A stretch of 64,000 nucleotides of DNA from a candidate division TM6 bacterium GW2011_GWF2_43_87 (lineage in GTDB: Bacteria > Babelota > Babeliae > Babelales > Babelaceae), in contig LCGZ01000001.1 in the NCBI GenBank assembly GCA_001000065.1, positions 248,001 through 312,000 of the forward strand, given 5' to 3'. A model generated the notes under the pieces. It was given only the letters and a program-made list of their open reading frames with translations, did not search any database and had not been told where the DNA came from. Shown piece after piece: positions 1 to 64,000 of this stretch. Numbering within the stretch: the stretch's first letter is position 1; each line of letters starts with the position of its first letter. A program made the translations under genes and the position numbers.

Positions 1-1
1 A

Positions 2-565
2 TTCTTCGAAGAGCATAAGGATAATCAAGCAGGAAACCTCATTGCCATCGGGAAAAAAATTATAGAACTTGTAGAACCTCAGCACCACTTGCACTATTCA
101 TTCCCTGCATTCACTGCCACCAACTTCTTTGCGCTCTCTGCCGAGCTATGCCAACACATCTTAGGAAACACGGGATACACCAAACTTACGATATATAGCA
201 ACTACCCGCAATCCTTTTTCATCCAGCGCCCTATCGTAACCGTTATTGACGTGCCACAACCTCTACCAGAAGCCTATGCCATACGGCATCCCAAAGCCTC
301 TACCACAGAATCAAGCAGTGGCTACCTTTATGATCAACCCGCACCTGAAATTCTCGCAACTCTTGATAGGTTTTATCTAAAGATACGGGTTGAAGAAATT
401 CTATTCAATTCGTTAATCGCAGAACACGCTGCCCGATTTATCTCTATGGACGCCTCATCAACCAATGCAGCCAAGATCCTTGAAGAAATGAAACGAGATT
501 ACAACAAACTTCGCCAAGCATCCATTACACGTGAGTTAATGGACCTTATTGGTGGATTTGCCTAA
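2..565 (+). CDS. atpG: ATP synthase F1 gamma subunit, 3' part (partial)
   Basis: This is the C-terminal 187 codons of the F1 gamma subunit, the rotor shaft of the F-type ATP synthase. The frame is open to the left edge, so the start lies outside the window; the family is usually about 290 residues. The last ~75 residues carry the family's C-terminal helix pattern: EEILFNSLIAEHAARF, then a MDASSTNA segment, then YNKLRQASITRELMDLIGG. This matches the conserved SEHAARMxAMxxATxNA and YNxxRQAxITxEL signature. It is presumably the distal part of an atp operon lying upstream. It converges on murA with only five bases between the stop codons, so both genes must end in very little space. The family call rests on the C-terminal helix, since the visible N-terminal half is divergent. 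Confidence 0.85.
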   Translation, partial: FFEEHKDNQAGNLIAIGKKIIELVEPQHHLHYSFPAFTATNFFALSAELCQHILGNTGYTKLTIYSNYPQSFFIQRPIVTVIDVPQPLPEAYAIRHPKASTTESSSGYLYDQPAPEILATLDRFYLKIRVEEILFNSLIAEHAARFISMDASSTNAAKILEEMKRDYNKLRQASITRELMDLIGGFA

Positions 566-570
566 AATCT

Positions 571-1842
571 CTAATCGCGCACAATTTCTATACAAGCACC
601 TAACGTACGAAGCTTCTGGTCCAATCCTTCATAGCCTCTTAGAAGATGGTGTATTCCTGTAATCCTAGTCTCGCCTTCTGCCGCCAATCCCGCTATAACC
701 AATGCTGCAGCAGCACGAATATCAGTAGCAATAACCGACGCACCGTATAGGCGCTCCACACCCGTTATAGTTGCTCGATCGCCAGACAAACTTATCTGCG
801 CCCCCATCTTCTGCAATTCTGGAACATGCAACAGACGATTTTCAAAAACCGTCTCGTGAATCACACCCTTACCCGATGCAAGGCTAAGCAATGCCGTCAT
901 AGGCGCCTGTAAATCGGTAGGAAATCCCGGATAAGGCATCGTTTTAAATGAAACAGGATTCATAGGCCTATGGGACGTTAACTTTACTCCACGCCCTTGT
1001 GGACCCACTTCAATAGAAAGCCCCATTTCAGAAAGTTTTTCTAAAACTAATTCAAGAGAATCAACCGGGGCATCCGGTAAGGATAAGGTCCCTCCAGTTG
1101 CAGCCACTGCAATCAAAAGCGTACCCGCTTCAAGGCGGTCGCACATAATTTCATGTTCTACAGGCTTTAAATCAAGAGATCCTTGAACCACAATGGTCGC
1201 AGGAAAAGCAAAATCAATGTGAGCACCCATGTTTCTTAAAACTGTAATCAGATCCAAAACTTCCGGTTCCAATGCCGCATTAACAATCTCAGTCACTCCA
1301 GAAATTCCAGCCGCAGCCATCAGAATATTTTCAGTTGCTCCAACACTTGGATAATCCATTACAAAGCGGCAAGGACGAATTTTTTCTACATCGGCTTGAA
1401 GAAAATCGCCTGAAGTCGTTATTGTAGCTCCCATCCGAGCAAAAGCTTTTAAATGCAAATCAACGGGACGAGTTCCAATCAAGCAACCACCTGGCAACGC
1501 TATTTTTGCCTTCCCAAAACGAGCAAGTAGAGGACCCATAACAAGAATAGATGCTCGCATACGCTTCATAAGATCTGGCGAAACACTCCATCCGTTAAGA
1601 AAAGTGGTGTCAACGATCAATTCATGCTTCTGTTCGTCAAATAAAACTTCAGCCCCCAACTCTTCTAAAAGAGTCTTCATCTGGTAAACATCATGAGATG
1701 CAGGCACCCGCGTAAGCCGAGATTTTCCCCGAGTCAAAACCAGGGACGCCATGGTCACTAGGACAGCATTCTTTGCCCCCTCTAACGTTAACTCACCTGA
1801 TAAAGGACCGGCATTCTGAACCCGTATATATTCGTGTGCCAT
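571..1842 (-). CDS. murA: UDP-N-acetylglucosamine 1-carboxyvinyltransferase MurA
   Basis: MurA performs the first committed step of peptidoglycan synthesis, transferring enolpyruvate from PEP to UDP-GlcNAc in the cytoplasm. The 423-residue protein opens with the typical KNAVL substrate-binding segment near residue 24. It has the active-site loop LPGGCLIGTRPVDLH, with the catalytic cysteine at residue 120, so it is the fosfomycin-sensitive type by family knowledge. The start was placed at 1842 because AGGAGG lies five bases upstream; the longer upstream reading has no such signal. Length matches the family (about 420). It lies convergent to atpG. Together with alr and murJ elsewhere in the window it indicates an intact wall pathway. 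Confidence 0.95.
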   Translation of the reverse strand: MAHEYIRVQNAGPLSGELTLEGAKNAVLVTMASLVLTRGKSRLTRVPASHDVYQMKTLLEELGAEVLFDEQKHELIVDTTFLNGWSVSPDLMKRMRASILVMGPLLARFGKAKIALPGGCLIGTRPVDLHLKAFARMGATITTSGDFLQADVEKIRPCRFVMDYPSVGATENILMAAAGISGVTEIVNAALEPEVLDLITVLRNMGAHIDFAFPATIVVQGSLDLKPVEHEIMCDRLEAGTLLIAVAATGGTLSLPDAPVDSLELVLEKLSEMGLSIEVGPQGRGVKLTSHRPMNPVSFKTMPYPGFPTDLQAPMTALLSLASGKGVIHETVFENRLLHVPELQKMGAQISLSGDRATITGVERLYGASVIATDIRAAAALVIAGLAAEGETRITGIHHLLRGYEGLDQKLRTLGACIEIVRD

Positions 1843-2006
1843 ACGCACCTCCTGTATTTTATTTTCCATAACCCTAATCCAACCCCCTACCATAGACGTA
1901 CAGTTTACCATAGTATTTCAACCCCTGTACAAACAACTTTTTATAGGTTATATTTTCAACAACATAATCATCTTGTTTCCAATGAAGATAATAGGGGGTT
2001 TCTTTC

Positions 2007-3287
2007 ATGAGAATAATTAGGAAAAGTGCGCTCAAAAAGGCACTAACAACGACATTAATTAGTCTACCATTAACCGTAGGATTTCTAGCAACCGCGACGG
2101 CCTTTGGCCAAGCAACTGCACAAGACATTCCTACTAATCACTCTACCACTACATCCACTCAAGCTCCAGAGCACAATCTTTCGCTCCTTGATAAAGCGGC
2201 CAAAGTTGCACTCGACGTTTTAGTTAAGCCTACCACGTGGGCCTGGAACAAAGCGCAAAGTCTCACGGGCGGAGGATCAAACGAAGAGTTAAAGCAAAAA
2301 ACCCAGCTCATTAAATTTCGCATCAACAATTACCAGACCATGCTAAAATCGGCCGAATCTCAGCTCCGGCCCTATGCTCCCGAGGGTAATCTGAAAAACT
2401 TGAAACAACTTGTTCTAAAAGAAGAAAAGTTGTTAATGCGTGAAAAGAGATTAAGCGCACTGGTTGAAAAAAACCAGAAGCATGTGAATGAAACCTCCCT
2501 ACTACTAAGCCTATTTGAAACAGCTCCTACACCATTAAAAACTTCGCTTGCTCGTGGAACCGGAGCGCTTGGTGGTGCGGCGGTAGGATATCTTGTCTCT
2601 CGCTATGTAATAGAACGTCTTTTGGATGCCGGGCACACCGACTTGGCCGCAACACTTTCAAAGGTGCAGGCACTTCGGAAAGAGATTAAAGAGCTCACTG
2701 CCTCAATCAAAAAGGCAACTGAATCAAAGCCCGCTAAAAAATCGGAACAAGCTTCAGCCACTGAACTCCCGGCCGCAACCACTGATGACAAAGAGACAGC
2801 AAACAAACAAAGGACTGCCCTTGGTGAAGACCGTAAACGGCTGGCCGACCTACGCCATGAGTGCTCAGTGCTTGAACAAGAACTTCTAAAACCACAAAGC
2901 CGCAGTACATTCGCCTCAATAGCCTCAACGGTTATTCCCGTTTTATGCGGCGTGTTTGGGGGAATTGTAGGCTACAAAGCGGTTGAATATTTTACACGCA
3001 CTACACCGCGCGTCCTTTCGCTTGAAGACCAACAAAAGGCGGAACAACTTCGACTCGAACTTGCACATGCCAAGGCTCTGTATGAAAAATACCAAAACCA
3101 ACACAGTGCCGTGACTCAAATCCTAAAGCCTTTGCAAGCGCTACCTACAGATGCCAAAGACCTTCTTGCACAGTACATGGACATACAAAATGAGGTAAGG
3201 AGTCTCAAAGAAATGTTAGAAAAGGCTTCGGGCGCTGCCTTTGAAGAATTTATTAGGCAGCTTGAATTTATGCTTAATCCAAGCTAA
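2007..3287 (+). CDS. exported coiled-coil protein with two glycine-rich membrane segments
   Basis: No family is recognised. The 426-residue protein starts with a basic signal peptide (residues 1 to ~39, cleavage around ATAQ). Two similar units follow, each a long charged helical stretch flanking a glycine-rich hydrophobic segment: GALGGAAVGYLVSRY near residues 187-201 and VFGGIVGYKAVEYF near 315-330. This looks like an internal duplication of a coiled-coil/Gly-zipper/coiled-coil unit. The Shine-Dalgarno is a G-run (AGGGGG) nine bases before the ATG. The gene is 61 bp upstream of a membrane AAA+ ATPase on the same strand, so the two are probably co-transcribed and may act together. A structural or membrane-tethering role is only inferred. 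Confidence 0.6.
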   Translation: MRIIRKSALKKALTTTLISLPLTVGFLATATAFGQATAQDIPTNHSTTTSTQAPEHNLSLLDKAAKVALDVLVKPTTWAWNKAQSLTGGGSNEELKQKTQLIKFRINNYQTMLKSAESQLRPYAPEGNLKNLKQLVLKEEKLLMREKRLSALVEKNQKHVNETSLLLSLFETAPTPLKTSLARGTGALGGAAVGYLVSRYVIERLLDAGHTDLAATLSKVQALRKEIKELTASIKKATESKPAKKSEQASATELPAATTDDKETANKQRTALGEDRKRLADLRHECSVLEQELLKPQSRSTFASIASTVIPVLCGVFGGIVGYKAVEYFTRTTPRVLSLEDQQKAEQLRLELAHAKALYEKYQNQHSAVTQILKPLQALPTDAKDLLAQYMDIQNEVRSLKEMLEKASGAAFEEFIRQLEFMLNPS

Positions 3288-3348
3288 CGTCGGCTAGTAT
3301 CCAAACTTTTATAAAATAGTTATTACGCGCAATCAAATGGGGAAGATT

Positions 3349-6066
3349 ATGAATCGAAAGTTATCTCTTTTTTTAGTGCTATGCGTTACAGCCATCCAAC
3401 TTCCACAGCCTCTGCATGCTGCAAAAGGCGCGGACTCTGCTTCGGGTTGGTGGTATAACAGCTTAAAGTCGCTCTCAGAAAATACTCTACACACTCTAGC
3501 AAACAACATCAGCGAACATCCTTACCTAGCGCTAGGTGGATCTGCAGCTCTTGCTACGGGTCTCTATTTACACAAACCTATTATACAAAAGGGAAAGGCT
3601 GCCAAAAACTGGGCAGAAAAAAAGTTAAGAAGACCTTTAAACTGGGCCAGCTCTCAATTTAACCAACAACATTGGATTATCCGATCTGCTATGGCAGCTC
3701 CTATATCGCTACTACTAAGCGCGGTTATCTGTCGCTACGCAGCACTCGTTCCTATGCCAGGAACCACCTGGGATACACTAACGACAAAAAAACGACGGCA
3801 ACAGGCCCACAACATCCTGTTTGGGACATTATCCCTATATCTCTTTCAAAAGATATCGGGCACTTTGCAAGAACTTCGCAACACCATATCAGGGCAAACG
3901 GACAATGCTCAAAACCCTGCGGACATGGGTGAGTTAATTGAGGAATTCCCTGATGAATTATCTCCCGAAGACCTAGTCCTTATGAGTTCAGAAGACGAAT
4001 TAGTCCACTACATCGAAGACCTAGCTGCAGGAAAAATAAAAAATCTTCTACTTATGGGCCCCTCAAATACCGGGAAAACCTTCTTTGTAAAAGACCTTGC
4101 CAACGCCCTAAATAGACCACTCTACATACTTGATGCGTCAAAGGGACTCTTCCAAGGAAAATTTTTTGGCGATGTCCAACAGAAATTTGCACAACTACGC
4201 ACCTACCTAGACAGCCTGAACCTTGACCGAGGCAGCATTGTCTGTCTAGATGAAGTTGATACATTCATACGAGCACAGGGAGATGGCGAACACCAGAATC
4301 TTCAAATCGCTACCAACAAGCAGCTCATGGATCTTCAGAATACTCTTGCTGCAAAGGGCATTATTCTCATAATGCTCACCAATGAAACTAATCCAGAAAA
4401 TATCAAAGATCAGATTAGCAACCGAATTCTACGTATAATCAAAGATGAAAATGGCGTCGTCTCTTGCCATGGTGGCTATATCGTCCCCAAGCAAAACCCT
4501 AATGAAGTCGCCCGTACTACCATTTGCAAAAGAACGGTCGAAGATATCATATCAACAGCCAGCACCTCCGAGCCTGTAGTCTTTGAAGACATTCCTGAGT
4601 TCTGCATCTACATTTCAAAATTCACCAAGGGGTGTAACAATGGTGAAGTTGTAGCTATTGTAAGAGCCGTTATTAACGCGCTTAGCACAAAACTACAAGG
4701 CCCTGACCCTCTCTGTACGCTCATCAGCTTGAGAAATAATGAATGTTTAGAATCGATAAATGCTACCCTTCTAAACCAGCTAGACAAGATGATCAAGAAA
4801 ATGTCTACAGAACTTTTAAATGCTATAAACCATTGGGCAAATGTTTCGCAGAACAATAAAGAGATAATAGCGTTAGAGACCGAAAATCTTAAGAATCATA
4901 TTACAGCACTCAAGACCCTTCGCTCCTCATTGATCCTTTATAGCTATGCAGATCCTAATATTGCTTCAGCCCAAGAACTTAACAAAGCTCTGCATCCGCA
5001 CCAAGAAAGGATTGGGCAGCTCCGAGGAGGCTTACCATCAAAGCAGTATGCTATTGATAAAGCTGCCTCAGAACTACAAAATGCGGTAGTAACCCTCTGG
5101 CAAGGAGTAACCTCCGGCCATACACAATATGAGGCCTTCTGCACAAACGTCAAAGACTTGATAGAAGAAGCGCTAACTTCCCATCAGAGGGGAGACAAAC
5201 CCATTTCAGAGAGTGAGTGCGCAAACATCGACACCTACTTAAACACCACAAAAGAGATAGCTCAAGACTCCCCAAACTTTGAAGAAATGAAGAAAGTCCG
5301 CGAAGTCATAACACTCTGGAATGCCTGCAAACAAGCAAATAACACCCTTGCTCAAGCTCTAAAAGAAAAAGCCGATATCTCTACAGAAATTACACAGTTA
5401 CAAAATGAAGAAACAAAGATCGGGCAAGACAACCAAAACGCTACGAATTTCTTAAACAACCCAAACATTAACCCACAACAACGTACAGAACCGTATAAAG
5501 ACCTCTGCACAAAATTCACCGATGTAAAAAACCTTTACGACAACAATAAAGCTGTCCTGCCGCATACCATCCCTGACAAACAGCTGGTTACTATCGCAGA
5601 AGGGTTGCCTAATAATTATAACACTTACACTATTCTCTTGAGGCTGGGTTTAAGAGGCCAATATCCAAGCATCACACGCGAACTACGTAAAACGGCTATC
5701 AACACCATTGATTGGTTTGTACCGCAACCTAAAAAGAAGAAGTCCTTACTGTTGCACAAAGACATTGCAAAAGAATTAGCACCATTCACAACGGATATGC
5801 CTTACAGTCTTAAGGTCGGCATGGAACTTATTACAGAAGCGGCCAATAAAAAACCTGGAACAGCGGCGCAGTGGATCGATGATGAAATAGTTCGTAGAGC
5901 TCTGTGCGACTATTCTCATTTCTTTCCCAATAAAAATGCCATCTCCAGCTGTCGGGACGAGCGAGGCCGTTTAATGGTAATTACGGGCACCAATAAAATA
6001 CCGCTAAGCAAGTACGCCACCCTGCATCTCAGATCTCTGCAACCCACACGGCACGTAGATATTTAA
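3349..6066 (+). CDS. membrane-anchored AAA+ ATPase with long helical C-terminus
   Basis: The 905-residue protein has an N-terminal signal-like segment (MNRKLSLFLVLCVTAIQ) and three further hydrophobic stretches in the first ~180 residues. A AAA+ core follows: Walker A GPSNTGKT near residue 236, Walker B IVCLDEVDTF near 297, and a sensor-1 region IMLTNETNP near 345. No zinc-protease HExxH motif follows, so this is not FtsH. The ~500-residue C-terminal half is helical and glutamine/lysine-rich with no recognised domain. If the signal is cleaved, three membrane passes would put the ATPase in the cytoplasm. The start at 3349 is preferred over 3337 because GGGGAAG lies just upstream of it. The nearest neighbour is the exported coiled-coil protein at 2007. 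Substrate unknown. Confidence 0.7.
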   Translation: MNRKLSLFLVLCVTAIQLPQPLHAAKGADSASGWWYNSLKSLSENTLHTLANNISEHPYLALGGSAALATGLYLHKPIIQKGKAAKNWAEKKLRRPLNWASSQFNQQHWIIRSAMAAPISLLLSAVICRYAALVPMPGTTWDTLTTKKRRQQAHNILFGTLSLYLFQKISGTLQELRNTISGQTDNAQNPADMGELIEEFPDELSPEDLVLMSSEDELVHYIEDLAAGKIKNLLLMGPSNTGKTFFVKDLANALNRPLYILDASKGLFQGKFFGDVQQKFAQLRTYLDSLNLDRGSIVCLDEVDTFIRAQGDGEHQNLQIATNKQLMDLQNTLAAKGIILIMLTNETNPENIKDQISNRILRIIKDENGVVSCHGGYIVPKQNPNEVARTTICKRTVEDIISTASTSEPVVFEDIPEFCIYISKFTKGCNNGEVVAIVRAVINALSTKLQGPDPLCTLISLRNNECLESINATLLNQLDKMIKKMSTELLNAINHWANVSQNNKEIIALETENLKNHITALKTLRSSLILYSYADPNIASAQELNKALHPHQERIGQLRGGLPSKQYAIDKAASELQNAVVTLWQGVTSGHTQYEAFCTNVKDLIEEALTSHQRGDKPISESECANIDTYLNTTKEIAQDSPNFEEMKKVREVITLWNACKQANNTLAQALKEKADISTEITQLQNEETKIGQDNQNATNFLNNPNINPQQRTEPYKDLCTKFTDVKNLYDNNKAVLPHTIPDKQLVTIAEGLPNNYNTYTILLRLGLRGQYPSITRELRKTAINTIDWFVPQPKKKKSLLLHKDIAKELAPFTTDMPYSLKVGMELITEAANKKPGTAAQWIDDEIVRRALCDYSHFFPNKNAISSCRDERGRLMVITGTNKIPLSKYATLHLRSLQPTRHVDI

Positions 6067-6072
6067 AACTCT

Positions 6073-6123
6073 AGAGAAGAAGAGAGAGCTGACGTAAAAT
6101 CAATCGGCCCTCTCTTCTTCTCT
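6073..6123. terminator. bidirectional hairpin terminator between convergent genes
   Basis: Fourteen-base perfect inverted repeat AGAGAAGAAGAGAG (6073-6086) with its complement at 6110-6123. It sits 7 bases after the AAA+ ATPase stop and 24 bases past the end of the convergent 6147 gene. The purine/pyrimidine-pure arms make it a strong stem for both strands. Confidence 0.75.
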
Positions 6124-6146
6124 CTGTTTCTTCCTAGCGCATTACC

Positions 6147-9100
6147 TTATTTCTTAGCTGCACTCACGCCCTTCTTAAGGGTATCTTTAAACTTATTTTG
6201 ACCCAACGTTGCAAGATTTCCTACTATCCGTTGAGCACTCTCAACGGGATTACGCACGTCAAATTCACCCAAATTCTGTTCAACTTCATTCCCCAAAACT
6301 ACCATCTTAACCATCACCCCTGGCAGTACGCCGCCGGCTAGATCTGCCGCCGTACCTTTCCAATAGACACTGCGCACAACAACAAGATTAGAGAGGTTTT
6401 TAAAGGCAAACTGCCCGGACTCATAGGCCACTACACCCAACTGCTGCAAGTTCTTCAATGCTTCTTGTGCAACCTGTGGCAGCCCAAGATCTTGAAGCGT
6501 TTTGCCTGCAATCTTCCCAATGTCCGTCTGCTCTAATGCATACTTAGCACGCGCCGCATCTAATGCAAGCTGCGCCTTGGTAACCTCAGCTTCACGTTCT
6601 ACGGACAAGACAGGGTTTTCTATAAAAGGAACCCGACGAGCCTCGGCTTGATGCAGTTGCCTTTCTAACGCCCGTATCTGATCAACCTTTGTAGTTGATC
6701 GGAGTTGCACAATGATATCATTAATATCCTTTTTAAACGTCTGTTTTTGACGTTCAAGAGTTGCCCCAATTGTTTTGTTAAGCTTATCTGTGAACGTGTT
6801 AGTAAACTCAATAGTCAACGCAAGATTTTTTGGATTAAGCTTTTGAAGCAATTTTAACGGGTCACCAAGCGATAAATCAACCCCCGTAATGTGCGCATTA
6901 ATTTCAGCCTCTTTAGGTCCAATTGATGTCTCCGTTTCAAAGATCAGACCACGTTTTTCTGAAATAACAGCTATCGTCTTTGAATTAATGATATCACCTA
7001 GTTTTAAAAGCCCATCCAACTGGATACTGATACCCTTTTCAAAGTGAACCGTAAATTCAACAATAGGGCCACCCTTACCATCAAAAGACGTAAGCGCAAA
7101 CGGACCAAATTCTAGAGGATCCATAGTGCCTTTTGCTTCAATTCCCCACGTATCAATAGAAAGGCCAAAATCAACCGTCTTGCCAAACATGCGCAGCTTA
7201 GCACCCCCTCCAATCCCCTTCTTAAATTTTATGTCTCCAATGGTCGTTTCACTAGGAACCAGTCTCAAAAAGACCTCATCCATAATTAATGCGCCCATCT
7301 TCCACGTTAAAATATCTGGAAGCGGAGGTATCCCTAACATACTACGCACTGTATCTGCAAACTTACCTGCCGTAATTGCATTCTCGACCTTCAGATCTAT
7401 AAAACAGTTAGTAACATCAACCCCAAACCCAAATGCAACGGCCGCTTTTACAGGATCAGGAGACCCCAAGGCCACTTTGCCACTAAGCCCCAGAATATCA
7501 GGGATTAAAAGCGATGTACCAAACGTCTCTGCTGCTGCGGCTATTGATGAATAAGGCATATACCATTTAAAACCAAGATCCCCAAGCTCAAAGTTCTTTA
7601 TCCCAAGCTTACTGACCTGAAAAGGATCTGGCCATGTGCCCAGCATACTTATATCAAATCCAACACCCGTAGGAGTAAGCCCTGCCTCAAGTGACCACTG
7701 CAATGGTGGAATATTAGGCATAGGAATCATCTCCAAAGATCCTGCTAACGCTATCTTAGGCTCTCCACGAACCAATAGATAAAGAGTTGCTGCCTTAAAG
7801 GCAAAGGGGGGAATAGAGATGGTAAAATCTCCGGCTGTAAGCCCCATTTTAAGAGAAGCCGTCCGTGGATTTAGCGGGTCTATCTGACCAATGATCACAC
7901 CTCCAGCCCCTCGGTTCCCCGTCTTTGAAAGGATATCCTGAAGCCCTTTTAAAATCATATTCTCAACCGGACCCGTAAGGGATACGGCGGCCTCAAGATT
8001 TACCCCCGGCTCAACCCGCATTGAGGTGTCTTTATAAGTGCTAAGTATTAACTTTATATTACTTATTTTCATTGAATCTATCGCATCTGTCACAAGATTT
8101 TTGTCCTTGAAAAGCTCAGGAAAGCTTTGCGATATCTTCCACCCATTTGGCATAGAAACTATGAGCATCACTCCAAAATCCTGCCCTGTCTGTTTGGAAA
8201 CCTTGGCCATAACATCACACACAACCCCAAAAACCTTGGCCTTCCCATTCACAAAAATTGCGCCTGAGAATTTTTCAGTAACCTTATTAAGGCTTTCAGG
8301 CTTTATAATCTGTAAAGGAATCTCCTCCAGCTCTTTCTCTTTCTCCGCAGGCATTCCCGCCTTTTGAGCTTGCGCAGCTTTAGCAGCCAAAGTATCCGCA
8401 ATAGCCTTCTCTTTGGCAAGATCTGCAGGGGTCTTTTGAACAACAAGATTAACCTTTGCAGGCATCTTGGCTACCACTCTAGAAAATCCTAACTCAGTAC
8501 CAACTTTCAAATCATAGATAGTTATATCTCTAAGGGGTTTAAGCGTTTCATCTTTTCCTACTAGCTGCTCAAAGGGCTTCCACTCCCTAACTCCCTGACC
8601 CAAGGCTGTAGAAAACTGAACCTCAGAATTAGTACCCCACTTAATGCTCAACATACCCTCAAGCTTTAAACCAAGTGATTCAACCGTTCCCGAAACCTGT
8701 GCAGCTTTCCCAAGAGTATCAAGCTTCACCTGTCCCTTGCCCTTAAACTCTATACCAAACAGATCAAACTTTTCCCCCGATGCACTCTCAACAGAACCTT
8801 CAAGACGAATACCTGAACCTCCAACCGTCGAAGAATACCAGTTAGACCCACTAAGCGCAGGCACTATGGTCTTTTTATCCGCAATTATAAGATTTAACGA
8901 GCCACTGAATATAAGCTTATTAAGCTCGGAATTCTTAAGCTCCGGAATTAGATCACCAAACTGATACCCTTTTACCTCCGTTGATAGGGTCAGATACTTT
9001 TTCGATGGATCCATCTCTCCGGCAAAGAGAATGGGCTTGCCCTGAAATGAGCCTGTAGTATTTATAGATACTTTTCTGTCCGGGGTTACCGATGCCTTTA

Positions 9101-10169
9101 TTTCATCCAACGAAATAGAAACTCCAGGAATAATCTCTAAAAAAGCATTCTGCAACCCATCTTCAGAAGTAAGTTTTCCAAAAACGCTTACACCCATCTG
9201 CTTGGAGATACGAATATTCCCCTGAGCACTAAATGATCCAACCGGACTGTCCTTTAACATAGGAACTACCGTATCCACTCTCCATTTTTTAAACGAAGCC
9301 ATTGCCCCAAAGTCACGCTCAACCTTATCCACAAAAACAGAAAAAGTAATCGGATAATCCCACAGAACCGTCTTGAACTTAAGTTTTGGAATATCCAGTC
9401 TATCAAGTACCAGATCAATCGATTTCACCGTTACTTTAAGACCAGGAATTAGCTCAAGTTTTTCCGGCTTTTCATCAAAAGTAAACCCGAAAACAATCTT
9501 CTTAATAAGTTTAAAATCGAAAAAGAAACCAGGCACTTTAAAGGCATCCGGCAAACCCTCCTCTTTTTTTATAGGCTTAGCTGCAGGTAGCTTGCGCTTA
9601 AGAGATTCGAGTTCCATGGCAAAACTTCCCCCAAAAAGCTTGTCTTGCCACTCCTTTTTAGCATTTACATAGGATTCTGCCGCTTTTTGAGAAAGTTCCT
9701 CAACCATGGCATTAAATTCATCAAGCGATATAAATTCAAGCTTTTTCAGGCCAACCGTAACCTTATGCCCAAAGAATTTTCCTTTTCCTAAATAGGAGAC
9801 AGGGCCCTCTGACGGAATAACAAAGGTACCAGAATCGAGAGAAAAAATACCCCAGTCAATCTTAACATCATCCTTTCCAGGGTAATTAACTATGATCTTC
9901 GAGCTTAACTCATCACGCTTTGCCTTGAAAGCTAACTTACCCAAAAAAGGAAGGTCAAAAACAATGTTCACTTCTCCCATAGGTCCTGGAGGAGAGATTT
10001 TGGTCACTCGCATAACGGGGTCGGCATCTTCAGACCCTTCAGCAACTCCCCAATCCAGGCCATCTTGCTGGGAAGACTCAGAATTTCCCGGAGCCGTCTG
10101 TGCAAAACGAAATACTACAGCCCCCAAAACTAAAGCCGCCAGGGCTAGACCACTCAAAACTTTTTTCAT
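6147..10169 (-). CDS. giant exported protein, beta-rich with C-terminal coiled coil
   Basis: The 1340-residue product is not assignable to a family. It has a clear signal peptide (MKKVLSGLALAALVLGAVVF). Long stretches alternate hydrophobic and polar residues, with many short repeats of the type 'fGi/lxfKgxG', as in extended beta-structures that bind lipid or line the envelope (AsmA/TamB-like in general character, not by motif). A helical coiled-coil region lies near residues 1120-1240, and a short hydrophobic C-terminal domain follows. The ATG follows a run of eight G residues used as ribosome site. It lies 50 bp behind the 10220-11983 gene and is probably co-transcribed with it. It is almost cysteine-free, unlike that neighbour. 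Envelope scaffold or transport bridge is speculation. Confidence 0.55.
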   Translation of the reverse strand: MKKVLSGLALAALVLGAVVFRFAQTAPGNSESSQQDGLDWGVAEGSEDADPVMRVTKISPPGPMGEVNIVFDLPFLGKLAFKAKRDELSSKIIVNYPGKDDVKIDWGIFSLDSGTFVIPSEGPVSYLGKGKFFGHKVTVGLKKLEFISLDEFNAMVEELSQKAAESYVNAKKEWQDKLFGGSFAMELESLKRKLPAAKPIKKEEGLPDAFKVPGFFFDFKLIKKIVFGFTFDEKPEKLELIPGLKVTVKSIDLVLDRLDIPKLKFKTVLWDYPITFSVFVDKVERDFGAMASFKKWRVDTVVPMLKDSPVGSFSAQGNIRISKQMGVSVFGKLTSEDGLQNAFLEIIPGVSISLDEIKASVTPDRKVSINTTGSFQGKPILFAGEMDPSKKYLTLSTEVKGYQFGDLIPELKNSELNKLIFSGSLNLIIADKKTIVPALSGSNWYSSTVGGSGIRLEGSVESASGEKFDLFGIEFKGKGQVKLDTLGKAAQVSGTVESLGLKLEGMLSIKWGTNSEVQFSTALGQGVREWKPFEQLVGKDETLKPLRDITIYDLKVGTELGFSRVVAKMPAKVNLVVQKTPADLAKEKAIADTLAAKAAQAQKAGMPAEKEKELEEIPLQIIKPESLNKVTEKFSGAIFVNGKAKVFGVVCDVMAKVSKQTGQDFGVMLIVSMPNGWKISQSFPELFKDKNLVTDAIDSMKISNIKLILSTYKDTSMRVEPGVNLEAAVSLTGPVENMILKGLQDILSKTGNRGAGGVIIGQIDPLNPRTASLKMGLTAGDFTISIPPFAFKAATLYLLVRGEPKIALAGSLEMIPMPNIPPLQWSLEAGLTPTGVGFDISMLGTWPDPFQVSKLGIKNFELGDLGFKWYMPYSSIAAAAETFGTSLLIPDILGLSGKVALGSPDPVKAAVAFGFGVDVTNCFIDLKVENAITAGKFADTVRSMLGIPPLPDILTWKMGALIMDEVFLRLVPSETTIGDIKFKKGIGGGAKLRMFGKTVDFGLSIDTWGIEAKGTMDPLEFGPFALTSFDGKGGPIVEFTVHFEKGISIQLDGLLKLGDIINSKTIAVISEKRGLIFETETSIGPKEAEINAHITGVDLSLGDPLKLLQKLNPKNLALTIEFTNTFTDKLNKTIGATLERQKQTFKKDINDIIVQLRSTTKVDQIRALERQLHQAEARRVPFIENPVLSVEREAEVTKAQLALDAARAKYALEQTDIGKIAGKTLQDLGLPQVAQEALKNLQQLGVVAYESGQFAFKNLSNLVVVRSVYWKGTAADLAGGVLPGVMVKMVVLGNEVEQNLGEFDVRNPVESAQRIVGNLATLGQNKFKDTLKKGVSAAKK

Positions 10170-10219
10170 ACCCCCCCCTATTGATGCTCCTAATTAATCC
10201 AGAGCCTCCCACCAATCCC

Positions 10220-19662: not shown

Positions 19663-19761
19663 CTCCTGTTTTTAGAAAATAAGAAGTTCATTAAATACAT
19701 AATTAAATCAGCCGCTTTTTCGCTTAAAACATCTATACCTTACGACTGCTTTTATAGTATA
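19663..19761 (-). promoter_or_regulatory. sHsp promoter and leader, possible SD-masking hairpin
   Basis: An extended -10 element (GGTATACT, TATACT at 19761-19756) lies about 100 bases upstream of the sHsp start. Within the leader, CUUCU (minus-strand complement of 19682-19686) can pair with AGGAG of the ribosome site (complement of 19663-19667) across a 14-base loop. Such pairing is how RNA thermometers of heat-shock genes work, but a five-pair stem with one G-U is weak evidence. Confidence 0.35.
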
Positions 19762-19843
19762 CCATAAAGAAATATCGTAGGTGAATCCCTAGTTTATGTT
19801 CGAAAAAATCCAAAATCGATAATAAGGATTTCCAATTCCTGTT

Positions 19844-21913
19844 TTAATCAAACATTCTAAAAAATGCATCCGATCGTGGCTCGCGTCCCAAAAACTCCTG
19901 CATAAATTCATTAGGATCCCTAGAACCACCTTGACCAAGTACCTGCGCAGCAAATCGCTTGCCTACCGACTCATTAAGCAATCCATCCTGCTCTTTAATG
20001 CAGCAAAAAAGATCAACCGCAAATACCTGCGACCAGAGATAGCTATAATACCGAGCTCCATATACCGCCAGATGACCAAAGGAACACTCTGAATGATCCC
20101 GCTCATCACTCCCTATTCCCGGATAATCAATCTGATCTCTTAATAAAGGAAGCTTTCCATCTCGCAATTGAACTCCAGAAAAACAATCAAGTGCAAACCG
20201 AGCCGCCCCTGACTGACCCCGCACAAAAAAACCCGTTTCAAATGAACGCAACGCGCATAACAACTTAATGGTTGCATCATCCAAGGCCTCACCCGTTTGG
20301 TAATGGCAACTTATCCGCTTTAAAACAATTGGATCGTAAAGCCACTCTTCAAACATCTGCGACGGCGTCTCAACAAAGTCTCGTGACGTTGCCGTTCCCG
20401 AAAAACTCACCAAATCGGTTGCCCCAAGCAGCGCATGCATCGCATGCCCAAACTCATGAAAAAATGTTCGTACACTCTCAAATGGCAGCAACGCAGGTTG
20501 CGTGAGCGTTGGCTTTGGGAAATTAGCAACAATAACAATCACTGCAGGATAGCGGCCCTCTGCATGGCTAGAAACTGCAGGGAGTATGGACATTTCACAC
20601 GCGTGTGAAAACTTGCCTTCCCGCGGAAACAGATCTAAAAATATATGGCCAAGCAGCGTGCCATCTCGAGCATAAGCCGCAATATAACGAACATCCTCAT
20701 GCCACAGCCCCTGAACCGGCTCCTGTCTAAATTCAATTCCTAAAAACTGTTCATAAATAGACAATAGAGCATCCACAGTATGCTGCACAGGGAAATAAAA
20801 TTTCAGCGCCTGCTCATCAAGAGACAAACAACGCTTCTTATATGCCTCTTTTACATAGGGAACATCCCACTGATGAAGCTCCCCCGAAGACGTAAGCTCA
20901 ACCCCTTCGGGTATATTTTCGGTCCACAACGTCCACTCTCGCTCATATTTTTTGAGTGACTTGGCGCGCATATCATCTAAAAATGCAATCACTCTTTTTG
21001 GGGTCTTTGCCATCTCATTTACTAGATCAAGATGTGCACAACTTGCAAATCCCAACAACGCGGCTAACTGACCTCTCAATGCAATAAGCTGCTTTAAAAC
21101 ATCTTGATTCTCGGGGTAAGCTCGACTACGGAAAGCAGCCCAAACCGCCTCGCGCGTCTTTGATACCCTGCAGTTTTCTAACACTGCATGATAGGTACTC
21201 GCGGTAACTTCAAGCAAATATCGCCCCGCATCGTCACACACAAGACCATCTAACAATTTATCATCCACGCCTGCAAAGTCCTTTGGTGCAACTGCCACAA
21301 CCGCTCGCGCATTATTTATATTAGTCTGAAACTGCAACCCTACCTCAGAAATCTTCTCGCAAAGCACTTTGAGCTCTTGCAATTTGTCATCAGGCAATCC
21401 AAGCCCATTTAATTCAAAACTACGTAACGAATGCTCCAGATAACATTTTTGCTCACAAGTAAGATATTCATTTGAACCAGCAGAAAGCCCACGATCATAA
21501 TCGCAAAATGCCTTATATAAGCTGCGATTCAAACCCCATTCATTCACTAAAAACACACTAAACTTAAGATACCCCTGACTAGCAGCATCGCGCATCACTT
21601 TATCAGGATGCGTCATAACGGTTAATTCAAGAAGCGCTGCAAGCAAAGAGGCAAACCCACTCAACCGATCTTCCATTCGAATTGTGCTATCGAAGGTACG
21701 GCTCCCCGCTGGTTGATTAACAATATAATCTAATCCAGCCTTAAGCGTTGCCACCGCAGACTCAATGCGACGATTAATCTCTTCGGGTGACTTAAAAAAA
21801 AGCGTGGCAACATCCGATTTAGTTTCAATCCGTGGATACGGATCTACAAATGCCGGAGCAACTCCTGCAAAACACAGTGCACCAAAAAGACACAGAACAA
21901 CTCTACTCTTCAT
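19844..21913 (-). CDS. exported M3-family zinc oligopeptidase
   Basis: The 689-residue metallopeptidase belongs to family M3 (thimet oligopeptidase/Dcp/OpdA). The zinc site HEFGHAMH is at residues 486-493, and the third ligand lies in the following FVETPSQMFEEW segment. The N-terminal helical domain, with NEMAKTPKRVIAFLDDM, is as in the family. A signal peptide (MKSRVVLCLFGALCFAGVAPAF) is clear, so it acts outside the cytoplasm, degrading short peptides, perhaps as food from the host. GGGAGAG lies just upstream. It follows a close paralogue with 17 bp between them. The pair shares the order of motifs over the whole length and arose by tandem duplication. Confidence 0.88.
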   Translation of the reverse strand: MKSRVVLCLFGALCFAGVAPAFVDPYPRIETKSDVATLFFKSPEEINRRIESAVATLKAGLDYIVNQPAGSRTFDSTIRMEDRLSGFASLLAALLELTVMTHPDKVMRDAASQGYLKFSVFLVNEWGLNRSLYKAFCDYDRGLSAGSNEYLTCEQKCYLEHSLRSFELNGLGLPDDKLQELKVLCEKISEVGLQFQTNINNARAVVAVAPKDFAGVDDKLLDGLVCDDAGRYLLEVTASTYHAVLENCRVSKTREAVWAAFRSRAYPENQDVLKQLIALRGQLAALLGFASCAHLDLVNEMAKTPKRVIAFLDDMRAKSLKKYEREWTLWTENIPEGVELTSSGELHQWDVPYVKEAYKKRCLSLDEQALKFYFPVQHTVDALLSIYEQFLGIEFRQEPVQGLWHEDVRYIAAYARDGTLLGHIFLDLFPREGKFSHACEMSILPAVSSHAEGRYPAVIVIVANFPKPTLTQPALLPFESVRTFFHEFGHAMHALLGATDLVSFSGTATSRDFVETPSQMFEEWLYDPIVLKRISCHYQTGEALDDATIKLLCALRSFETGFFVRGQSGAARFALDCFSGVQLRDGKLPLLRDQIDYPGIGSDERDHSECSFGHLAVYGARYYSYLWSQVFAVDLFCCIKEQDGLLNESVGKRFAAQVLGQGGSRDPNEFMQEFLGREPRSDAFFRMFD

Positions 21914-21930
21914 ACCCTCTCCCTTTTTAC

Positions 21931-23973
21931 TTACGAGGTAAATTCGCTAAAAAATGCCTCTGAATTAGGCTCACGTCCCAAAAACTGCTTCATCAACTCA
22001 TTAGGCTCTACCGCTCCACCACGGCCCAAAACCTGCGCAGCAAAACGGTGCCCAACCTCCGCATTAAAGAGCCCCTGCTCCTTAATATAGTGGAATAGGT
22101 CCAATGCAAACACTTTCGACCATAGGTAGCTATAGTACCGTGCGCCGTATTCGGTCAAATGACCAAATGAGCAGGCAAAATGTTTCCGATCATCATAGAT
22201 TACCTCCGGCATCACCAAAGTATGAAGTTGCCGATCAAGCGCTGAAAGGTTCTTCACTTCTCCCGACTTAAAACAGTTAAGCGCAAAAAGCGAAAGTCCT
22301 ACTTGGCGCTGTGCAAACATACCCTTATCAAAGCACTTTTGGCCGCATAGTCGTTCAATAGTCAGGTCATCCAAAGGTTCACCTGTTTGATAATGGCAAC
22401 TTACACGCTTTAACACAGTAGGATCGTACAACCACTCCTCAAACATCTGCGATGGAGTTTCGACAAAATCAAGCCGTGTATTAGTTCCCGAGAATCCAAC
22501 CATATCTGTAGCTCCAAGCAGAGCATGCATAGCATGACCAAATTCATGAAAAAAGGTCTCAACATCCCTAAAAGAAAGCAATGCTGGTTGCGTAGCAGTT
22601 GCCTTTGGGAAATTGGCAATAACTGCAATCACAGCAGGGCAACGAGAACCACTAGCATGGTCGGGTAAAGTTAAGGCGCTGACCAGAGTCATTTCACACG
22701 CATGAGTGTACTTAAAGTCTCGAGGGAAAAGATCCAATAACAGGTGACCTAGCAGCGCTCCATTCTGGGCATAGGCCGCTACATAGCGCACATCCTCGTG
22801 CCAAAGGCCTGTCACCACCTCTTGCCTAAACTCGATTCCCAAAAACTGTTCATAGAGAGATAAAAGCTCGTCCAGAGTACGCTGTGCTGAAAAATATTCT
22901 TTCAAATGCTGTTCATCCAGGGACAAATGCTTCTTTTTATAACTAGCTTTAATAAAAGAAAGATCCCAGGGATAAAGTTTACCATCAGACGAACGTTTGA
23001 CGCCTTCTGGCATTTCTGAAGTCCAGAGCTCTAACTCTTGATGACTTTTTTCAAGTGATTTTACACGCATCTCTTCTAAAAAGGCATCCACGCGCTCGGG
23101 CGTCTTTGCCATCTGATCTTCTAAATTAAGGTGAGAAAAGCTGGCAAAGCCAAGCATATGGGCAATTTTGTCACGTAATGCAATAATGCGCTTTAAAAGC
23201 TCTTCATTCTCAGGATAGGCTCTATTTTCACGAGCAACCCATAAGGCCTCACGGGTAGCCGCAACCTTACAGTGCTCTATAACAGCGGTATAGGTTGGCA
23301 TATCAACGCCTAGGATATAGCGCCCCTCCGCATCACGTTTTAAACTCTCAATAAAGACATCATTAAGACCATCCAAACCCGCGCGATCAACCGTTATGGC
23401 ATTTAGCGCCTTATTAATATTCAAGCCAAAAGCAATTTCAGCTTCGGCAAGCTCTTTTTTTAATTTTATTACCTCAGTCCTTTTTTCATCGGAGAGCCCC
23501 ATGCCCTCACGTTCAAAAATACGCAAGGATTCATCCAAATAGCGCCTCTGCTCATCAGTAAGCGCCTCATTTTTTCCTTGCAGCTGTGCATACTCATTAA
23601 AAGCTCGGTACAAATCCTTATTCATCTGAATACTATCAATCAGGAAAGCCTGAAGCTTAAGCGTCCCTCGTTGAGCTGCATCACGCAATGTTTCATCGGG
23701 ATTGGTCATACTAACCAGATTGAGCACAGATAACACGGTCTGCGCAAGCCCAACTAATTGATCTTCTGCACGAATTGTATCATCAAAGGTTCGTTTGTAA
23801 GCTGCTCGCTCTACAATAGTATCAATACCCTTCTGAACTTCCCAGATAGTGTCGTCTACGCGCCTTTCAATCTCCCGAACGGTTTTGGGGAATAGGGCAA
23901 CAACGGCATCTCTGTTTTCGACTTTTAAAATCATAGAATCACACTTTTGTAAGAAATGGCACCCAGCCAGCAA
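21931..23973 (-). CDS. M3-family zinc oligopeptidase, signal peptide lost by apparent frameshift
   Basis: This paralogue of the downstream M3 peptidase keeps the complete catalytic domain, with HEFGHAMH near residue 476 and FVETPSQMFEEW after it. The reading frame begins at a TTG (23973) or ATG (23934). Upstream, at 24034, an ATG with a strong GGGGGGTGGAG site opens a different frame. It encodes a basic, hydrophobic signal-like leader of 31 residues ending at a TGA (23941-23939). Shifting frame by one base there joins the leader smoothly to VDSMILKVE, which aligns with VDPYPRIE of the paralogue. The exported form thus appears broken, leaving a possibly cytoplasmic peptidase. A sequencing error or programmed shift are alternatives. 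Confidence 0.82.
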   Translation of the reverse strand: MLAGCHFLQKCDSMILKVENRDAVVALFPKTVREIERRVDDTIWEVQKGIDTIVERAAYKRTFDDTIRAEDQLVGLAQTVLSVLNLVSMTNPDETLRDAAQRGTLKLQAFLIDSIQMNKDLYRAFNEYAQLQGKNEALTDEQRRYLDESLRIFEREGMGLSDEKRTEVIKLKKELAEAEIAFGLNINKALNAITVDRAGLDGLNDVFIESLKRDAEGRYILGVDMPTYTAVIEHCKVAATREALWVARENRAYPENEELLKRIIALRDKIAHMLGFASFSHLNLEDQMAKTPERVDAFLEEMRVKSLEKSHQELELWTSEMPEGVKRSSDGKLYPWDLSFIKASYKKKHLSLDEQHLKEYFSAQRTLDELLSLYEQFLGIEFRQEVVTGLWHEDVRYVAAYAQNGALLGHLLLDLFPRDFKYTHACEMTLVSALTLPDHASGSRCPAVIAVIANFPKATATQPALLSFRDVETFFHEFGHAMHALLGATDMVGFSGTNTRLDFVETPSQMFEEWLYDPTVLKRVSCHYQTGEPLDDLTIERLCGQKCFDKGMFAQRQVGLSLFALNCFKSGEVKNLSALDRQLHTLVMPEVIYDDRKHFACSFGHLTEYGARYYSYLWSKVFALDLFHYIKEQGLFNAEVGHRFAAQVLGRGGAVEPNELMKQFLGREPNSEAFFSEFTS

Positions 23974-24216
23974 AAATAGCAGACCTCATACCCGTTAAAC
24001 GTACCACTATACAAAGCCTAAAAAACGCTTTCATCTCCACCCCCCTTTATACACTCCCTTTTTTCAGAGCATACCGCAAAGCAACAGAAAGAGAAATCCA
24101 CCCCCCCTAGGTTGTATAGATTCTGTGGTCAAAAAACGGGCTATTGCGTTTTAAAAGTGTTTCGGGATAGACTCGGGAAAAGTATGGTTATTCTTAACCC
24201 AAAGGGAATTGTTCTG

Positions 24217-26889
24217 ATGAAAACCTATCGTCAATTTTTACCACTGTCGCTCGGTACACAGGCACATGCATTGATGCGTGTGCTCGTGATAGCAACCATA
24301 ACCACCTTCATGCCGCTAGGAGCAGATGGAGAAGAATTTGTACAACTAGCAGCAGCATTAAAACATATAGCCAAAATGCCCGCACCAGAACCTAAAGAAG
24401 ATAGTGCCAAAAAACTTGAAGAGATGTACAAACCAGAGATAGAAAACGCTATAGACGCAAAAAAAGCCTTAGATGCAACCAAACATTGCATCAACGCCAT
24501 GAATACCCAGATGTTAGACCTAACAGAACATTCTGAAACCGTAGATCACTTCATCGAAGCACTCGCAAAAAAGCTCGATGAACTGGCGAGCACATGGTAT
24601 ACAGGATTTGGCACCGAAGAAAAGGCCAGAGGAGAGATAACCTTATTAAGTGAGAATCTATCAAATCTAGGAATCGATGTAAAAAAACTAGATAAATACA
24701 AGTCCCTGCCAAAACCTAAAATCATCCCAAAAGGCACCGAAAAATTGTTCAAAGAGCTTGACGATTCAACAACAGTAGACAAAACAAAAATAGCTTTTGA
24801 AACCGCTATAAAAAACCCTAAAATAGCGGGCACTCCTGCAGCGAAAATCTCATTGGTCGAAACCCTCATCGACAAAATGAAAACGTTTAGCGACATAGAA
24901 AAAGAGTCCGATCTTTATAAAAATACTCTAACGGCCTTAATCAAACTTCTCCCTGAACAATCCTACATCAAAAAGCTTGATGAGGCAGGCAAGCCTAAAG
25001 CAACGAAAACAGGTAAACCCTCTTTAACCGCAAGCTTAGACGATGATGAAAAAATGTGGAATGAATGGGCAGAAGAATTAAAAAAGAGTTTAAATACGCT
25101 TTCACAAACCACTATCACCTTGAAAATAGAAGATAAAGATTATCTCTCAAAAAAGGCCTCTGAATTTGCGCCTTACATAGTGAAAACAGCTGACAACCTT
25201 AAAAATTCTATATCAACACCCCCCTCTCTATCAAATTTTAAAGATTTTAGGAAAACGGTTTCTAATCCAACACAATCTTTCTGGGAAAACATAATTGCAC
25301 CGAAGGACTCCGTCTGGGCTGTTAACGAAAAAGATCTAAAGGAGCTTGAAAAGATAGTAACCGCCATAACCAACCTCGACTTCTCAACAGCAACAGAAGA
25401 TGACATCAAATTTTTGACCGCTACACTTACCCTTTTTGCCCAAATACAGCCACGCAAAATAAAGTCTTTCCTCAACCTGCTTGACTCAAAAACGGCAGGC
25501 AAAGCTTTTGCACCTAAGTATAGACGTCAACTAGAATCAGATAGCTTTGAATATGCCATTAGTGCACTTGAAAAAGGCTCTCCCGACCTTATTAACAAAG
25601 TCTATGCAGGGACGGGTGCGGCTACACGGGCAAATGAAGTTCTAGAACGTATCATATCCCCTATCTTGGTGTTTATAAACACCTCGTCAGATACCAAGCA
25701 GGCTCAGGATATGCTAAATTCGGGAATTGAAACTGAACCTGACTCCAGAATTTTTGTAGATAAGATGGAGACCTTAACCATACGCTTGCGCAAATTATTG
25801 GAGCTTTTGGGAGATGCAACCAAAGACTTCGGACTTAACAATGAATTTCTAAAAAGCCTGCTCTCCTCTGAAAAAAATCGCGTCTGGTGCACCTCATCCT
25901 GGATTGTTCTTGAAAGAACGGATGTCTCAGATAAAAATAAAATTTTCTATATAGACCTTTTTGGTGCGGCAAAAGAGTCTACTTTTGACGACAAGCACGA
26001 TTCAACACACAGTGCAAAAAATAGACTCACGGCTCTGCTAAAAAGCTATGAAAAAGATATACTCCGCTATCTCAAATATCTGCAATACAGACTATCTACT
26101 CCAGAAAAATGGTCAAAAATAAAAATATATTCACTTCAAAAAAATGTCGTCGAAAAACTAGATCTCAACAACTTCAACCTATCCAGTCAACCACTTAACT
26201 TACAAAAAGCTATTCTAGAATCCTTCTTTTTGCCGCAAATACAATTCAAAAATACAGCATCAAAATTAATTTGGGAAAAAGAGCAGGAAAAAATAGCTAA
26301 AGAAGAAGAGACCCAAAAGCTAACGGACGATCAAAAAACTAAAAACAAATATTTTCAAGAATTTTATGTAGACCTTGAAGAAATTGAAAAGCAAATCAAC
26401 CAAGTAGAGAACCCTAATTCCGACGAAAACCTAAAGAAGCTTTCTCCAGGCCTCAGGCAAATAACAATAGAATCTTCAATAAACAATATCTACAACTTTA
26501 TAAATTCTTTCGTCTGGTACGCCCTAGACCCTCTTGTCTGCCCAAACTGCTTTGACCACATCAAAGATCATTTAGGCTCCTCTGGCGTAACAAATCTTTT
26601 TGGAAAGATAACTAATTTCCTTAAAAAACAGACCACCCTAGAGAAAGGATTCAGACTCAAGAAGGCCAAACAAGCGTTAGCCGGGATAAAACTAGCCGAG
26701 CAAATGCAAGAAAAATATCCTGAACTAGATGGCAATACCTGGAGTAAAAACGACTGGGATAGTAACTTTATAACACAATATGGAAAAATTGAATTTGCCT
26801 CTCCACTCTTACAGGATAGCGGAACGTTGTGGGTCCGACTGCATGAAAAAGCGGCCGTAGATGAATTCAAAAAGATGTTCCAAGCCTAA
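24217..26889 (+). CDS. large exported alpha-helical protein, unknown
   Basis: The 890-residue product is not recognised. A signal peptide is visible after a basic start (MKTYRQF, then hydrophobic LMRVLVIATITTFMPLG). The mature part is lysine/glutamate/leucine-rich and almost wholly helical, with coiled-coil stretches near residues 30-110 and 685-750. A lone CPNC motif lies near residue 770 (LVCPNCFDHIKDH). The start at 24217 was chosen for the signal peptide and AAGGG ten bases upstream. It is divergent from the M3 peptidases, sharing a ~180 bp promoter region. It resembles in style the other large lysine-rich exported proteins (56901, and the tail of 3349) without clear sequence identity. 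Confidence 0.55.
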   Translation: MKTYRQFLPLSLGTQAHALMRVLVIATITTFMPLGADGEEFVQLAAALKHIAKMPAPEPKEDSAKKLEEMYKPEIENAIDAKKALDATKHCINAMNTQMLDLTEHSETVDHFIEALAKKLDELASTWYTGFGTEEKARGEITLLSENLSNLGIDVKKLDKYKSLPKPKIIPKGTEKLFKELDDSTTVDKTKIAFETAIKNPKIAGTPAAKISLVETLIDKMKTFSDIEKESDLYKNTLTALIKLLPEQSYIKKLDEAGKPKATKTGKPSLTASLDDDEKMWNEWAEELKKSLNTLSQTTITLKIEDKDYLSKKASEFAPYIVKTADNLKNSISTPPSLSNFKDFRKTVSNPTQSFWENIIAPKDSVWAVNEKDLKELEKIVTAITNLDFSTATEDDIKFLTATLTLFAQIQPRKIKSFLNLLDSKTAGKAFAPKYRRQLESDSFEYAISALEKGSPDLINKVYAGTGAATRANEVLERIISPILVFINTSSDTKQAQDMLNSGIETEPDSRIFVDKMETLTIRLRKLLELLGDATKDFGLNNEFLKSLLSSEKNRVWCTSSWIVLERTDVSDKNKIFYIDLFGAAKESTFDDKHDSTHSAKNRLTALLKSYEKDILRYLKYLQYRLSTPEKWSKIKIYSLQKNVVEKLDLNNFNLSSQPLNLQKAILESFFLPQIQFKNTASKLIWEKEQEKIAKEEETQKLTDDQKTKNKYFQEFYVDLEEIEKQINQVENPNSDENLKKLSPGLRQITIESSINNIYNFINSFVWYALDPLVCPNCFDHIKDHLGSSGVTNLFGKITNFLKKQTTLEKGFRLKKAKQALAGIKLAEQMQEKYPELDGNTWSKNDWDSNFITQYGKIEFASPLLQDSGTLWVRLHEKAAVDEFKKMFQA

Positions 26890-26896
26890 CCAGAAC

Positions 26897-26964
26897 AAAA
26901 ATTATGGTAGGGAAAATGCATGCGGCACAATAAAACCGCATGCATTCTCCCCACCATAATTTTT
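26897..26964. terminator. long bidirectional hairpin terminator
   Basis: Arms of 29 bases (26897-26925 and 26936-26964) pair with only two mismatches, which become G-U pairs in the minus-strand RNA. The loop is ten bases. Flanking A and T runs give U-tails in both directions. It separates the convergent 24217 gene and the lipoprotein thioredoxin. Confidence 0.85.
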
Positions 26965-26984
26965 AGCCTAACAAGATGTTTAAC

Positions 26985-27455
26985 TTAACACTTCTTAGCT
27001 ACAAATTTTTCAACCACGCTATCAAATTCCTTTTCGTCATAACCACCGGGATGAATATCAACAGTCTCAGCACATTCATTAATAAAGGCAAAGGTTGGAA
27101 CCGACCCTTGTGTATACTTGTCAACCTCATCTCTCAGTTTAACGTTATCAATATCAAGAGACACAAAGTGGGCTTTGCCCGCATATTTTTCTGCTGCTGC
27201 GTCAAAAATAGGAGCCATACGACGGCACGGAGGACACCAGGTAGCATAAAACTTTGCAATCACCTTTTGTCCACTCTCCAAAAGCTTTGTAAATTCTTCT
27301 GGAGTTGATATATCTTTAACAGCAGTCGAAACTGCAGGCACCTGCACCTCAGGCTTTGGAGCCTCCTCTTTCTTCTTCTTGCCGCACCCTGAAATCAGTA
27401 TTAAAAAAACAAAAATTGGCGCCCATCCAAAAGCGCTAAAGGACCGTGGACTCAT
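26985..27455 (-). CDS. thioredoxin-fold lipoprotein
   Basis: The 156-residue protein has a lipoprotein signal with lipobox LISGC (Cys24). A charged, Pro-rich tether of about 20 residues follows, then a thioredoxin domain with active site WCPPC (Cys74, Cys77) and the cis-proline strand SVPTFAF. Membrane-tethered thioredoxin-like proteins move electrons to or from disulfides in the periplasm (TlpA/ResA style). A second Cys pair is partly present (NECAE, final KKC). A TATAGT box lies near 27505 on the minus strand and GGGAGAG precedes the ATG. Its likely clients are the cysteine-rich exported proteins of the window; this is inferred. Confidence 0.85.
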   Translation of the reverse strand: MSPRSFSAFGWAPIFVFLILISGCGKKKKEEAPKPEVQVPAVSTAVKDISTPEEFTKLLESGQKVIAKFYATWCPPCRRMAPIFDAAAEKYAGKAHFVSLDIDNVKLRDEVDKYTQGSVPTFAFINECAETVDIHPGGYDEKEFDSVVEKFVAKKC

Positions 27456-27594
27456 GTCTCTCCCTATAGTTTGAGAAAAGGAATGAAAATTGACGTAACC
27501 ACTATACCACGGGCTCCCGACTAAAAGAAGTCGCCCTCATGTCTCACGCTACGGCCGTACCTTTGCCGAGAGATTATGCGCACCCACAAAAAAA

Positions 27595-27810
27595 CTAAAA
27601 GCCACCCTTCTTTAGCAAGATGCTATAATAATGCTCCGCATCACGCCGCGCATCCATAGATGCCTTGGCCTCTTTCCGTAGCTCGTCCCGCAAATCTTTG
27701 ACCATCTTAATAGCCTCAGACAACTCCTGCTCGCAACTTGAGACCTCAACGCGGCCCCATGCAATTGATGATAGAACCATCACAGGCAACATAATTAGAA
27801 TACGTTTCAT
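27595..27810 (-). CDS. small exported helical protein
   Basis: This 71-residue protein has a signal peptide (MKRILIMLPVMVLSSIAWG) and a mature part of about 50 residues. The mature part forms one charged amphipathic helix with heptad-like leucines (EAIKMVKDLRDELRKEA) and one cysteine. AGGAGGGGGAG before the ATG is a strong ribosome site, which supports the gene being real. No family recognised. It lies between two envelope thioredoxin genes on the same strand, though 140 and 260 bp from them, so a shared transcript is unsure. Confidence 0.6.
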   Translation of the reverse strand: MKRILIMLPVMVLSSIAWGRVEVSSCEQELSEAIKMVKDLRDELRKEAKASMDARRDAEHYYSILLKKGGF

Positions 27811-28003
27811 GGCTCCCCCTCCTTCTCACTCTTTACACTACTTACTACTATTTTTCTATTCCTCGCACCTCTAACAGTGCCTTTTTATTATTTTATCCTA
27901 ACTTCATTTTACATCGCCCTACAGGCCAAATTCAACAAAATTACACAGCTTGAATATCAAAACTGCAAAACAGGCTTAAAAACAACCATTTTTATATGCA
28001 AAA

Positions 28004-28053
28004 ATAGCCGAAGAGTTTTGAGGTATAATTGTTTCTCAAAACTCTTCGGCTAT
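28004..28053 (-). terminator. terminator of the secreted thioredoxin gene
   Basis: A perfect 19-base stem (28004-28022 with 28035-28053) and a 12-base loop is followed on the minus strand by TATTTTTG. It lies 20 bases past the stop of the 28073 gene. Confidence 0.85.
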
Positions 28054-28072
28054 AAAACTAAAAAAAAGGAGT

Positions 28073-28477
28073 TTATAGTCCCAAATAGTTCTTAGTCATA
28101 CCGCGCAATGAATCAATGCCTGTATCACCCGTAAAACGACCTACTACAGAACCATCTTTTAAAAAGAGGAAGGTAGGTACGCGCTCAATACCATACTGAT
28201 CAATCAGATTCATATAACTTTGAGCATTGTCACTTATAAAGATCACCTTATCACCAAACTCATTTGCGATCGAATGAAATATAGGCTCCATCCGTATGCA
28301 AGGCGGACATCCTGGAACCGACCACTTAATTGCAACTGGTTTTATTTTGGAAAGCTGTTCAAGAGAAGAACTATTGTACTGCGAATATGCAGAGCCCAGA
28401 CTTAGTACTGTCGCCTGTAGTGGCGCAGCCACTGCTGCACACGCAATAACTGCCAAACTCATAGAAATAAATTTCAT
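28073..28477 (-). CDS. secreted thioredoxin-fold protein
   Basis: The 134-residue protein has a cleavable signal (MKFISMSLAVIACAAVAAPLQA) and one thioredoxin domain. Its active site is GCPPC (Cys57, Cys60), with Gly replacing the usual Trp before the first Cys, and the cis-Pro strand is RVPTFLFL. It is soluble rather than lipid-anchored, unlike the thioredoxin at 26985, so the two may serve different compartments or redox directions. The WC-to-GC change alters the redox environment, by family knowledge, but the direction cannot be predicted here. GGGAGG lies eight bases upstream of the start. Confidence 0.83.
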   Translation of the reverse strand: MKFISMSLAVIACAAVAAPLQATVLSLGSAYSQYNSSSLEQLSKIKPVAIKWSVPGCPPCIRMEPIFHSIANEFGDKVIFISDNAQSYMNLIDQYGIERVPTFLFLKDGSVVGRFTGDTGIDSLRGMTKNYLGL

Positions 28478-28513
28478 CCGAAGACCTCCCGTCGTTGGAA
28501 TAGTTTATAATAA

Positions 28514-28543
28514 CACTGTATAACTTACAGTGCTTCTAGTATA
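28514..28543 (-). promoter_or_regulatory. -10 box and 7-5-7 dyad upstream of the thioredoxin gene
   Basis: TATACT (28543-28538, extended by TGG) is a likely -10 for the minus-strand thioredoxin gene. Over the expected transcription start sits a perfect dyad, CACTGTA-5-TACAGTG (28514-28532). A repressor bound there would block this promoter and could affect the divergent pgi gene at 28593. The binding protein is unknown. Confidence 0.5.
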
Positions 28544-28592
28544 CCACAAAAAAGATGCCTCACCCCCCAACCCCCCTCAAACAAAGGATCCC

Positions 28593-29921
28593 ATGCAACT
28601 TTACTGGCAGAAAAAATGCAACGTAACAACCACCGACTTAATACCGATACTTCCCAAGACAGAGACAACGATTACAGCATTAAATGCTCTAAAAAACAGA
28701 GTCCCTCTTTTCTCAATTCTTGACCCACAAATAGTAAAAACACCCCTAAGCACGCTTCTTCTTCCTCTGGATGCCGAGTATCGCACTACCATAATCAACG
28801 CCGCAAAAAAAAAGAGTGCCCTCAAACCTGACGTCGTAGTACTTATTGGGATTGGTGGATCAAATTTGGGAGCCTGGGCACTGCATGACGCTCTTCGAAC
28901 AAAGCTTATTGCAGAAGGAAAAGAGCTGCCACTCTTCTATTGCGCCGACACTATTGGTGGAGACAAAACATCAGAGCTTCTAAAAACCCTCGACCACCAC
29001 CTAACGAGTCACAAACGCGTAGAACTTATTATCGTTTCAAAATCTGGAACGACCCTTGAAACCTCCATAAATGCGGCCCTATGTACCGATCTTCTCAAAA
29101 AACATTATGCCACCGCCTACACAGAGATGATCACCGTCATAACCGACCGCAATTCACCGCTGTGGCACCAGGCAGAAAATGCAGGATTTCTATCCCTTGA
29201 AATTCCCCCTCAAGTAGGTGGCCGCTATTCCGTCTTCTCCGCCGTAGGGCTTTTCCCATTAGCACTTATGGGCTTTGATGTTGATGCTCTATGCGCGGGA
29301 GCTTCAAAAGTCATTGCAGACCTATCCGCTACAACGACCGCAAGCGCATCCTTAACGGCCTCCATCTTATATATCCTTAACAGACGTACCCCTCACGCCG
29401 CCGTAATACACGACACCTTTTTGTTTGATAGCTCCTTTGAACTTTTGGGGAAATGGTATCGTCAGCTTAGCGCCGAAAGCCTGGGTAAACGATATACCTT
29501 ATCAAAAGAACTAATACAAGCAGGCCTGCTGCCAACCGTATCCATTGGAACCGTTGATCTACACTCACTATTCCAATTTTACCTAGGCGGCCCCCGCAAC
29601 AACATTACCACCTTCATCACCGTCGAACAGATTAACACCCAATTGGCTGTTCCAAACACCGATCCCGAACTTCCCGCAGCTAACATGCCTCTTTCGCAGG
29701 TAGTAGACGCTTTAGCACAGAGTGTGCAACAAGTTTATGAAGATGACGAGCGTCCATTTATGACCATCCATCTGCAAAAAACCGAATGGGACCTCGGAGC
29801 TTTTATGCAGATGAAAATGATTGAAACCGTTCTTCTGGCAGGGCTTTTGGATATAGATCCTTTTGACCAACCCGAAGTAGAACGATACAAAAAAGAGGCG
29901 CGTCTTCTCCTAAAACTCTAG
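28593..29921 (+). CDS. pgi: glucose-6-phosphate isomerase
   Basis: This enzyme interconverts glucose-6-phosphate and fructose-6-phosphate in the cytoplasm. The 442-residue protein is of the short bacterial type. Motifs are GIGGSNLG (86-93) and SKSGTT (149-154), both binding the sugar phosphate. It also has GGRYSVFSAVGLFPL and the catalytic-glutamate region WYRQLSAESLGK. The start at 28593 was set because AAAGGA lies six bases upstream and the alternative N-terminus is Pro-rich and untypical. With the transketolase gene 1.6 kb downstream it links hexose phosphates with the pentose pathway. No terminator is evident before the next gene, 99 bp downstream. Confidence 0.93.
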   Translation: MQLYWQKKCNVTTTDLIPILPKTETTITALNALKNRVPLFSILDPQIVKTPLSTLLLPLDAEYRTTIINAAKKKSALKPDVVVLIGIGGSNLGAWALHDALRTKLIAEGKELPLFYCADTIGGDKTSELLKTLDHHLTSHKRVELIIVSKSGTTLETSINAALCTDLLKKHYATAYTEMITVITDRNSPLWHQAENAGFLSLEIPPQVGGRYSVFSAVGLFPLALMGFDVDALCAGASKVIADLSATTTASASLTASILYILNRRTPHAAVIHDTFLFDSSFELLGKWYRQLSAESLGKRYTLSKELIQAGLLPTVSIGTVDLHSLFQFYLGGPRNNITTFITVEQINTQLAVPNTDPELPAANMPLSQVVDALAQSVQQVYEDDERPFMTIHLQKTEWDLGAFMQMKMIETVLLAGLLDIDPFDQPEVERYKKEARLLLKL

Positions 29922-30020
29922 CAATCTGCAAAAAGGCTATGTTAGGTTAAACAGTAGGAACAGAAACTGTCATAAGGTCACGCCTACATGGGGCAAGTGA
30001 CCCTATTAAAGGAGAATCTC

Positions 30021-30605
30021 ATGATGGATCCCCACCCACACGATGTAGGCATCGATACCGGAATGTCCGTAAAGGAACGAGCTGAAGTTGTTTTACATTT
30101 AAAAAAAATTCTGGGCGATGAATACGTCCTTTACACCAAGTTGCTCAAGTTCCACTGGAACGTTAATGGTCCTTTTTTTGGTCCTCTTCACAGCCTGTTT
30201 CAACGGTTTTATGAGCAGAGCTTTGAGAATATAGACCTGGTGGCGGAGCGTATAAGGGCCTTAGGAGAAAATACACCAGGATCCCTCGCGGAGTTTTCCA
30301 AACTAACCTGCTGCATTACGGAGCATCCGGGCAAATACCCCGAAGCCTGCTACATGCTTGAAGAGATTTTGCATGACATGTACTCCATCATTGAGCATGT
30401 CCGCGAAGATGAAAAGAAGATCGAAAAGCTTAATGATCGCGTCACCAGCAATATGCTCCTCGGCCTTGTTGAAAAGCGTGAAAAGGAAGCCTGGATGACG
30501 AGAGCCCATCTTGAAAAAGCAGCAAAGCCCATGGCAGCAAAAGAAGTGATTAAAAAAAACGTAAAAAAGATCGTCGCGAAAAAGGTTACAAAAAAAACTA
30601 AATAA
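30021..30605 (+). CDS. dps: Dps-family iron-storage/DNA-protecting protein with basic tail
   Basis: Dps forms twelve-subunit shells that oxidise and store iron and protect DNA. The 194-residue protein has the inter-subunit ferroxidase ligands at exact family spacing: His45, His57, Asp72, Glu76. The first lies in KFHWNVNGP. The last ~30 residues are a lysine-rich extension (KKNVKKIVAKKVTKKTK), like the DNA-binding tails of some Dps proteins. The start at 30021 was chosen for AAAGGAG seven bases upstream. A small dyad (ACAGT at 29951, ACTGT at 29966) upstream could be an operator. Its 3' end overlaps the convergent ComEC-like gene by eight bases. Confidence 0.92.
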   Translation: MMDPHPHDVGIDTGMSVKERAEVVLHLKKILGDEYVLYTKLLKFHWNVNGPFFGPLHSLFQRFYEQSFENIDLVAERIRALGENTPGSLAEFSKLTCCITEHPGKYPEACYMLEEILHDMYSIIEHVREDEKKIEKLNDRVTSNMLLGLVEKREKEAWMTRAHLEKAAKPMAAKEVIKKNVKKIVAKKVTKKTK

Positions 30606-31419
30606 TGGAGACTAGCGCTCCCGACTTTATTGCCTGAACCCTGAGCTCATGCAATAACCTTTTATCAATCGGACTTTTTACCGCGTGGTGTGGAATTACC
30701 AAATTTCGCACCACGTTCTTTTCACACAAAAGCTTAAGATATGCAACCGCTGACGGCGTAAGCCGATCAAGATAATAACGATCGATAACCCCCGTTCCAA
30801 ATGAGGTAACCAACTCCGGCATCAATACAAAATCCAACCAGCTCTCAGCAGCAACAGCACGCCGCATGCCACCGCTATCATGCACACAAAGGCCTTCCGC
30901 TTTTTTACAAATCTCAATCATTCCGCAGCCGCACTTTATTCGCTTTCTATCAGGCACCGATTGCAAACTAAGCACCGTTCCCGTTACCATAAACAGAAGA
31001 GTCAACGCACCCAATTTCTGTAACCCTGGCTTAAACGGCCGGTAATGCATAATAAAAAGCGTAGCCACAGGAATAGCCAATGCAACCAATAAAGGAGGAC
31101 GCTTAAAAGTTAAAAACCAATCCCACGGCAACCACGTTGTCATCTCAAGCCATATTGACACAAATCTATCCAACGACCAAGCCAAAGGAGAAAAAGGTAA
31201 CATTAAAAGCTGTGCAAGAAAAATCAGAACAGACAGCACCAAAAACACACCCAGAAAAGGGTTAAATATAAAATTCCCCAGAGGGTTTAGGGTAGCCACC
31301 GGAAGCCCCCACCAAAGCATTAAAGGCCACGAAATTAGCATCACGCAAAACTGCGTAATCAAAAAGGTTATAGCTCCGTGCCATAATCGAGAAAATAAAG
31401 GTCGTACGCGTTGCGCCAT
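30598..31419 (-). CDS. ComEC/Rec2-like membrane protein, truncated
   Basis: The 273-residue product resembles the middle of ComEC, the inner-membrane DNA channel used in natural transformation. The ITQFCVMLISWPLMLWWGLP...NPLGNFIFNPFLGVF stretch fits the competence domain. Four or five hydrophobic helices follow, then a short soluble part. The N-terminal DUF4131 part is missing. The C-terminal part (residues ~165-273) is far too short for a complete metallo-beta-lactamase domain and lacks its HxHxDH motif. An in-frame stop lies just upstream of the ATG and no coding continuation is seen next to it. The ribosome site is poor. It may be a relic or a separate channel subunit. It converges on dps with an 8-base overlap. 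Confidence 0.6.
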   Translation of the reverse strand: MAQRVRPLFSRLWHGAITFLITQFCVMLISWPLMLWWGLPVATLNPLGNFIFNPFLGVFLVLSVLIFLAQLLMLPFSPLAWSLDRFVSIWLEMTTWLPWDWFLTFKRPPLLVALAIPVATLFIMHYRPFKPGLQKLGALTLLFMVTGTVLSLQSVPDRKRIKCGCGMIEICKKAEGLCVHDSGGMRRAVAAESWLDFVLMPELVTSFGTGVIDRYYLDRLTPSAVAYLKLLCEKNVVRNLVIPHHAVKSPIDKRLLHELRVQAIKSGALVSII

Positions 31420-31483
31420 TTTTAGCTTTTGTATAGTTTAGGGTTAAGATACTCTTTGTATTTTACCAGAAAAGAGAGATAGT

Positions 31484-33385
31484 ATGAAAAGCATTTTAGA
31501 GTTACAAAAACGCGCACTTGCTCTACGCATAGATTGCGTGCGCGCAACGACCGCGGCTGAATCAGGGCATCCCACCTCCTGCCTCTCTGCAGCGGACCTT
31601 GTAGCCGCACTTTTCTTCCATGCAATGCGCTTTGAACCCGACAACCACAACAATCCGTGCAATGACCGATTTATACTATCCAAAGGGCACGCAGCCCCTC
31701 TTTTATATGCCGCATGGAAGCAGCTAGGAAAACTATCCGACAGCCAACTTCTTGAACTGCGCACCTTTAATTCCCCATTAGAAGGGCACCCTACCACACG
31801 CTTTGCCTACACAGAAGCTGCAACCGGCTCTCTAGGACAAGGACTTTCAATAGGCGCAGGGATGGCTCTAGCTGCCAAAAAGGACGCACTCCCCTATCGC
31901 ACCTTTGTACTGCTAGGAGACAGCGAAATGACAGAAGGCTCAAACTGGGAAGCCGCAGAGATAGCATCATTCTACAAACTCAACAACCTTATTGCACTGG
32001 TCGACATTAACAATCTTGGCCAGCGAGGCATTACTATTGAGGCTCTTGAAAATTTATCCGGCAATCCTACAGATGCCTTTGTAAAAAAATTTGAGGCCTT
32101 CGGATGGAACACTATTCCTGTCGATGGCCACGATATTCAAGCCCTTGTAAAAGCACTCGACAAAGCATCTAAATTAGCTTCAGCTCAACCATCACGTCCC
32201 ACCGTACTCCTTGCAAAAACTATCAAAGGCTATGGTTTAAACACCGATATAGAAAATAAAAATGGATTTCATGGCAAAGCACTCTCACACGAAAAATTAA
32301 ATTTTTACTTGCGCAAATTATTGGATCGATTTGCAGAAACCACAGGGCAACGGGGCTCCCTAGTTCTCTCATTGCCCCATTACAACCCACAAAAGCCCTG
32401 CACAACGCCTACCCCTTCTCAGAAAAAAACACCCTCTATCAAACCACCTTCTTATATAGTAGGCGAAAAGTACGCAACACGAGCAGCTTACGGCCAGGCA
32501 CTCGCAGTGCTAGGCGCAGATGAACGCATCATCTGCCTAGATGCTGAGGTTAAAAACTCGACCTATGCCACAACGTTTGAAAACCAGTATCCGGACCGTT
32601 TTATTGAATGTTTTATCGCAGAACAAAACATGATTGGTATGGCCGTCGGGCTGGCTCGTCGGGGTAAAATCCCCTTTGCCTCAACCTTTGCATCCTTTTT
32701 AACCCGCGCCTTTGATCAGATTCGTATGGCAGGAATTGGCAGAGCCCCTTTAAGACTAGTGGGATCACACGCCGGAGTCTCTATTGGCCAAGATGGTCCT
32801 TCCCAAATGGGGCTAGAAGACCTTGCGATGATACGAACGATCCCAGAAAGCATTATACTCTACCCGTGCGATGCAGTGTCCACAACCGCTTGCGTAAAAT
32901 TAATGAGAGATTATAACAACGGTATAAGTTACCTGCGCACCACACGCTCAGAGACACCCGTTCTATACAAACACAACCATCCCTTTGCGCTGGGAGAGTG
33001 CGCAACATTAAGATCAAGCCCTAAAGATGTTGTATGTATAGTTGCTGCAGGAATTACAGTATTTGAAGCCTTAAAGGCGTACGATCTCCTTGCACGAGAA
33101 GGAATCGCCGCTCGCATTATCGACTGCTACTGTATAAAACCCTTACCTACAAAGGCATTACAAAAAGCCCTATCTCAATGCAAAGGCAGACTTGTAACCG
33201 TAGAGGACCACTACCGTGAAGGCGGTATGGGCGAAGCCATCGTATATGAAGTTCGTAACACTATAGAAAAAGCAACCTGTCTAGCCGTTGCAAAACTCCC
33301 ACGCTCAGGCCAACCAGACGAGCTTATGGCCTACGAGCACATAGATGCATCTGCTATTTTAGATGCGGCAAAGGAAGTGATCTAG
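31484..33385 (+). CDS. tkt: transketolase
   Basis: Transketolase moves two-carbon units between sugar phosphates using thiamine diphosphate. The 633-residue protein is a full single chain. It has the N-terminal ESGHPTSCLS and SKGHAAPLLYAA motifs and the ThDP/metal motif GDSEMTEGSNWEA...VDINNLGQ (family GDGxxxEG). The pyrimidine domain has FIAEQNMIGMAVGLA with the catalytic glutamate, and the C-terminal domain follows. A low-complexity linker (TPTPSQKKTPSIKPPS) joins the halves. Length is slightly below the E. coli enzyme (~663). GAGAGA lies just upstream of the ATG. The last 32 bases overlap the end of the convergent 33354 gene. Confidence 0.93.
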   Translation: MKSILELQKRALALRIDCVRATTAAESGHPTSCLSAADLVAALFFHAMRFEPDNHNNPCNDRFILSKGHAAPLLYAAWKQLGKLSDSQLLELRTFNSPLEGHPTTRFAYTEAATGSLGQGLSIGAGMALAAKKDALPYRTFVLLGDSEMTEGSNWEAAEIASFYKLNNLIALVDINNLGQRGITIEALENLSGNPTDAFVKKFEAFGWNTIPVDGHDIQALVKALDKASKLASAQPSRPTVLLAKTIKGYGLNTDIENKNGFHGKALSHEKLNFYLRKLLDRFAETTGQRGSLVLSLPHYNPQKPCTTPTPSQKKTPSIKPPSYIVGEKYATRAAYGQALAVLGADERIICLDAEVKNSTYATTFENQYPDRFIECFIAEQNMIGMAVGLARRGKIPFASTFASFLTRAFDQIRMAGIGRAPLRLVGSHAGVSIGQDGPSQMGLEDLAMIRTIPESIILYPCDAVSTTACVKLMRDYNNGISYLRTTRSETPVLYKHNHPFALGECATLRSSPKDVVCIVAAGITVFEALKAYDLLAREGIAARIIDCYCIKPLPTKALQKALSQCKGRLVTVEDHYREGGMGEAIVYEVRNTIEKATCLAVAKLPRSGQPDELMAYEHIDASAILDAAKEVI

Positions 33386-33830
33386 CGAAAAGACTTTCCA
33401 TCCGGTCACACCCTATCACCAACCCCATGCCCGCAGCTACAGAAGCTAATCCAAAGGCTATAACTCTGCGATCTCGTGAACTAATCGGCGTACCCAAAAC
33501 CACTGGCGACCCACCACCAGGTTGCACGGGGGTTGCTGAACCCATATTAGGCGAATATACCACGCTGTCAGAAACTCTAAACTGATCACGCACCATAGAA
33601 AGGCCTATATAGACTAAGACTACACCCGTTGCAGCAATGGCAAATCGCCGAATATTCCTTCTTACAAGCAGGGATAACAACTCGATATTTTGATTCAAAA
33701 TCTGGTTAAGCTGCGCCAACGATTGTTCATCCAAAACATGAGTAACCGGAACCGTAACCGCCCGCATTTCAGACAGTGACATCGCAGAGATTAGGCCTAG
33801 CACACTTAATATAAAAACTTTTATGTTCAT
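33354..33830 (-). CDS. small exported/membrane protein, unknown
   Basis: The 158-residue protein has a signal peptide (MNIKVFILSVLGLISAMSLSEMRA) and a short helical region (LDEQSLAQLNQILNQNIELL). Two hydrophobic segments, FAIAATGVVLVYIGLSM and VIAFGLASVAAGMGLVIG, are separated by a Gly/Pro/Val-rich loop. No family recognised. A GAGGAGG ribosome site supports expression. The gene ends inside the 3' end of transketolase (32-base convergent overlap), so neither gene can have a terminator before the other's coding end. Confidence 0.6.
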   Translation of the reverse strand: MNIKVFILSVLGLISAMSLSEMRAVTVPVTHVLDEQSLAQLNQILNQNIELLSLLVRRNIRRFAIAATGVVLVYIGLSMVRDQFRVSDSVVYSPNMGSATPVQPGGGSPVVLGTPISSRDRRVIAFGLASVAAGMGLVIGCDRMESLFARSLPLPHLK

Positions 33831-33952
33831 TGAAAAGAAACCTCCTCAAAAAGATACGAGCGCCCCACGCGCACACATGAAAATAAGTATAGCAAATCCA
33901 CGTCTTTTTAACAGAAAATAGCACATCCTAGGTCTATCAAGCTAGGGCAGCA

Positions 33953-34921
33953 TCACCCCCCACCACCACCCCTTTTAATGTCCGCCAGAGCCACCATAAA
34001 GTCATCATCAACCACTTGAGTTACCCCTCGACGCGCAGCCCTAACCGCTGCCTCATTAACTAAATTTTTTAAATCCGCCCCCGACAGGCCTTCTGACTGC
34101 GTAGCTATTGTATCAAAAACCTTGTCAGATGCTGCAGAAGATATAAAGGTTGTATAGTATTCCACAATGGAACGCCGAGTATTTTTATCAGGCAGTCCTA
34201 CATAGACAATACGATCAAATCGACCTGGCCTTAGAAGAGCAGGGTCCAACATATCTAGACGATTAGTAGCTGCAACCACCAAAACGTGTGACATCTGAAC
34301 AAACCCATCCATCTGACTCAAAAGCTCATTTAACGTACTTGCGGACTCACTATTTATTGATCGATCTCGGCGAGCACCAATCGAATCAATCTCATCTATA
34401 AAAACAATGGCCCTTTCGCACGCTCGAGCTTTATCAAAAAGCTCACGCACACGCTTGGGCCCAACACCCACATAAATTTCAATAAACTCAGAACCCTTCG
34501 CGGGAAAAAACTCCGCCTTGCATTCATGCGCCAACACCCGCGCAACCGATGTTTTACCCGTCCCGGGCGGACCATACAAAAGCACACCTCGTGGCACTCG
34601 AGCTCCCACCGCCCTAAACCGTTCTGCGTGATTAAAAAAATCAACAATCTCTCTAAGTTCTAAAGGCATGCCAGGCAACGTATCAAAGGTACAAGGGAGT
34701 GGATCGGGACTAGAAACCTTCTCAACTCCATCCTTTGCATTGTCTGGAGACAGCATCAACGCCTTTACTCCCCTAACAACCGCCTCACAATTGCGACTAT
34801 TAAACTCACTCAGCACACCCAGCTCTTCAAACAACGTGCCCAAAAATGCGGAGGAATTATTAATCACAAAACAAGCCACGCCACACAACAGATATCTAAT
34901 GCACCAACAGGCTTTTTTCAT
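33953..34921 (-). CDS. exported FtsH-like AAA+ ATPase without protease domain
   Basis: The 322-residue protein has an N-terminal hydrophobic signal/anchor (CWCIRYLLCGVACFVI), a ~50-residue linker and one AAA domain very close to FtsH. Walker A is GPPGTGKT (117-124). The pore-loop region GSEFIEIYVGVG has an aromatic residue where FtsH has Phe. Walker B is IVFIDEIDSIGARR (172-184), followed by sensor 1 and the arginine finger LRPGRFDR, then the helical lid with LSGADLKNLVNEAA. The HExGH zinc protease domain is absent; the protein ends in GGGGG just after the lid. So it should unfold or remodel, not degrade. Start 34921 (AAAAGAG upstream) rather than 34945. Which side of the membrane the ATPase faces is unclear. 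Confidence 0.8.
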   Translation of the reverse strand: MKKACWCIRYLLCGVACFVINNSSAFLGTLFEELGVLSEFNSRNCEAVVRGVKALMLSPDNAKDGVEKVSSPDPLPCTFDTLPGMPLELREIVDFFNHAERFRAVGARVPRGVLLYGPPGTGKTSVARVLAHECKAEFFPAKGSEFIEIYVGVGPKRVRELFDKARACERAIVFIDEIDSIGARRDRSINSESASTLNELLSQMDGFVQMSHVLVVAATNRLDMLDPALLRPGRFDRIVYVGLPDKNTRRSIVEYYTTFISSAASDKVFDTIATQSEGLSGADLKNLVNEAAVRAARRGVTQVVDDDFMVALADIKRGGGGG

Positions 34922-34994
34922 GAAATACTCTTTTGCTTTATCCATAATATTACGCTACAATAAGGCCTTTAAAGTATAATCCATTTGGCACACT

Positions 34995-35615
34995 ATGATA
35001 AAAAAACAGACACAGACCGCTCTTATCTGCACAGCTTTGTTCATCCTTCCCGGTTGTTTCTGGGCACACAAAAAACGCAATAACCCACACCCGCTCGTAG
35101 AACAGATTCGCACCAAAGGAAAAAGCAGCCTACAGCTCTCCGCACAATGGCTAGACGAATCAACCTGCAAAAAACGTTTCTGGGGCGTAAATCTAATCGG
35201 GTCTGACATAGAGGTGTTACGTATACGTCTCATAAACAATGGAGAAGAGCGCTATATTTTCCGACCAAGCTACTGCTCTATCGATCGACTCCCTGCGGAC
35301 GAAATCGCGCCCTTACTACAATACGACACGTCATCACGGGTCTGCTGGCTTTCGCTACCAGCTTTTATCTTCTGCTGGCCACTTATTCCATTGATAATTG
35401 TCCCACAGGGGCTATACTGGCACCATGAAAACCATAAACGATTTAAATGGCTACAAAAGAACACATTAGGGCCCGACACCTCCTTTGAAGTAGCGGCTTA
35501 TGAAACCGTTGAAAAGTATCTGTTCGTGCCTACGGATGAAGCGGAGTATCATCCCCTCTCACTTGAATTATTTGATAGCAACACAAAAGAACTTGTTAAA
35601 CACTCCATCTCTTAA
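34995..35615 (+). CDS. lipoprotein, unknown
   Basis: The 206-residue protein has a lipoprotein signal with lipobox LPGC (Cys21). A soluble part follows, with SSLQLSAQWLDESTCKKRFWGVNLI, and then a hydrophobic segment (CWLSLPAFIFCWPLIPLIIV) near residues 116-135. The pattern of a short beta domain, a two-cysteine hydrophobic hairpin and a second soluble part is not one I recognise. It is divergent from the AAA+ gene, with a 73-bp shared upstream region. It is monocistronic; tRNA-Gly lies downstream. Confidence 0.6.
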   Translation: MIKKQTQTALICTALFILPGCFWAHKKRNNPHPLVEQIRTKGKSSLQLSAQWLDESTCKKRFWGVNLIGSDIEVLRIRLINNGEERYIFRPSYCSIDRLPADEIAPLLQYDTSSRVCWLSLPAFIFCWPLIPLIIVPQGLYWHHENHKRFKWLQKNTLGPDTSFEVAAYETVEKYLFVPTDEAEYHPLSLELFDSNTKELVKHSIS

Positions 35616-35636
35616 ACAGTACTACATATTCTACCA

Positions 35637-35668
35637 TTGACTCTCCCCTCAAAGATGCTTACTATAAA
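35637..35668 (+). promoter_or_regulatory. probable tRNA-Gly promoter
   Basis: TTGACT at 35637-35642 is followed by TACTAT (17-base spacer) and TATAAA (20-base spacer). Either could be the -10. The predicted start lies a few bases before the tRNA. Confidence 0.5.
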
Positions 35669-35683
35669 TAGCAGTTATGTGAC

Positions 35684-35759
35684 GCGGGAATAGCTCAGTT
35701 GGTAGAGCATCGCCTTCCCAAGGCGAGGGTCGCGGGTTCGAGTCCCGTTTCCCGCTCCA
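35684..35759 (+). tRNA. tRNA-Gly(CCC)
   Basis: The 76-base cloverleaf has acceptor GCGGGAA paired with TTCCCGC and a D-arm with AGTTGGTA. The anticodon stem TCGCC/GGCGA encloses loop TTCCCAA (anticodon CCC), and the T-arm loop is TTCGAGT. CCA is encoded at 35757-35759. Confidence 0.95.
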
Positions 35760-36096
35760 TTTTTATTCAATCCAAAAGAAAAATTTCAAAGCCAAAACCA
35801 TCCGAAACAGATTTAAACAAATCTTCACTCTATAGCCATTAATCACAATTATTTATTTCAAATGTTTTAATAAATAAAAAATCTCCTTAAGATTCAGCGC
35901 TTTGTCTATTAAGATAAAATTGCAATTTTTTAAATTTCATATAGACTAAATAAAGAGGTAGGAAATAGACCACGTTCTAATAAAATCAAAACATTGCGTA
36001 AAAACATTTTTAGGAAGGCAAAGCATTTCAACCGCTTAGCCTAAAAAAACCTACCGGTTTAAAAAGCTATAATTTAATTAATCAAGGAACAATAAT
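35760..36096. other. AT-rich intergenic region
   Basis: Between tRNA-Gly and the 36097 gene the sequence is strongly AT-rich with no open frame of note. A weak AACCG/CGGTT stem lies near 36028-36057. The promoter of the 36097 gene must lie here, but no -35/-10 pair stands out. Confidence 0.4.
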
Positions 36097-36636
36097 ATGA
36101 AATTCTCAAACGTATGCGCTTTTAGTTCACTCTTTTTATCTTCACTAACATTCGGCATGTCGGACTTATCGAACAACACAACATTTAGTTCACTTCAGTC
36201 CGTAAAAACAACCGAAAGTGAAAAAAGTGATAACTCAGCAAAATCATTACAGCTTCCAAAAAATCAGAGGATTAAATTCCCTGAACTTGCACCAATCTAC
36301 CTCAAGAGGCACAATACAGACACTTCAAAATTAATTAGTCCTAACAGTCGTGCTGCAACCATCAGTCCACAAAACAACTCCAATCAATTTGCTAACCAAG
36401 CCAATTCAAATCTATCAGACATCTCAGGTATCGGACACCTCAAATCTGTAGAAAGCAAAATCGAAAACGCAGAACAAGCAGTTATAGATCCTGAAGATAC
36501 TGACAACGATGCCTTGTCCGAATCAAACCCGTTCCCTAAGGCAAACAATATGCAGCTCCTTATAAATTCACTAAAAATTAATATCACAAAGGTCATTCAG
36601 GGATTCATTAAACTCGCTTCCCCAACTAAGAAATAA
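36097..36636 (+). CDS. exported Ser/Asn-rich protein, unknown
   Basis: The 179-residue protein has a signal peptide (MKFSNVCAFSSLFLSSLTFG). The rest is low-complexity and polar, rich in Ser, Asn and Lys, with an acidic patch (DPEDTDNDALSE). A C-terminal helix (LINSLKINITKVIQGFIKLA) could be amphipathic. No family. AAGGA lies nine bases before the ATG. The mature part looks largely disordered apart from that final helix. Confidence 0.55.
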   Translation: MKFSNVCAFSSLFLSSLTFGMSDLSNNTTFSSLQSVKTTESEKSDNSAKSLQLPKNQRIKFPELAPIYLKRHNTDTSKLISPNSRAATISPQNNSNQFANQANSNLSDISGIGHLKSVESKIENAEQAVIDPEDTDNDALSESNPFPKANNMQLLINSLKINITKVIQGFIKLASPTKK

Positions 36637-36655
36637 AAACTATAACCAAAATCAT

Positions 36656-36704
36656 AAGGGATTTTGACGATCTGCACACAACATACAGACCATCAAAATC
36701 CCTT
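36656..36704. terminator. bidirectional hairpin between convergent genes
   Basis: Nineteen-base arms (36656-36674 and 36686-36704) match at 17 positions with an 11-base loop. It lies 20 bases past the 36097 gene and 25 bases from the stop of the convergent 36729 gene. Confidence 0.7.
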
Positions 36705-36728
36705 ATTCTTAAAGACGACTCTTAAATA

Positions 36729-37649
36729 CTAGCGATCACCAAAACAACCAGTCTCAACAATGGTTCCATTTAGCAAAATAACATAAGCACATGATTGAAC
36801 CAAGGCCCTCATACGATCAAAATAAAATGGGTAGTAATCGTTGTGAAGATGATTCTTGATTGCCTTACCCCATTCTTTCATCATGCCTTTAGATTCTTTA
36901 CGCGCCAACACATCTATTTCTGAAGATATTCCTGCAAAAGGACGACGTAACATATCAAGCTGGGCAACCAAAAAGTCTACGGTATTATCAAACACAAAGA
37001 CTACCCATTTACCCTCATCCGCGCGCAAAGTATCATAAATTGACCGAGCGTCCCCTTGAGGATAAACGCCACACATACGCTGCAAGAGACCAAAAAATAA
37101 CTTATCCAAAACAGGGCGTACCCGTCCGGACGGGTCAGAAAAACGACCAAACATCATCGAAAAGGCTAATTCAGGATACTTCTTCAACAAACGCTGCACG
37201 ACATAAACATCATGATTTGTCAGACCAAAATCCTCTTTATCTAATAGCACGAATAATCTTTGAGCAAAAAAAGAAGTAAAAATATCTTTCTTCTCTATAA
37301 GATAACGCCGAACCCCAAAATCCGCCCTATGCCCAAAATAGCTGGAAAGAAAGACCTCTGGAACCTCAGGAGAATTTACAGCAGCTGCAATACCTGCCAA
37401 AATCGCATCCGATAATCCTTCGGGAGCACACCCAAGAAAAGGAAACCCTCCCCGTGCAAAAAACTCCTCATAATCAGGAATATACTTGCATGCATCTATA
37501 TCCCGATCCCACTGTGCGGCCACTTCTCTGACTACAACGGGATCGCAGGAATAGCCCTGATCAGCCCAACTTCCATAGCGCCTGACGCAGAACATGCACG
37601 AACTAAACCCTAGCGCGCTTAAAACAACAAATTTATATATCATTTTCAT
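36729..37649 (-). CDS. exported protein, unknown
   Basis: The 306-residue protein has a signal peptide (MKMIYKFVVLSALGFSSCMF); SSC could be a weak lipobox. The mature part is a mixed helical domain with no motif I can name. Features seen are DRDIDACKYIPDYEEFF near residue 50, a long helical middle, and a C-terminal stretch with three spread cysteines. It sits 36 bp downstream of the 37686 gene on the same strand, so the two probably form a pair. Confidence 0.55.
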   Translation of the reverse strand: MKMIYKFVVLSALGFSSCMFCVRRYGSWADQGYSCDPVVVREVAAQWDRDIDACKYIPDYEEFFARGGFPFLGCAPEGLSDAILAGIAAAVNSPEVPEVFLSSYFGHRADFGVRRYLIEKKDIFTSFFAQRLFVLLDKEDFGLTNHDVYVVQRLLKKYPELAFSMMFGRFSDPSGRVRPVLDKLFFGLLQRMCGVYPQGDARSIYDTLRADEGKWVVFVFDNTVDFLVAQLDMLRRPFAGISSEIDVLARKESKGMMKEWGKAIKNHLHNDYYPFYFDRMRALVQSCAYVILLNGTIVETGCFGDR

Positions 37650-37685
37650 AAGAATCCTCCATTCTTTCTATCTATAAAACAGTGA

Positions 37686-38456
37686 TTACACCGATGCATT
37701 AATTGGCATGACACGCAATACACAAACTACAACAGCGATCATTAATGCCCTCATCTCTTCCTCTATTTTTTTCTGAATATCAAGTTTCTCCACCTCGGAC
37801 ACAGGGGTAAATGATGCAGGCAACGACACCTGGCTATTTAGCAACAAACCAGCTAAAGCCATATTAGCCGTTAAGACAATCAAGGTAAATGACTCTGTTT
37901 TATAAGCTCTTTCAAAGGCATAAACCTTTTCTTGCCACTCTGGCACACATGCCATCGCTGCATTCACTTCTTCCTGAGTCAGTAAACCACCTCGTCCTGC
38001 CTCTGCAAGCAATTCTAAAATCTGCATCCCTAGATAAACCGATGCCTGCTGACGCGCCAACATTCCTAAAATAATTTCGCGATTATTTTTAGCAAAAGCG
38101 TTCATCAATCCCATCCTGATAACCATATCCGCACTGGCTTTGAACCGCTCAAGAAATTCTTTATCAAAACAGATCATCTTAAGAATCGCTTTTTCTCCGC
38201 CGGTCTTAATCTTAAGATCGAGCTCCGCACTCGACATCTGAGCCAAAACGGCCAAACGAGACGCCACAATTTTTATCAATGCATAGCGCAAAGACTCAGG
38301 TGTATCATCAAGAAAGAAAAACCGCCCCCGCTCTACTACCATTTCTTGCATTTTTTCAAGAAGTACTTGATCTCCAGGCTGGAGGCCAACCGACTTAACA
38401 ACTGAAGAGACACCCAAAAAAAGCACGCATGACAAGACTGCATATCGTAAGTTCAT
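37686..38456 (-). CDS. exported helical protein, unknown
   Basis: The 256-residue protein has a signal peptide (MNLRYAVLSCVLFLGVSSVVKS), an all-helical mature region and a hydrophobic segment at residues ~197-210 (LIVLTANMALAGLLL). The C-terminus has a second hydrophobic helix (MIAVVVCVLRVMPI). The middle contains LTQEEVNAAMA, similar in tone to the SQEEAAALL of the small 38586 protein, which is weak evidence of kinship. A GGTGGGG ribosome site lies upstream. It is probably co-transcribed with 36729. Confidence 0.55.
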   Translation of the reverse strand: MNLRYAVLSCVLFLGVSSVVKSVGLQPGDQVLLEKMQEMVVERGRFFFLDDTPESLRYALIKIVASRLAVLAQMSSAELDLKIKTGGEKAILKMICFDKEFLERFKASADMVIRMGLMNAFAKNNREIILGMLARQQASVYLGMQILELLAEAGRGGLLTQEEVNAAMACVPEWQEKVYAFERAYKTESFTLIVLTANMALAGLLLNSQVSLPASFTPVSEVEKLDIQKKIEEEMRALMIAVVVCVLRVMPINASV

Positions 38457-38530
38457 AACAGATCCCCACCTACAAAAATAAATTCCTTACCAGGGTAACA
38501 AAAGCGTAAAAAAAAGCCATTTTCATGAAA

Positions 38531-38562
38531 AAAGGCGGCAGGAAACAAACCCCACCGCCTTT
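38531..38562 (-). terminator. terminator of the 38586 gene
   Basis: AAAGGCGG/CCGCCTTT stem (38531-38538 and 38555-38562), followed on the minus strand by TTTTTT, 24 bases past the stop. Confidence 0.75.
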
Positions 38563-38585
38563 ATCAATTAGCGCAAAACTAATAG

Positions 38586-38792
38586 TTAGCTTGCAAGCTC
38601 AACAAGAAGAGCTGCTGCTTCTTCTTGAGAGATATCGCCTGCTTGGCGAGCTTCTGCAATACGCAACTCAAGCGCTTCGCGATTAGCACCGGTTGAACGA
38701 AGCTGATTTAAAGCTTCGCGCACACCTTCAACATGGGCTGACATAGCAACAGGTGAAACCAAAAGCGCAAGCGCAAAAACTAAACGTTTCAT
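38586..38792 (-). CDS. small exported helical protein
   Basis: This 68-residue protein has a signal peptide (MKRLVFALALLVSPVAMSA). The ~49-residue mature helix pair is alanine-, glutamate- and leucine-rich (EALNQLRSTGANREALELRI; QEEAAALLVEL). GAGGAG seven bases before the 38792 ATG decides the start. With its own terminator it is a single-gene unit. It is comparable in size and make-up to the 27595 protein. Confidence 0.6.
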   Translation of the reverse strand: MKRLVFALALLVSPVAMSAHVEGVREALNQLRSTGANREALELRIAEARQAGDISQEEAAALLVELAS

Positions 38793-39305
38793 TTTATAGC
38801 TCCTCATAGGATATTACAAAACCAATATATATCAGAAGCAAGTTTACTCCCTGCAACTCAAAGCGCAAGTAAAATATATAGCATTCTCTGCCCCGATTTG
38901 ATCAATATTCCACTCATAGCCACCGCACCTTCTCTACGGTTAATTCTTAGCATATATCTAAAAACCAGATCTATTGTTTTTCTTTATACATATTTGCTAT
39001 TATAAAATTATAAAACAGATATGTAACACACAAACAATAAACAGAAACGCAAATTACACGATCCGGCACAGACGAGTAGGATGCGCTAAATAAAAAATAC
39101 CTAGATATAAACACCCCTAAAGAGTGAATATTCTTTAACAATAAGCGTGTGCAAGAGTCTTAAAAACCCCTGTGCGCTAATTGTTTTTAGCAGCCAATGC
39201 AAAACACGCCACCTTGCAACAACAATTCCAACTGTTATACTTATAAAAAAAGAAAAAAAGATTCGTTCAAATATCTTATAATCTTTATAATATAAGAAGT
39301 GTCCC
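38793..39305. other. AT-rich intergenic region
   Basis: About 500 bases without a convincing gene. It holds the promoter of the 38586 gene (minus) and of comM (plus). A 68-codon minus-strand frame (39307-39101) lacks a ribosome site and was not accepted. Confidence 0.4.
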
Positions 39306-40835
39306 ATGCATACAAAAATTCTCTCAGCGACGACCATAGGCGTAGACGCCCATCCCGTCGACGTTGAAGTTGACCTTTCGTTTGGAATGATCCAATTCCA
39401 TGTGGTGGGACTCCCCGATACCGCCATAAAAGAGAGTCGCCAACGAGTAGCAACCGCTCTAAAAAACTGTGGTGTCCGTCTGCCAGAAAAAAAAATAACC
39501 GTAAATCTTGCCCCAGCGGACATCAAAAAAGAAGGCTCCCTTTTCGATCTTCCAATTGCTCTTGGCATCCTTCAAGCCTCTGAATTTCTTTCGCTGACAC
39601 GGCAGTTTCTCAACGAAACAGTAGTCATTGGCGAGCTTTCGCTCGATGGAACCATAAAACCGGTACGCGGCGTACTACCCATTGCTCGTGGCATGAAAAT
39701 TGCGGGCAAAAAACGAATCATCGTCCCCAAAGAGAATGCTCTTGAAGCAGCATTTATCGAAGGGCTAGAAGTTTTGGGAGCAGCCCACCTTCTTGAGCTT
39801 ATCGCTCATGTACGTGGAGAAGCTCTTATTGCACCAACACCACAAACAACAGCGGAAACAGACTCCCCAGAATCTACTCTAGACTTTAGCGATGTATCTG
39901 GCCAAAATCAGGCAAAACGAGCTCTGCAGATTGCAGCGGCAGGGCGGCATAATATCTTGTTTATCGGCTCGCCAGGGTCAGGCAAAACCATGCTTGCGCA
40001 GCGCTTATTTACTCTAATGCCCCCGCTCTCACTTGATGAAATATTGGAAGTTAGCGCGATCTATTCGGTAAGTGGAAAACTGGGAAGCCAGTCACTCGTC
40101 ACCCATCGTCCCTTTAGAACTCCACATCATACCATCTCTCAAGCGGGCCTCGTGGGAGGCGGCTCATTCCCCCAACCGGGAGAAATTAGTCTGGCACACA
40201 ACGGCATACTATTTCTGGATGAGTTTGTTGAATTTAAACGATCAACTCTTGAGGTGCTACGGCAACCCCTTGAAAACAAATCAGTCTGCATATCTCGTGC
40301 ACAACAGAGCGTAACGTTTCCTGCCGCATTCTTACTCGTCGCAGCTCTTAACCCCTGCCCCTGCGGCTACCACGGAGACAAAAAGAGACCATGCACCTGC
40401 TCTCCTTTGCAAATTCGACATTATATCGACCGCCTATCCGGCCCCTTGCTCGATCGTATTGATCTACAAGTACCCGTACAAGCCGTCAACTATGAAACTA
40501 TAAATAAAAAATCCCCCGCCACCTCATCCGCAGATCTTTACAAAGGCGTACTAAACGCCATCAAAAGACAAGCAGAGCGATTTAAAGATCCACGCCAATT
40601 CAATGCCTTTATGACCCCACGACAGTTGAATGAGTTTTGTATACTGAGCGAACCTGCGCAACTTTTGGTACAACAGACTTTCGAAAAGCTGGGACTTAGT
40701 ATGCGTGGTTATCACAAACTACTCAAAATTTCTAGAACCATTGCCGACCTTGAAGGCATGGATGTTTTAGAACTTCATCATGTCCAAGAAGCCATAATGT
40801 ACCGGTCTCTTGAACAGACTCTTGAGCGCATGTAA
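39306..40835 (+). CDS. comM: YifB/ComM-family Mg-chelatase-like AAA+ ATPase
   Basis: The 509-residue protein is a complete YifB/ComM. The N-terminal ChlI-like domain (GVDAHPVDVEVDL...FHVVGLPDTAIKESRQRV) is followed by the AAA+ core: Walker A GSPGSGKT, and HNGILFLDEFVEF with Walker B. The family's cysteine motif NPCPCGYHGD and the C-terminal helical domain follow. ComM is a hexameric helicase aiding branch migration during integration of transformed DNA in some bacteria. That is of interest beside the truncated ComEC in this window. It is translationally linked to acpS (TAATG). Confidence 0.9.
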   Translation: MHTKILSATTIGVDAHPVDVEVDLSFGMIQFHVVGLPDTAIKESRQRVATALKNCGVRLPEKKITVNLAPADIKKEGSLFDLPIALGILQASEFLSLTRQFLNETVVIGELSLDGTIKPVRGVLPIARGMKIAGKKRIIVPKENALEAAFIEGLEVLGAAHLLELIAHVRGEALIAPTPQTTAETDSPESTLDFSDVSGQNQAKRALQIAAAGRHNILFIGSPGSGKTMLAQRLFTLMPPLSLDEILEVSAIYSVSGKLGSQSLVTHRPFRTPHHTISQAGLVGGGSFPQPGEISLAHNGILFLDEFVEFKRSTLEVLRQPLENKSVCISRAQQSVTFPAAFLLVAALNPCPCGYHGDKKRPCTCSPLQIRHYIDRLSGPLLDRIDLQVPVQAVNYETINKKSPATSSADLYKGVLNAIKRQAERFKDPRQFNAFMTPRQLNEFCILSEPAQLLVQQTFEKLGLSMRGYHKLLKISRTIADLEGMDVLELHHVQEAIMYRSLEQTLERM

Positions 40836-41230
40836 TGAGGCCACTTCAACCCTTAATCGTTGGATTAGGCATGGATTCCGTTGAGATAGAACGCTTTTCT
40901 CATTTCAAAACCTACTCCGCACGCCAATTAAACCGGATATTCTCCACTAAAGAGATTGCTTACTGCCTAAACAGTCCCTGCAAAAGCGCTGAGCGCTTTG
41001 CAGTACGTTTTGCCGCAAAAGAAGCCTTGTTTAAAGCCCTTAGTCAAGCAACCAAACTCGAAAATCTCTCATTTTTAAACGTATGCAAAGCAAGTTCAGT
41101 AGAAAAACACCCCTTTCTCCATCTTTCTGTTTTGTGGGATACTCTGCAACTCCCCCCTTTCTTTATCCTCGTCACTCTAACCCATACCGCAAAAACCGCA
41201 TCCGCAATTGTTTTGTTACAGAAAATTTGA
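40835..41230 (+). CDS. acpS: holo-[acyl-carrier-protein] synthase
   Basis: AcpS transfers 4'-phosphopantetheine from CoA to a serine of acyl carrier protein. The 131-residue protein has the two family motifs, GLGMDSVEIERF (metal-binding Asp) and FAVRFAAKEALFKAL (metal-binding Glu). A less conserved C-terminus ends in the typical THTAKTASAIVLL strand. Length fits the family (120-130). It starts on the last base of the comM stop codon. The -35 of the downstream tRNA promoter overlaps its stop codon. Confidence 0.92.
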   Translation: MRPLQPLIVGLGMDSVEIERFSHFKTYSARQLNRIFSTKEIAYCLNSPCKSAERFAVRFAAKEALFKALSQATKLENLSFLNVCKASSVEKHPFLHLSVLWDTLQLPPFFILVTLTHTAKTASAIVLLQKI

Positions 41231-41254
41231 CATTAAGCAAAAAGAGCTTACACT
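41227..41254 (+). promoter_or_regulatory. promoter of the initiator tRNA
   Basis: Perfect TTGACA at 41227-41232, 16-base spacer, TACACT at 41249-41254. The predicted start near 41261 leaves a short 5' leader before the tRNA at 41284. Confidence 0.6.
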
Positions 41255-41283
41255 TAAAATATAAGCGATTAATTCGCATGGAT

Positions 41284-41360
<77 letters not shown>

Positions 41361-41370
41361 AATTACTATT

Positions 41371-41398
41371 AGACGGTCTTAGTTGGCCGTCTTTTTTT
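41371..41398 (+). terminator. terminator after tRNA-fMet
   Basis: AGACGG/CCGTCT stem (41371-41376 and 41387-41392) followed directly by a run of seven T, ten bases after the tRNA. Confidence 0.85.
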
Positions 41399-41505
41399 GT
41401 GCCTTTTTTACCTTTAAATTCCACCTATTGACAGCAGACCCCGCAAAGCATCACACTGCCCATAACGATTAGAAAAGACAGCCCCTAAAACCTTGTGGAC
41501 CATTT

Positions 41506-42729
41506 ATGAAACAGACTTGCACACTCCCACTCTATATCTCACTTATCCTCACCGCAGCTTCTGAAACCATTAGCTGTATAGACATAAATCAGATTCTGTC
41601 TGCTCCATCTATTGATATTAAAATAAACCGATTAAAAAATAGCCAACAATCATTACAGCCCGACCAATTTGTCTCTCTTATTGAACAAGTAATTGATCAA
41701 ACTAGAACAGGCGAAGACAAAGAGGCCATTCTGACAGAAACAGGACTTCTTCTTGACCCTGAAAGCTGCTCACGACTCACTTCTAGCTATTTCCAAATAA
41801 AAGATAGCCTCACCTCCAGTTGCAATTCATTGGCAACTGCACACCTGGTTGCACAGCTATGGAATAATCTAACTGAGAAAACACAAAATTGTCTGCTCCC
41901 CATCCTTTTTAAAAAAGGAGATCTTCCAAATTTTGTTTTGGGAAAAGTATGGGAATTTTTATCGGAAGATCAGCAGCTTTTTTATCTTAAAAAAAGCTGG
42001 GACTTGTGCGATGTTTATAGTCGCGCAAAACTTGCAGAAAACTTCGTTTCATTACTACCGGTTAACGTCGCCAAAGAATTCATTCAACACGTTTTTGCAG
42101 GAAAAACCAATCTCTACATTGCATTACCATGGGCAGCGAACAAACTCTCAGAAGAAGAGATCGCTCACTACTTAAAAGAAGCCTGGTCTACCTACAGCAA
42201 AAAAGATAATAACTACTGGCTCCCACAACTCATCCCTCTATTTGACCAGATCAACCCCTCTTACTACTATCGCATCCTTAAACTCGTACTTTCAAGCGCC
42301 GCACCTCTTAAAATTAAAGTATCTGCACTCACACACGTGTGGGAAAATCTTGAGGAAAAACAGGATATTCTCAACACCCTACCCTCTGTTATAAACCTTG
42401 CACCATTCAAAGACCGAATAAAATCGCTACTACATTTAAGAAAAAAACTTCCCGCAAAAACATGGAGTTCTATTCTTTTTCAACGACTAACTGCAGGAAC
42501 TTTTGGAGAAAAGCTTGAATTGCTCAAAGGATGCCGCAAACAAAGCTCCCCCGACTTTTTTAAACGCGCTTTTGAACTTACCTTTAAAAACGGTTCATCC
42601 AGCGATAAATGCTCACTCTACGATTATTTTTTTGAAGAACTTTCGAGCGACCAAAAGATCCTATTTAAAACTTTAATCACTAAAGAATGTGATGACAAAG
42701 ACAAACAGCCGATCCTAAGCCTGTTATAG
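41506..42729 (+). CDS. exported helical-repeat protein, unknown
   Basis: The 407-residue protein has a signal peptide (MKQTCTLPLYISLILTAASE). Its mature part is helical in pairs of ~35 residues (for example LVAQLWNNLTEKTQNCLLPI and LGKVWEFLSEDQQLFYLKKSW), suggesting an alpha-solenoid built of irregular repeats. The repeats share W-x2-L and a following D/E-Q/E pair, but I recognise no named repeat. It has its own upstream region after the tRNA terminator. A binding scaffold for another protein is a reasonable but unproven role. Confidence 0.55.
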   Translation: MKQTCTLPLYISLILTAASETISCIDINQILSAPSIDIKINRLKNSQQSLQPDQFVSLIEQVIDQTRTGEDKEAILTETGLLLDPESCSRLTSSYFQIKDSLTSSCNSLATAHLVAQLWNNLTEKTQNCLLPILFKKGDLPNFVLGKVWEFLSEDQQLFYLKKSWDLCDVYSRAKLAENFVSLLPVNVAKEFIQHVFAGKTNLYIALPWAANKLSEEEIAHYLKEAWSTYSKKDNNYWLPQLIPLFDQINPSYYYRILKLVLSSAAPLKIKVSALTHVWENLEEKQDILNTLPSVINLAPFKDRIKSLLHLRKKLPAKTWSSILFQRLTAGTFGEKLELLKGCRKQSSPDFFKRAFELTFKNGSSSDKCSLYDYFFEELSSDQKILFKTLITKECDDKDKQPILSLL

Positions 42730-42803
42730 AGCAAATCGTTCTCACTTATTTTGAAAACATTGTCATAAATTTAAAAAACTTTTGAAAATTTTTAAAAAAA
42801 TAC

Positions 42804-42831
42804 TTGACACTTAAATACATTATAGTAATAT
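42804..42831 (+). promoter_or_regulatory. promoter in front of the candidate small RNA
   Basis: Perfect TTGACA at 42804-42809, 16 bases, then TAATAT at 42826-42831. It lies in a gene-free stretch and points to a short transcript ending at the hairpin at 42901. Confidence 0.5.
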
Positions 42832-42837
42832 AAGTAA

Positions 42838-42928
42838 TGAAATGGTAATAAATCAAAACAATCTTTTCCTATCCTCCATTTGTCATTGGGACAATGATAA
42901 GGGCGTCACACAAAAGTGACGCCCCTTT
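42838..42928 (+). ncRNA. candidate small RNA (~90 nt)
   Basis: The interval from the predicted start near 42838 to the terminator hairpin (GGGCGTCAC 42901-42909, GTGACGCCC 42916-42924, then TTTTC) contains no usable open frame. A tri-nucleotide loop stem (TCATTG/CAATGA, 42882-42896) may form. An unpaired pyrimidine stretch includes CCTCC (42873-42877), complementary to ribosome-binding sites. No known RNA family is recognised; SRP RNA, 6S and tmRNA signatures are absent. The hairpin could instead simply end the 41506 transcript or serve the convergent 42976 gene. Confidence 0.4.
42901..42928. terminator. hairpin terminator, plus-strand T-tail
   Basis: Perfect nine-base stem with a six-base loop and TTTT on the plus strand. 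It lies 172 bases after the 41506 stop and 48 bases from the convergent GNAT stop. Confidence 0.75.
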
Positions 42929-42975
42929 TCATACCTAAAATTTTCTCAAAATAAATCTATCGTTATCACTAAAAC

Positions 42976-43545
42976 CTACGGCCTAAGCTCCAAGAATACA
43001 AAGGTCTCATCGGCTCCAACTTGAACAAAGCCCAATGATTTATATAGATTTTGTGCAGGATAATTTGTAATACGTGTCACAATCTCAATAACCTTAGCAC
43101 CCTTCTTAATCAGAGCATCTATGGCCTTAGTCATGAGCTTCCGTGCAATTCCCTGCTTTCTATACTGTTCATTAACCGCTAGATAAAGAATTTTACCAAT
43201 CTTTTCATCTGGCTGTTTCATATAATAAGAAATAAACGCCCGAGCAATTCCATCGTCCGACCGATAAACGGTCCACTCCATCGCATCAGGACGAGCCGCT
43301 AAAACAGGATCATCCACTTTATCTAGCCACTCTTCAAAAGATTTCAAACCTTCATTAAGCTCTCGATCATCCAAGAAGTACCAATTCTGGCTAAAAATCT
43401 GAACTAACGATGCCCGATCTTTTTTAGGATTATAAGGATAAAGCGCGTCATGTACACGCCCATTCCACCAATAAAAACTTCCCAGCAAACCCAAGACAAG
43501 TACTATAGCACCCAGTATAAAACTCTTTTTTTTCAACAATTCCAT
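42976..43545 (-). CDS. membrane-anchored GNAT acetyltransferase
   Basis: The 189-residue protein starts with an uncleaved-looking anchor (FILGAIVLVLGLLGSFYWW), and a GNAT fold follows. Motif A is YLAVNEQYRKQGIARKLM (Q/RxxGxG/A acetyl-CoA loop, near residue 130), and the C-terminal strand is NLYKSLGFVQVG. GNAT enzymes transfer acetyl from acetyl-CoA to amines. With the anchor at the N-terminus, and acetyl-CoA available only in cytoplasm, the enzyme is expected to face inward; if exported, it would need host acetyl-CoA. GGGG precedes the ATG. Substrate unknown. Confidence 0.82.
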   Translation of the reverse strand: MELLKKKSFILGAIVLVLGLLGSFYWWNGRVHDALYPYNPKKDRASLVQIFSQNWYFLDDRELNEGLKSFEEWLDKVDDPVLAARPDAMEWTVYRSDDGIARAFISYYMKQPDEKIGKILYLAVNEQYRKQGIARKLMTKAIDALIKKGAKVIEIVTRITNYPAQNLYKSLGFVQVGADETFVFLELRP

Positions 43546-43637
43546 CTTTTAAACCCCACTTTAAAAAACATCTTTTATTACACTTTAAAGAATATCATAT
43601 CTCCTACACCAAGAAGCAAGAGATAAAAATAGGGGCC

Positions 43638-44390
43638 CTACTCTGGATCAGTATAACGAACTTTACGAAGGAGCAACCCCTGAGGCGGAGCAGTCTGGAA
43701 AAGATGGCGCGAATGCCGCTCTTTAAGCGCAAGGGCTATCTCATCAACCGACCGCTTTGGTGTTGCAGAAATTCTAAGAGCAGAGCCTACAATACGCCGT
43801 ATCATTCGATACAGAAAGCGATCGCCCTTAATGACTACACGCAGCGCATTATATCGTGGTAGTTTCTCTAGCACAATGGTATTCACCGTGCAGATACTAT
43901 TAACATCAGGCGACTCTTCAGTGCAAAAACTCCAAAAATCATGCTCTCCAACAAAAAATTGAAGTGCATGCTCAAATTTTTGCTTATCAAATGAAAAAGG
44001 GAATCGATACCCATACCGCGCCACAATCGGTAGCGGCTTCTTGAAAAACACGTGGTAGTAATAAACTTTTTCAATCACCCTATGATGAGGATGAAAATCG
44101 TTCAATGATGATCGCAAAGATCGAATAAGAATATCATGAGGCAACGCCGCATTCCATGCACGCCTCAAAGTCTCCGGATCCATATCAATAGGTGATAAGA
44201 CCCGCGCTACCTGACCCAATGCATGAACACCCGCATCGGTTCGTGATGCCCCGACTATCGACGCATCACACCCAAAAACTCTTTTGTACGAATTCAAAAG
44301 AGTTCCCGCAACCGTTACTGAATGAGGCTGTTCTTGCCATCCATGATACCCCGTTCCATCATACGATAAAACTAGAGTATACGACCTCAT
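43638..44390 (-). CDS. truA: tRNA pseudouridine(38-40) synthase TruA
   Basis: TruA converts uridines 38-40 of the tRNA anticodon arm to pseudouridine. The 250-residue protein has LSYDGTGYHGWQ at the start and the catalytic Asp52 in the SRTDAGVHALGQ motif. Later it has KVYYYHVF and FLYRMIRRIVG (family FLxxMVRxxVG). The length is typical. Its ATG shares a base with the typA stop codon (TAATG), so the two are translationally coupled. Confidence 0.94.
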   Translation of the reverse strand: MRSYTLVLSYDGTGYHGWQEQPHSVTVAGTLLNSYKRVFGCDASIVGASRTDAGVHALGQVARVLSPIDMDPETLRRAWNAALPHDILIRSLRSSLNDFHPHHRVIEKVYYYHVFFKKPLPIVARYGYRFPFSFDKQKFEHALQFFVGEHDFWSFCTEESPDVNSICTVNTIVLEKLPRYNALRVVIKGDRFLYRMIRRIVGSALRISATPKRSVDEIALALKERHSRHLFQTAPPQGLLLRKVRYTDPE

Positions 44391-46201
44391 TAGTGATCAG
44401 ACTTTTTTCTAAATGCAGCCTTTAACTGCTTTTTACGCAAGCGAATACTCAAAGGAGTAATTTCTATAAGCTCGTCAGGCATAATCCATTCCATACAGGT
44501 CTCTAAAGGCATAACACGAGGCGGCTCAAGACGTACAAGCTCGTCAGACCCTGCAGCACGCATGTTACTTAATTTCTTTAATTTGCATGGATTAGCGGTT
44601 ATGTCATCTTCTCGACTATTTTCGCCAACAATCTGCCCCTCATAAACCTTGTCTTGAGGCTTGATAAACATAGTTCCACGCTCTTGAAGCGTATTAAGAG
44701 CGTATGCCGTAACGATTCCAGGCTCCATTGCGATCAATGCACCCTTGGTACGCATGGTAATGTCACCCTTGTATGGAGCATACCCATGGAAACTAAAGGT
44801 AGCAATACCAGTTCCACGCGTTTCCGTCAAAAACTGACCTCTAAAGCCCAAAAGACCTCGAGATGGCACTTCAAATTCTAACCGTACACGACCATTGCTA
44901 TAGTGCTGAGCATGCTTCATTTCGGCTTTTTTACGACCAAGCATATCCATCACAACACCCTGGTGATCGGCAAGAACATCAACAACCAAATATTCAATCG
45001 GCTCATTTCTGACGCCATTAATGGACTTGTAAATAACCTCAGGAGCAGAAACCTGCAACTCAAAGCCTTCACGGCGCATATTTTCAATCAAAATACTCAA
45101 GTGCAACTGACCACGACCAGAGACTTTATATGTATCAGATGATTCGGTCTCTTCAACACGCAATGCCAAGTTAGTCTTAAGCTCTTTATATAGCCGATCT
45201 CTAATTTGACGAGACGTTAATAACGTTCCCTCTTTCCCACTAAATGGAGAATTGTTAACTGAAAAGTCCATCGACAAAGTCGGTTCATCAATTGCAACAT
45301 ACGAATGCGGCTGCGGATTACCCACATTACAGAGCGTTGTTCCAATAAAGACCTGTTCCGTAAAACCGGTAACGCAGACAATATCGCCAAATTCTGCGCG
45401 TGGAACTTCAATACGCTCAAGCCCTCTAAACTTCATGAGTTTAGTGATCTTCATCGGCTTGCTAACGTAATCATCCTTGCAACAAACAAATGACTGACCC
45501 TTTTCAATTGATCCACTAAATACACGACCAATACCAATGACACCCAAAAAGTCTGAGTAATCCAAGTTAGTTATTAATACCTGTAACCCGTCAACTTTTT
45601 CGACAGGAGCTGGGACTACTTCAATAATCTTTTCAAAAAGCAAAGTGGCATCCGAAGTACGCACATTAGGATCCGCCGTCACAAAGCCTTCGCGTGATGA
45701 ACCATAAAGAATAGGGAAGACTAACTGATCCGCATTCTCGGCTAAATCAAGAAAAAGCTCATTAACTGCATGTTCAGTACGCTCAATATCAGCATCTGGA
45801 CGATCTATTTTGTTGATCAAAACAATCGGCTTTAAATTAAGCTTAAGCGCTTTTAGAAGCACAAAACGGGTTCCCGGTAATACACCTTCGGCCGCATCGA
45901 CCAACAAAAGAAAACCTTCAACCATCTGAAGCGTCCGCTCTACCTCTCCGCCAAAATCAGAGTGACCTGGGGTATCTACGATGTTAATCTCGTAATCCTT
46001 ATAGGTGATCCCTGTATTCTTGGCCAAGATGGTAATCCCACGCTCACGTTCAAGCGCGTTGGAGTCCATTAGTCGATCAGCTCCACCTGCCTTAACGGTA
46101 CCCGACTGCTGCAACAACCGATCAACCAACGTAGTTTTACCATGGTCAACGTGTGCAATAATAGCTATATTCCGAAGATTCAAACGTTCTTTTTTTTCCA
46201 T
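44390..46201 (-). CDS. typA: ribosome-associated GTPase TypA/BipA
   Basis: TypA is a translational GTPase of the EF-G group that binds the ribosome under stress and aids 50S assembly. The 603-residue protein has G1 AHVDHGKTT (16-24), switch I region with RGITILAKNTGI, G3 DTPGHSDFGGEVER and G4 NKIDRPDA. The TypA-specific C-terminal domain is also present (SRGLLGFRGQFLTETRGTG and MRAAGSDE). The start was set at 46201 since the extra upstream residues have no family equivalent; an AAGGGGG site lies eleven bases upstream. It is first in the typA-truA unit. Confidence 0.94.
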   Translation of the reverse strand: MEKKERLNLRNIAIIAHVDHGKTTLVDRLLQQSGTVKAGGADRLMDSNALERERGITILAKNTGITYKDYEINIVDTPGHSDFGGEVERTLQMVEGFLLLVDAAEGVLPGTRFVLLKALKLNLKPIVLINKIDRPDADIERTEHAVNELFLDLAENADQLVFPILYGSSREGFVTADPNVRTSDATLLFEKIIEVVPAPVEKVDGLQVLITNLDYSDFLGVIGIGRVFSGSIEKGQSFVCCKDDYVSKPMKITKLMKFRGLERIEVPRAEFGDIVCVTGFTEQVFIGTTLCNVGNPQPHSYVAIDEPTLSMDFSVNNSPFSGKEGTLLTSRQIRDRLYKELKTNLALRVEETESSDTYKVSGRGQLHLSILIENMRREGFELQVSAPEVIYKSINGVRNEPIEYLVVDVLADHQGVVMDMLGRKKAEMKHAQHYSNGRVRLEFEVPSRGLLGFRGQFLTETRGTGIATFSFHGYAPYKGDITMRTKGALIAMEPGIVTAYALNTLQERGTMFIKPQDKVYEGQIVGENSREDDITANPCKLKKLSNMRAAGSDELVRLEPPRVMPLETCMEWIMPDELIEITPLSIRLRKKQLKAAFRKKSDH

Positions 46202-46348
46202 AAAATTTCTCGCCCCCTTTTTGCGAACAACAAACCCCAGCATCATGATTTTACTTATCACGGCTGGGGCTTGTCATCATTTTTTAAAAGTTGTTACTTT
46301 CAAACTCTCTACATAAGACATTTCGACTATGTAGTACTAGCGCTCTTT

Positions 46349-46888
46349 TTACAATACAGTAGCGGACGCCTGAGGCAGACCATCTTCCTGCTCCATATCA
46401 GCTGACAAGCCCTTCGATATGGTGTTTCCAGCAGCGCTCTTGCCTGCAAACTCTGATTTCATAATCAGTTCTCGCATGGCAAATTCACGATCAATGGCAC
46501 GCGTTATCTCATCACGGGTTTTATTAATAACATACCGATCCCACATCTTGGAGACCACAGCGACAATTTCGCCTATGCCCAATAGACCCGCGGGAATGCG
46601 CTGAGCAAAAAACAAAACATCGCGATTATTCCACGCTTCTTTTATCTCTGCACGTGATACGCCCTTGAAAAAACCTCCCAAACTGCACACGACATACAAT
46701 TTGAAAAGATGTTCACGAACCTGAGAGCTGTTGTCGGCCAAAAGCCGATCATACTCTTGAGTTATTTGCAGTGTAATATCTTCTTTGCTCGCATTCTTCA
46801 AGAAATCATCTACATTCTCAGATGCACATACATAACCCGAAACAATGACGACTAGAAGCAGACACCGACGAACTATCGCTAATACCAT
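46349..46888 (-). CDS. exported protein, unknown
   Basis: The 179-residue protein has a signal peptide (MVLAIVRRCLLLVVIVSGYVCA) and a helical acidic/basic mature part. A mid hydrophobic segment (GLLGIGEIVAVVSKMW) is flanked by charged helices. No family is recognised. The start at 46888 has the G-run site ATGGGGGGA six bases upstream. It lies 19 bp after rpsR on the same strand and could be read through from the rpsF-rpsR transcript, an odd place for an exported protein. Confidence 0.55.
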   Translation of the reverse strand: MVLAIVRRCLLLVVIVSGYVCASENVDDFLKNASKEDITLQITQEYDRLLADNSSQVREHLFKLYVVCSLGGFFKGVSRAEIKEAWNNRDVLFFAQRIPAGLLGIGEIVAVVSKMWDRYVINKTRDEITRAIDREFAMRELIMKSEFAGKSAAGNTISKGLSADMEQEDGLPQASATVL

Positions 46889-46907
46889 AAAATCCCCCCA
46901 TTCTGGA

Positions 46908-47192
46908 TTAATGACGAACCGCAAATGGCAACAACGCCATCATACGAGCTTTTTTAATTTCACAGGCCAATTCGCGCTGATAAAAGGCACTGTTTCCTGA
47001 AATACGTGCTGGCAAAATTTTACCACGCTCCGTTAAAAAACTTCTCAAAAACATAACGTTTTTGTAATCGATTGCCGCAGCTAACTCAGGATTTGATTCA
47101 AATCTGCAGTGCTTTTGCGCGCCAAACGAATTACGGCGTGCCTTTTTACGCAACAACCGTGTACTTACTTTTAATTTTGGTTTACGAGCCAT
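46908..47192 (-). CDS. rpsR: 30S ribosomal protein bS18
   Basis: The 94-residue protein shows the S18 core: [26 protein letters not shown], close to family IDYKDxxxLxxFISExGKIxPRRxTG. The end is [18 protein letters not shown]. An extra ~25-residue basic N-terminus ([18 protein letters not shown]) is present. It follows rpsF with a 29-bp gap, without the ssb gene that lies between them in many bacteria. S18 pairs with S6 on the platform of the small subunit. Confidence 0.95.
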
Positions 47193-47221
47193 AGTCTAAC
47201 CTCGTTAGGAGTGTTTATGTA

Positions 47222-47701
47222 TTATTCTATTTCGTTTCCAGAACGACCTTCTTCAACCATCTCAGATGCCAATAATTCATCTTGGCTTACCATGCCAGCA
47301 TCGTAGGGTCTCATCGGAACTTCTGCATCACGCCGAGGCATCTCTTCAAGCGATTCAGGCCGCTTGTAAGTCAATGGGGCTGCTGGATTAAGCTTACTTA
47401 TAACATGCCGCATAATTACTTCATGATGCTTAACTAAGCAGAAGGTGCGCAACTCATCAAGTATTGCTCTCAAACCTTCATTAGGAATATCAAAACGAGC
47501 AAGGAAATAAACCCCATACTCATTATTGCGCACCGTATATGCCAACCGGTATTTTCCCCACCGCTCGAACGAAAGAATTTCGCCCTTTGCCTGTGAAATT
47601 ATCGTGTGCAATTGCGATTCAAGTGTTGACGTCTCGTCCGCGGTTATTTCTGGAACCGTTAAAAACAAGATCTCGTAACGAGCCAAAGCTGTCTTTGACA
47701 T
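47222..47701 (-). CDS. rpsF: 30S ribosomal protein bS6
   Basis: The 159-residue protein has the S6 fold pattern: YEILFLTVPEIT, then GKYRLAYTVRNNEYGVYFLARFD, and VIMRHVISK. About 55 residues of acidic, probably flexible C-terminal extension follow (EEMPRRDAEVPMRPYDAG), longer than the E. coli form. GAGGGG lies eight bases before the ATG. It is the first gene of rpsF-rpsR, with a structured leader and a TATACT promoter upstream. Confidence 0.94.
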   Translation of the reverse strand: MSKTALARYEILFLTVPEITADETSTLESQLHTIISQAKGEILSFERWGKYRLAYTVRNNEYGVYFLARFDIPNEGLRAILDELRTFCLVKHHEVIMRHVISKLNPAAPLTYKRPESLEEMPRRDAEVPMRPYDAGMVSQDELLASEMVEEGRSGNEIE

Positions 47702-47789
47702 TAAAACCCCTCAAACTAAACGGAAAGTGTTACCACATATACGCATCGACGCTTCGTGCGTATTTAGTTTCAAAACTGTTTTAAGTATA
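47702..47789 (-). promoter_or_regulatory. rpsF promoter and S6:S18-binding leader motif
   Basis: TATACT (47789-47784) gives a start near 47777 and a leader of ~75 bases. In the minus-strand RNA, AAACUAAA (complement of 47763-47770) pairs with UUUAGUUU (47713-47720), an 8-bp closing stem. Inside lies a second hairpin, UACGCA/UGCGUA (47757-47762 with 47740-47745). CCG (complement of 47721-47723) stands immediately 5' of the closing strand. That arrangement, a CCG bulge beside a stem with an inner hairpin, is the known S6:S18-binding motif through which the proteins repress their own operon. Confidence 0.7.
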
Positions 47790-47813
47790 CCGTTTTTTAA
47801 CATTTTTACTAAT

Positions 47814-48494
47814 TTACTCAACAAAATTTTGGTTACGTTCGATAACGCGTCCAATAATCCTGAAATGATCTTTACCGCGCAACAATGCTATAGGCGCTTG
47901 CTTGTAGTTAACCGACTCTAATACAACAAAATCATCCGTGTAAGTAACTTTAACAACGGTCTTAACCGGCATATCATTGCCATATTCAACTGCCGCTATG
48001 TCACCCGAACGGGTCCAGACTTCTGGAGAAATAATCAAAAGATCATTCTTCTCAAAGGTTGGAGCAAATGAATTGTTATTAAGTTTCAATGCAAACATCG
48101 AAACATCTGCACGGTTCAACACCGGCACAAAGATATCCTTGCATCCAGTAGTCAACTGCATAATTTGATTGTTGTATGGTGATGGATGTGATGGAATATC
48201 GCCTACAACTGGAATTACCTGAACTTTAACACCAACTTCAGTGTTTTCAGGCATAGTTACGCTGCTCTGAACATCATCAGTACGCTGGCGACGTTGCGCA
48301 AAAAGGTCCAACGGACTTATTTCAAACGCAACAGCCAAACGCTCTAAAGAATCTTGATTCCACCGACGCGTTCCATTTTTGATGTGAGTCAAATAGCTCT
48401 CAGACATTCCTGTCTTTTCAGCTAATATTTTAGTTGTCCAGCCCTTCTCGCGGAGCAATTCCTTCACGCGAAGTGCGGTTGATGGTGATGCCAT
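47814..48494 (-). CDS. XRE-HTH transcriptional regulator with S24/LexA-like C-terminal domain
   Basis: The 226-residue protein has an N-terminal XRE helix-turn-helix (LAEKTGMSESYLTHIKNGTRRW, residues ~24-45) and a C-terminal S24-peptidase-like domain. In that domain the NNSFAPTFEKNDLLII segment holds the equivalent of the catalytic Ser (family GDSMxP). Lys is found in VKTVVKV. The Ala-Gly cleavage site expected between the domains is not visible (region VVGDIPSHPSP), so it may sense something without self-cleavage. The ATG has GGAGTCTC upstream. It is divergent from the rnhB operon and shares a dyad with it. No phage genes are nearby. Confidence 0.85.
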   Translation of the reverse strand: MASPSTALRVKELLREKGWTTKILAEKTGMSESYLTHIKNGTRRWNQDSLERLAVAFEISPLDLFAQRRQRTDDVQSSVTMPENTEVGVKVQVIPVVGDIPSHPSPYNNQIMQLTTGCKDIFVPVLNRADVSMFALKLNNNSFAPTFEKNDLLIISPEVWTRSGDIAAVEYGNDMPVKTVVKVTYTDDFVVLESVNYKQAPIALLRGKDHFRIIGRVIERNQNFVE

Positions 48495-48520
48495 AATAGA
48501 GACTCCTTCTCTTAATTCAT

Positions 48521-48532
48521 GTATAATAATAC
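48521..48532. promoter_or_regulatory. divergent promoter with GTAT-N4-ATAC dyad
   Basis: A perfect plus-strand TATAAT (48522-48527) and a minus-strand TATTAT overlap in one dyad, GTAT-N4-ATAC (48521-48532). It lies between the XRE regulator and rnhB. A regulator dimer here would cover both promoters, so autoregulation by the adjacent XRE protein is likely. Confidence 0.5.
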
Positions 48533-48607
48533 AAACTTATTAATGTGTAACTTAGTAGCTTAATTCTAATTGTACTCAAATCTACATTCTTGTCAAATGG
48601 AAACAGA

Positions 48608-49279
48608 GTGATCAATATAACCGCCCAAAAAATTACAGAATTTTTTGAAAAAGATACCTTTGAGACTGATGCCTGGCGCTCGGAAAAGCTGGTCGTTGGC
48701 ATCGATGAAGCAGGCCGCGGATGTCTAGCAGGACCTGTTGTCGCAGGAGCAGCGGTACTCCATCCTCACGTCAAGCACCCTTTACTGAGAGACTCAAAAT
48801 TATTGACACCCGCGCAACTTGATGACGCCTATGAATGGATTTGCAAAAATAGTTGGTTCGCCGCCGCAAGCTCCAGTCACCGCATCATCGATTCCCTAAA
48901 TATTTATCGCGCCACACAATGCACTATGCAGAAAGCTCTTACCAACCTATTAGCCATACTACCCTCCATTCCACAAAGTATCTTAGTTGATGCCATGCCT
49001 CTGGAAAGCCCTATCGAGGTCCCTCTATTTTATTTCACCAAGGGAGAGTCTAAATCCTGCTCTATTGCAGCGGCCTCTATTGTGGCAAAAGTAACACGTG
49101 ACCGCATGATAAAAAAATTAGACCGGAGTTTCCCTGCCTTCACCTTAGAAAATCATAAAGGATATGCAACCGCAGAACATCGTGCCGCCCTTATGGTGTA
49201 TGGCCCCAGCTTTATTCACCGAAAATCATTTGAGCTTTTTCAGGAGCCTGATAATGGGCAACAGACCCTTTTTTGCTGA
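48608..49279 (+). CDS. rnhB: ribonuclease HII
   Basis: RNase HII cuts the RNA strand of RNA-DNA hybrids, including single ribonucleotides in DNA. The 223-residue protein has the catalytic Asp-Glu in GIDEAGRGCLAGPVVAGA and a third Asp in LRDSKLLTP. The fourth is in LVDAMPL, and the ESKSCSIAAASIVAKVTRD segment is conserved. The N-terminus is ~30 residues longer than the minimum. The start is uncertain: GTG 48608 (TGGA upstream) is preferred to TTG 48590, which has no ribosome site. It is the first gene of a coupled run with the 49254 gene, ftsY and prmC. Confidence 0.92.
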   Translation: MINITAQKITEFFEKDTFETDAWRSEKLVVGIDEAGRGCLAGPVVAGAAVLHPHVKHPLLRDSKLLTPAQLDDAYEWICKNSWFAAASSSHRIIDSLNIYRATQCTMQKALTNLLAILPSIPQSILVDAMPLESPIEVPLFYFTKGESKSCSIAAASIVAKVTRDRMIKKLDRSFPAFTLENHKGYATAEHRAALMVYGPSFIHRKSFELFQEPDNGQQTLFC

Positions 49280-49874
49280 AGTTGTCGAAAGTGCTCTTTC
49301 ACACTTTAAAGCCCTATGCTGGGATTGGAATAGCGCCATCCCGTTTGGATCATTAGTAATTGCTGAAAAAGAATCGCTCTCCATTTTTGCGGTTGTTTCA
49401 TCAATAGAAACGGGCTCATCAGACCCTACGCGTCAACCGATAGCCTACCAAAAGACCGAACAAGAACTTAAGCGAGACCATCCCCATATTTTTGAATTTC
49501 TCCAAACAAAGCTTACCTGCACCGTAATTGGGTTTACTAAAGGAGCATCTCCATTCCATTCAGAGCTGCCTCCACACCCTGCTAGCATACACACGTTTGT
49601 GCGCCCTGCCCGAGACGACGAACAGTTGTTAGCCTTTGCGTCTGGCAGTTTTTTACATCGACTATGTGCAGAGCTACCACCTACAGCAGCAGACGAGCTC
49701 ATACTTGCATTAATCAGAAATCGCATGGAAACCAAACCTTTTACAAGCGCAGAGCTTAACGAGCTTACTCTCAATATTGCCGCACTGGTGGAAAATGATT
49801 ATCAACGCTTAAAACGTTTTTTCACGCGACTCGATAACTGTATCAAAACAAACACATCCACTCCTAAAAATTAA
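49254..49874 (+). CDS. HAS-barrel-like protein of unknown role
   Basis: The 206-residue protein overlaps rnhB by 26 bases; CAGGAG seven bases upstream of 49254 fixes the start. The N-terminal part (IPFGSLVIAEKESLSIFAVVSSIETGSSDPTR, then AYQKTEQELKRDHPHIFEFL) resembles the HAS-barrel found at the N-terminus of HerA-type helicases and the ATP synthase. No ATPase domain follows. The C-terminal half is helical (ELILALIRNRME...LNIAALVENDYQRLKRFF). The family assignment is by pattern only. Its location between RNase HII and FtsY says little of function. Confidence 0.5.
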   Translation: MGNRPFFAEVVESALSHFKALCWDWNSAIPFGSLVIAEKESLSIFAVVSSIETGSSDPTRQPIAYQKTEQELKRDHPHIFEFLQTKLTCTVIGFTKGASPFHSELPPHPASIHTFVRPARDDEQLLAFASGSFLHRLCAELPPTAADELILALIRNRMETKPFTSAELNELTLNIAALVENDYQRLKRFFTRLDNCIKTNTSTPKN

Positions 49875-49894
49875 AAAATGAAAGGGCCTTTCCT

Positions 49895-50788
49895 ATGTTT
49901 GGATTTATAAAACGAACATTAAAGCGAATTTACTCCGCCATAACCTCACAGCTTGCATCATTATTTGCTCTGCACAACGTTGATGAGAGCACTTTAGAAA
50001 AACTTGAACGCATACTTATAGAAGCAGATGCAGGCATTGAGGTAACACGTCCTCTTATAACCACTCTAAAAGATGAGATGGCACGAGGTGTACTAAAAGA
50101 TGGAGCCGCTCTACGCACATCATTGCATGACAAACTGTTAGCACTCCTTACCAAAAAAACATTTGACCAACACAATGCGCGCGTCTTCATCCTAGTAGGC
50201 ATTAACGGTAGTGGTAAAACTACGGCCGCAGGAAAGCTAGCTCATAATTTTGCAGCCCAAGGCAAGCGTGTTCTATTAGCCGCCGCAGACACCTTCCGTG
50301 CAGCAGCCGGTCCCCAGCTTGAAGAGTGGGCTAAACGCACTGGAGCCTCCATTCAACCCGGCACAGAAGGGCAAGATCCTGCTTCGGTCGTTTTTCAGGC
50401 ATGCGCACGCTTTAAACAAGAAAATTTTGACATTCTTATAGTAGACACGGCCGGACGACTCCAGACTAAAACCAACTTAATGAAAGAACTTGAAAAGATC
50501 GGCACTGTTATAAAACGACATCTTCCTGATGAATCGATTGCCACCCTACTCACTATAGACTCCATGCTGGGGCAAAACTCACTCGATCAGGCAAAACTAT
50601 TTAATGAAAGCACAGCACTTAACGGAATCATTTTGACTAAATTAGATGGAACCGGAAAAGGCGGAATTATTTTTGCTATTGCATCCACTCTTGCAATTCC
50701 TGTAGCCTTTATAACCTATGGTGAACAGCTCGATGCCATCAAACCCTTTAACCCAAGTGACTATGTCAACGATCTTCTCTCAGAATAA
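49895..50788 (+). CDS. ftsY: signal recognition particle receptor FtsY
   Basis: FtsY docks SRP-ribosome complexes at the inner membrane. The 297-residue protein has a short amphipathic N-terminus (MFGFIKRTLKRIYSAI), the N domain and the NG GTPase core. Core motifs are GINGSGKTT (102-110), DTFRAAAGPQLEEW, VDTAGRLQTK and TKLDGTGKGG. The long acidic A domain of E. coli is absent, as in many bacteria. The usual LDATTGQN is here IDSMLGQN, a mild deviation near the catalytic interface. With many exported proteins in the genome this is a key gene. prmC starts inside its 3' end. Confidence 0.94.
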   Translation: MFGFIKRTLKRIYSAITSQLASLFALHNVDESTLEKLERILIEADAGIEVTRPLITTLKDEMARGVLKDGAALRTSLHDKLLALLTKKTFDQHNARVFILVGINGSGKTTAAGKLAHNFAAQGKRVLLAAADTFRAAAGPQLEEWAKRTGASIQPGTEGQDPASVVFQACARFKQENFDILIVDTAGRLQTKTNLMKELEKIGTVIKRHLPDESIATLLTIDSMLGQNSLDQAKLFNESTALNGIILTKLDGTGKGGIIFAIASTLAIPVAFITYGEQLDAIKPFNPSDYVNDLLSE

Positions 50789-51668
50789 CGTATCCTCATT
50801 TATAGATGAGGTTGCCACCCGCCTTGAGCCTGAATATGGATACCGGGAGATTGCAATTCAAGCAGCCTGGTCCTTGCTTTTAAACGCCACAGGCAAAACA
50901 CGAGCAGAACTACTTGCGTATTCTGAGCTTCTTCTCTCGCCACCACAAGGAGATCAGATTACTGAGTGGATTCGCGCCATTACAGAAGAACATAAACCAC
51001 TTCAATACGTCCTAGGCGCCGTATTTTTTTTAGATCTTAAAATTACGGTACGCCCACCCATACTCATCCCGCGACCAGAAACTGAAGACTGGTGCGATCA
51101 GCTTATTCAGCATTTAAAAAAAACATATTTAAAATCTACAGAACATAAGCCTTTAGCAATCCTAGATCTCTGCACGGGCAGCGGCTGCATTGCACTTGCC
51201 CTGGCGCACACATTCCCAGAGTCTAATGTAACAGCTATAGATATTTCTAAAGAGGCCTGTGCACTTGCAAAAGAAAATGCGCATCTTAACAAGATTACAA
51301 ATATCAAGATTATTGAATCAGACCTATTTACACAAATACCTACAACTCAACGCTTTGATCTAATTGTCTCCAACCCACCTTATATTGCACCGGAAACCTT
51401 TCCAACCCTCGACCCATCCGTGAGAGAATGGGAAGATGTGCGTGCGCTAGTTGCAGAAGACAAGGGATTAGGGTGTATTAAAAAAATCATCACAGAGGCT
51501 CCTGCATTTTTAGATATGCACTCAGTCATTAGAGAACTCTGGATTGAGATAAGCCCTGAGCAAGAAAAAACTGTAATTGATAACATGCAAAACGTTGGCT
51601 TTACAGACGTTACCACACACCAGGATCTTACGAGACAAGCTCGAGCAATTAGCGGGCGGTTGAAGTAA
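50763..51668 (+). CDS. prmC: peptide chain release factor N5-glutamine methyltransferase
   Basis: PrmC (HemK) methylates the glutamine of the GGQ motif in release factors RF1/RF2. The 301-residue protein has the N-terminal helical domain with PLQYVLGAVFFLDL (family PxqYixGxxeFyg), IPRPETE, and SAM-binding LDLCTGSGCIALALA. The catalytic NPPY is in VSNPPYIAP. The start at 50763 gives the usual length and overlaps ftsY by 26 bases. It ends the rnhB operon. Confidence 0.93.
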   Translation: MSTIFSQNNVSSFIDEVATRLEPEYGYREIAIQAAWSLLLNATGKTRAELLAYSELLLSPPQGDQITEWIRAITEEHKPLQYVLGAVFFLDLKITVRPPILIPRPETEDWCDQLIQHLKKTYLKSTEHKPLAILDLCTGSGCIALALAHTFPESNVTAIDISKEACALAKENAHLNKITNIKIIESDLFTQIPTTQRFDLIVSNPPYIAPETFPTLDPSVREWEDVRALVAEDKGLGCIKKIITEAPAFLDMHSVIRELWIEISPEQEKTVIDNMQNVGFTDVTTHQDLTRQARAISGRLK

Positions 51669-51710
51669 AAAAGGGAGACTAATTTAAAGCCTCCCTACAA
51701 TTAAATAGAT

Positions 51711-51827
51711 TTATGTACGATTGTAGATCAGTCTGCAGGTAAAACTAACGTTTTCTTGCCAAGGAAAGAAATACCAAGCTTTAAAATCTTCCCCAACTGG
51801 AACGTATTTCTTCTTCTGCGCTTGCAT
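51711..51827 (-). CDS. candidate 38-residue protein
   Basis: An ATG at 51827 with AAAGGG six bases upstream opens a 38-codon frame ending at 51711. The product begins MQAQKKKYVPVGEDFKAWYF, is rich in aromatics (three Trp/Phe clusters in the middle: AWYFFPWQ), and has one Cys. It resembles no family I know. The good ribosome site and isolated position favour a real gene; the small size calls for caution. Confidence 0.4.
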   Translation of the reverse strand: MQAQKKKYVPVGEDFKAWYFFPWQENVSFTCRLIYNRT

Positions 51828-51975
51828 AACACCCTTTCACAAACCCGGTCTCAAGCAACCCCACTTATTCTTTTTTTAGTCTAACATAGTCTCATTTTTT
51901 GCCCGATATTCTATTGTCGCCCTCTCAACCCTCCGGTATCCTAAAGAAGGTTAAGTTTAAAATGGCTAGGAAGTT

Positions 51976-53886
51976 ATGGGAAAAATAAAGGTTCTACCTG
52001 CCCACGAGGTACAAAAAATTGCTGCCGGAGAAGTGATTGAGCGACCAGCAAGTGTCGTTAAAGAACTTATTGAAAACTCATTGGACGCCGGCGCCACTCA
52101 GATAACCCTCTACCTAGAAGAGGGTGGGAAAAAGCTTATTCGTATCCTCGACAATGGCTGCGGCATGTCGGCAAAGGATGCGCACGCCTGCATTCAAAAT
52201 CATGCAACCAGCAAGCTTACGTCAGTTCAGGACCTCCCACACATCACCACCTTTGGATTTAGAGGAGAAGCGCTAGCCAGCATTGCGACGGTAAGTCACT
52301 TTACCCTGATCACTCGAGAACCGCATAAATCAACCGGGCTCATGCTAACAGTCGAAGAGGGCATTGTAATTTCATCACACGAAACTGCTCATCCCGCGGG
52401 GACCGAAATTGTAGTGCACGACCTTTTTTTCAATGTTCCTGCACGCCAAAAATTCTTAAAAAAAGATGAGACCGAATGGCGCGCCATTCACCAACTGGTC
52501 ACCGCCCTAGCACTTGAACATCGGCACTGTACCTTCACACTCCATCACAACAACCGACAAATTCTGCATGCGCCTGCAGCCCTTAGCATAAAAGAGCGCA
52601 TGGCGCAGTTAATTGACACGGCTGTTGCAGAACACCTGCTTGACTGCACCCTTGAGCCCGCACAAAAATCAGGTATTATTGCGCTAAGCGGCGTTTTCAC
52701 ACGCCCCACCCGGACTCGCTATGACCGTGGGCAGATCTTCTTTTTTGTAAACCATCGATGGGTAAAAAACCATAAATTAGCTCAAGCTCTACTCAAAGGC
52801 TATGATAACATTTTACCCCCACAGCAATACCCTCTAGCCGCCATATTTCTAACTCTTGACCCCCTAGAGGTTGATATTAACGTCCATCCCCGCAAGGAAG
52901 AAGTACAATTTTTGCATCCCGTAACCATAGAACGCGCTATTCAAGAGAGCGTACGCACAGCCCTTAATGCAACGGTATTAAAAGACTTAAGACAACCATC
53001 GTCTAACAAATCATTCGACCAGTCCCCATCTCCCCAACTATTCAGGCCTGCAACCAGCTCACCTACTTCAGGGCCTTATAGAGTAGATCAAGGAAACAAC
53101 CAGACTTCCGATACAGAAAACTTTAAATTCTCGTCCAACCAACCGCTCAATCCGCATGCAACGAGAGAGTGTGACAACTTCTGCAGCAATCAAAATTCTG
53201 AAAGCCCTCAGGACAATGCTCAAAACTTTAAGCCCGACCAAAACCGATCCGAACATGACGAGCAGCAGAGACTTCCAGACATGGATGTACGTAGTTCTTT
53301 CCGGCTTATTGGACAACTTATGGACACCTACCTCTTGATAGAAAACAATGAGGGCTTATTGTTAATTGACCAACATGCAGCCCATGAACGGATATTGTAT
53401 GAACTTTTTGAAGCACGATTTAAAGAATTAACCCCTATTGAGCTTCTATTCCCCCAACTCGTTACTCTAAGCATTGATGAATGCAATGCACTGCTGCCAC
53501 ACCTAGGCTTTTTCCATGAACATGGCATTGAGATAGAGCTTTTTGGGGACAACAAGTTAACAGTCCGCGCCGTGCCTGCCCCCCTTAAGAACATCAATCT
53601 AACCGATATTATGCGCACCGCAGCTAGCTGGATTTTGGAAGGAATTCTAGAGGAAGCTACACTTAAAGAGACAGATCTTGAAAAGAAATTGTATGAAAAA
53701 TTGCGCGCCATGATGGCATGCAAAGCGGCGGTCAAAGCAGGCGATAAATTAACCGAGGTTGAAATGCTTGAACTTGTCGCCAAGTTGTCCGCTATTCAAC
53801 ATCGAACTACCTGTCCTCACGGCCGACCAACGACCTGGCGTTTTACAGCCTATGAAATCGAAAAATTTTTTCAAAGATGCAGTTAA
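51976..53886 (+). CDS. mutL: DNA mismatch repair protein MutL
   Basis: MutL links mismatch recognition to strand incision. The 636-residue protein has the GHKL ATPase motifs: ENSLDAGAT, DNGCGM, TSKL and GFRGEALASI. A polar low-complexity linker (about residues 345-435) precedes a C-terminal domain with the endonuclease motif DQHAAHERILYE, fitting DQHAx2Ex4E. ACKAAVKAG and CPHGRPT complete the metal site. So this MutL should nick DNA itself, as in organisms without MutH. AGGAAG precedes the ATG. mutS is not in the window. Confidence 0.95.
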   Translation: MGKIKVLPAHEVQKIAAGEVIERPASVVKELIENSLDAGATQITLYLEEGGKKLIRILDNGCGMSAKDAHACIQNHATSKLTSVQDLPHITTFGFRGEALASIATVSHFTLITREPHKSTGLMLTVEEGIVISSHETAHPAGTEIVVHDLFFNVPARQKFLKKDETEWRAIHQLVTALALEHRHCTFTLHHNNRQILHAPAALSIKERMAQLIDTAVAEHLLDCTLEPAQKSGIIALSGVFTRPTRTRYDRGQIFFFVNHRWVKNHKLAQALLKGYDNILPPQQYPLAAIFLTLDPLEVDINVHPRKEEVQFLHPVTIERAIQESVRTALNATVLKDLRQPSSNKSFDQSPSPQLFRPATSSPTSGPYRVDQGNNQTSDTENFKFSSNQPLNPHATRECDNFCSNQNSESPQDNAQNFKPDQNRSEHDEQQRLPDMDVRSSFRLIGQLMDTYLLIENNEGLLLIDQHAAHERILYELFEARFKELTPIELLFPQLVTLSIDECNALLPHLGFFHEHGIEIELFGDNKLTVRAVPAPLKNINLTDIMRTAASWILEGILEEATLKETDLEKKLYEKLRAMMACKAAVKAGDKLTEVEMLELVAKLSAIQHRTTCPHGRPTTWRFTAYEIEKFFQRCS

Positions 53887-53950
53887 TCCAAAACAATTTG
53901 GCAAAAAATCATGCCATAGCGCAAAGCACGAAGGCGGAAAGATTAAAGCC

Positions 53951-54595
53951 TTACACCGTCCTGGACCACCACGAGAAAAAGGTCTTACGCGACTTTCTTT
54001 TTTCACCATCCTTTGGCAACTTACCCTGCGATGATTTACCCTGATTGGACCATGCAAAAAAAAGTGCATCCGATTGCTTAAGCGGGCTTGCAGGTGGTTT
54101 TGACTCCACCTTTAAATTTTCAGTGTACTCGCTTGAGCGCCCATAAAAACGGTAAAACCTATCACTTGCTCGCAGTAGGTGCCAGAGCGTCAATACTCCA
54201 TGAAAACCAGAGGCAGGCACCGAAAGCAGGCGACAAGAGCGCGGAATAACTCCGTACTTATAAGCCACTATTCCCAACGCTGCAAGCATAACCTCATGCA
54301 CACCACGCGCCATCTCAAGCGCACCGGTATTGCATGCATTTCCATCGCCCAATGCAGAGTACTCCACAAAACCACGATAGCCCAGCGCCAGTACAAATAG
54401 CCCACCATATAAAGCCCCAGCCATACGATGTCCTGCAATCCATTGCATACCTGCACCCACAGGATGCATAACCTGTGCAATCCAGTCTGCCTTGTGGATA
54501 TCATCTATGGGCAAAAAACCGCGACATGGTTCTGCATGCGCCGTAATCACACTAGCAACTACAACAACCACCATCATACATTTCAAATTGCTCAT
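53951..54595 (-). CDS. exported membrane protein, unknown
   Basis: The 214-residue protein has a hydrophobic N-terminal signal (CMMVVVVVASVITAHA), a short soluble part, and three hydrophobic helices (ALYGGLFVLALGY, VMLAALGIVAYKY, FHGVLTLWHLL). A highly basic, Ser/Lys-rich tail follows (GEKRKSRKTFFSWW). AAGGAG nine bases upstream selects 54595. No family. It is the last of three minus-strand exported membrane protein genes. The FHGVLTLWHLL motif echoes LVASGLWHAST in the 55395 protein, hinting at distant kinship. Confidence 0.5.
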   Translation of the reverse strand: MSNLKCMMVVVVVASVITAHAEPCRGFLPIDDIHKADWIAQVMHPVGAGMQWIAGHRMAGALYGGLFVLALGYRGFVEYSALGDGNACNTGALEMARGVHEVMLAALGIVAYKYGVIPRSCRLLSVPASGFHGVLTLWHLLRASDRFYRFYGRSSEYTENLKVESKPPASPLKQSDALFFAWSNQGKSSQGKLPKDGEKRKSRKTFFSWWSRTV

Positions 54596-54620
54596 CCCCA
54601 TTCTCTCCTTATACTCTCTA

Positions 54621-54782
54621 TCAACGTTTAAAGGTATACAACAGTGCCCCGGTGATAGTATCCCAAATTTTGATAAAGTTAGTCGATAGTGTGGCAAAAA
54701 ACTGTTTCATCCAAAGACCAAAAACAGCACTCACAACCTTCTCTTTCCGAGATTGATAGTGCATAATTTTCGGTCGCAGCAT
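54621..54782 (-). pseudogene. one-blade WD40 remnant (53 codons)
   Basis: A 53-codon open frame fills the gap between two exported protein genes. Its end, KQFFATLSTNFIKIWDTITG followed by ALLYTF, is a good match to one WD40 blade (xxLATgSxDxxIKIWDxxTGxLLxTF). The preceding KVVSAVFGL resembles the incoming strand (VxSVxFSPDG). A single blade cannot form a propeller, so this is most likely the remnant of a longer WD40 gene, or a tiny gene in the operon. The ribosome site is weak. Confidence 0.5.
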
Positions 54783-54806
54783 TTCCCATTTATTAAATCA
54801 CGTAAA

Positions 54807-55349
54807 TCACGCTGTAAGATCTTCAAACCCGTCCGGACTTTCTTTCTTCTGAGCCCTTACAATCGCCTTAAAAGCCCAATCACCATAAGTTACCGTAAGG
54901 TAAGTTCGCCAACCCGCAGCCAAGACATTACTCCACACCAAAAAACCTTCTCCACGTTTATGATAGAGCTCATTCATCAACCAGAAAACCGTTCCGCAAC
55001 ATGAACCAAAATTTTGCCATGAAGCAACAGAATAGGCTTGAGCTGCTAGTCTCTCCTCTTTAGCCGTCAAAGACGCCATCTTTTTATTCTTGCAAGCAAG
55101 ACGCACAGCGCCAATTGCTAACGCATCCGTCAATGCACCGCCTACAAAGAGTGCCCCTGCTCCAATCAAAGCTCCTTTGCGATACCCATGCGCATGCGTT
55201 GCATTTCTAAGAAAGGGTGCCGCCTGAACCAATGAAACGGCAGTATTCAACGCCGCCCTAAAAGCAAACTGGCCTGTCAACACAGCCTTTGACTCAACAG
55301 AAAGCATGGTTACGCACAATGCCAAAAATACAAAACTTTTTTTTAACAC
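54807..55349 (-). CDS. exported membrane protein, unknown
   Basis: The 180-residue protein starts at a GTG (55349) with GGAGG five bases upstream. It begins with the signal LKKSFVFLALCVTMLSVESKA, and hydrophobic segments follow (GALIGAGALFVGGALTDALAI; WSNVLAAGWRTYLTVTYGDW). Several aromatic and Cys residues cluster in NFGSCCGTVFWL. No family recognised. It follows the 55395 gene by 45 bp, in the same orientation. The order of a glycine-rich helix followed by a Trp-rich helix is similar to its two neighbours. Confidence 0.5.
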   Translation of the reverse strand: MLKKSFVFLALCVTMLSVESKAVLTGQFAFRAALNTAVSLVQAAPFLRNATHAHGYRKGALIGAGALFVGGALTDALAIGAVRLACKNKKMASLTAKEERLAAQAYSVASWQNFGSCCGTVFWLMNELYHKRGEGFLVWSNVLAAGWRTYLTVTYGDWAFKAIVRAQKKESPDGFEDLTA

Positions 55350-55394
55350 GACAACCTCCATTATTTTGGTTTTATCCATTATTACTCAACAAAA

Positions 55395-56489
55395 TTAGTT
55401 GTCAAAATCAGTAGGCGGCTTGCTCTGAATCAACTTAATCTGGTCCAGTGTATTTTTAACACTATTCTGAAACTGGCTAAACGCATTGTAAGCCTGAGCA
55501 TACCTATTTTTAGCAGCCTGAATACGCAACTGAAGGGGCGGTAACGATGACAAGTCACCATTTGGAATCACTGTATCAATGTCATGCAGAAGTTGAGATT
55601 GCAACTGTTCAACCGCTTTCTTTTCAAAATCATACGTCTGTTCTGCATCTGTTATAGATTGACACCACTGGTTAAGCGTCAATCCACCTAGAACATTGAT
55701 CGCCGCCTGTAATTGGTTCTCGGCCCGCTTCAAACCTTTCTCGTCTCGAGGAATAATTTTTTCTTTCAACTCTTTTACGTACTTCTCAAACTCCTCAGGA
55801 TCCTGTTCCTTGTCCTCTTTGGCCTTTTTATTCCCTTCCTTAAGATAAACCTCATGCTCAAGAAGCCATTTAGAGTACAGAAGTACAGTCCGCTGTATCA
55901 AACTTATGTAAAACTGAACATCTGATTTGCAGTGCTCAAGGCCTGAAGAACCCAATGTCGACCTAATAATATTATTCGCATCATTATAAAGTAAACGCAA
56001 CTGATTCTGCCGCTCCGCCTTCGCCCTAAGCTGCATCCCCACAACTCCATGGCCTACAGCCGTAGATGCATGCCATAACCCCGATGCAACCAACGACCAA
56101 AAAAGCGGTCTCGAAGCAGTTTTGCGCACAGAATAAAAAACCTCTACATCCCCTATTAATGAAATTGCGCTCATAAATCCCGCCAGGAAGTGCTGGTTGG
56201 AAGCGGAAATTGAGCTATTAAACAAGTTGCAATGCTTTAAAACAGGGAATATTACACCTCTAAGCGCATAACAGCCTGCACGAATAGCCGCACGAGAGCC
56301 TATATGCGTCCACCAGCTCGACAAATAGTATGCGGTAGTAGGAACTGCAGCAACTCCATCCACCACTCTATAACCTAGCGAACGCGCCCCTCCATCCGTA
56401 AGCAATCTTAAAGGATTACCTACAGGCGATGCCTGACAAAATAGCAACACGACGCCAGCCATCAAAACCATTAATTTGTTTCGAATCAT
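55395..56489 (-). CDS. exported membrane/coiled-coil protein, unknown
   Basis: The 364-residue protein has a signal peptide (MIRNKLMVLMAGVVLLFCQAS) and an N-terminal half with hydrophobic patches (HFLAGFMSAISLIG, FWSLVASGLWHASTAVGHGV). The C-terminal half is a charged coiled coil (residues ~205-355, KEGNKKAKEDKEQDPEEFEKY). No family. GGAGG precedes the ATG. First of three co-oriented exported genes down to 53951. The coiled-coil tail suggests oligomers or a partner. Confidence 0.5.
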   Translation of the reverse strand: MIRNKLMVLMAGVVLLFCQASPVGNPLRLLTDGGARSLGYRVVDGVAAVPTTAYYLSSWWTHIGSRAAIRAGCYALRGVIFPVLKHCNLFNSSISASNQHFLAGFMSAISLIGDVEVFYSVRKTASRPLFWSLVASGLWHASTAVGHGVVGMQLRAKAERQNQLRLLYNDANNIIRSTLGSSGLEHCKSDVQFYISLIQRTVLLYSKWLLEHEVYLKEGNKKAKEDKEQDPEEFEKYVKELKEKIIPRDEKGLKRAENQLQAAINVLGGLTLNQWCQSITDAEQTYDFEKKAVEQLQSQLLHDIDTVIPNGDLSSLPPLQLRIQAAKNRYAQAYNAFSQFQNSVKNTLDQIKLIQSKPPTDFDN

Positions 56490-56900
56490 TGGAAAAATCC
56501 TCCACCAGGAAATGTTTTCAAGAGAAACTCATTTTTAAATAAAAACGGTTCACATTAAAAGAAAGTGTAGCAAAACACCACTTTTTTTCAACCCCAGGTG
56601 CATTCACCTCCATTCACCTCCACTAACCTCACCACAGCACTGTATAAAAATGCACGTACATTTTGTTAACTCAAGGCGCAAAAGTAACGGACCGTCTTCC
56701 ACCAAAAATTTAGTAAAACTACAAAGATAATACTATCGCAAGTGAAGGAGATGAAGAAGCAGGCCGTTTCCCAACACACCAACCAAACTTCCGATCTATT
56801 TGCACTAAAAAACAGTATTTGATATTTTACTTAAAATATATATAATTAAAACTATACAATTAATTAGCGATATTAACCAAAATTTAAAGGAATAATTTCT
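56490..56900. other. intergenic region with promoters and a short tandem repeat
   Basis: About 410 bases between divergent exported genes. It contains the 10-base tandem repeat at 56601-56630 and AT-rich promoter sequence near 56820-56880. No gene is accepted here; a 23-codon plus-strand frame at ~56752 has its ribosome site too close to the start. Confidence 0.4.
56601..56630. repeat. 10-bp tandem repeat, three copies
   Basis: CATTCACCTC occurs twice in a row, then CACTAACCTC, a third copy with two changes. On the minus strand the unit reads GAGGTGAATG, a ribosome site beside an ATG, repeated upstream of the 55395 gene. Confidence 0.8.
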
Positions 56901-59087
56901 ATGAAAAAAATCTTATCTTTTTTACTGACAACAAGCTTCATGCTCGCGGTCGCATGCCCTCATACTACCTATAGCTGCGAAGACCAAAAAACAGAATGCT
57001 CAACCCCGCTTACGTTTAAGAAACTAAAACTCAAAACTCTGGAACCGAATGAAAAAACAGACCTTGCTCAAATTCTTGCGACACGACTAAAATATGTATT
57101 AGCTGTACTAGCTGAGTCTGCTGCAAAAAAATACGATATAGATGTAGCAGAATTCGACAATGTCATGCTTGAATTGCGAAACAAAATCAACACTCTACGA
57201 GATAAACTATCCTCCAAAAACACTGATCTACTTTCGGATATAGACCGCTTAACCGCCCAGGAATCGCCTAATTACAACCTACAACTTGTGAACTGCTATA
57301 TGGAACTTCGCCTGGATTTTACTAAAAAATTCTTCCATCGCCTTTGCAAAAATTTCATGAAAGTAAAAACCGATTACGACTTCACCCTCCCTCTAGAGTT
57401 TGAAATACAGCTTGAACAAGCTTCATCCAATAAATTCTATTTTTTCTCCTTAAATAATTTCGAAAATAAAAACAATTCGGGCAAAAACACAGACACAATG
57501 AACCTACTGGATAAATTAATAAAAGTTTCAGAGACCTTTGAACTACCTGACAAAATCAAAACAAAAATCACCTCTGATTTGTTAAAATCAAGAGCAACCC
57601 TCAAAATACTGCACAAGACCTGCTCCACGTTTGAATCATCCCTCGGGTTATTTATAGAAAAAGCACGACCACTTTTTGAACTCTACAAGAAATTACTCAC
57701 ATCCTTAGTACCCAGCCCAAATGGCGAAAACCTACAAGCCTTAGGAGTATTGGACGCGCTATTGCTCTGCAGCTCAACCACGGTTTCTGAATTAAAAACC
57801 ATTACTCAAAGCTTGAACTCACTACAAAATTTACTAACCATCATCAAAGAAACTCGTTTTTTACAAAAATACCAGAATGCTTATTGCCTTCAAAAGGACG
57901 GCGACCCGTTTTTAAACCCCAATGCTCCATCAAAAGAATTGCGTAATAAAACATTAGGCGACCTACTTCAAACCCCCGGATTTATGTTTTTATTCTGGGG
58001 AACTTTCATTGATAACGGCTTAGAAAAAAAAATAGATTGTGGTCAAATTCATGATTCTTGCATGGAAAAAGACACCATAGAAAACATAAAGCTCTTTAAA
58101 AAAATAAACAGTGTCTATCTGCTCCATCCTTTACTTGAGAAAACTATCGAACAGCTTAAATCTACACAAAACAATCTCCTTGAAAATCAGAATAAGAAAG
58201 CAAAAGAACTAGAACAGAAAAAAAATCTCAAAAATCAGAAAAAGCTCTGGAAAAAACAGAACGAAAAAGCACTAACAAAACTATTTTCCGAAGAGCCAAA
58301 ATGTCAAAAAAAAGAGATTGCTAAAGAGATTGCTCCTGTCGAAGAAGAATTCTCAACTACTGATACCCCCACAACCACGACCAATACACCCTGCAATAAA
58401 ACAGCTAAAACTCTAAATAAGGCGAAAAAGGAAAAATGCGAAAAAGTTCTCGCTCCTCTTAACGCACACAATTCCCCACAGCAAGCCATTGATGAGGTAA
58501 ATAACTTTTTTGAACAAACCAAAACCCCCACCTTCTTCAAGTTAAACGACATTATTCTTACAGAATCCCACCTTACATCCTCTGCAGGAGATTTTTTAAA
58601 AGGAGTTGTAATTGCATACAAAAAACCAGAAAACCCCCTAGATCTAAAACCTGAAAATATTGATTTTAGCGCCCTGTCCACTCATGAAATATTCCACAAA
58701 ACTGCGGTTGAATCCCTTAGGAAGAACCCCGACCTGCTTAAAAAATGTGAAAAAATAGAACGGGACTACCTAGGGGAATGCGAAGAGAAGAGTCTTAAAA
58801 ACACAATTGGACTATGGCTTCAAAATGACACGACCCTAATCGCACTTCTTCCCTGCCTTATCAGAACTTCAAGCGACAAGTCAAAAAACCTATTCAAAGA
58901 GATTAGCGAAAAAATAAAGGAAGGCAGTCTATTAGACGACCGGCTCGCATTGGGTCTACACAAAGGGACTATAGCTCTCTTACTCACCCACTCAAAAACA
59001 AAGTCAGATAAATTAAAATACAAGGCCCAACACCTATTCTTTCATGAAGACACAGAGACTAAGCAGTTTCATATCAATAAAAAATAG
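56901..59087 (+). CDS. large exported helical protein, unknown
   Basis: The 728-residue protein has a signal peptide (MKKILSFLLTTSFMLAVACP); the LAVAC stretch could be a lipobox, with Cys at residue 19. The mature part is Lys/Glu/Leu-rich helical. A coiled coil lies near residues 415-460 (NQKKLWKKQNEKALTKLF), and a Thr/Pro-rich linker (TDTPTTTTNTPC) precedes a C-terminal domain. Cysteines are scattered, with a CSTPL and an ESLKN-type end. No family. It resembles the 24217 protein in composition. AAAGGA lies nine bases before the ATG. Confidence 0.55.
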   Translation: MKKILSFLLTTSFMLAVACPHTTYSCEDQKTECSTPLTFKKLKLKTLEPNEKTDLAQILATRLKYVLAVLAESAAKKYDIDVAEFDNVMLELRNKINTLRDKLSSKNTDLLSDIDRLTAQESPNYNLQLVNCYMELRLDFTKKFFHRLCKNFMKVKTDYDFTLPLEFEIQLEQASSNKFYFFSLNNFENKNNSGKNTDTMNLLDKLIKVSETFELPDKIKTKITSDLLKSRATLKILHKTCSTFESSLGLFIEKARPLFELYKKLLTSLVPSPNGENLQALGVLDALLLCSSTTVSELKTITQSLNSLQNLLTIIKETRFLQKYQNAYCLQKDGDPFLNPNAPSKELRNKTLGDLLQTPGFMFLFWGTFIDNGLEKKIDCGQIHDSCMEKDTIENIKLFKKINSVYLLHPLLEKTIEQLKSTQNNLLENQNKKAKELEQKKNLKNQKKLWKKQNEKALTKLFSEEPKCQKKEIAKEIAPVEEEFSTTDTPTTTTNTPCNKTAKTLNKAKKEKCEKVLAPLNAHNSPQQAIDEVNNFFEQTKTPTFFKLNDIILTESHLTSSAGDFLKGVVIAYKKPENPLDLKPENIDFSALSTHEIFHKTAVESLRKNPDLLKKCEKIERDYLGECEEKSLKNTIGLWLQNDTTLIALLPCLIRTSSDKSKNLFKEISEKIKEGSLLDDRLALGLHKGTIALLLTHSKTKSDKLKYKAQHLFFHEDTETKQFHINKK

Positions 59088-59234
59088 GTAAAAACCCCAA
59101 CAGCTCGTATAAGCAAAGCATTTTACAGCTCTAAAACATAGACAAAACCTTGACTAAAGTTTGCTTTTAATAGACACTGACTAAGTATTTTTTATACTCA
59201 ATAATTTACTTTAATGACAAGTGGAGGATATACT

Positions 59235-60206
59235 ATGTCTATAATTAGAATATGGAAAAAGAAAGCGATCTGTTCTACCTATTTTTTGGTTGCGTCGGTC
59301 TTGGCAACTCTTTGCCTACTGCCACACGTTGCATTCGCTGAAGATGATGAGGATTGTTGCATTGTATGTGCAAGTACATTCAACAATGATACCAACATGA
59401 AAATCGCCGTGCATCCCACAGCTGACAACGAAGCATCCAAACACTACATATGCGGCGCATGCCTTATGCACCAAAATAATCATGGCAGCTACTCTTTGGA
59501 AGAATGTCCAAGCTGCAAAAAACCGATCGAAAATCGCGAACAGCTCTACCAAAACCCGGTTCTTGTCAACGTAAAAGAAGATGCAGGAACCAATCCTAAT
59601 GCCTGTCTCATATGCCTAAAACCGCTTGGTCTATTTAGAAGAGGGATTGCTTTGCACCCCGAAGCACTTCTTGATAAAGACAAGCACTGTGTATGTGTTG
59701 ACTGTCTAACTAACATAGAAAAAAGAGGCGATAACGCCTGTTCTCATTGCAACAATGTTGTTAACCTCACAGCAAGACTTAGAGCCGCCCCCTTCTGTCT
59801 AGGTTGCAAATACCGCAGGCTTATACATAAACCTCTAACCCAATTCACCAACTATTCCTACAAAAACCTGCTTCGCCCTTACACATACAACCTTTTAGCC
59901 GGTTCTATCTGCGGCGTACTTGCAGACAGACTAATTTCACGAAACCGTTGGGTAAGATTTGCAGCTAGTATGGGAATATTAATAACATTTCCCATCATGA
60001 ATTGTCAATTGGTAACCTCGCGCAACCCTTCTCTAACCGTTGCTTATGATGCAGGCGTGGCAACATACCTTTCAAATGCTAAAATTGAACAGATCGGCCG
60101 CTCTGCTGCTCGCAAAATCGCGCCACAGATAAGCAGGCTGTATAACCTCGTATCAAGACGGTCCAGCTCTACGCGATCAACACCATTCATTCCGCAGACC
60201 GTTTAA
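59235..60206 (+). CDS. exported protein with two tandem RING-like zinc domains
   Basis: The 323-residue protein has a basic signal peptide ending near FAEDDED (residue ~38). Two zinc-binding units follow with the same layout. Unit 1 has C42-x2-C45, H60, H70-x2-C73-x2-C76 and C91-x2-C94. Unit 2 has C124-x2-C127, H141, H151-x2-C154-x2-C157 and C169-x2-C172. This is a RING/U-box-like cross-brace layout in which His of an HP motif replaces the usual third Cys. A lone CLGC (188-191) follows, and then two hydrophobic segments. RING domains recruit ubiquitin E2 enzymes. Start 59235 is set by GGAGGA seven bases upstream. Confidence 0.72.
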   Translation: MSIIRIWKKKAICSTYFLVASVLATLCLLPHVAFAEDDEDCCIVCASTFNNDTNMKIAVHPTADNEASKHYICGACLMHQNNHGSYSLEECPSCKKPIENREQLYQNPVLVNVKEDAGTNPNACLICLKPLGLFRRGIALHPEALLDKDKHCVCVDCLTNIEKRGDNACSHCNNVVNLTARLRAAPFCLGCKYRRLIHKPLTQFTNYSYKNLLRPYTYNLLAGSICGVLADRLISRNRWVRFAASMGILITFPIMNCQLVTSRNPSLTVAYDAGVATYLSNAKIEQIGRSAARKIAPQISRLYNLVSRRSSSTRSTPFIPQTV

Positions 60207-60231
60207 ACCAAAAAAAACGCGATTAGTTTAA

Positions 60232-60283
60232 AAACTAGAGGGCCATTGCAGAAGACAAAACTCCTGCAATGGCCCTCTAGTTT
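60232..60283. terminator. long bidirectional hairpin terminator
   Basis: A perfect 20-base stem (60232-60251 with 60264-60283) has a 12-base loop and lies between the convergent RING-like gene and the dehydrogenase gene. Confidence 0.85.
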
Positions 60284-60320
60284 AGTATGGTTCAACTCTC
60301 AAAACCTCAACGGTACTTTT

Positions 60321-61139
60321 CTACAAGCCCCCAATAACATCGTAAAAAAGCCAATCGGGCAGATGGTTCATTAACCACCCAATTATCCACCAGCGCCGCG
60401 TAATAAAGACCCGCTTTTCATGCCCTTTTATGGCATCGCAAATCTGCACGGCCGCGTCATGCGCCGACGCAATCCAATACGCCCCTGGCATATTGCACGC
60501 ATCAAACCCTTCGGTCTGCACATATCCCGGCAAAACATCCGTAACAAAAATATTTTTATAGCTCTGCATACGAAGAGAATTTCTAACCCCTTCAAGGTAC
60601 CTACTCACAAATGCCTTTGCCGCACTGTAAATAGGACATGCAGGATTACCACGCAATGCATCAACTGACGAAATACCAACTAAATGACCAAAGCCCTGCT
60701 TTTTAAAAACTTCCATGGCCACATAGGCCATCTTCCAAAACCCAAGAAGCTCCACGTTCAATGTAGCTCTATCCGTAGCTAAACACGGCTTTCCCTGGGT
60801 ATCTGGGTACGAGGTAACACTAATCACTATTAAACTAAGACCACCCATTTCCCCTATAAAATTCGACAGCTCCTCCATAGCATTGTCGGCCGAAACATCT
60901 ATGCTCCGAACCCACGTCTTGCTATCGGGAATTGCAGATTTAATCTCATCCTGAACAGCTTCAAGCACCGCAAGGCGCCTAGAAACCAGGCCTACATCAT
61001 AGTCACGTGCCAATAGCTGCGCGACTTGTCGACCTATACCGGATGACGCCCCTATCACTAGGGCCTTCTGACGAGCATCGCATACCCCTATGCATCCCGT
61101 CAGGGCCACCGCCATCACGGTTACCCAAAACTTCCCCAT
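60321..61139 (-). CDS. short-chain dehydrogenase/reductase with lipoprotein-like signal
   Basis: The 272-residue SDR has the NAD(P) motif IGASSGIGRQV just after the N-terminal leader, the catalytic Ser in GISSVDA and YSAAK with Tyr and Lys. The C-terminal part ends in a hydrophobic stretch (RRWWIIGWLMNHLPDWLFY), as in membrane-associated SDRs. The N-terminus (MGKFWVTVMAVALTGC) has a lipobox-like LTGC, odd for an NAD(P)-dependent enzyme, whose cofactor is cytosolic. Either the leader is only an anchor or the enzyme works outside with host cofactor. Substrate unknown; lipid or sterol-type reduction is possible. Confidence 0.82.
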   Translation of the reverse strand: MGKFWVTVMAVALTGCIGVCDARQKALVIGASSGIGRQVAQLLARDYDVGLVSRRLAVLEAVQDEIKSAIPDSKTWVRSIDVSADNAMEELSNFIGEMGGLSLIVISVTSYPDTQGKPCLATDRATLNVELLGFWKMAYVAMEVFKKQGFGHLVGISSVDALRGNPACPIYSAAKAFVSRYLEGVRNSLRMQSYKNIFVTDVLPGYVQTEGFDACNMPGAYWIASAHDAAVQICDAIKGHEKRVFITRRWWIIGWLMNHLPDWLFYDVIGGL

Positions 61140-61282
61140 CACACCCCTCTCCTAACCCTCTGCAAACCATCCCTTCCCCACTACACGCTCTTGCTTTCCC
61201 CAGGAACCACTCTACAAAATCAAACCTATGAAACTCAAGAAATGATTAGAAAGAATTTTTACAAAGCTAACAATAGCCTCCC

Positions 61283-62071
61283 TCAACTCTTTTGCGTACA
61301 ATTTGATGCACCAAGCAGCTTCCGATACATAAATACATTCGCAAGGGTCGCCACCGGTATTGTCAATAGCCCCGCAAGAAGCAGAACCATAATAAAAAAT
61401 CCATGCACGGGGTGCGTATTTAACACGGCAAAAAGAAATAGGCCCTGTAAAAAAGGAATATTAATAATGAGTATCAACAACAAGGACATAAATAAAGCCA
61501 TCGCCTTTCCGCAGGTCAAACGAGCACTCTCCTTAAGCGCATTAAGAGGACAACACTGCTTATCAATCAAAATTTGACGATAGAACCAGAGACGAATAGC
61601 AAAAAAGACTCCAGGGACTATAAAAAACACAAGACCGGAAAAAACAATCAGAACATATAATACCGTTGCAATAAGATGACGGAAGGCCAATCGCACTTGA
61701 GAGAGCAGAAGGTCCGCCCCACTCCTCTGCCCATCATACTGACCAAGGGCTATACGAGTAACTCCCATTCTAATAATGCCACCAAGCAATTCAAAAAACA
61801 GCAAAAACACAATACCCAAAAAAACAATTTTATACGTAGCATAATGCGCAACCATTGCCTCTGGATAGGCAAAGGCCCAGGTCTCTGGAACCGTACCCAA
61901 AAAGACGCGCCCTGCAAAGCCGATAGGCAACATAAGTGAAACCCATTGAACTATAAATACAACTAATTTTACAAGGCTTACAACGACCCACGACCCAAAT
62001 GAGTCAATAGCCGTGGAAAACCCAAACTTCAGCATATCCCGGTCACTGTAAAGACGTTCCTTCACAACCAT
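61283..62071 (-). CDS. integral membrane protein, DUF975/YciC-like
   Basis: The 262-residue protein has six hydrophobic segments. The mid-region PGVFFAIRLWFYRQILIDK...LNALKESARLTCGKAMALF follows the pattern of DUF975/GPDP-membrane/UPF0259 proteins (PGixlxxrlxfxxxxlvd..spxxAlkxSxxltxGxxxxlf). These are poorly characterised membrane proteins. The start at 62071 is chosen for AAAGGAG six bases upstream; the frame extends further to 62098 without such a site. Confidence 0.65.
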   Translation of the reverse strand: MVVKERLYSDRDMLKFGFSTAIDSFGSWVVVSLVKLVVFIVQWVSLMLPIGFAGRVFLGTVPETWAFAYPEAMVAHYATYKIVFLGIVFLLFFELLGGIIRMGVTRIALGQYDGQRSGADLLLSQVRLAFRHLIATVLYVLIVFSGLVFFIVPGVFFAIRLWFYRQILIDKQCCPLNALKESARLTCGKAMALFMSLLLILIINIPFLQGLFLFAVLNTHPVHGFFIMVLLLAGLLTIPVATLANVFMYRKLLGASNCTQKS

Positions 62072-62098
62072 ACCCTGCTCCTTTAGAAAACTCCCCAT

Positions 62099-62416
62099 AC
62101 TCCCGTGTCATGTACGCGATTAAAGCTTGCGTCATTTAATGCAACGGTGTCAACAGTCTGGGCTTTTAGATAATAACACCCTAAACGACCAAAGCCCTCG
62201 CATCTAAAAATTAAAATTTTACAAATCATCCAGCATACATCTTCCATCCCAACTTATTCGAGTTTTCAAAAATATGGATGCCAGATGGAGTTCGTTTGAA
62301 AAATTTATCGTTCAACTTCTCTTGCTTCATCAAACGAATTTCCGCAAAGCTATAGGGCGTGAAATCTACCTAGATAGCAATATCGTACGCCCTATAGCTT
62401 TTTGTTAAATTTCCGT
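62099..62416. other. intergenic region with three nested inverted repeats
   Basis: Three stems occur in succession: GGGCTTT/AAAGCCC (62160-62166, 62191-62197), TTCGTTTGA/TCAAACGAA (62291-62299, 62330-62338) and a 15-bp stem (62346-62360, 62387-62401). A T-run follows the last one on the plus strand. The third may terminate the ankyrin gene on the minus strand, but its better T-tail is on the plus strand. A 44-codon plus-strand frame (62274-62408) overlaps the last two. Confidence 0.5.
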
Positions 62417-64000
62417 TTATTTATTCCATACCAAACGTCGGTCATATATGTCATTTTTTATAATGAAGCATGCTTGCTTTAAAGACAGCAATTGGCTTTG
62501 CGCAAAATTATTAAGCATTGAACTTCTTTTTTGCAATAGTTTTAGCTTGTCCTCTAGGGATGTTTCGCCCTTGCAACTATTCATACCGTTTGACAATTTC
62601 TGCAAAAGAAAGTCCATTTTATCATAAACTTTCTTTTGCCTTTTGCATATTACACTGCTAGCTATCGCTATTTTTCCCCAAACTGCATGGACATCATTTT
62701 TCATTTGGCAAAATCTTCTACTTAGCTCGCCCGCCAACAGTCCACTAGACTGTGCACTGATATATTTCAACTCTTTATGCATAGCCCCTATTTTCATCAG
62801 AGAATCCTTGATACAGGACTTGCACATTATGACATCATCAACATAATATCTTTTTTGTGGCTGCTCAAATGCGCTAAATGGGTCTTTTTTTTGCATAAAG
62901 AACTTGCTAATTTCTGGGTCAAGGTCTAGGGCCGTACGACCATTTGGATCTTTGAGGTTAACATCGGCACCCATTTCAACCAAAACTCTTTCAAACTCAC
63001 ACCTGTGACTAAAAGCTGCGTAGTGAAGAGGTGTATAACCAAGGCTGTCTTTGAGGTCAACTTTAGCGCCCTTTCCAATAAGTTCTTTTATTGTTTTAAC
63101 CGTTCCACCACCTTGACAAACACTATGAAGAGAAATGCTCTCAGGTTCGTTCGAAATTACGGTTGGTGATTCACCTTCCTCCTGCTGCTGGATTAAAAAA
63201 TCAAGCAGCTTTCCGGCATCTTCTTCCGCAGACTTTACTTGAACTTCGCTAGTTAGAGGCTCTTGTAATGTTAACAGATCACCATCCTTAGGTTGTTTCA
63301 CTAGAAAATTTACCTCCTGCGGCTCCTCTGCAGGAACATCCACATTGGTTTTATTAACCCCCAATTCAGGTAATTCTGAAGAATTGCTTTCCATCCTTTT
63401 CACCCTGGATTCGTCTAATTTTAAATTAGATTTATTTTCCTGATCCCCAGCCTCGAATCCTAATTTATTAATAGATGGTTCAGGCAATGTGTTTATGAAA
63501 TCTTGGAATTCTGGGATTAGCGCATCCTCCATCTTTAGATAGCCCTGCACCGTTGACAGCAATTCCTCAAATAGATCATCCTTTATCGCCGACTCTTGGT
63601 AATTTTTTAAAAATAAGTCCAAAAGAGCTACCGAAGGTTTTATTTTGCACGACCGCACAAACGAATCAAATAATTTTTTATCCTTCTCAAACCAAATGTT
63701 AATATCCTGGAAATGCCTGTAAGGAGCAAGTTGATGTTGACTGTTGATTATGCTACCCATTTTTTTTATGTCAAAATATTGCCCATAGCCTGCTTGAGCA
63801 AATTTGAGACGCTTACAAAGAGTGTCAAACTGGGAGCTAGTCAAATTAAAAAACCGCTTAACCAACAGTGGGAACGGTGTTGTAGTACAAACAGATCTAC
63901 ACACTCGATCCTCTTCAACTGAATGCCAATTCCAAGGCATGATCCAGTCTGGTGCTTTTCGAGAGAAAAATGCCCAAATAAAATATTCGATTGCTTTTAT
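62417..64000 (-). CDS. ankyrin-repeat protein (5' end beyond window)
   Basis: The reading frame is open past the right edge, so the true start is outside and the visible part is 527 codons. Two ankyrin repeats lie near 62930-63140: TIKELIGKGAKVDLKDSLGY then TPLHYAAFSH, and FERVLVEMGADVNLKDPNGR then TALDL. The segment before them is acidic and Ser/Glu-rich, and the C-terminal part is helical with cysteines (CKSCIKDSLMKIG). Ankyrin proteins bind other proteins and are common effectors of intracellular bacteria. No signal peptide can be judged, as the N-terminus is missing. Function unknown. Confidence 0.8.
   Translation of the reverse strand: MKAIEYFIWAFFSRKAPDWIMPWNWHSVEEDRVCRSVCTTTPFPLLVKRFFNLTSSQFDTLCKRLKFAQAGYGQYFDIKKMGSIINSQHQLAPYRHFQDINIWFEKDKKLFDSFVRSCKIKPSVALLDLFLKNYQESAIKDDLFEELLSTVQGYLKMEDALIPEFQDFINTLPEPSINKLGFEAGDQENKSNLKLDESRVKRMESNSSELPELGVNKTNVDVPAEEPQEVNFLVKQPKDGDLLTLQEPLTSEVQVKSAEEDAGKLLDFLIQQQEEGESPTVISNEPESISLHSVCQGGGTVKTIKELIGKGAKVDLKDSLGYTPLHYAAFSHRCEFERVLVEMGADVNLKDPNGRTALDLDPEISKFFMQKKDPFSAFEQPQKRYYVDDVIMCKSCIKDSLMKIGAMHKELKYISAQSSGLLAGELSRRFCQMKNDVHAVWGKIAIASSVICKRQKKVYDKMDFLLQKLSNGMNSCKGETSLEDKLKLLQKRSSMLNNFAQSQLLSLKQACFIIKNDIYDRRLVWNK

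What the first reader, a model, noticed from the sequence alone, without database searches (positions are those of the whole stretch)
59235..60206. Two tandem RING-like domains with a His in place of the third Cys ligand
Both units show the same spacing: C-x2-C, a His in HP about 14 residues later, a second His exactly ten residues on, then C-x2-C and C-x2-C. Classical RING uses Cys at the third site. The identical deviation in both copies implies a conserved variant zinc site and duplication, in an exported protein, next to other ubiquitin-related candidates.
Basis: partly seen in the sequence, partly recalled or inferred. Interest (0 to 1): 0.75.

Follow-up and report, generated by a model that had tools for sequence, protein, structure and literature searches.

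The report
Exported bacterial protein with tandem RINGs
A parasitic bacterium of the Babelota (TM6) group exports a protein with two variant RING zinc domains that use a histidine where most RINGs use a cysteine; it is probably a host-directed ubiquitin ligase, a new variant of a known kind of effector rather than a new kind of protein.

Summary
ORF 59235-60206 encodes 323 aa: a signal-peptide-like N-terminus, two RING-type units with ligand order CC-H-H-CC-CC (C2H2C4), and a helical, partly hydrophobic C-terminus. Both units are RINGs. An HMM built without them scores them 41.6 and 38.2 bits (best of 1000 shuffles 7.9). The unit profile finds RNF4, RING1B and TRIM32 in the PDB. AlphaFold models of both units match RING folds. 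The third-site His is conserved: present in 14 of 19 units from three related genomes. Four of the five exceptions also lack the fourth ligand and an intact ligand 7/8 pair but keep 1, 2, 5 and 6, as a cross-brace zinc site predicts. However, C2H2C4 is a recognised RING type (MDM2), the Pro of 'HP' is not conserved, the two units are not each other's closest relatives, and no ubiquitin-related gene is a near neighbour (the F-box/LRR gene is 45 kb away). Best reading: a Sec-exported, possibly membrane-tethered RING effector of an obligate protist parasite. Unit 1 keeps E2-contact features; unit 2 lacks the linchpin and may be structural. Pfam and NCBIfam miss the protein. E3 activity is inferred, not shown. 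It is a new variant of a known kind.

The parts
59223..59227 (+). Shine-Dalgarno-like GGAGG, 7 nt before the ATG at 59235
   Evidence: sequence read directly
59235..60206 (+). ORF, 323 aa: exported tandem RING-C2H2C4 protein
   Evidence: no Pfam family over cut-off, no NCBIfam hit
59235..59339 (+). signal-peptide-like N-terminus (residues 1-35, hydrophobic core 11-29, AFA before ED)
   Evidence: hydropathy 2.15; cleavage site by eye
59358..59516 (+). RING unit 1, ligands C42 C45 H60 H70 C73 C76 C91 C94; E2-contact-like V44 and K95 after the last ligand
   Evidence: E 2.2e-20, unit is in the model; left-out HMM 41.6 bits
59412..59414 (+). third-site histidine of unit 1 (H60, codon CAT)
59604..59750 (+). 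RING unit 2, ligands C124 C127 H141 H151 C154 C157 C169 C172; no CP and no Arg/Lys after the last ligand
   Evidence: E 7.1e-19, unit is in the model; left-out HMM 38.2 bits
59655..59657 (+). third-site histidine of unit 2 (H141, codon CAC)
59796..59807 (+). extra C-x2-C (C188/C191) after unit 2, role unknown
59862..60080 (+). predicted helices 210-234, 238-259, 265-282; 242-260 hydrophobic (possible membrane segment)
   Evidence: low confidence, pLDDT mostly under 55
60235..60280 (.). 20-pair hairpin between this gene and the converging SDR gene; the scan calls a terminator-like site on the - strand
53887..61282 (.). segment between mutL and a conserved membrane-protein gene, holding this gene and five others; in the same-genus relative the two flanking genes are adjacent
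   Evidence: L052

Best explanation
The gene encodes an exported protein of a Babelota (Dependentiae/TM6) bacterium, carrying two RING zinc domains of the C2H2C4 type in tandem and a helical C-terminal part that may sit in a membrane. Each unit binds two zinc ions in a cross-brace: ligands 1, 2, 5, 6 form one site and His3, His4, Cys7, Cys8 the other. Most likely it acts on the host side as a ubiquitin E3 ligase. Unit 1 would recruit a host E2~ubiquitin (hydrophobic residue before the second Cys, Pro and Lys around the last pair). Unit 2, without the linchpin, would serve as a structural or dimerising partner or a substrate contact. Shown here: RING homology, ligand conservation, and absence of the gene from the equivalent place in the nearest relative. 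Inferred: zinc loading, export beyond the cell envelope, membrane anchoring, E2 binding, ligase activity. I put the RING fold at about 0.93 and host-directed E3 activity at about 0.5.
For: RING homology: the profile of the units finds RNF4 (E 7e-11 for a two-RING chain, 1.2e-4 per domain), RING1B and TRIM32 in the PDB. Individual units hit Pfam RING families down to 1.7e-5. The AlphaFold model (pLDDT 75.8) matches RINGs in both halves: unit 2 to RNF168 Z 6.1, rmsd 1.9 over 53 residues; unit 1 to Roquin Z 5.5 and TRIM32 Z 4.8. Variant ligand: third-site His in 14/19 units; units g7-g10 lack ligands 3, 4 and an intact 7/8 pair, yet keep 1, 2, 5, 6. E2 features: V/I before the second Cys in both units, K after the eighth ligand in unit 1; these are the positions named for E2 contact and linchpin in PMC13061254. 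Lifestyle: Babelota are intracellular parasites with many exported eukaryote-like proteins (PMC4378268; PMC6561590). PF13639 RINGs occur in 59/101 genomes of the phylum and in none of 14 control genomes. Precedent: Simkania SneRING, with atypical ligands, is an active E3 (PMC12591485).
Against: No activity, E2 binding or translocation was tested. Unit 2 has CSHCN, so neither CP nor a linchpin. Pfam does not call the protein and unit 1 alone reaches only E 0.023. RING Z-scores of 5-6 are middling and the arrangement of the two units is not predicted with confidence (pTM 0.50; Foldseek two-domain rmsd about 14). Several units in relatives have decayed a zinc site, which suggests a binding rather than a catalytic role for some. 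The signal peptide was judged by hydropathy only.
Confidence: 0.52

Rival explanations
1. The units are true RING-fold zinc domains that serve only as protein-binding modules, with no E2 or ligase function, exported to bind host or envelope proteins.
For: Unit 2 lacks the Pro and the linchpin; several relatives lack Arg/Lys after ligand 8; the G001 array has units with one zinc site decayed and is otherwise kept open over 1114 aa. Repeats that expand and decay look like binding arrays.
Against: Unit 1 and several relatives (L050, G031a/b, L045) keep Arg/Lys after ligand 8, and most of these also the hydrophobic residue before Cys2, which a mere scaffold would not need.
Confidence: 0.33
2. An envelope protein that stays in the bacterium (periplasm or inner membrane), with the zinc units stabilising an extracytoplasmic assembly; no host function.
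For: Signal-peptide-like N-terminus plus a hydrophobic C-terminal part, a design shared with paralogues, would by itself place the protein in the envelope. No secretion signal beyond Sec was found.
Against: RING homologues among solved structures are overwhelmingly ubiquitin-system proteins. RINGs are spread through this parasitic phylum and absent from 14 control genomes. Sec-exported eukaryote-like proteins are the proposed effectors of this phylum (PMC4378268, PMC6561590).
Confidence: 0.1
3. Not RING domains but other Cys/His zinc modules (zinc ribbons, LIM/PHD type with serial zinc sites) whose spacing only resembles RING.
For: Long variable loops; no single Pfam RING model passes its cut-off on the protein.
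Against: Profile and fold matches are to RINGs. The joint loss of ligands 3, 4 and the 7/8 pair with 1, 2, 5, 6 kept fits cross-brace sites, not serial sites.
Confidence: 0.04

Closest known systems
RING-C2H2C4 type (MDM2/Hdm2, MDMX)
   Same: Same order of eight ligands, CC-H-H-CC-CC; a cat MDM2 RING structure (6sqp) is in the Foldseek list.
   Different: Third-to-fourth ligand distance is 10 here and 9-11 in most relatives (shorter in MDM2, 5 by my recollection, not tested); bacterial, exported, two units in one chain; no evidence of common descent with MDM2 as opposed to an independent change.
Simkania negevensis SneRING and SNE_A08700/SNE_A08690 (PMC12591485)
   Same: Variant RINGs of an obligate intracellular bacterium; atypical ligands (SneRING is modelled with Asn as a site-2 ligand); [quoted passage not shown] SNE_A08690 has lost ligands of one zinc.
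   Different: SneRING has one RING plus an unrelated alpha/beta domain; its E3 activity was measured; His at the third site is not described in the passages read.
Babelota exported RING proteins (Babela massiliensis RING protein; loci L017-L022, L041, L046, L048 here)
   Same: Same phylum; mostly signal-peptide-like N-termini; several have the long loop between ligands 3 and 4.
   Different: Most of those keep Cys at or next to the third site (QFNC..., LHC...); some carry WD40-like repeats or ankyrins instead of a second RING.
TRIM-type RINGs (TRIM25, TRIM32)
   Same: Weak matches of unit 1 including its tail, TRIM25 E 0.008, TRIM32 by fold.
   Different: C3HC4; no B-box or coiled coil here; the similarity is too weak to claim descent.

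Membership tests
RING domain (fold) | eight Cys/His ligands with 1-2, 5-6 and 7-8 as C-x2-C pairs and the H-x2-C-x2-C core | tested here: met
   both units
RING domain (fold) | cross-brace pairing 1,2,5,6 / 3,4,7,8 | tested here: inconclusive
   indirect: joint loss of 3, 4 and the 7/8 pair in g7-g10 with 1, 2, 5, 6 kept, probably one or two events; no zinc in the model
RING domain (fold) | sequence-profile and fold similarity to solved RINGs | tested here: met
   RNF4 1.2e-4 per domain; RNF168 Z 6.1, Roquin Z 5.5; moderate scores
RING domain (fold) | Pfam RING family over gathering cut-off (a detection threshold, not a defining feature) | tested here: inconclusive
   none; unit 1 PF14634 E 0.023, 15.1 bits against a 27.9-bit cut-off, so below threshold; canonical models penalise the His and the long loop
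RING-C2H2C4 type | His at sites 3 and 4, Cys elsewhere | tested here: met
   both units
RING E3 ligase | hydrophobic residue before the second Cys (E2 contact) | tested here: met
   V44 in unit 1, I126 in unit 2 (feature as given in PMC13061254)
RING E3 ligase | Arg/Lys linchpin after the eighth ligand | tested here: inconclusive
   Lys in unit 1 (met), Asn in unit 2 (not met); PMC13061254 says 'generally', so not every RING has one
RING E3 ligase | E2-dependent ubiquitin transfer | not testable with these tools
   needs a biochemical assay
Babelota exported effector | signal peptide and delivery to the host | tested here: inconclusive
   signal-peptide-like N-terminus by hydropathy; delivery not testable

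The most novel reading that the evidence does not exclude
One small group of Babelota evolved its own C2H2C4 RING by shifting the third ligand one residue, from Cys in an 'LHC' motif to the preceding His ('LHP'), with a lengthened 3-4 loop. It then built tandem arrays in which one chain holds a catalytic and a non-catalytic RING, an intramolecular counterpart of RING heterodimers such as RING1B-BMI1 or MDM2-MDMX, used as a secreted E3 against protist hosts.
Probability: 0.15. Interest if true: 0.6.

Novelty: new variant of a known kind. Interest (0 to 1): 0.42.

Why it matters
The third-site His and the long loop hide these domains from the standard RING models. G031 carries two such units (E 4.9e-19 with the unit profile, which includes them) yet has no PF13639 match, so ubiquitin-system effectors in this large, mostly uncultured parasitic phylum are undercounted. 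The array in the same-genus relative, with units at different stages of zinc-site loss, is a natural mutagenesis of a RING. If unit 1 is an active ligase, the pair would test whether bacteria made a two-in-one RING dimer.

Tried and rejected
Pfam and NCBIfam on the whole protein: nothing over cut-off. Relatives in genome contigs by the whole protein: none. Profile A1 could not be used in the search for related loci. Viral contigs: none, so no sign of a viral source at that sensitivity. Shared C-terminal membrane module among paralogues: suggested by hydropathy only and not supported by alignment or by a confident model, so not claimed. The idea that the two units arose by a recent duplication in this gene was rejected on pairwise scores and a weak tree. 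Intramolecular dimer geometry: not supported by the model (two-domain rmsd about 14). A regex-made ligand table mis-set several anchors and was replaced by the anchored one. The weak TRIM25 match of the unit 1 tail was not pursued as evidence of descent.

Full report
WHAT THE WINDOW IS. The window is G000 contig C1, 248001-312000, of a 1.13-Mb genome in four contigs. Its MutL is 62% identical to that of candidate division TM6 bacterium GW2011_GWE2_42_60. That record's contig length (375,634) equals that of G001 contig C1, so G001, the same-genus relative, is very probably that bacterium. The organism is therefore of the Babelota (Dependentiae, TM6). Cultured members are intracellular parasites of protists with many exported eukaryote-like proteins; the B. 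massiliensis paper lists an F-box protein, a RING protein and secreted ubiquitin hydrolases (PMC4378268; PMC6561590).

THE OBSERVATION. The ORF starts at 59235 (GGAGG 7 nt upstream) and gives 323 aa. Ligands are C42, C45, H60, H70, C73, C76, C91, C94 and C124, C127, H141, H151, C154, C157, C169, C172. The His-His distance is 10 in both. An HMM built from ten units of other proteins scores the two units 41.6 and 38.2 bits, against at most 7.9 in 1000 shuffles. The two units align with each other better than any of 2000 shuffles.

IT IS A RING. The whole protein has no Pfam family over cut-off and no NCBIfam match. But the unit profile (A1, 13 rows, which include the two window units) finds RNF4, RING1B, TRIM32 and other RING E3s among solved structures, and individual rows hit Pfam RING families. 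AlphaFold on the 166-residue two-unit stretch, with 26 rows from the window and fetched loci, gave mean pLDDT 75.8 and pTM 0.50. Foldseek's RING hits have E-values of 0.004 and worse. VIA-align puts unit 2 on RNF168 (Z 6.1, rmsd 1.9, 53 residues) and unit 1 on Roquin (Z 5.5) and TRIM32 (Z 4.8). These Z-scores are middling by the tool's own note, but most rows are RING, U-box or RING-like domains. Zinc was not modelled.

THE HISTIDINE. Reading 19 units of the tight group by fixed anchors: the third ligand is His in 14. The exceptions are one Ser (g5), three Asn (g7-g9) and one Pro (g10). g7-g10 also lack the fourth ligand and no longer have the 7/8 C-x2-C, but all keep 1, 2, 5 and 6. That is what cross-brace sites predict; serial sites would not lose 3, 4 and 7/8 together. 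g7-g9 are near-identical copies, so this is one or two events, not four. The Pro after the His is present in W1, W2, G031a, g3, g4 and g6 but is K, R, A, Q or S elsewhere. More distant Babelota RINGs keep Cys near that place: QFNC with a long loop (L018, L041, L046, L048) or LHC (L017, L020, L022). I infer that LHP arose from LHC, the His taking over as ligand when the Cys was lost; g11 (LHSGH) is consistent with this. That is inference. His at sites 3 and 4 is a recognised RING type, C2H2C4 (PMC13061254; Hdm2 reference in PMC6465955).

RELATIVES. In its own genome the unit occurs again on C3 (107648-107860) and C2 (8662-8853), with a more distant multi-RING protein on C2 (about 184 kb). In G001 an 1114-aa exported protein carries about twelve such units or remnants (L044 2084-5428), next to a 277-aa single-unit protein, and a RING+WD40-like protein lies elsewhere (L045). 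G031, of another family, has two (L015, L039). Across the phylum 24 of 101 genomes match at E 0.01, but E below 1e-10 is confined to G000, G001 and G031, whose units are in the profile. Classic RINGs (PF13639) are in 59 of 101 genomes and in none of 14 control genomes; G031 has none although it has two units of this kind. Unit 1 is closest to the C3 paralogue and unit 2 to g5 of G001; W1 and W2 are each only about the seventh or eighth best partner of the other, and the tree is weakly supported. The tandem arrangement therefore does not look like a recent copy within this gene.

SURROUNDINGS. In the TM6 relative, mutL is followed directly by the gene for the membrane protein that in the window lies at 61283-62098. 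Here about 7.4 kb separates them, with six genes, most with signal-peptide-like N-termini: 53951-54697, 54807-55379, 55395-56489, 56901-59087, this gene, and an SDR oxidoreductase at 60321-61142. The gene is thus in a variable segment; whether it was gained here or lost there is open. None of the neighbours tested against Pfam/NCBIfam has a ubiquitin-related domain. The nearest such gene found in the window is the F-box/LRR protein at 12301-14751 (F-box E 3.5e-5, over cut-off).

MECHANISM. Most likely a Sec-exported RING effector. Unit 1 has the E2-contact hydrophobic residue and a Lys in the linchpin place; unit 2 has the hydrophobic residue but CSHCN at the end (positions as defined in PMC13061254). 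A division into a catalytic and a supporting RING is inferred. The C-terminal part is predicted helical with one clear hydrophobic stretch (242-260), but the full-length model is poor there, so membrane anchoring is only possible. [quoted passage not shown]

VERDICT. The novelty is smaller than claimed, because C2H2C4 RINGs and variant bacterial RING E3s are known. What is new is a His-variant, long-loop RING group in Babelota that standard models miss, with tandem arrays showing stepwise zinc-site loss.

Noticed in passing
L044 2084-5428 (G001 C3): An exported 1114-aa protein with about twelve RING-like units, three of them near-identical copies (g7-g9) that no longer have one zinc site; a possible model for decay and expansion of RING arrays.
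   Followed up: partly
L018, L041, L048 (G006) and L045 (G001): Exported proteins joining a variant or long-loop RING to WD40-like repeats (read by eye), a plausible substrate-binding E3 design.
   Followed up: no
12301-14751 (-): F-box (over cut-off) plus leucine-rich repeats with a possible signal peptide: likely SCF-type substrate adaptor mimic.
   Followed up: partly
53887-61282: Six-gene segment between mutL and a membrane-protein gene that are adjacent in the same-genus relative; a lineage-variable region of mostly exported proteins without known domains.
   Followed up: partly
19844-21913 and 21931-23973 (-): Two adjacent, similar M3-peptidase-like genes (HEFGHAMH motif), one with a signal-peptide-like start: an apparent tandem duplication.
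   Followed up: no
L024 (G044): One short exported protein with several C2H2-like fingers followed by a RING.
   Followed up: no
60235-60280: 20-pair inverted repeat between converging genes, longer than a usual terminator hairpin.
   Followed up: no
L049 (G000 C1:397094-397186): Weak RING-profile match (E 0.0026) in a 648-aa frame of the own genome.
   Followed up: no
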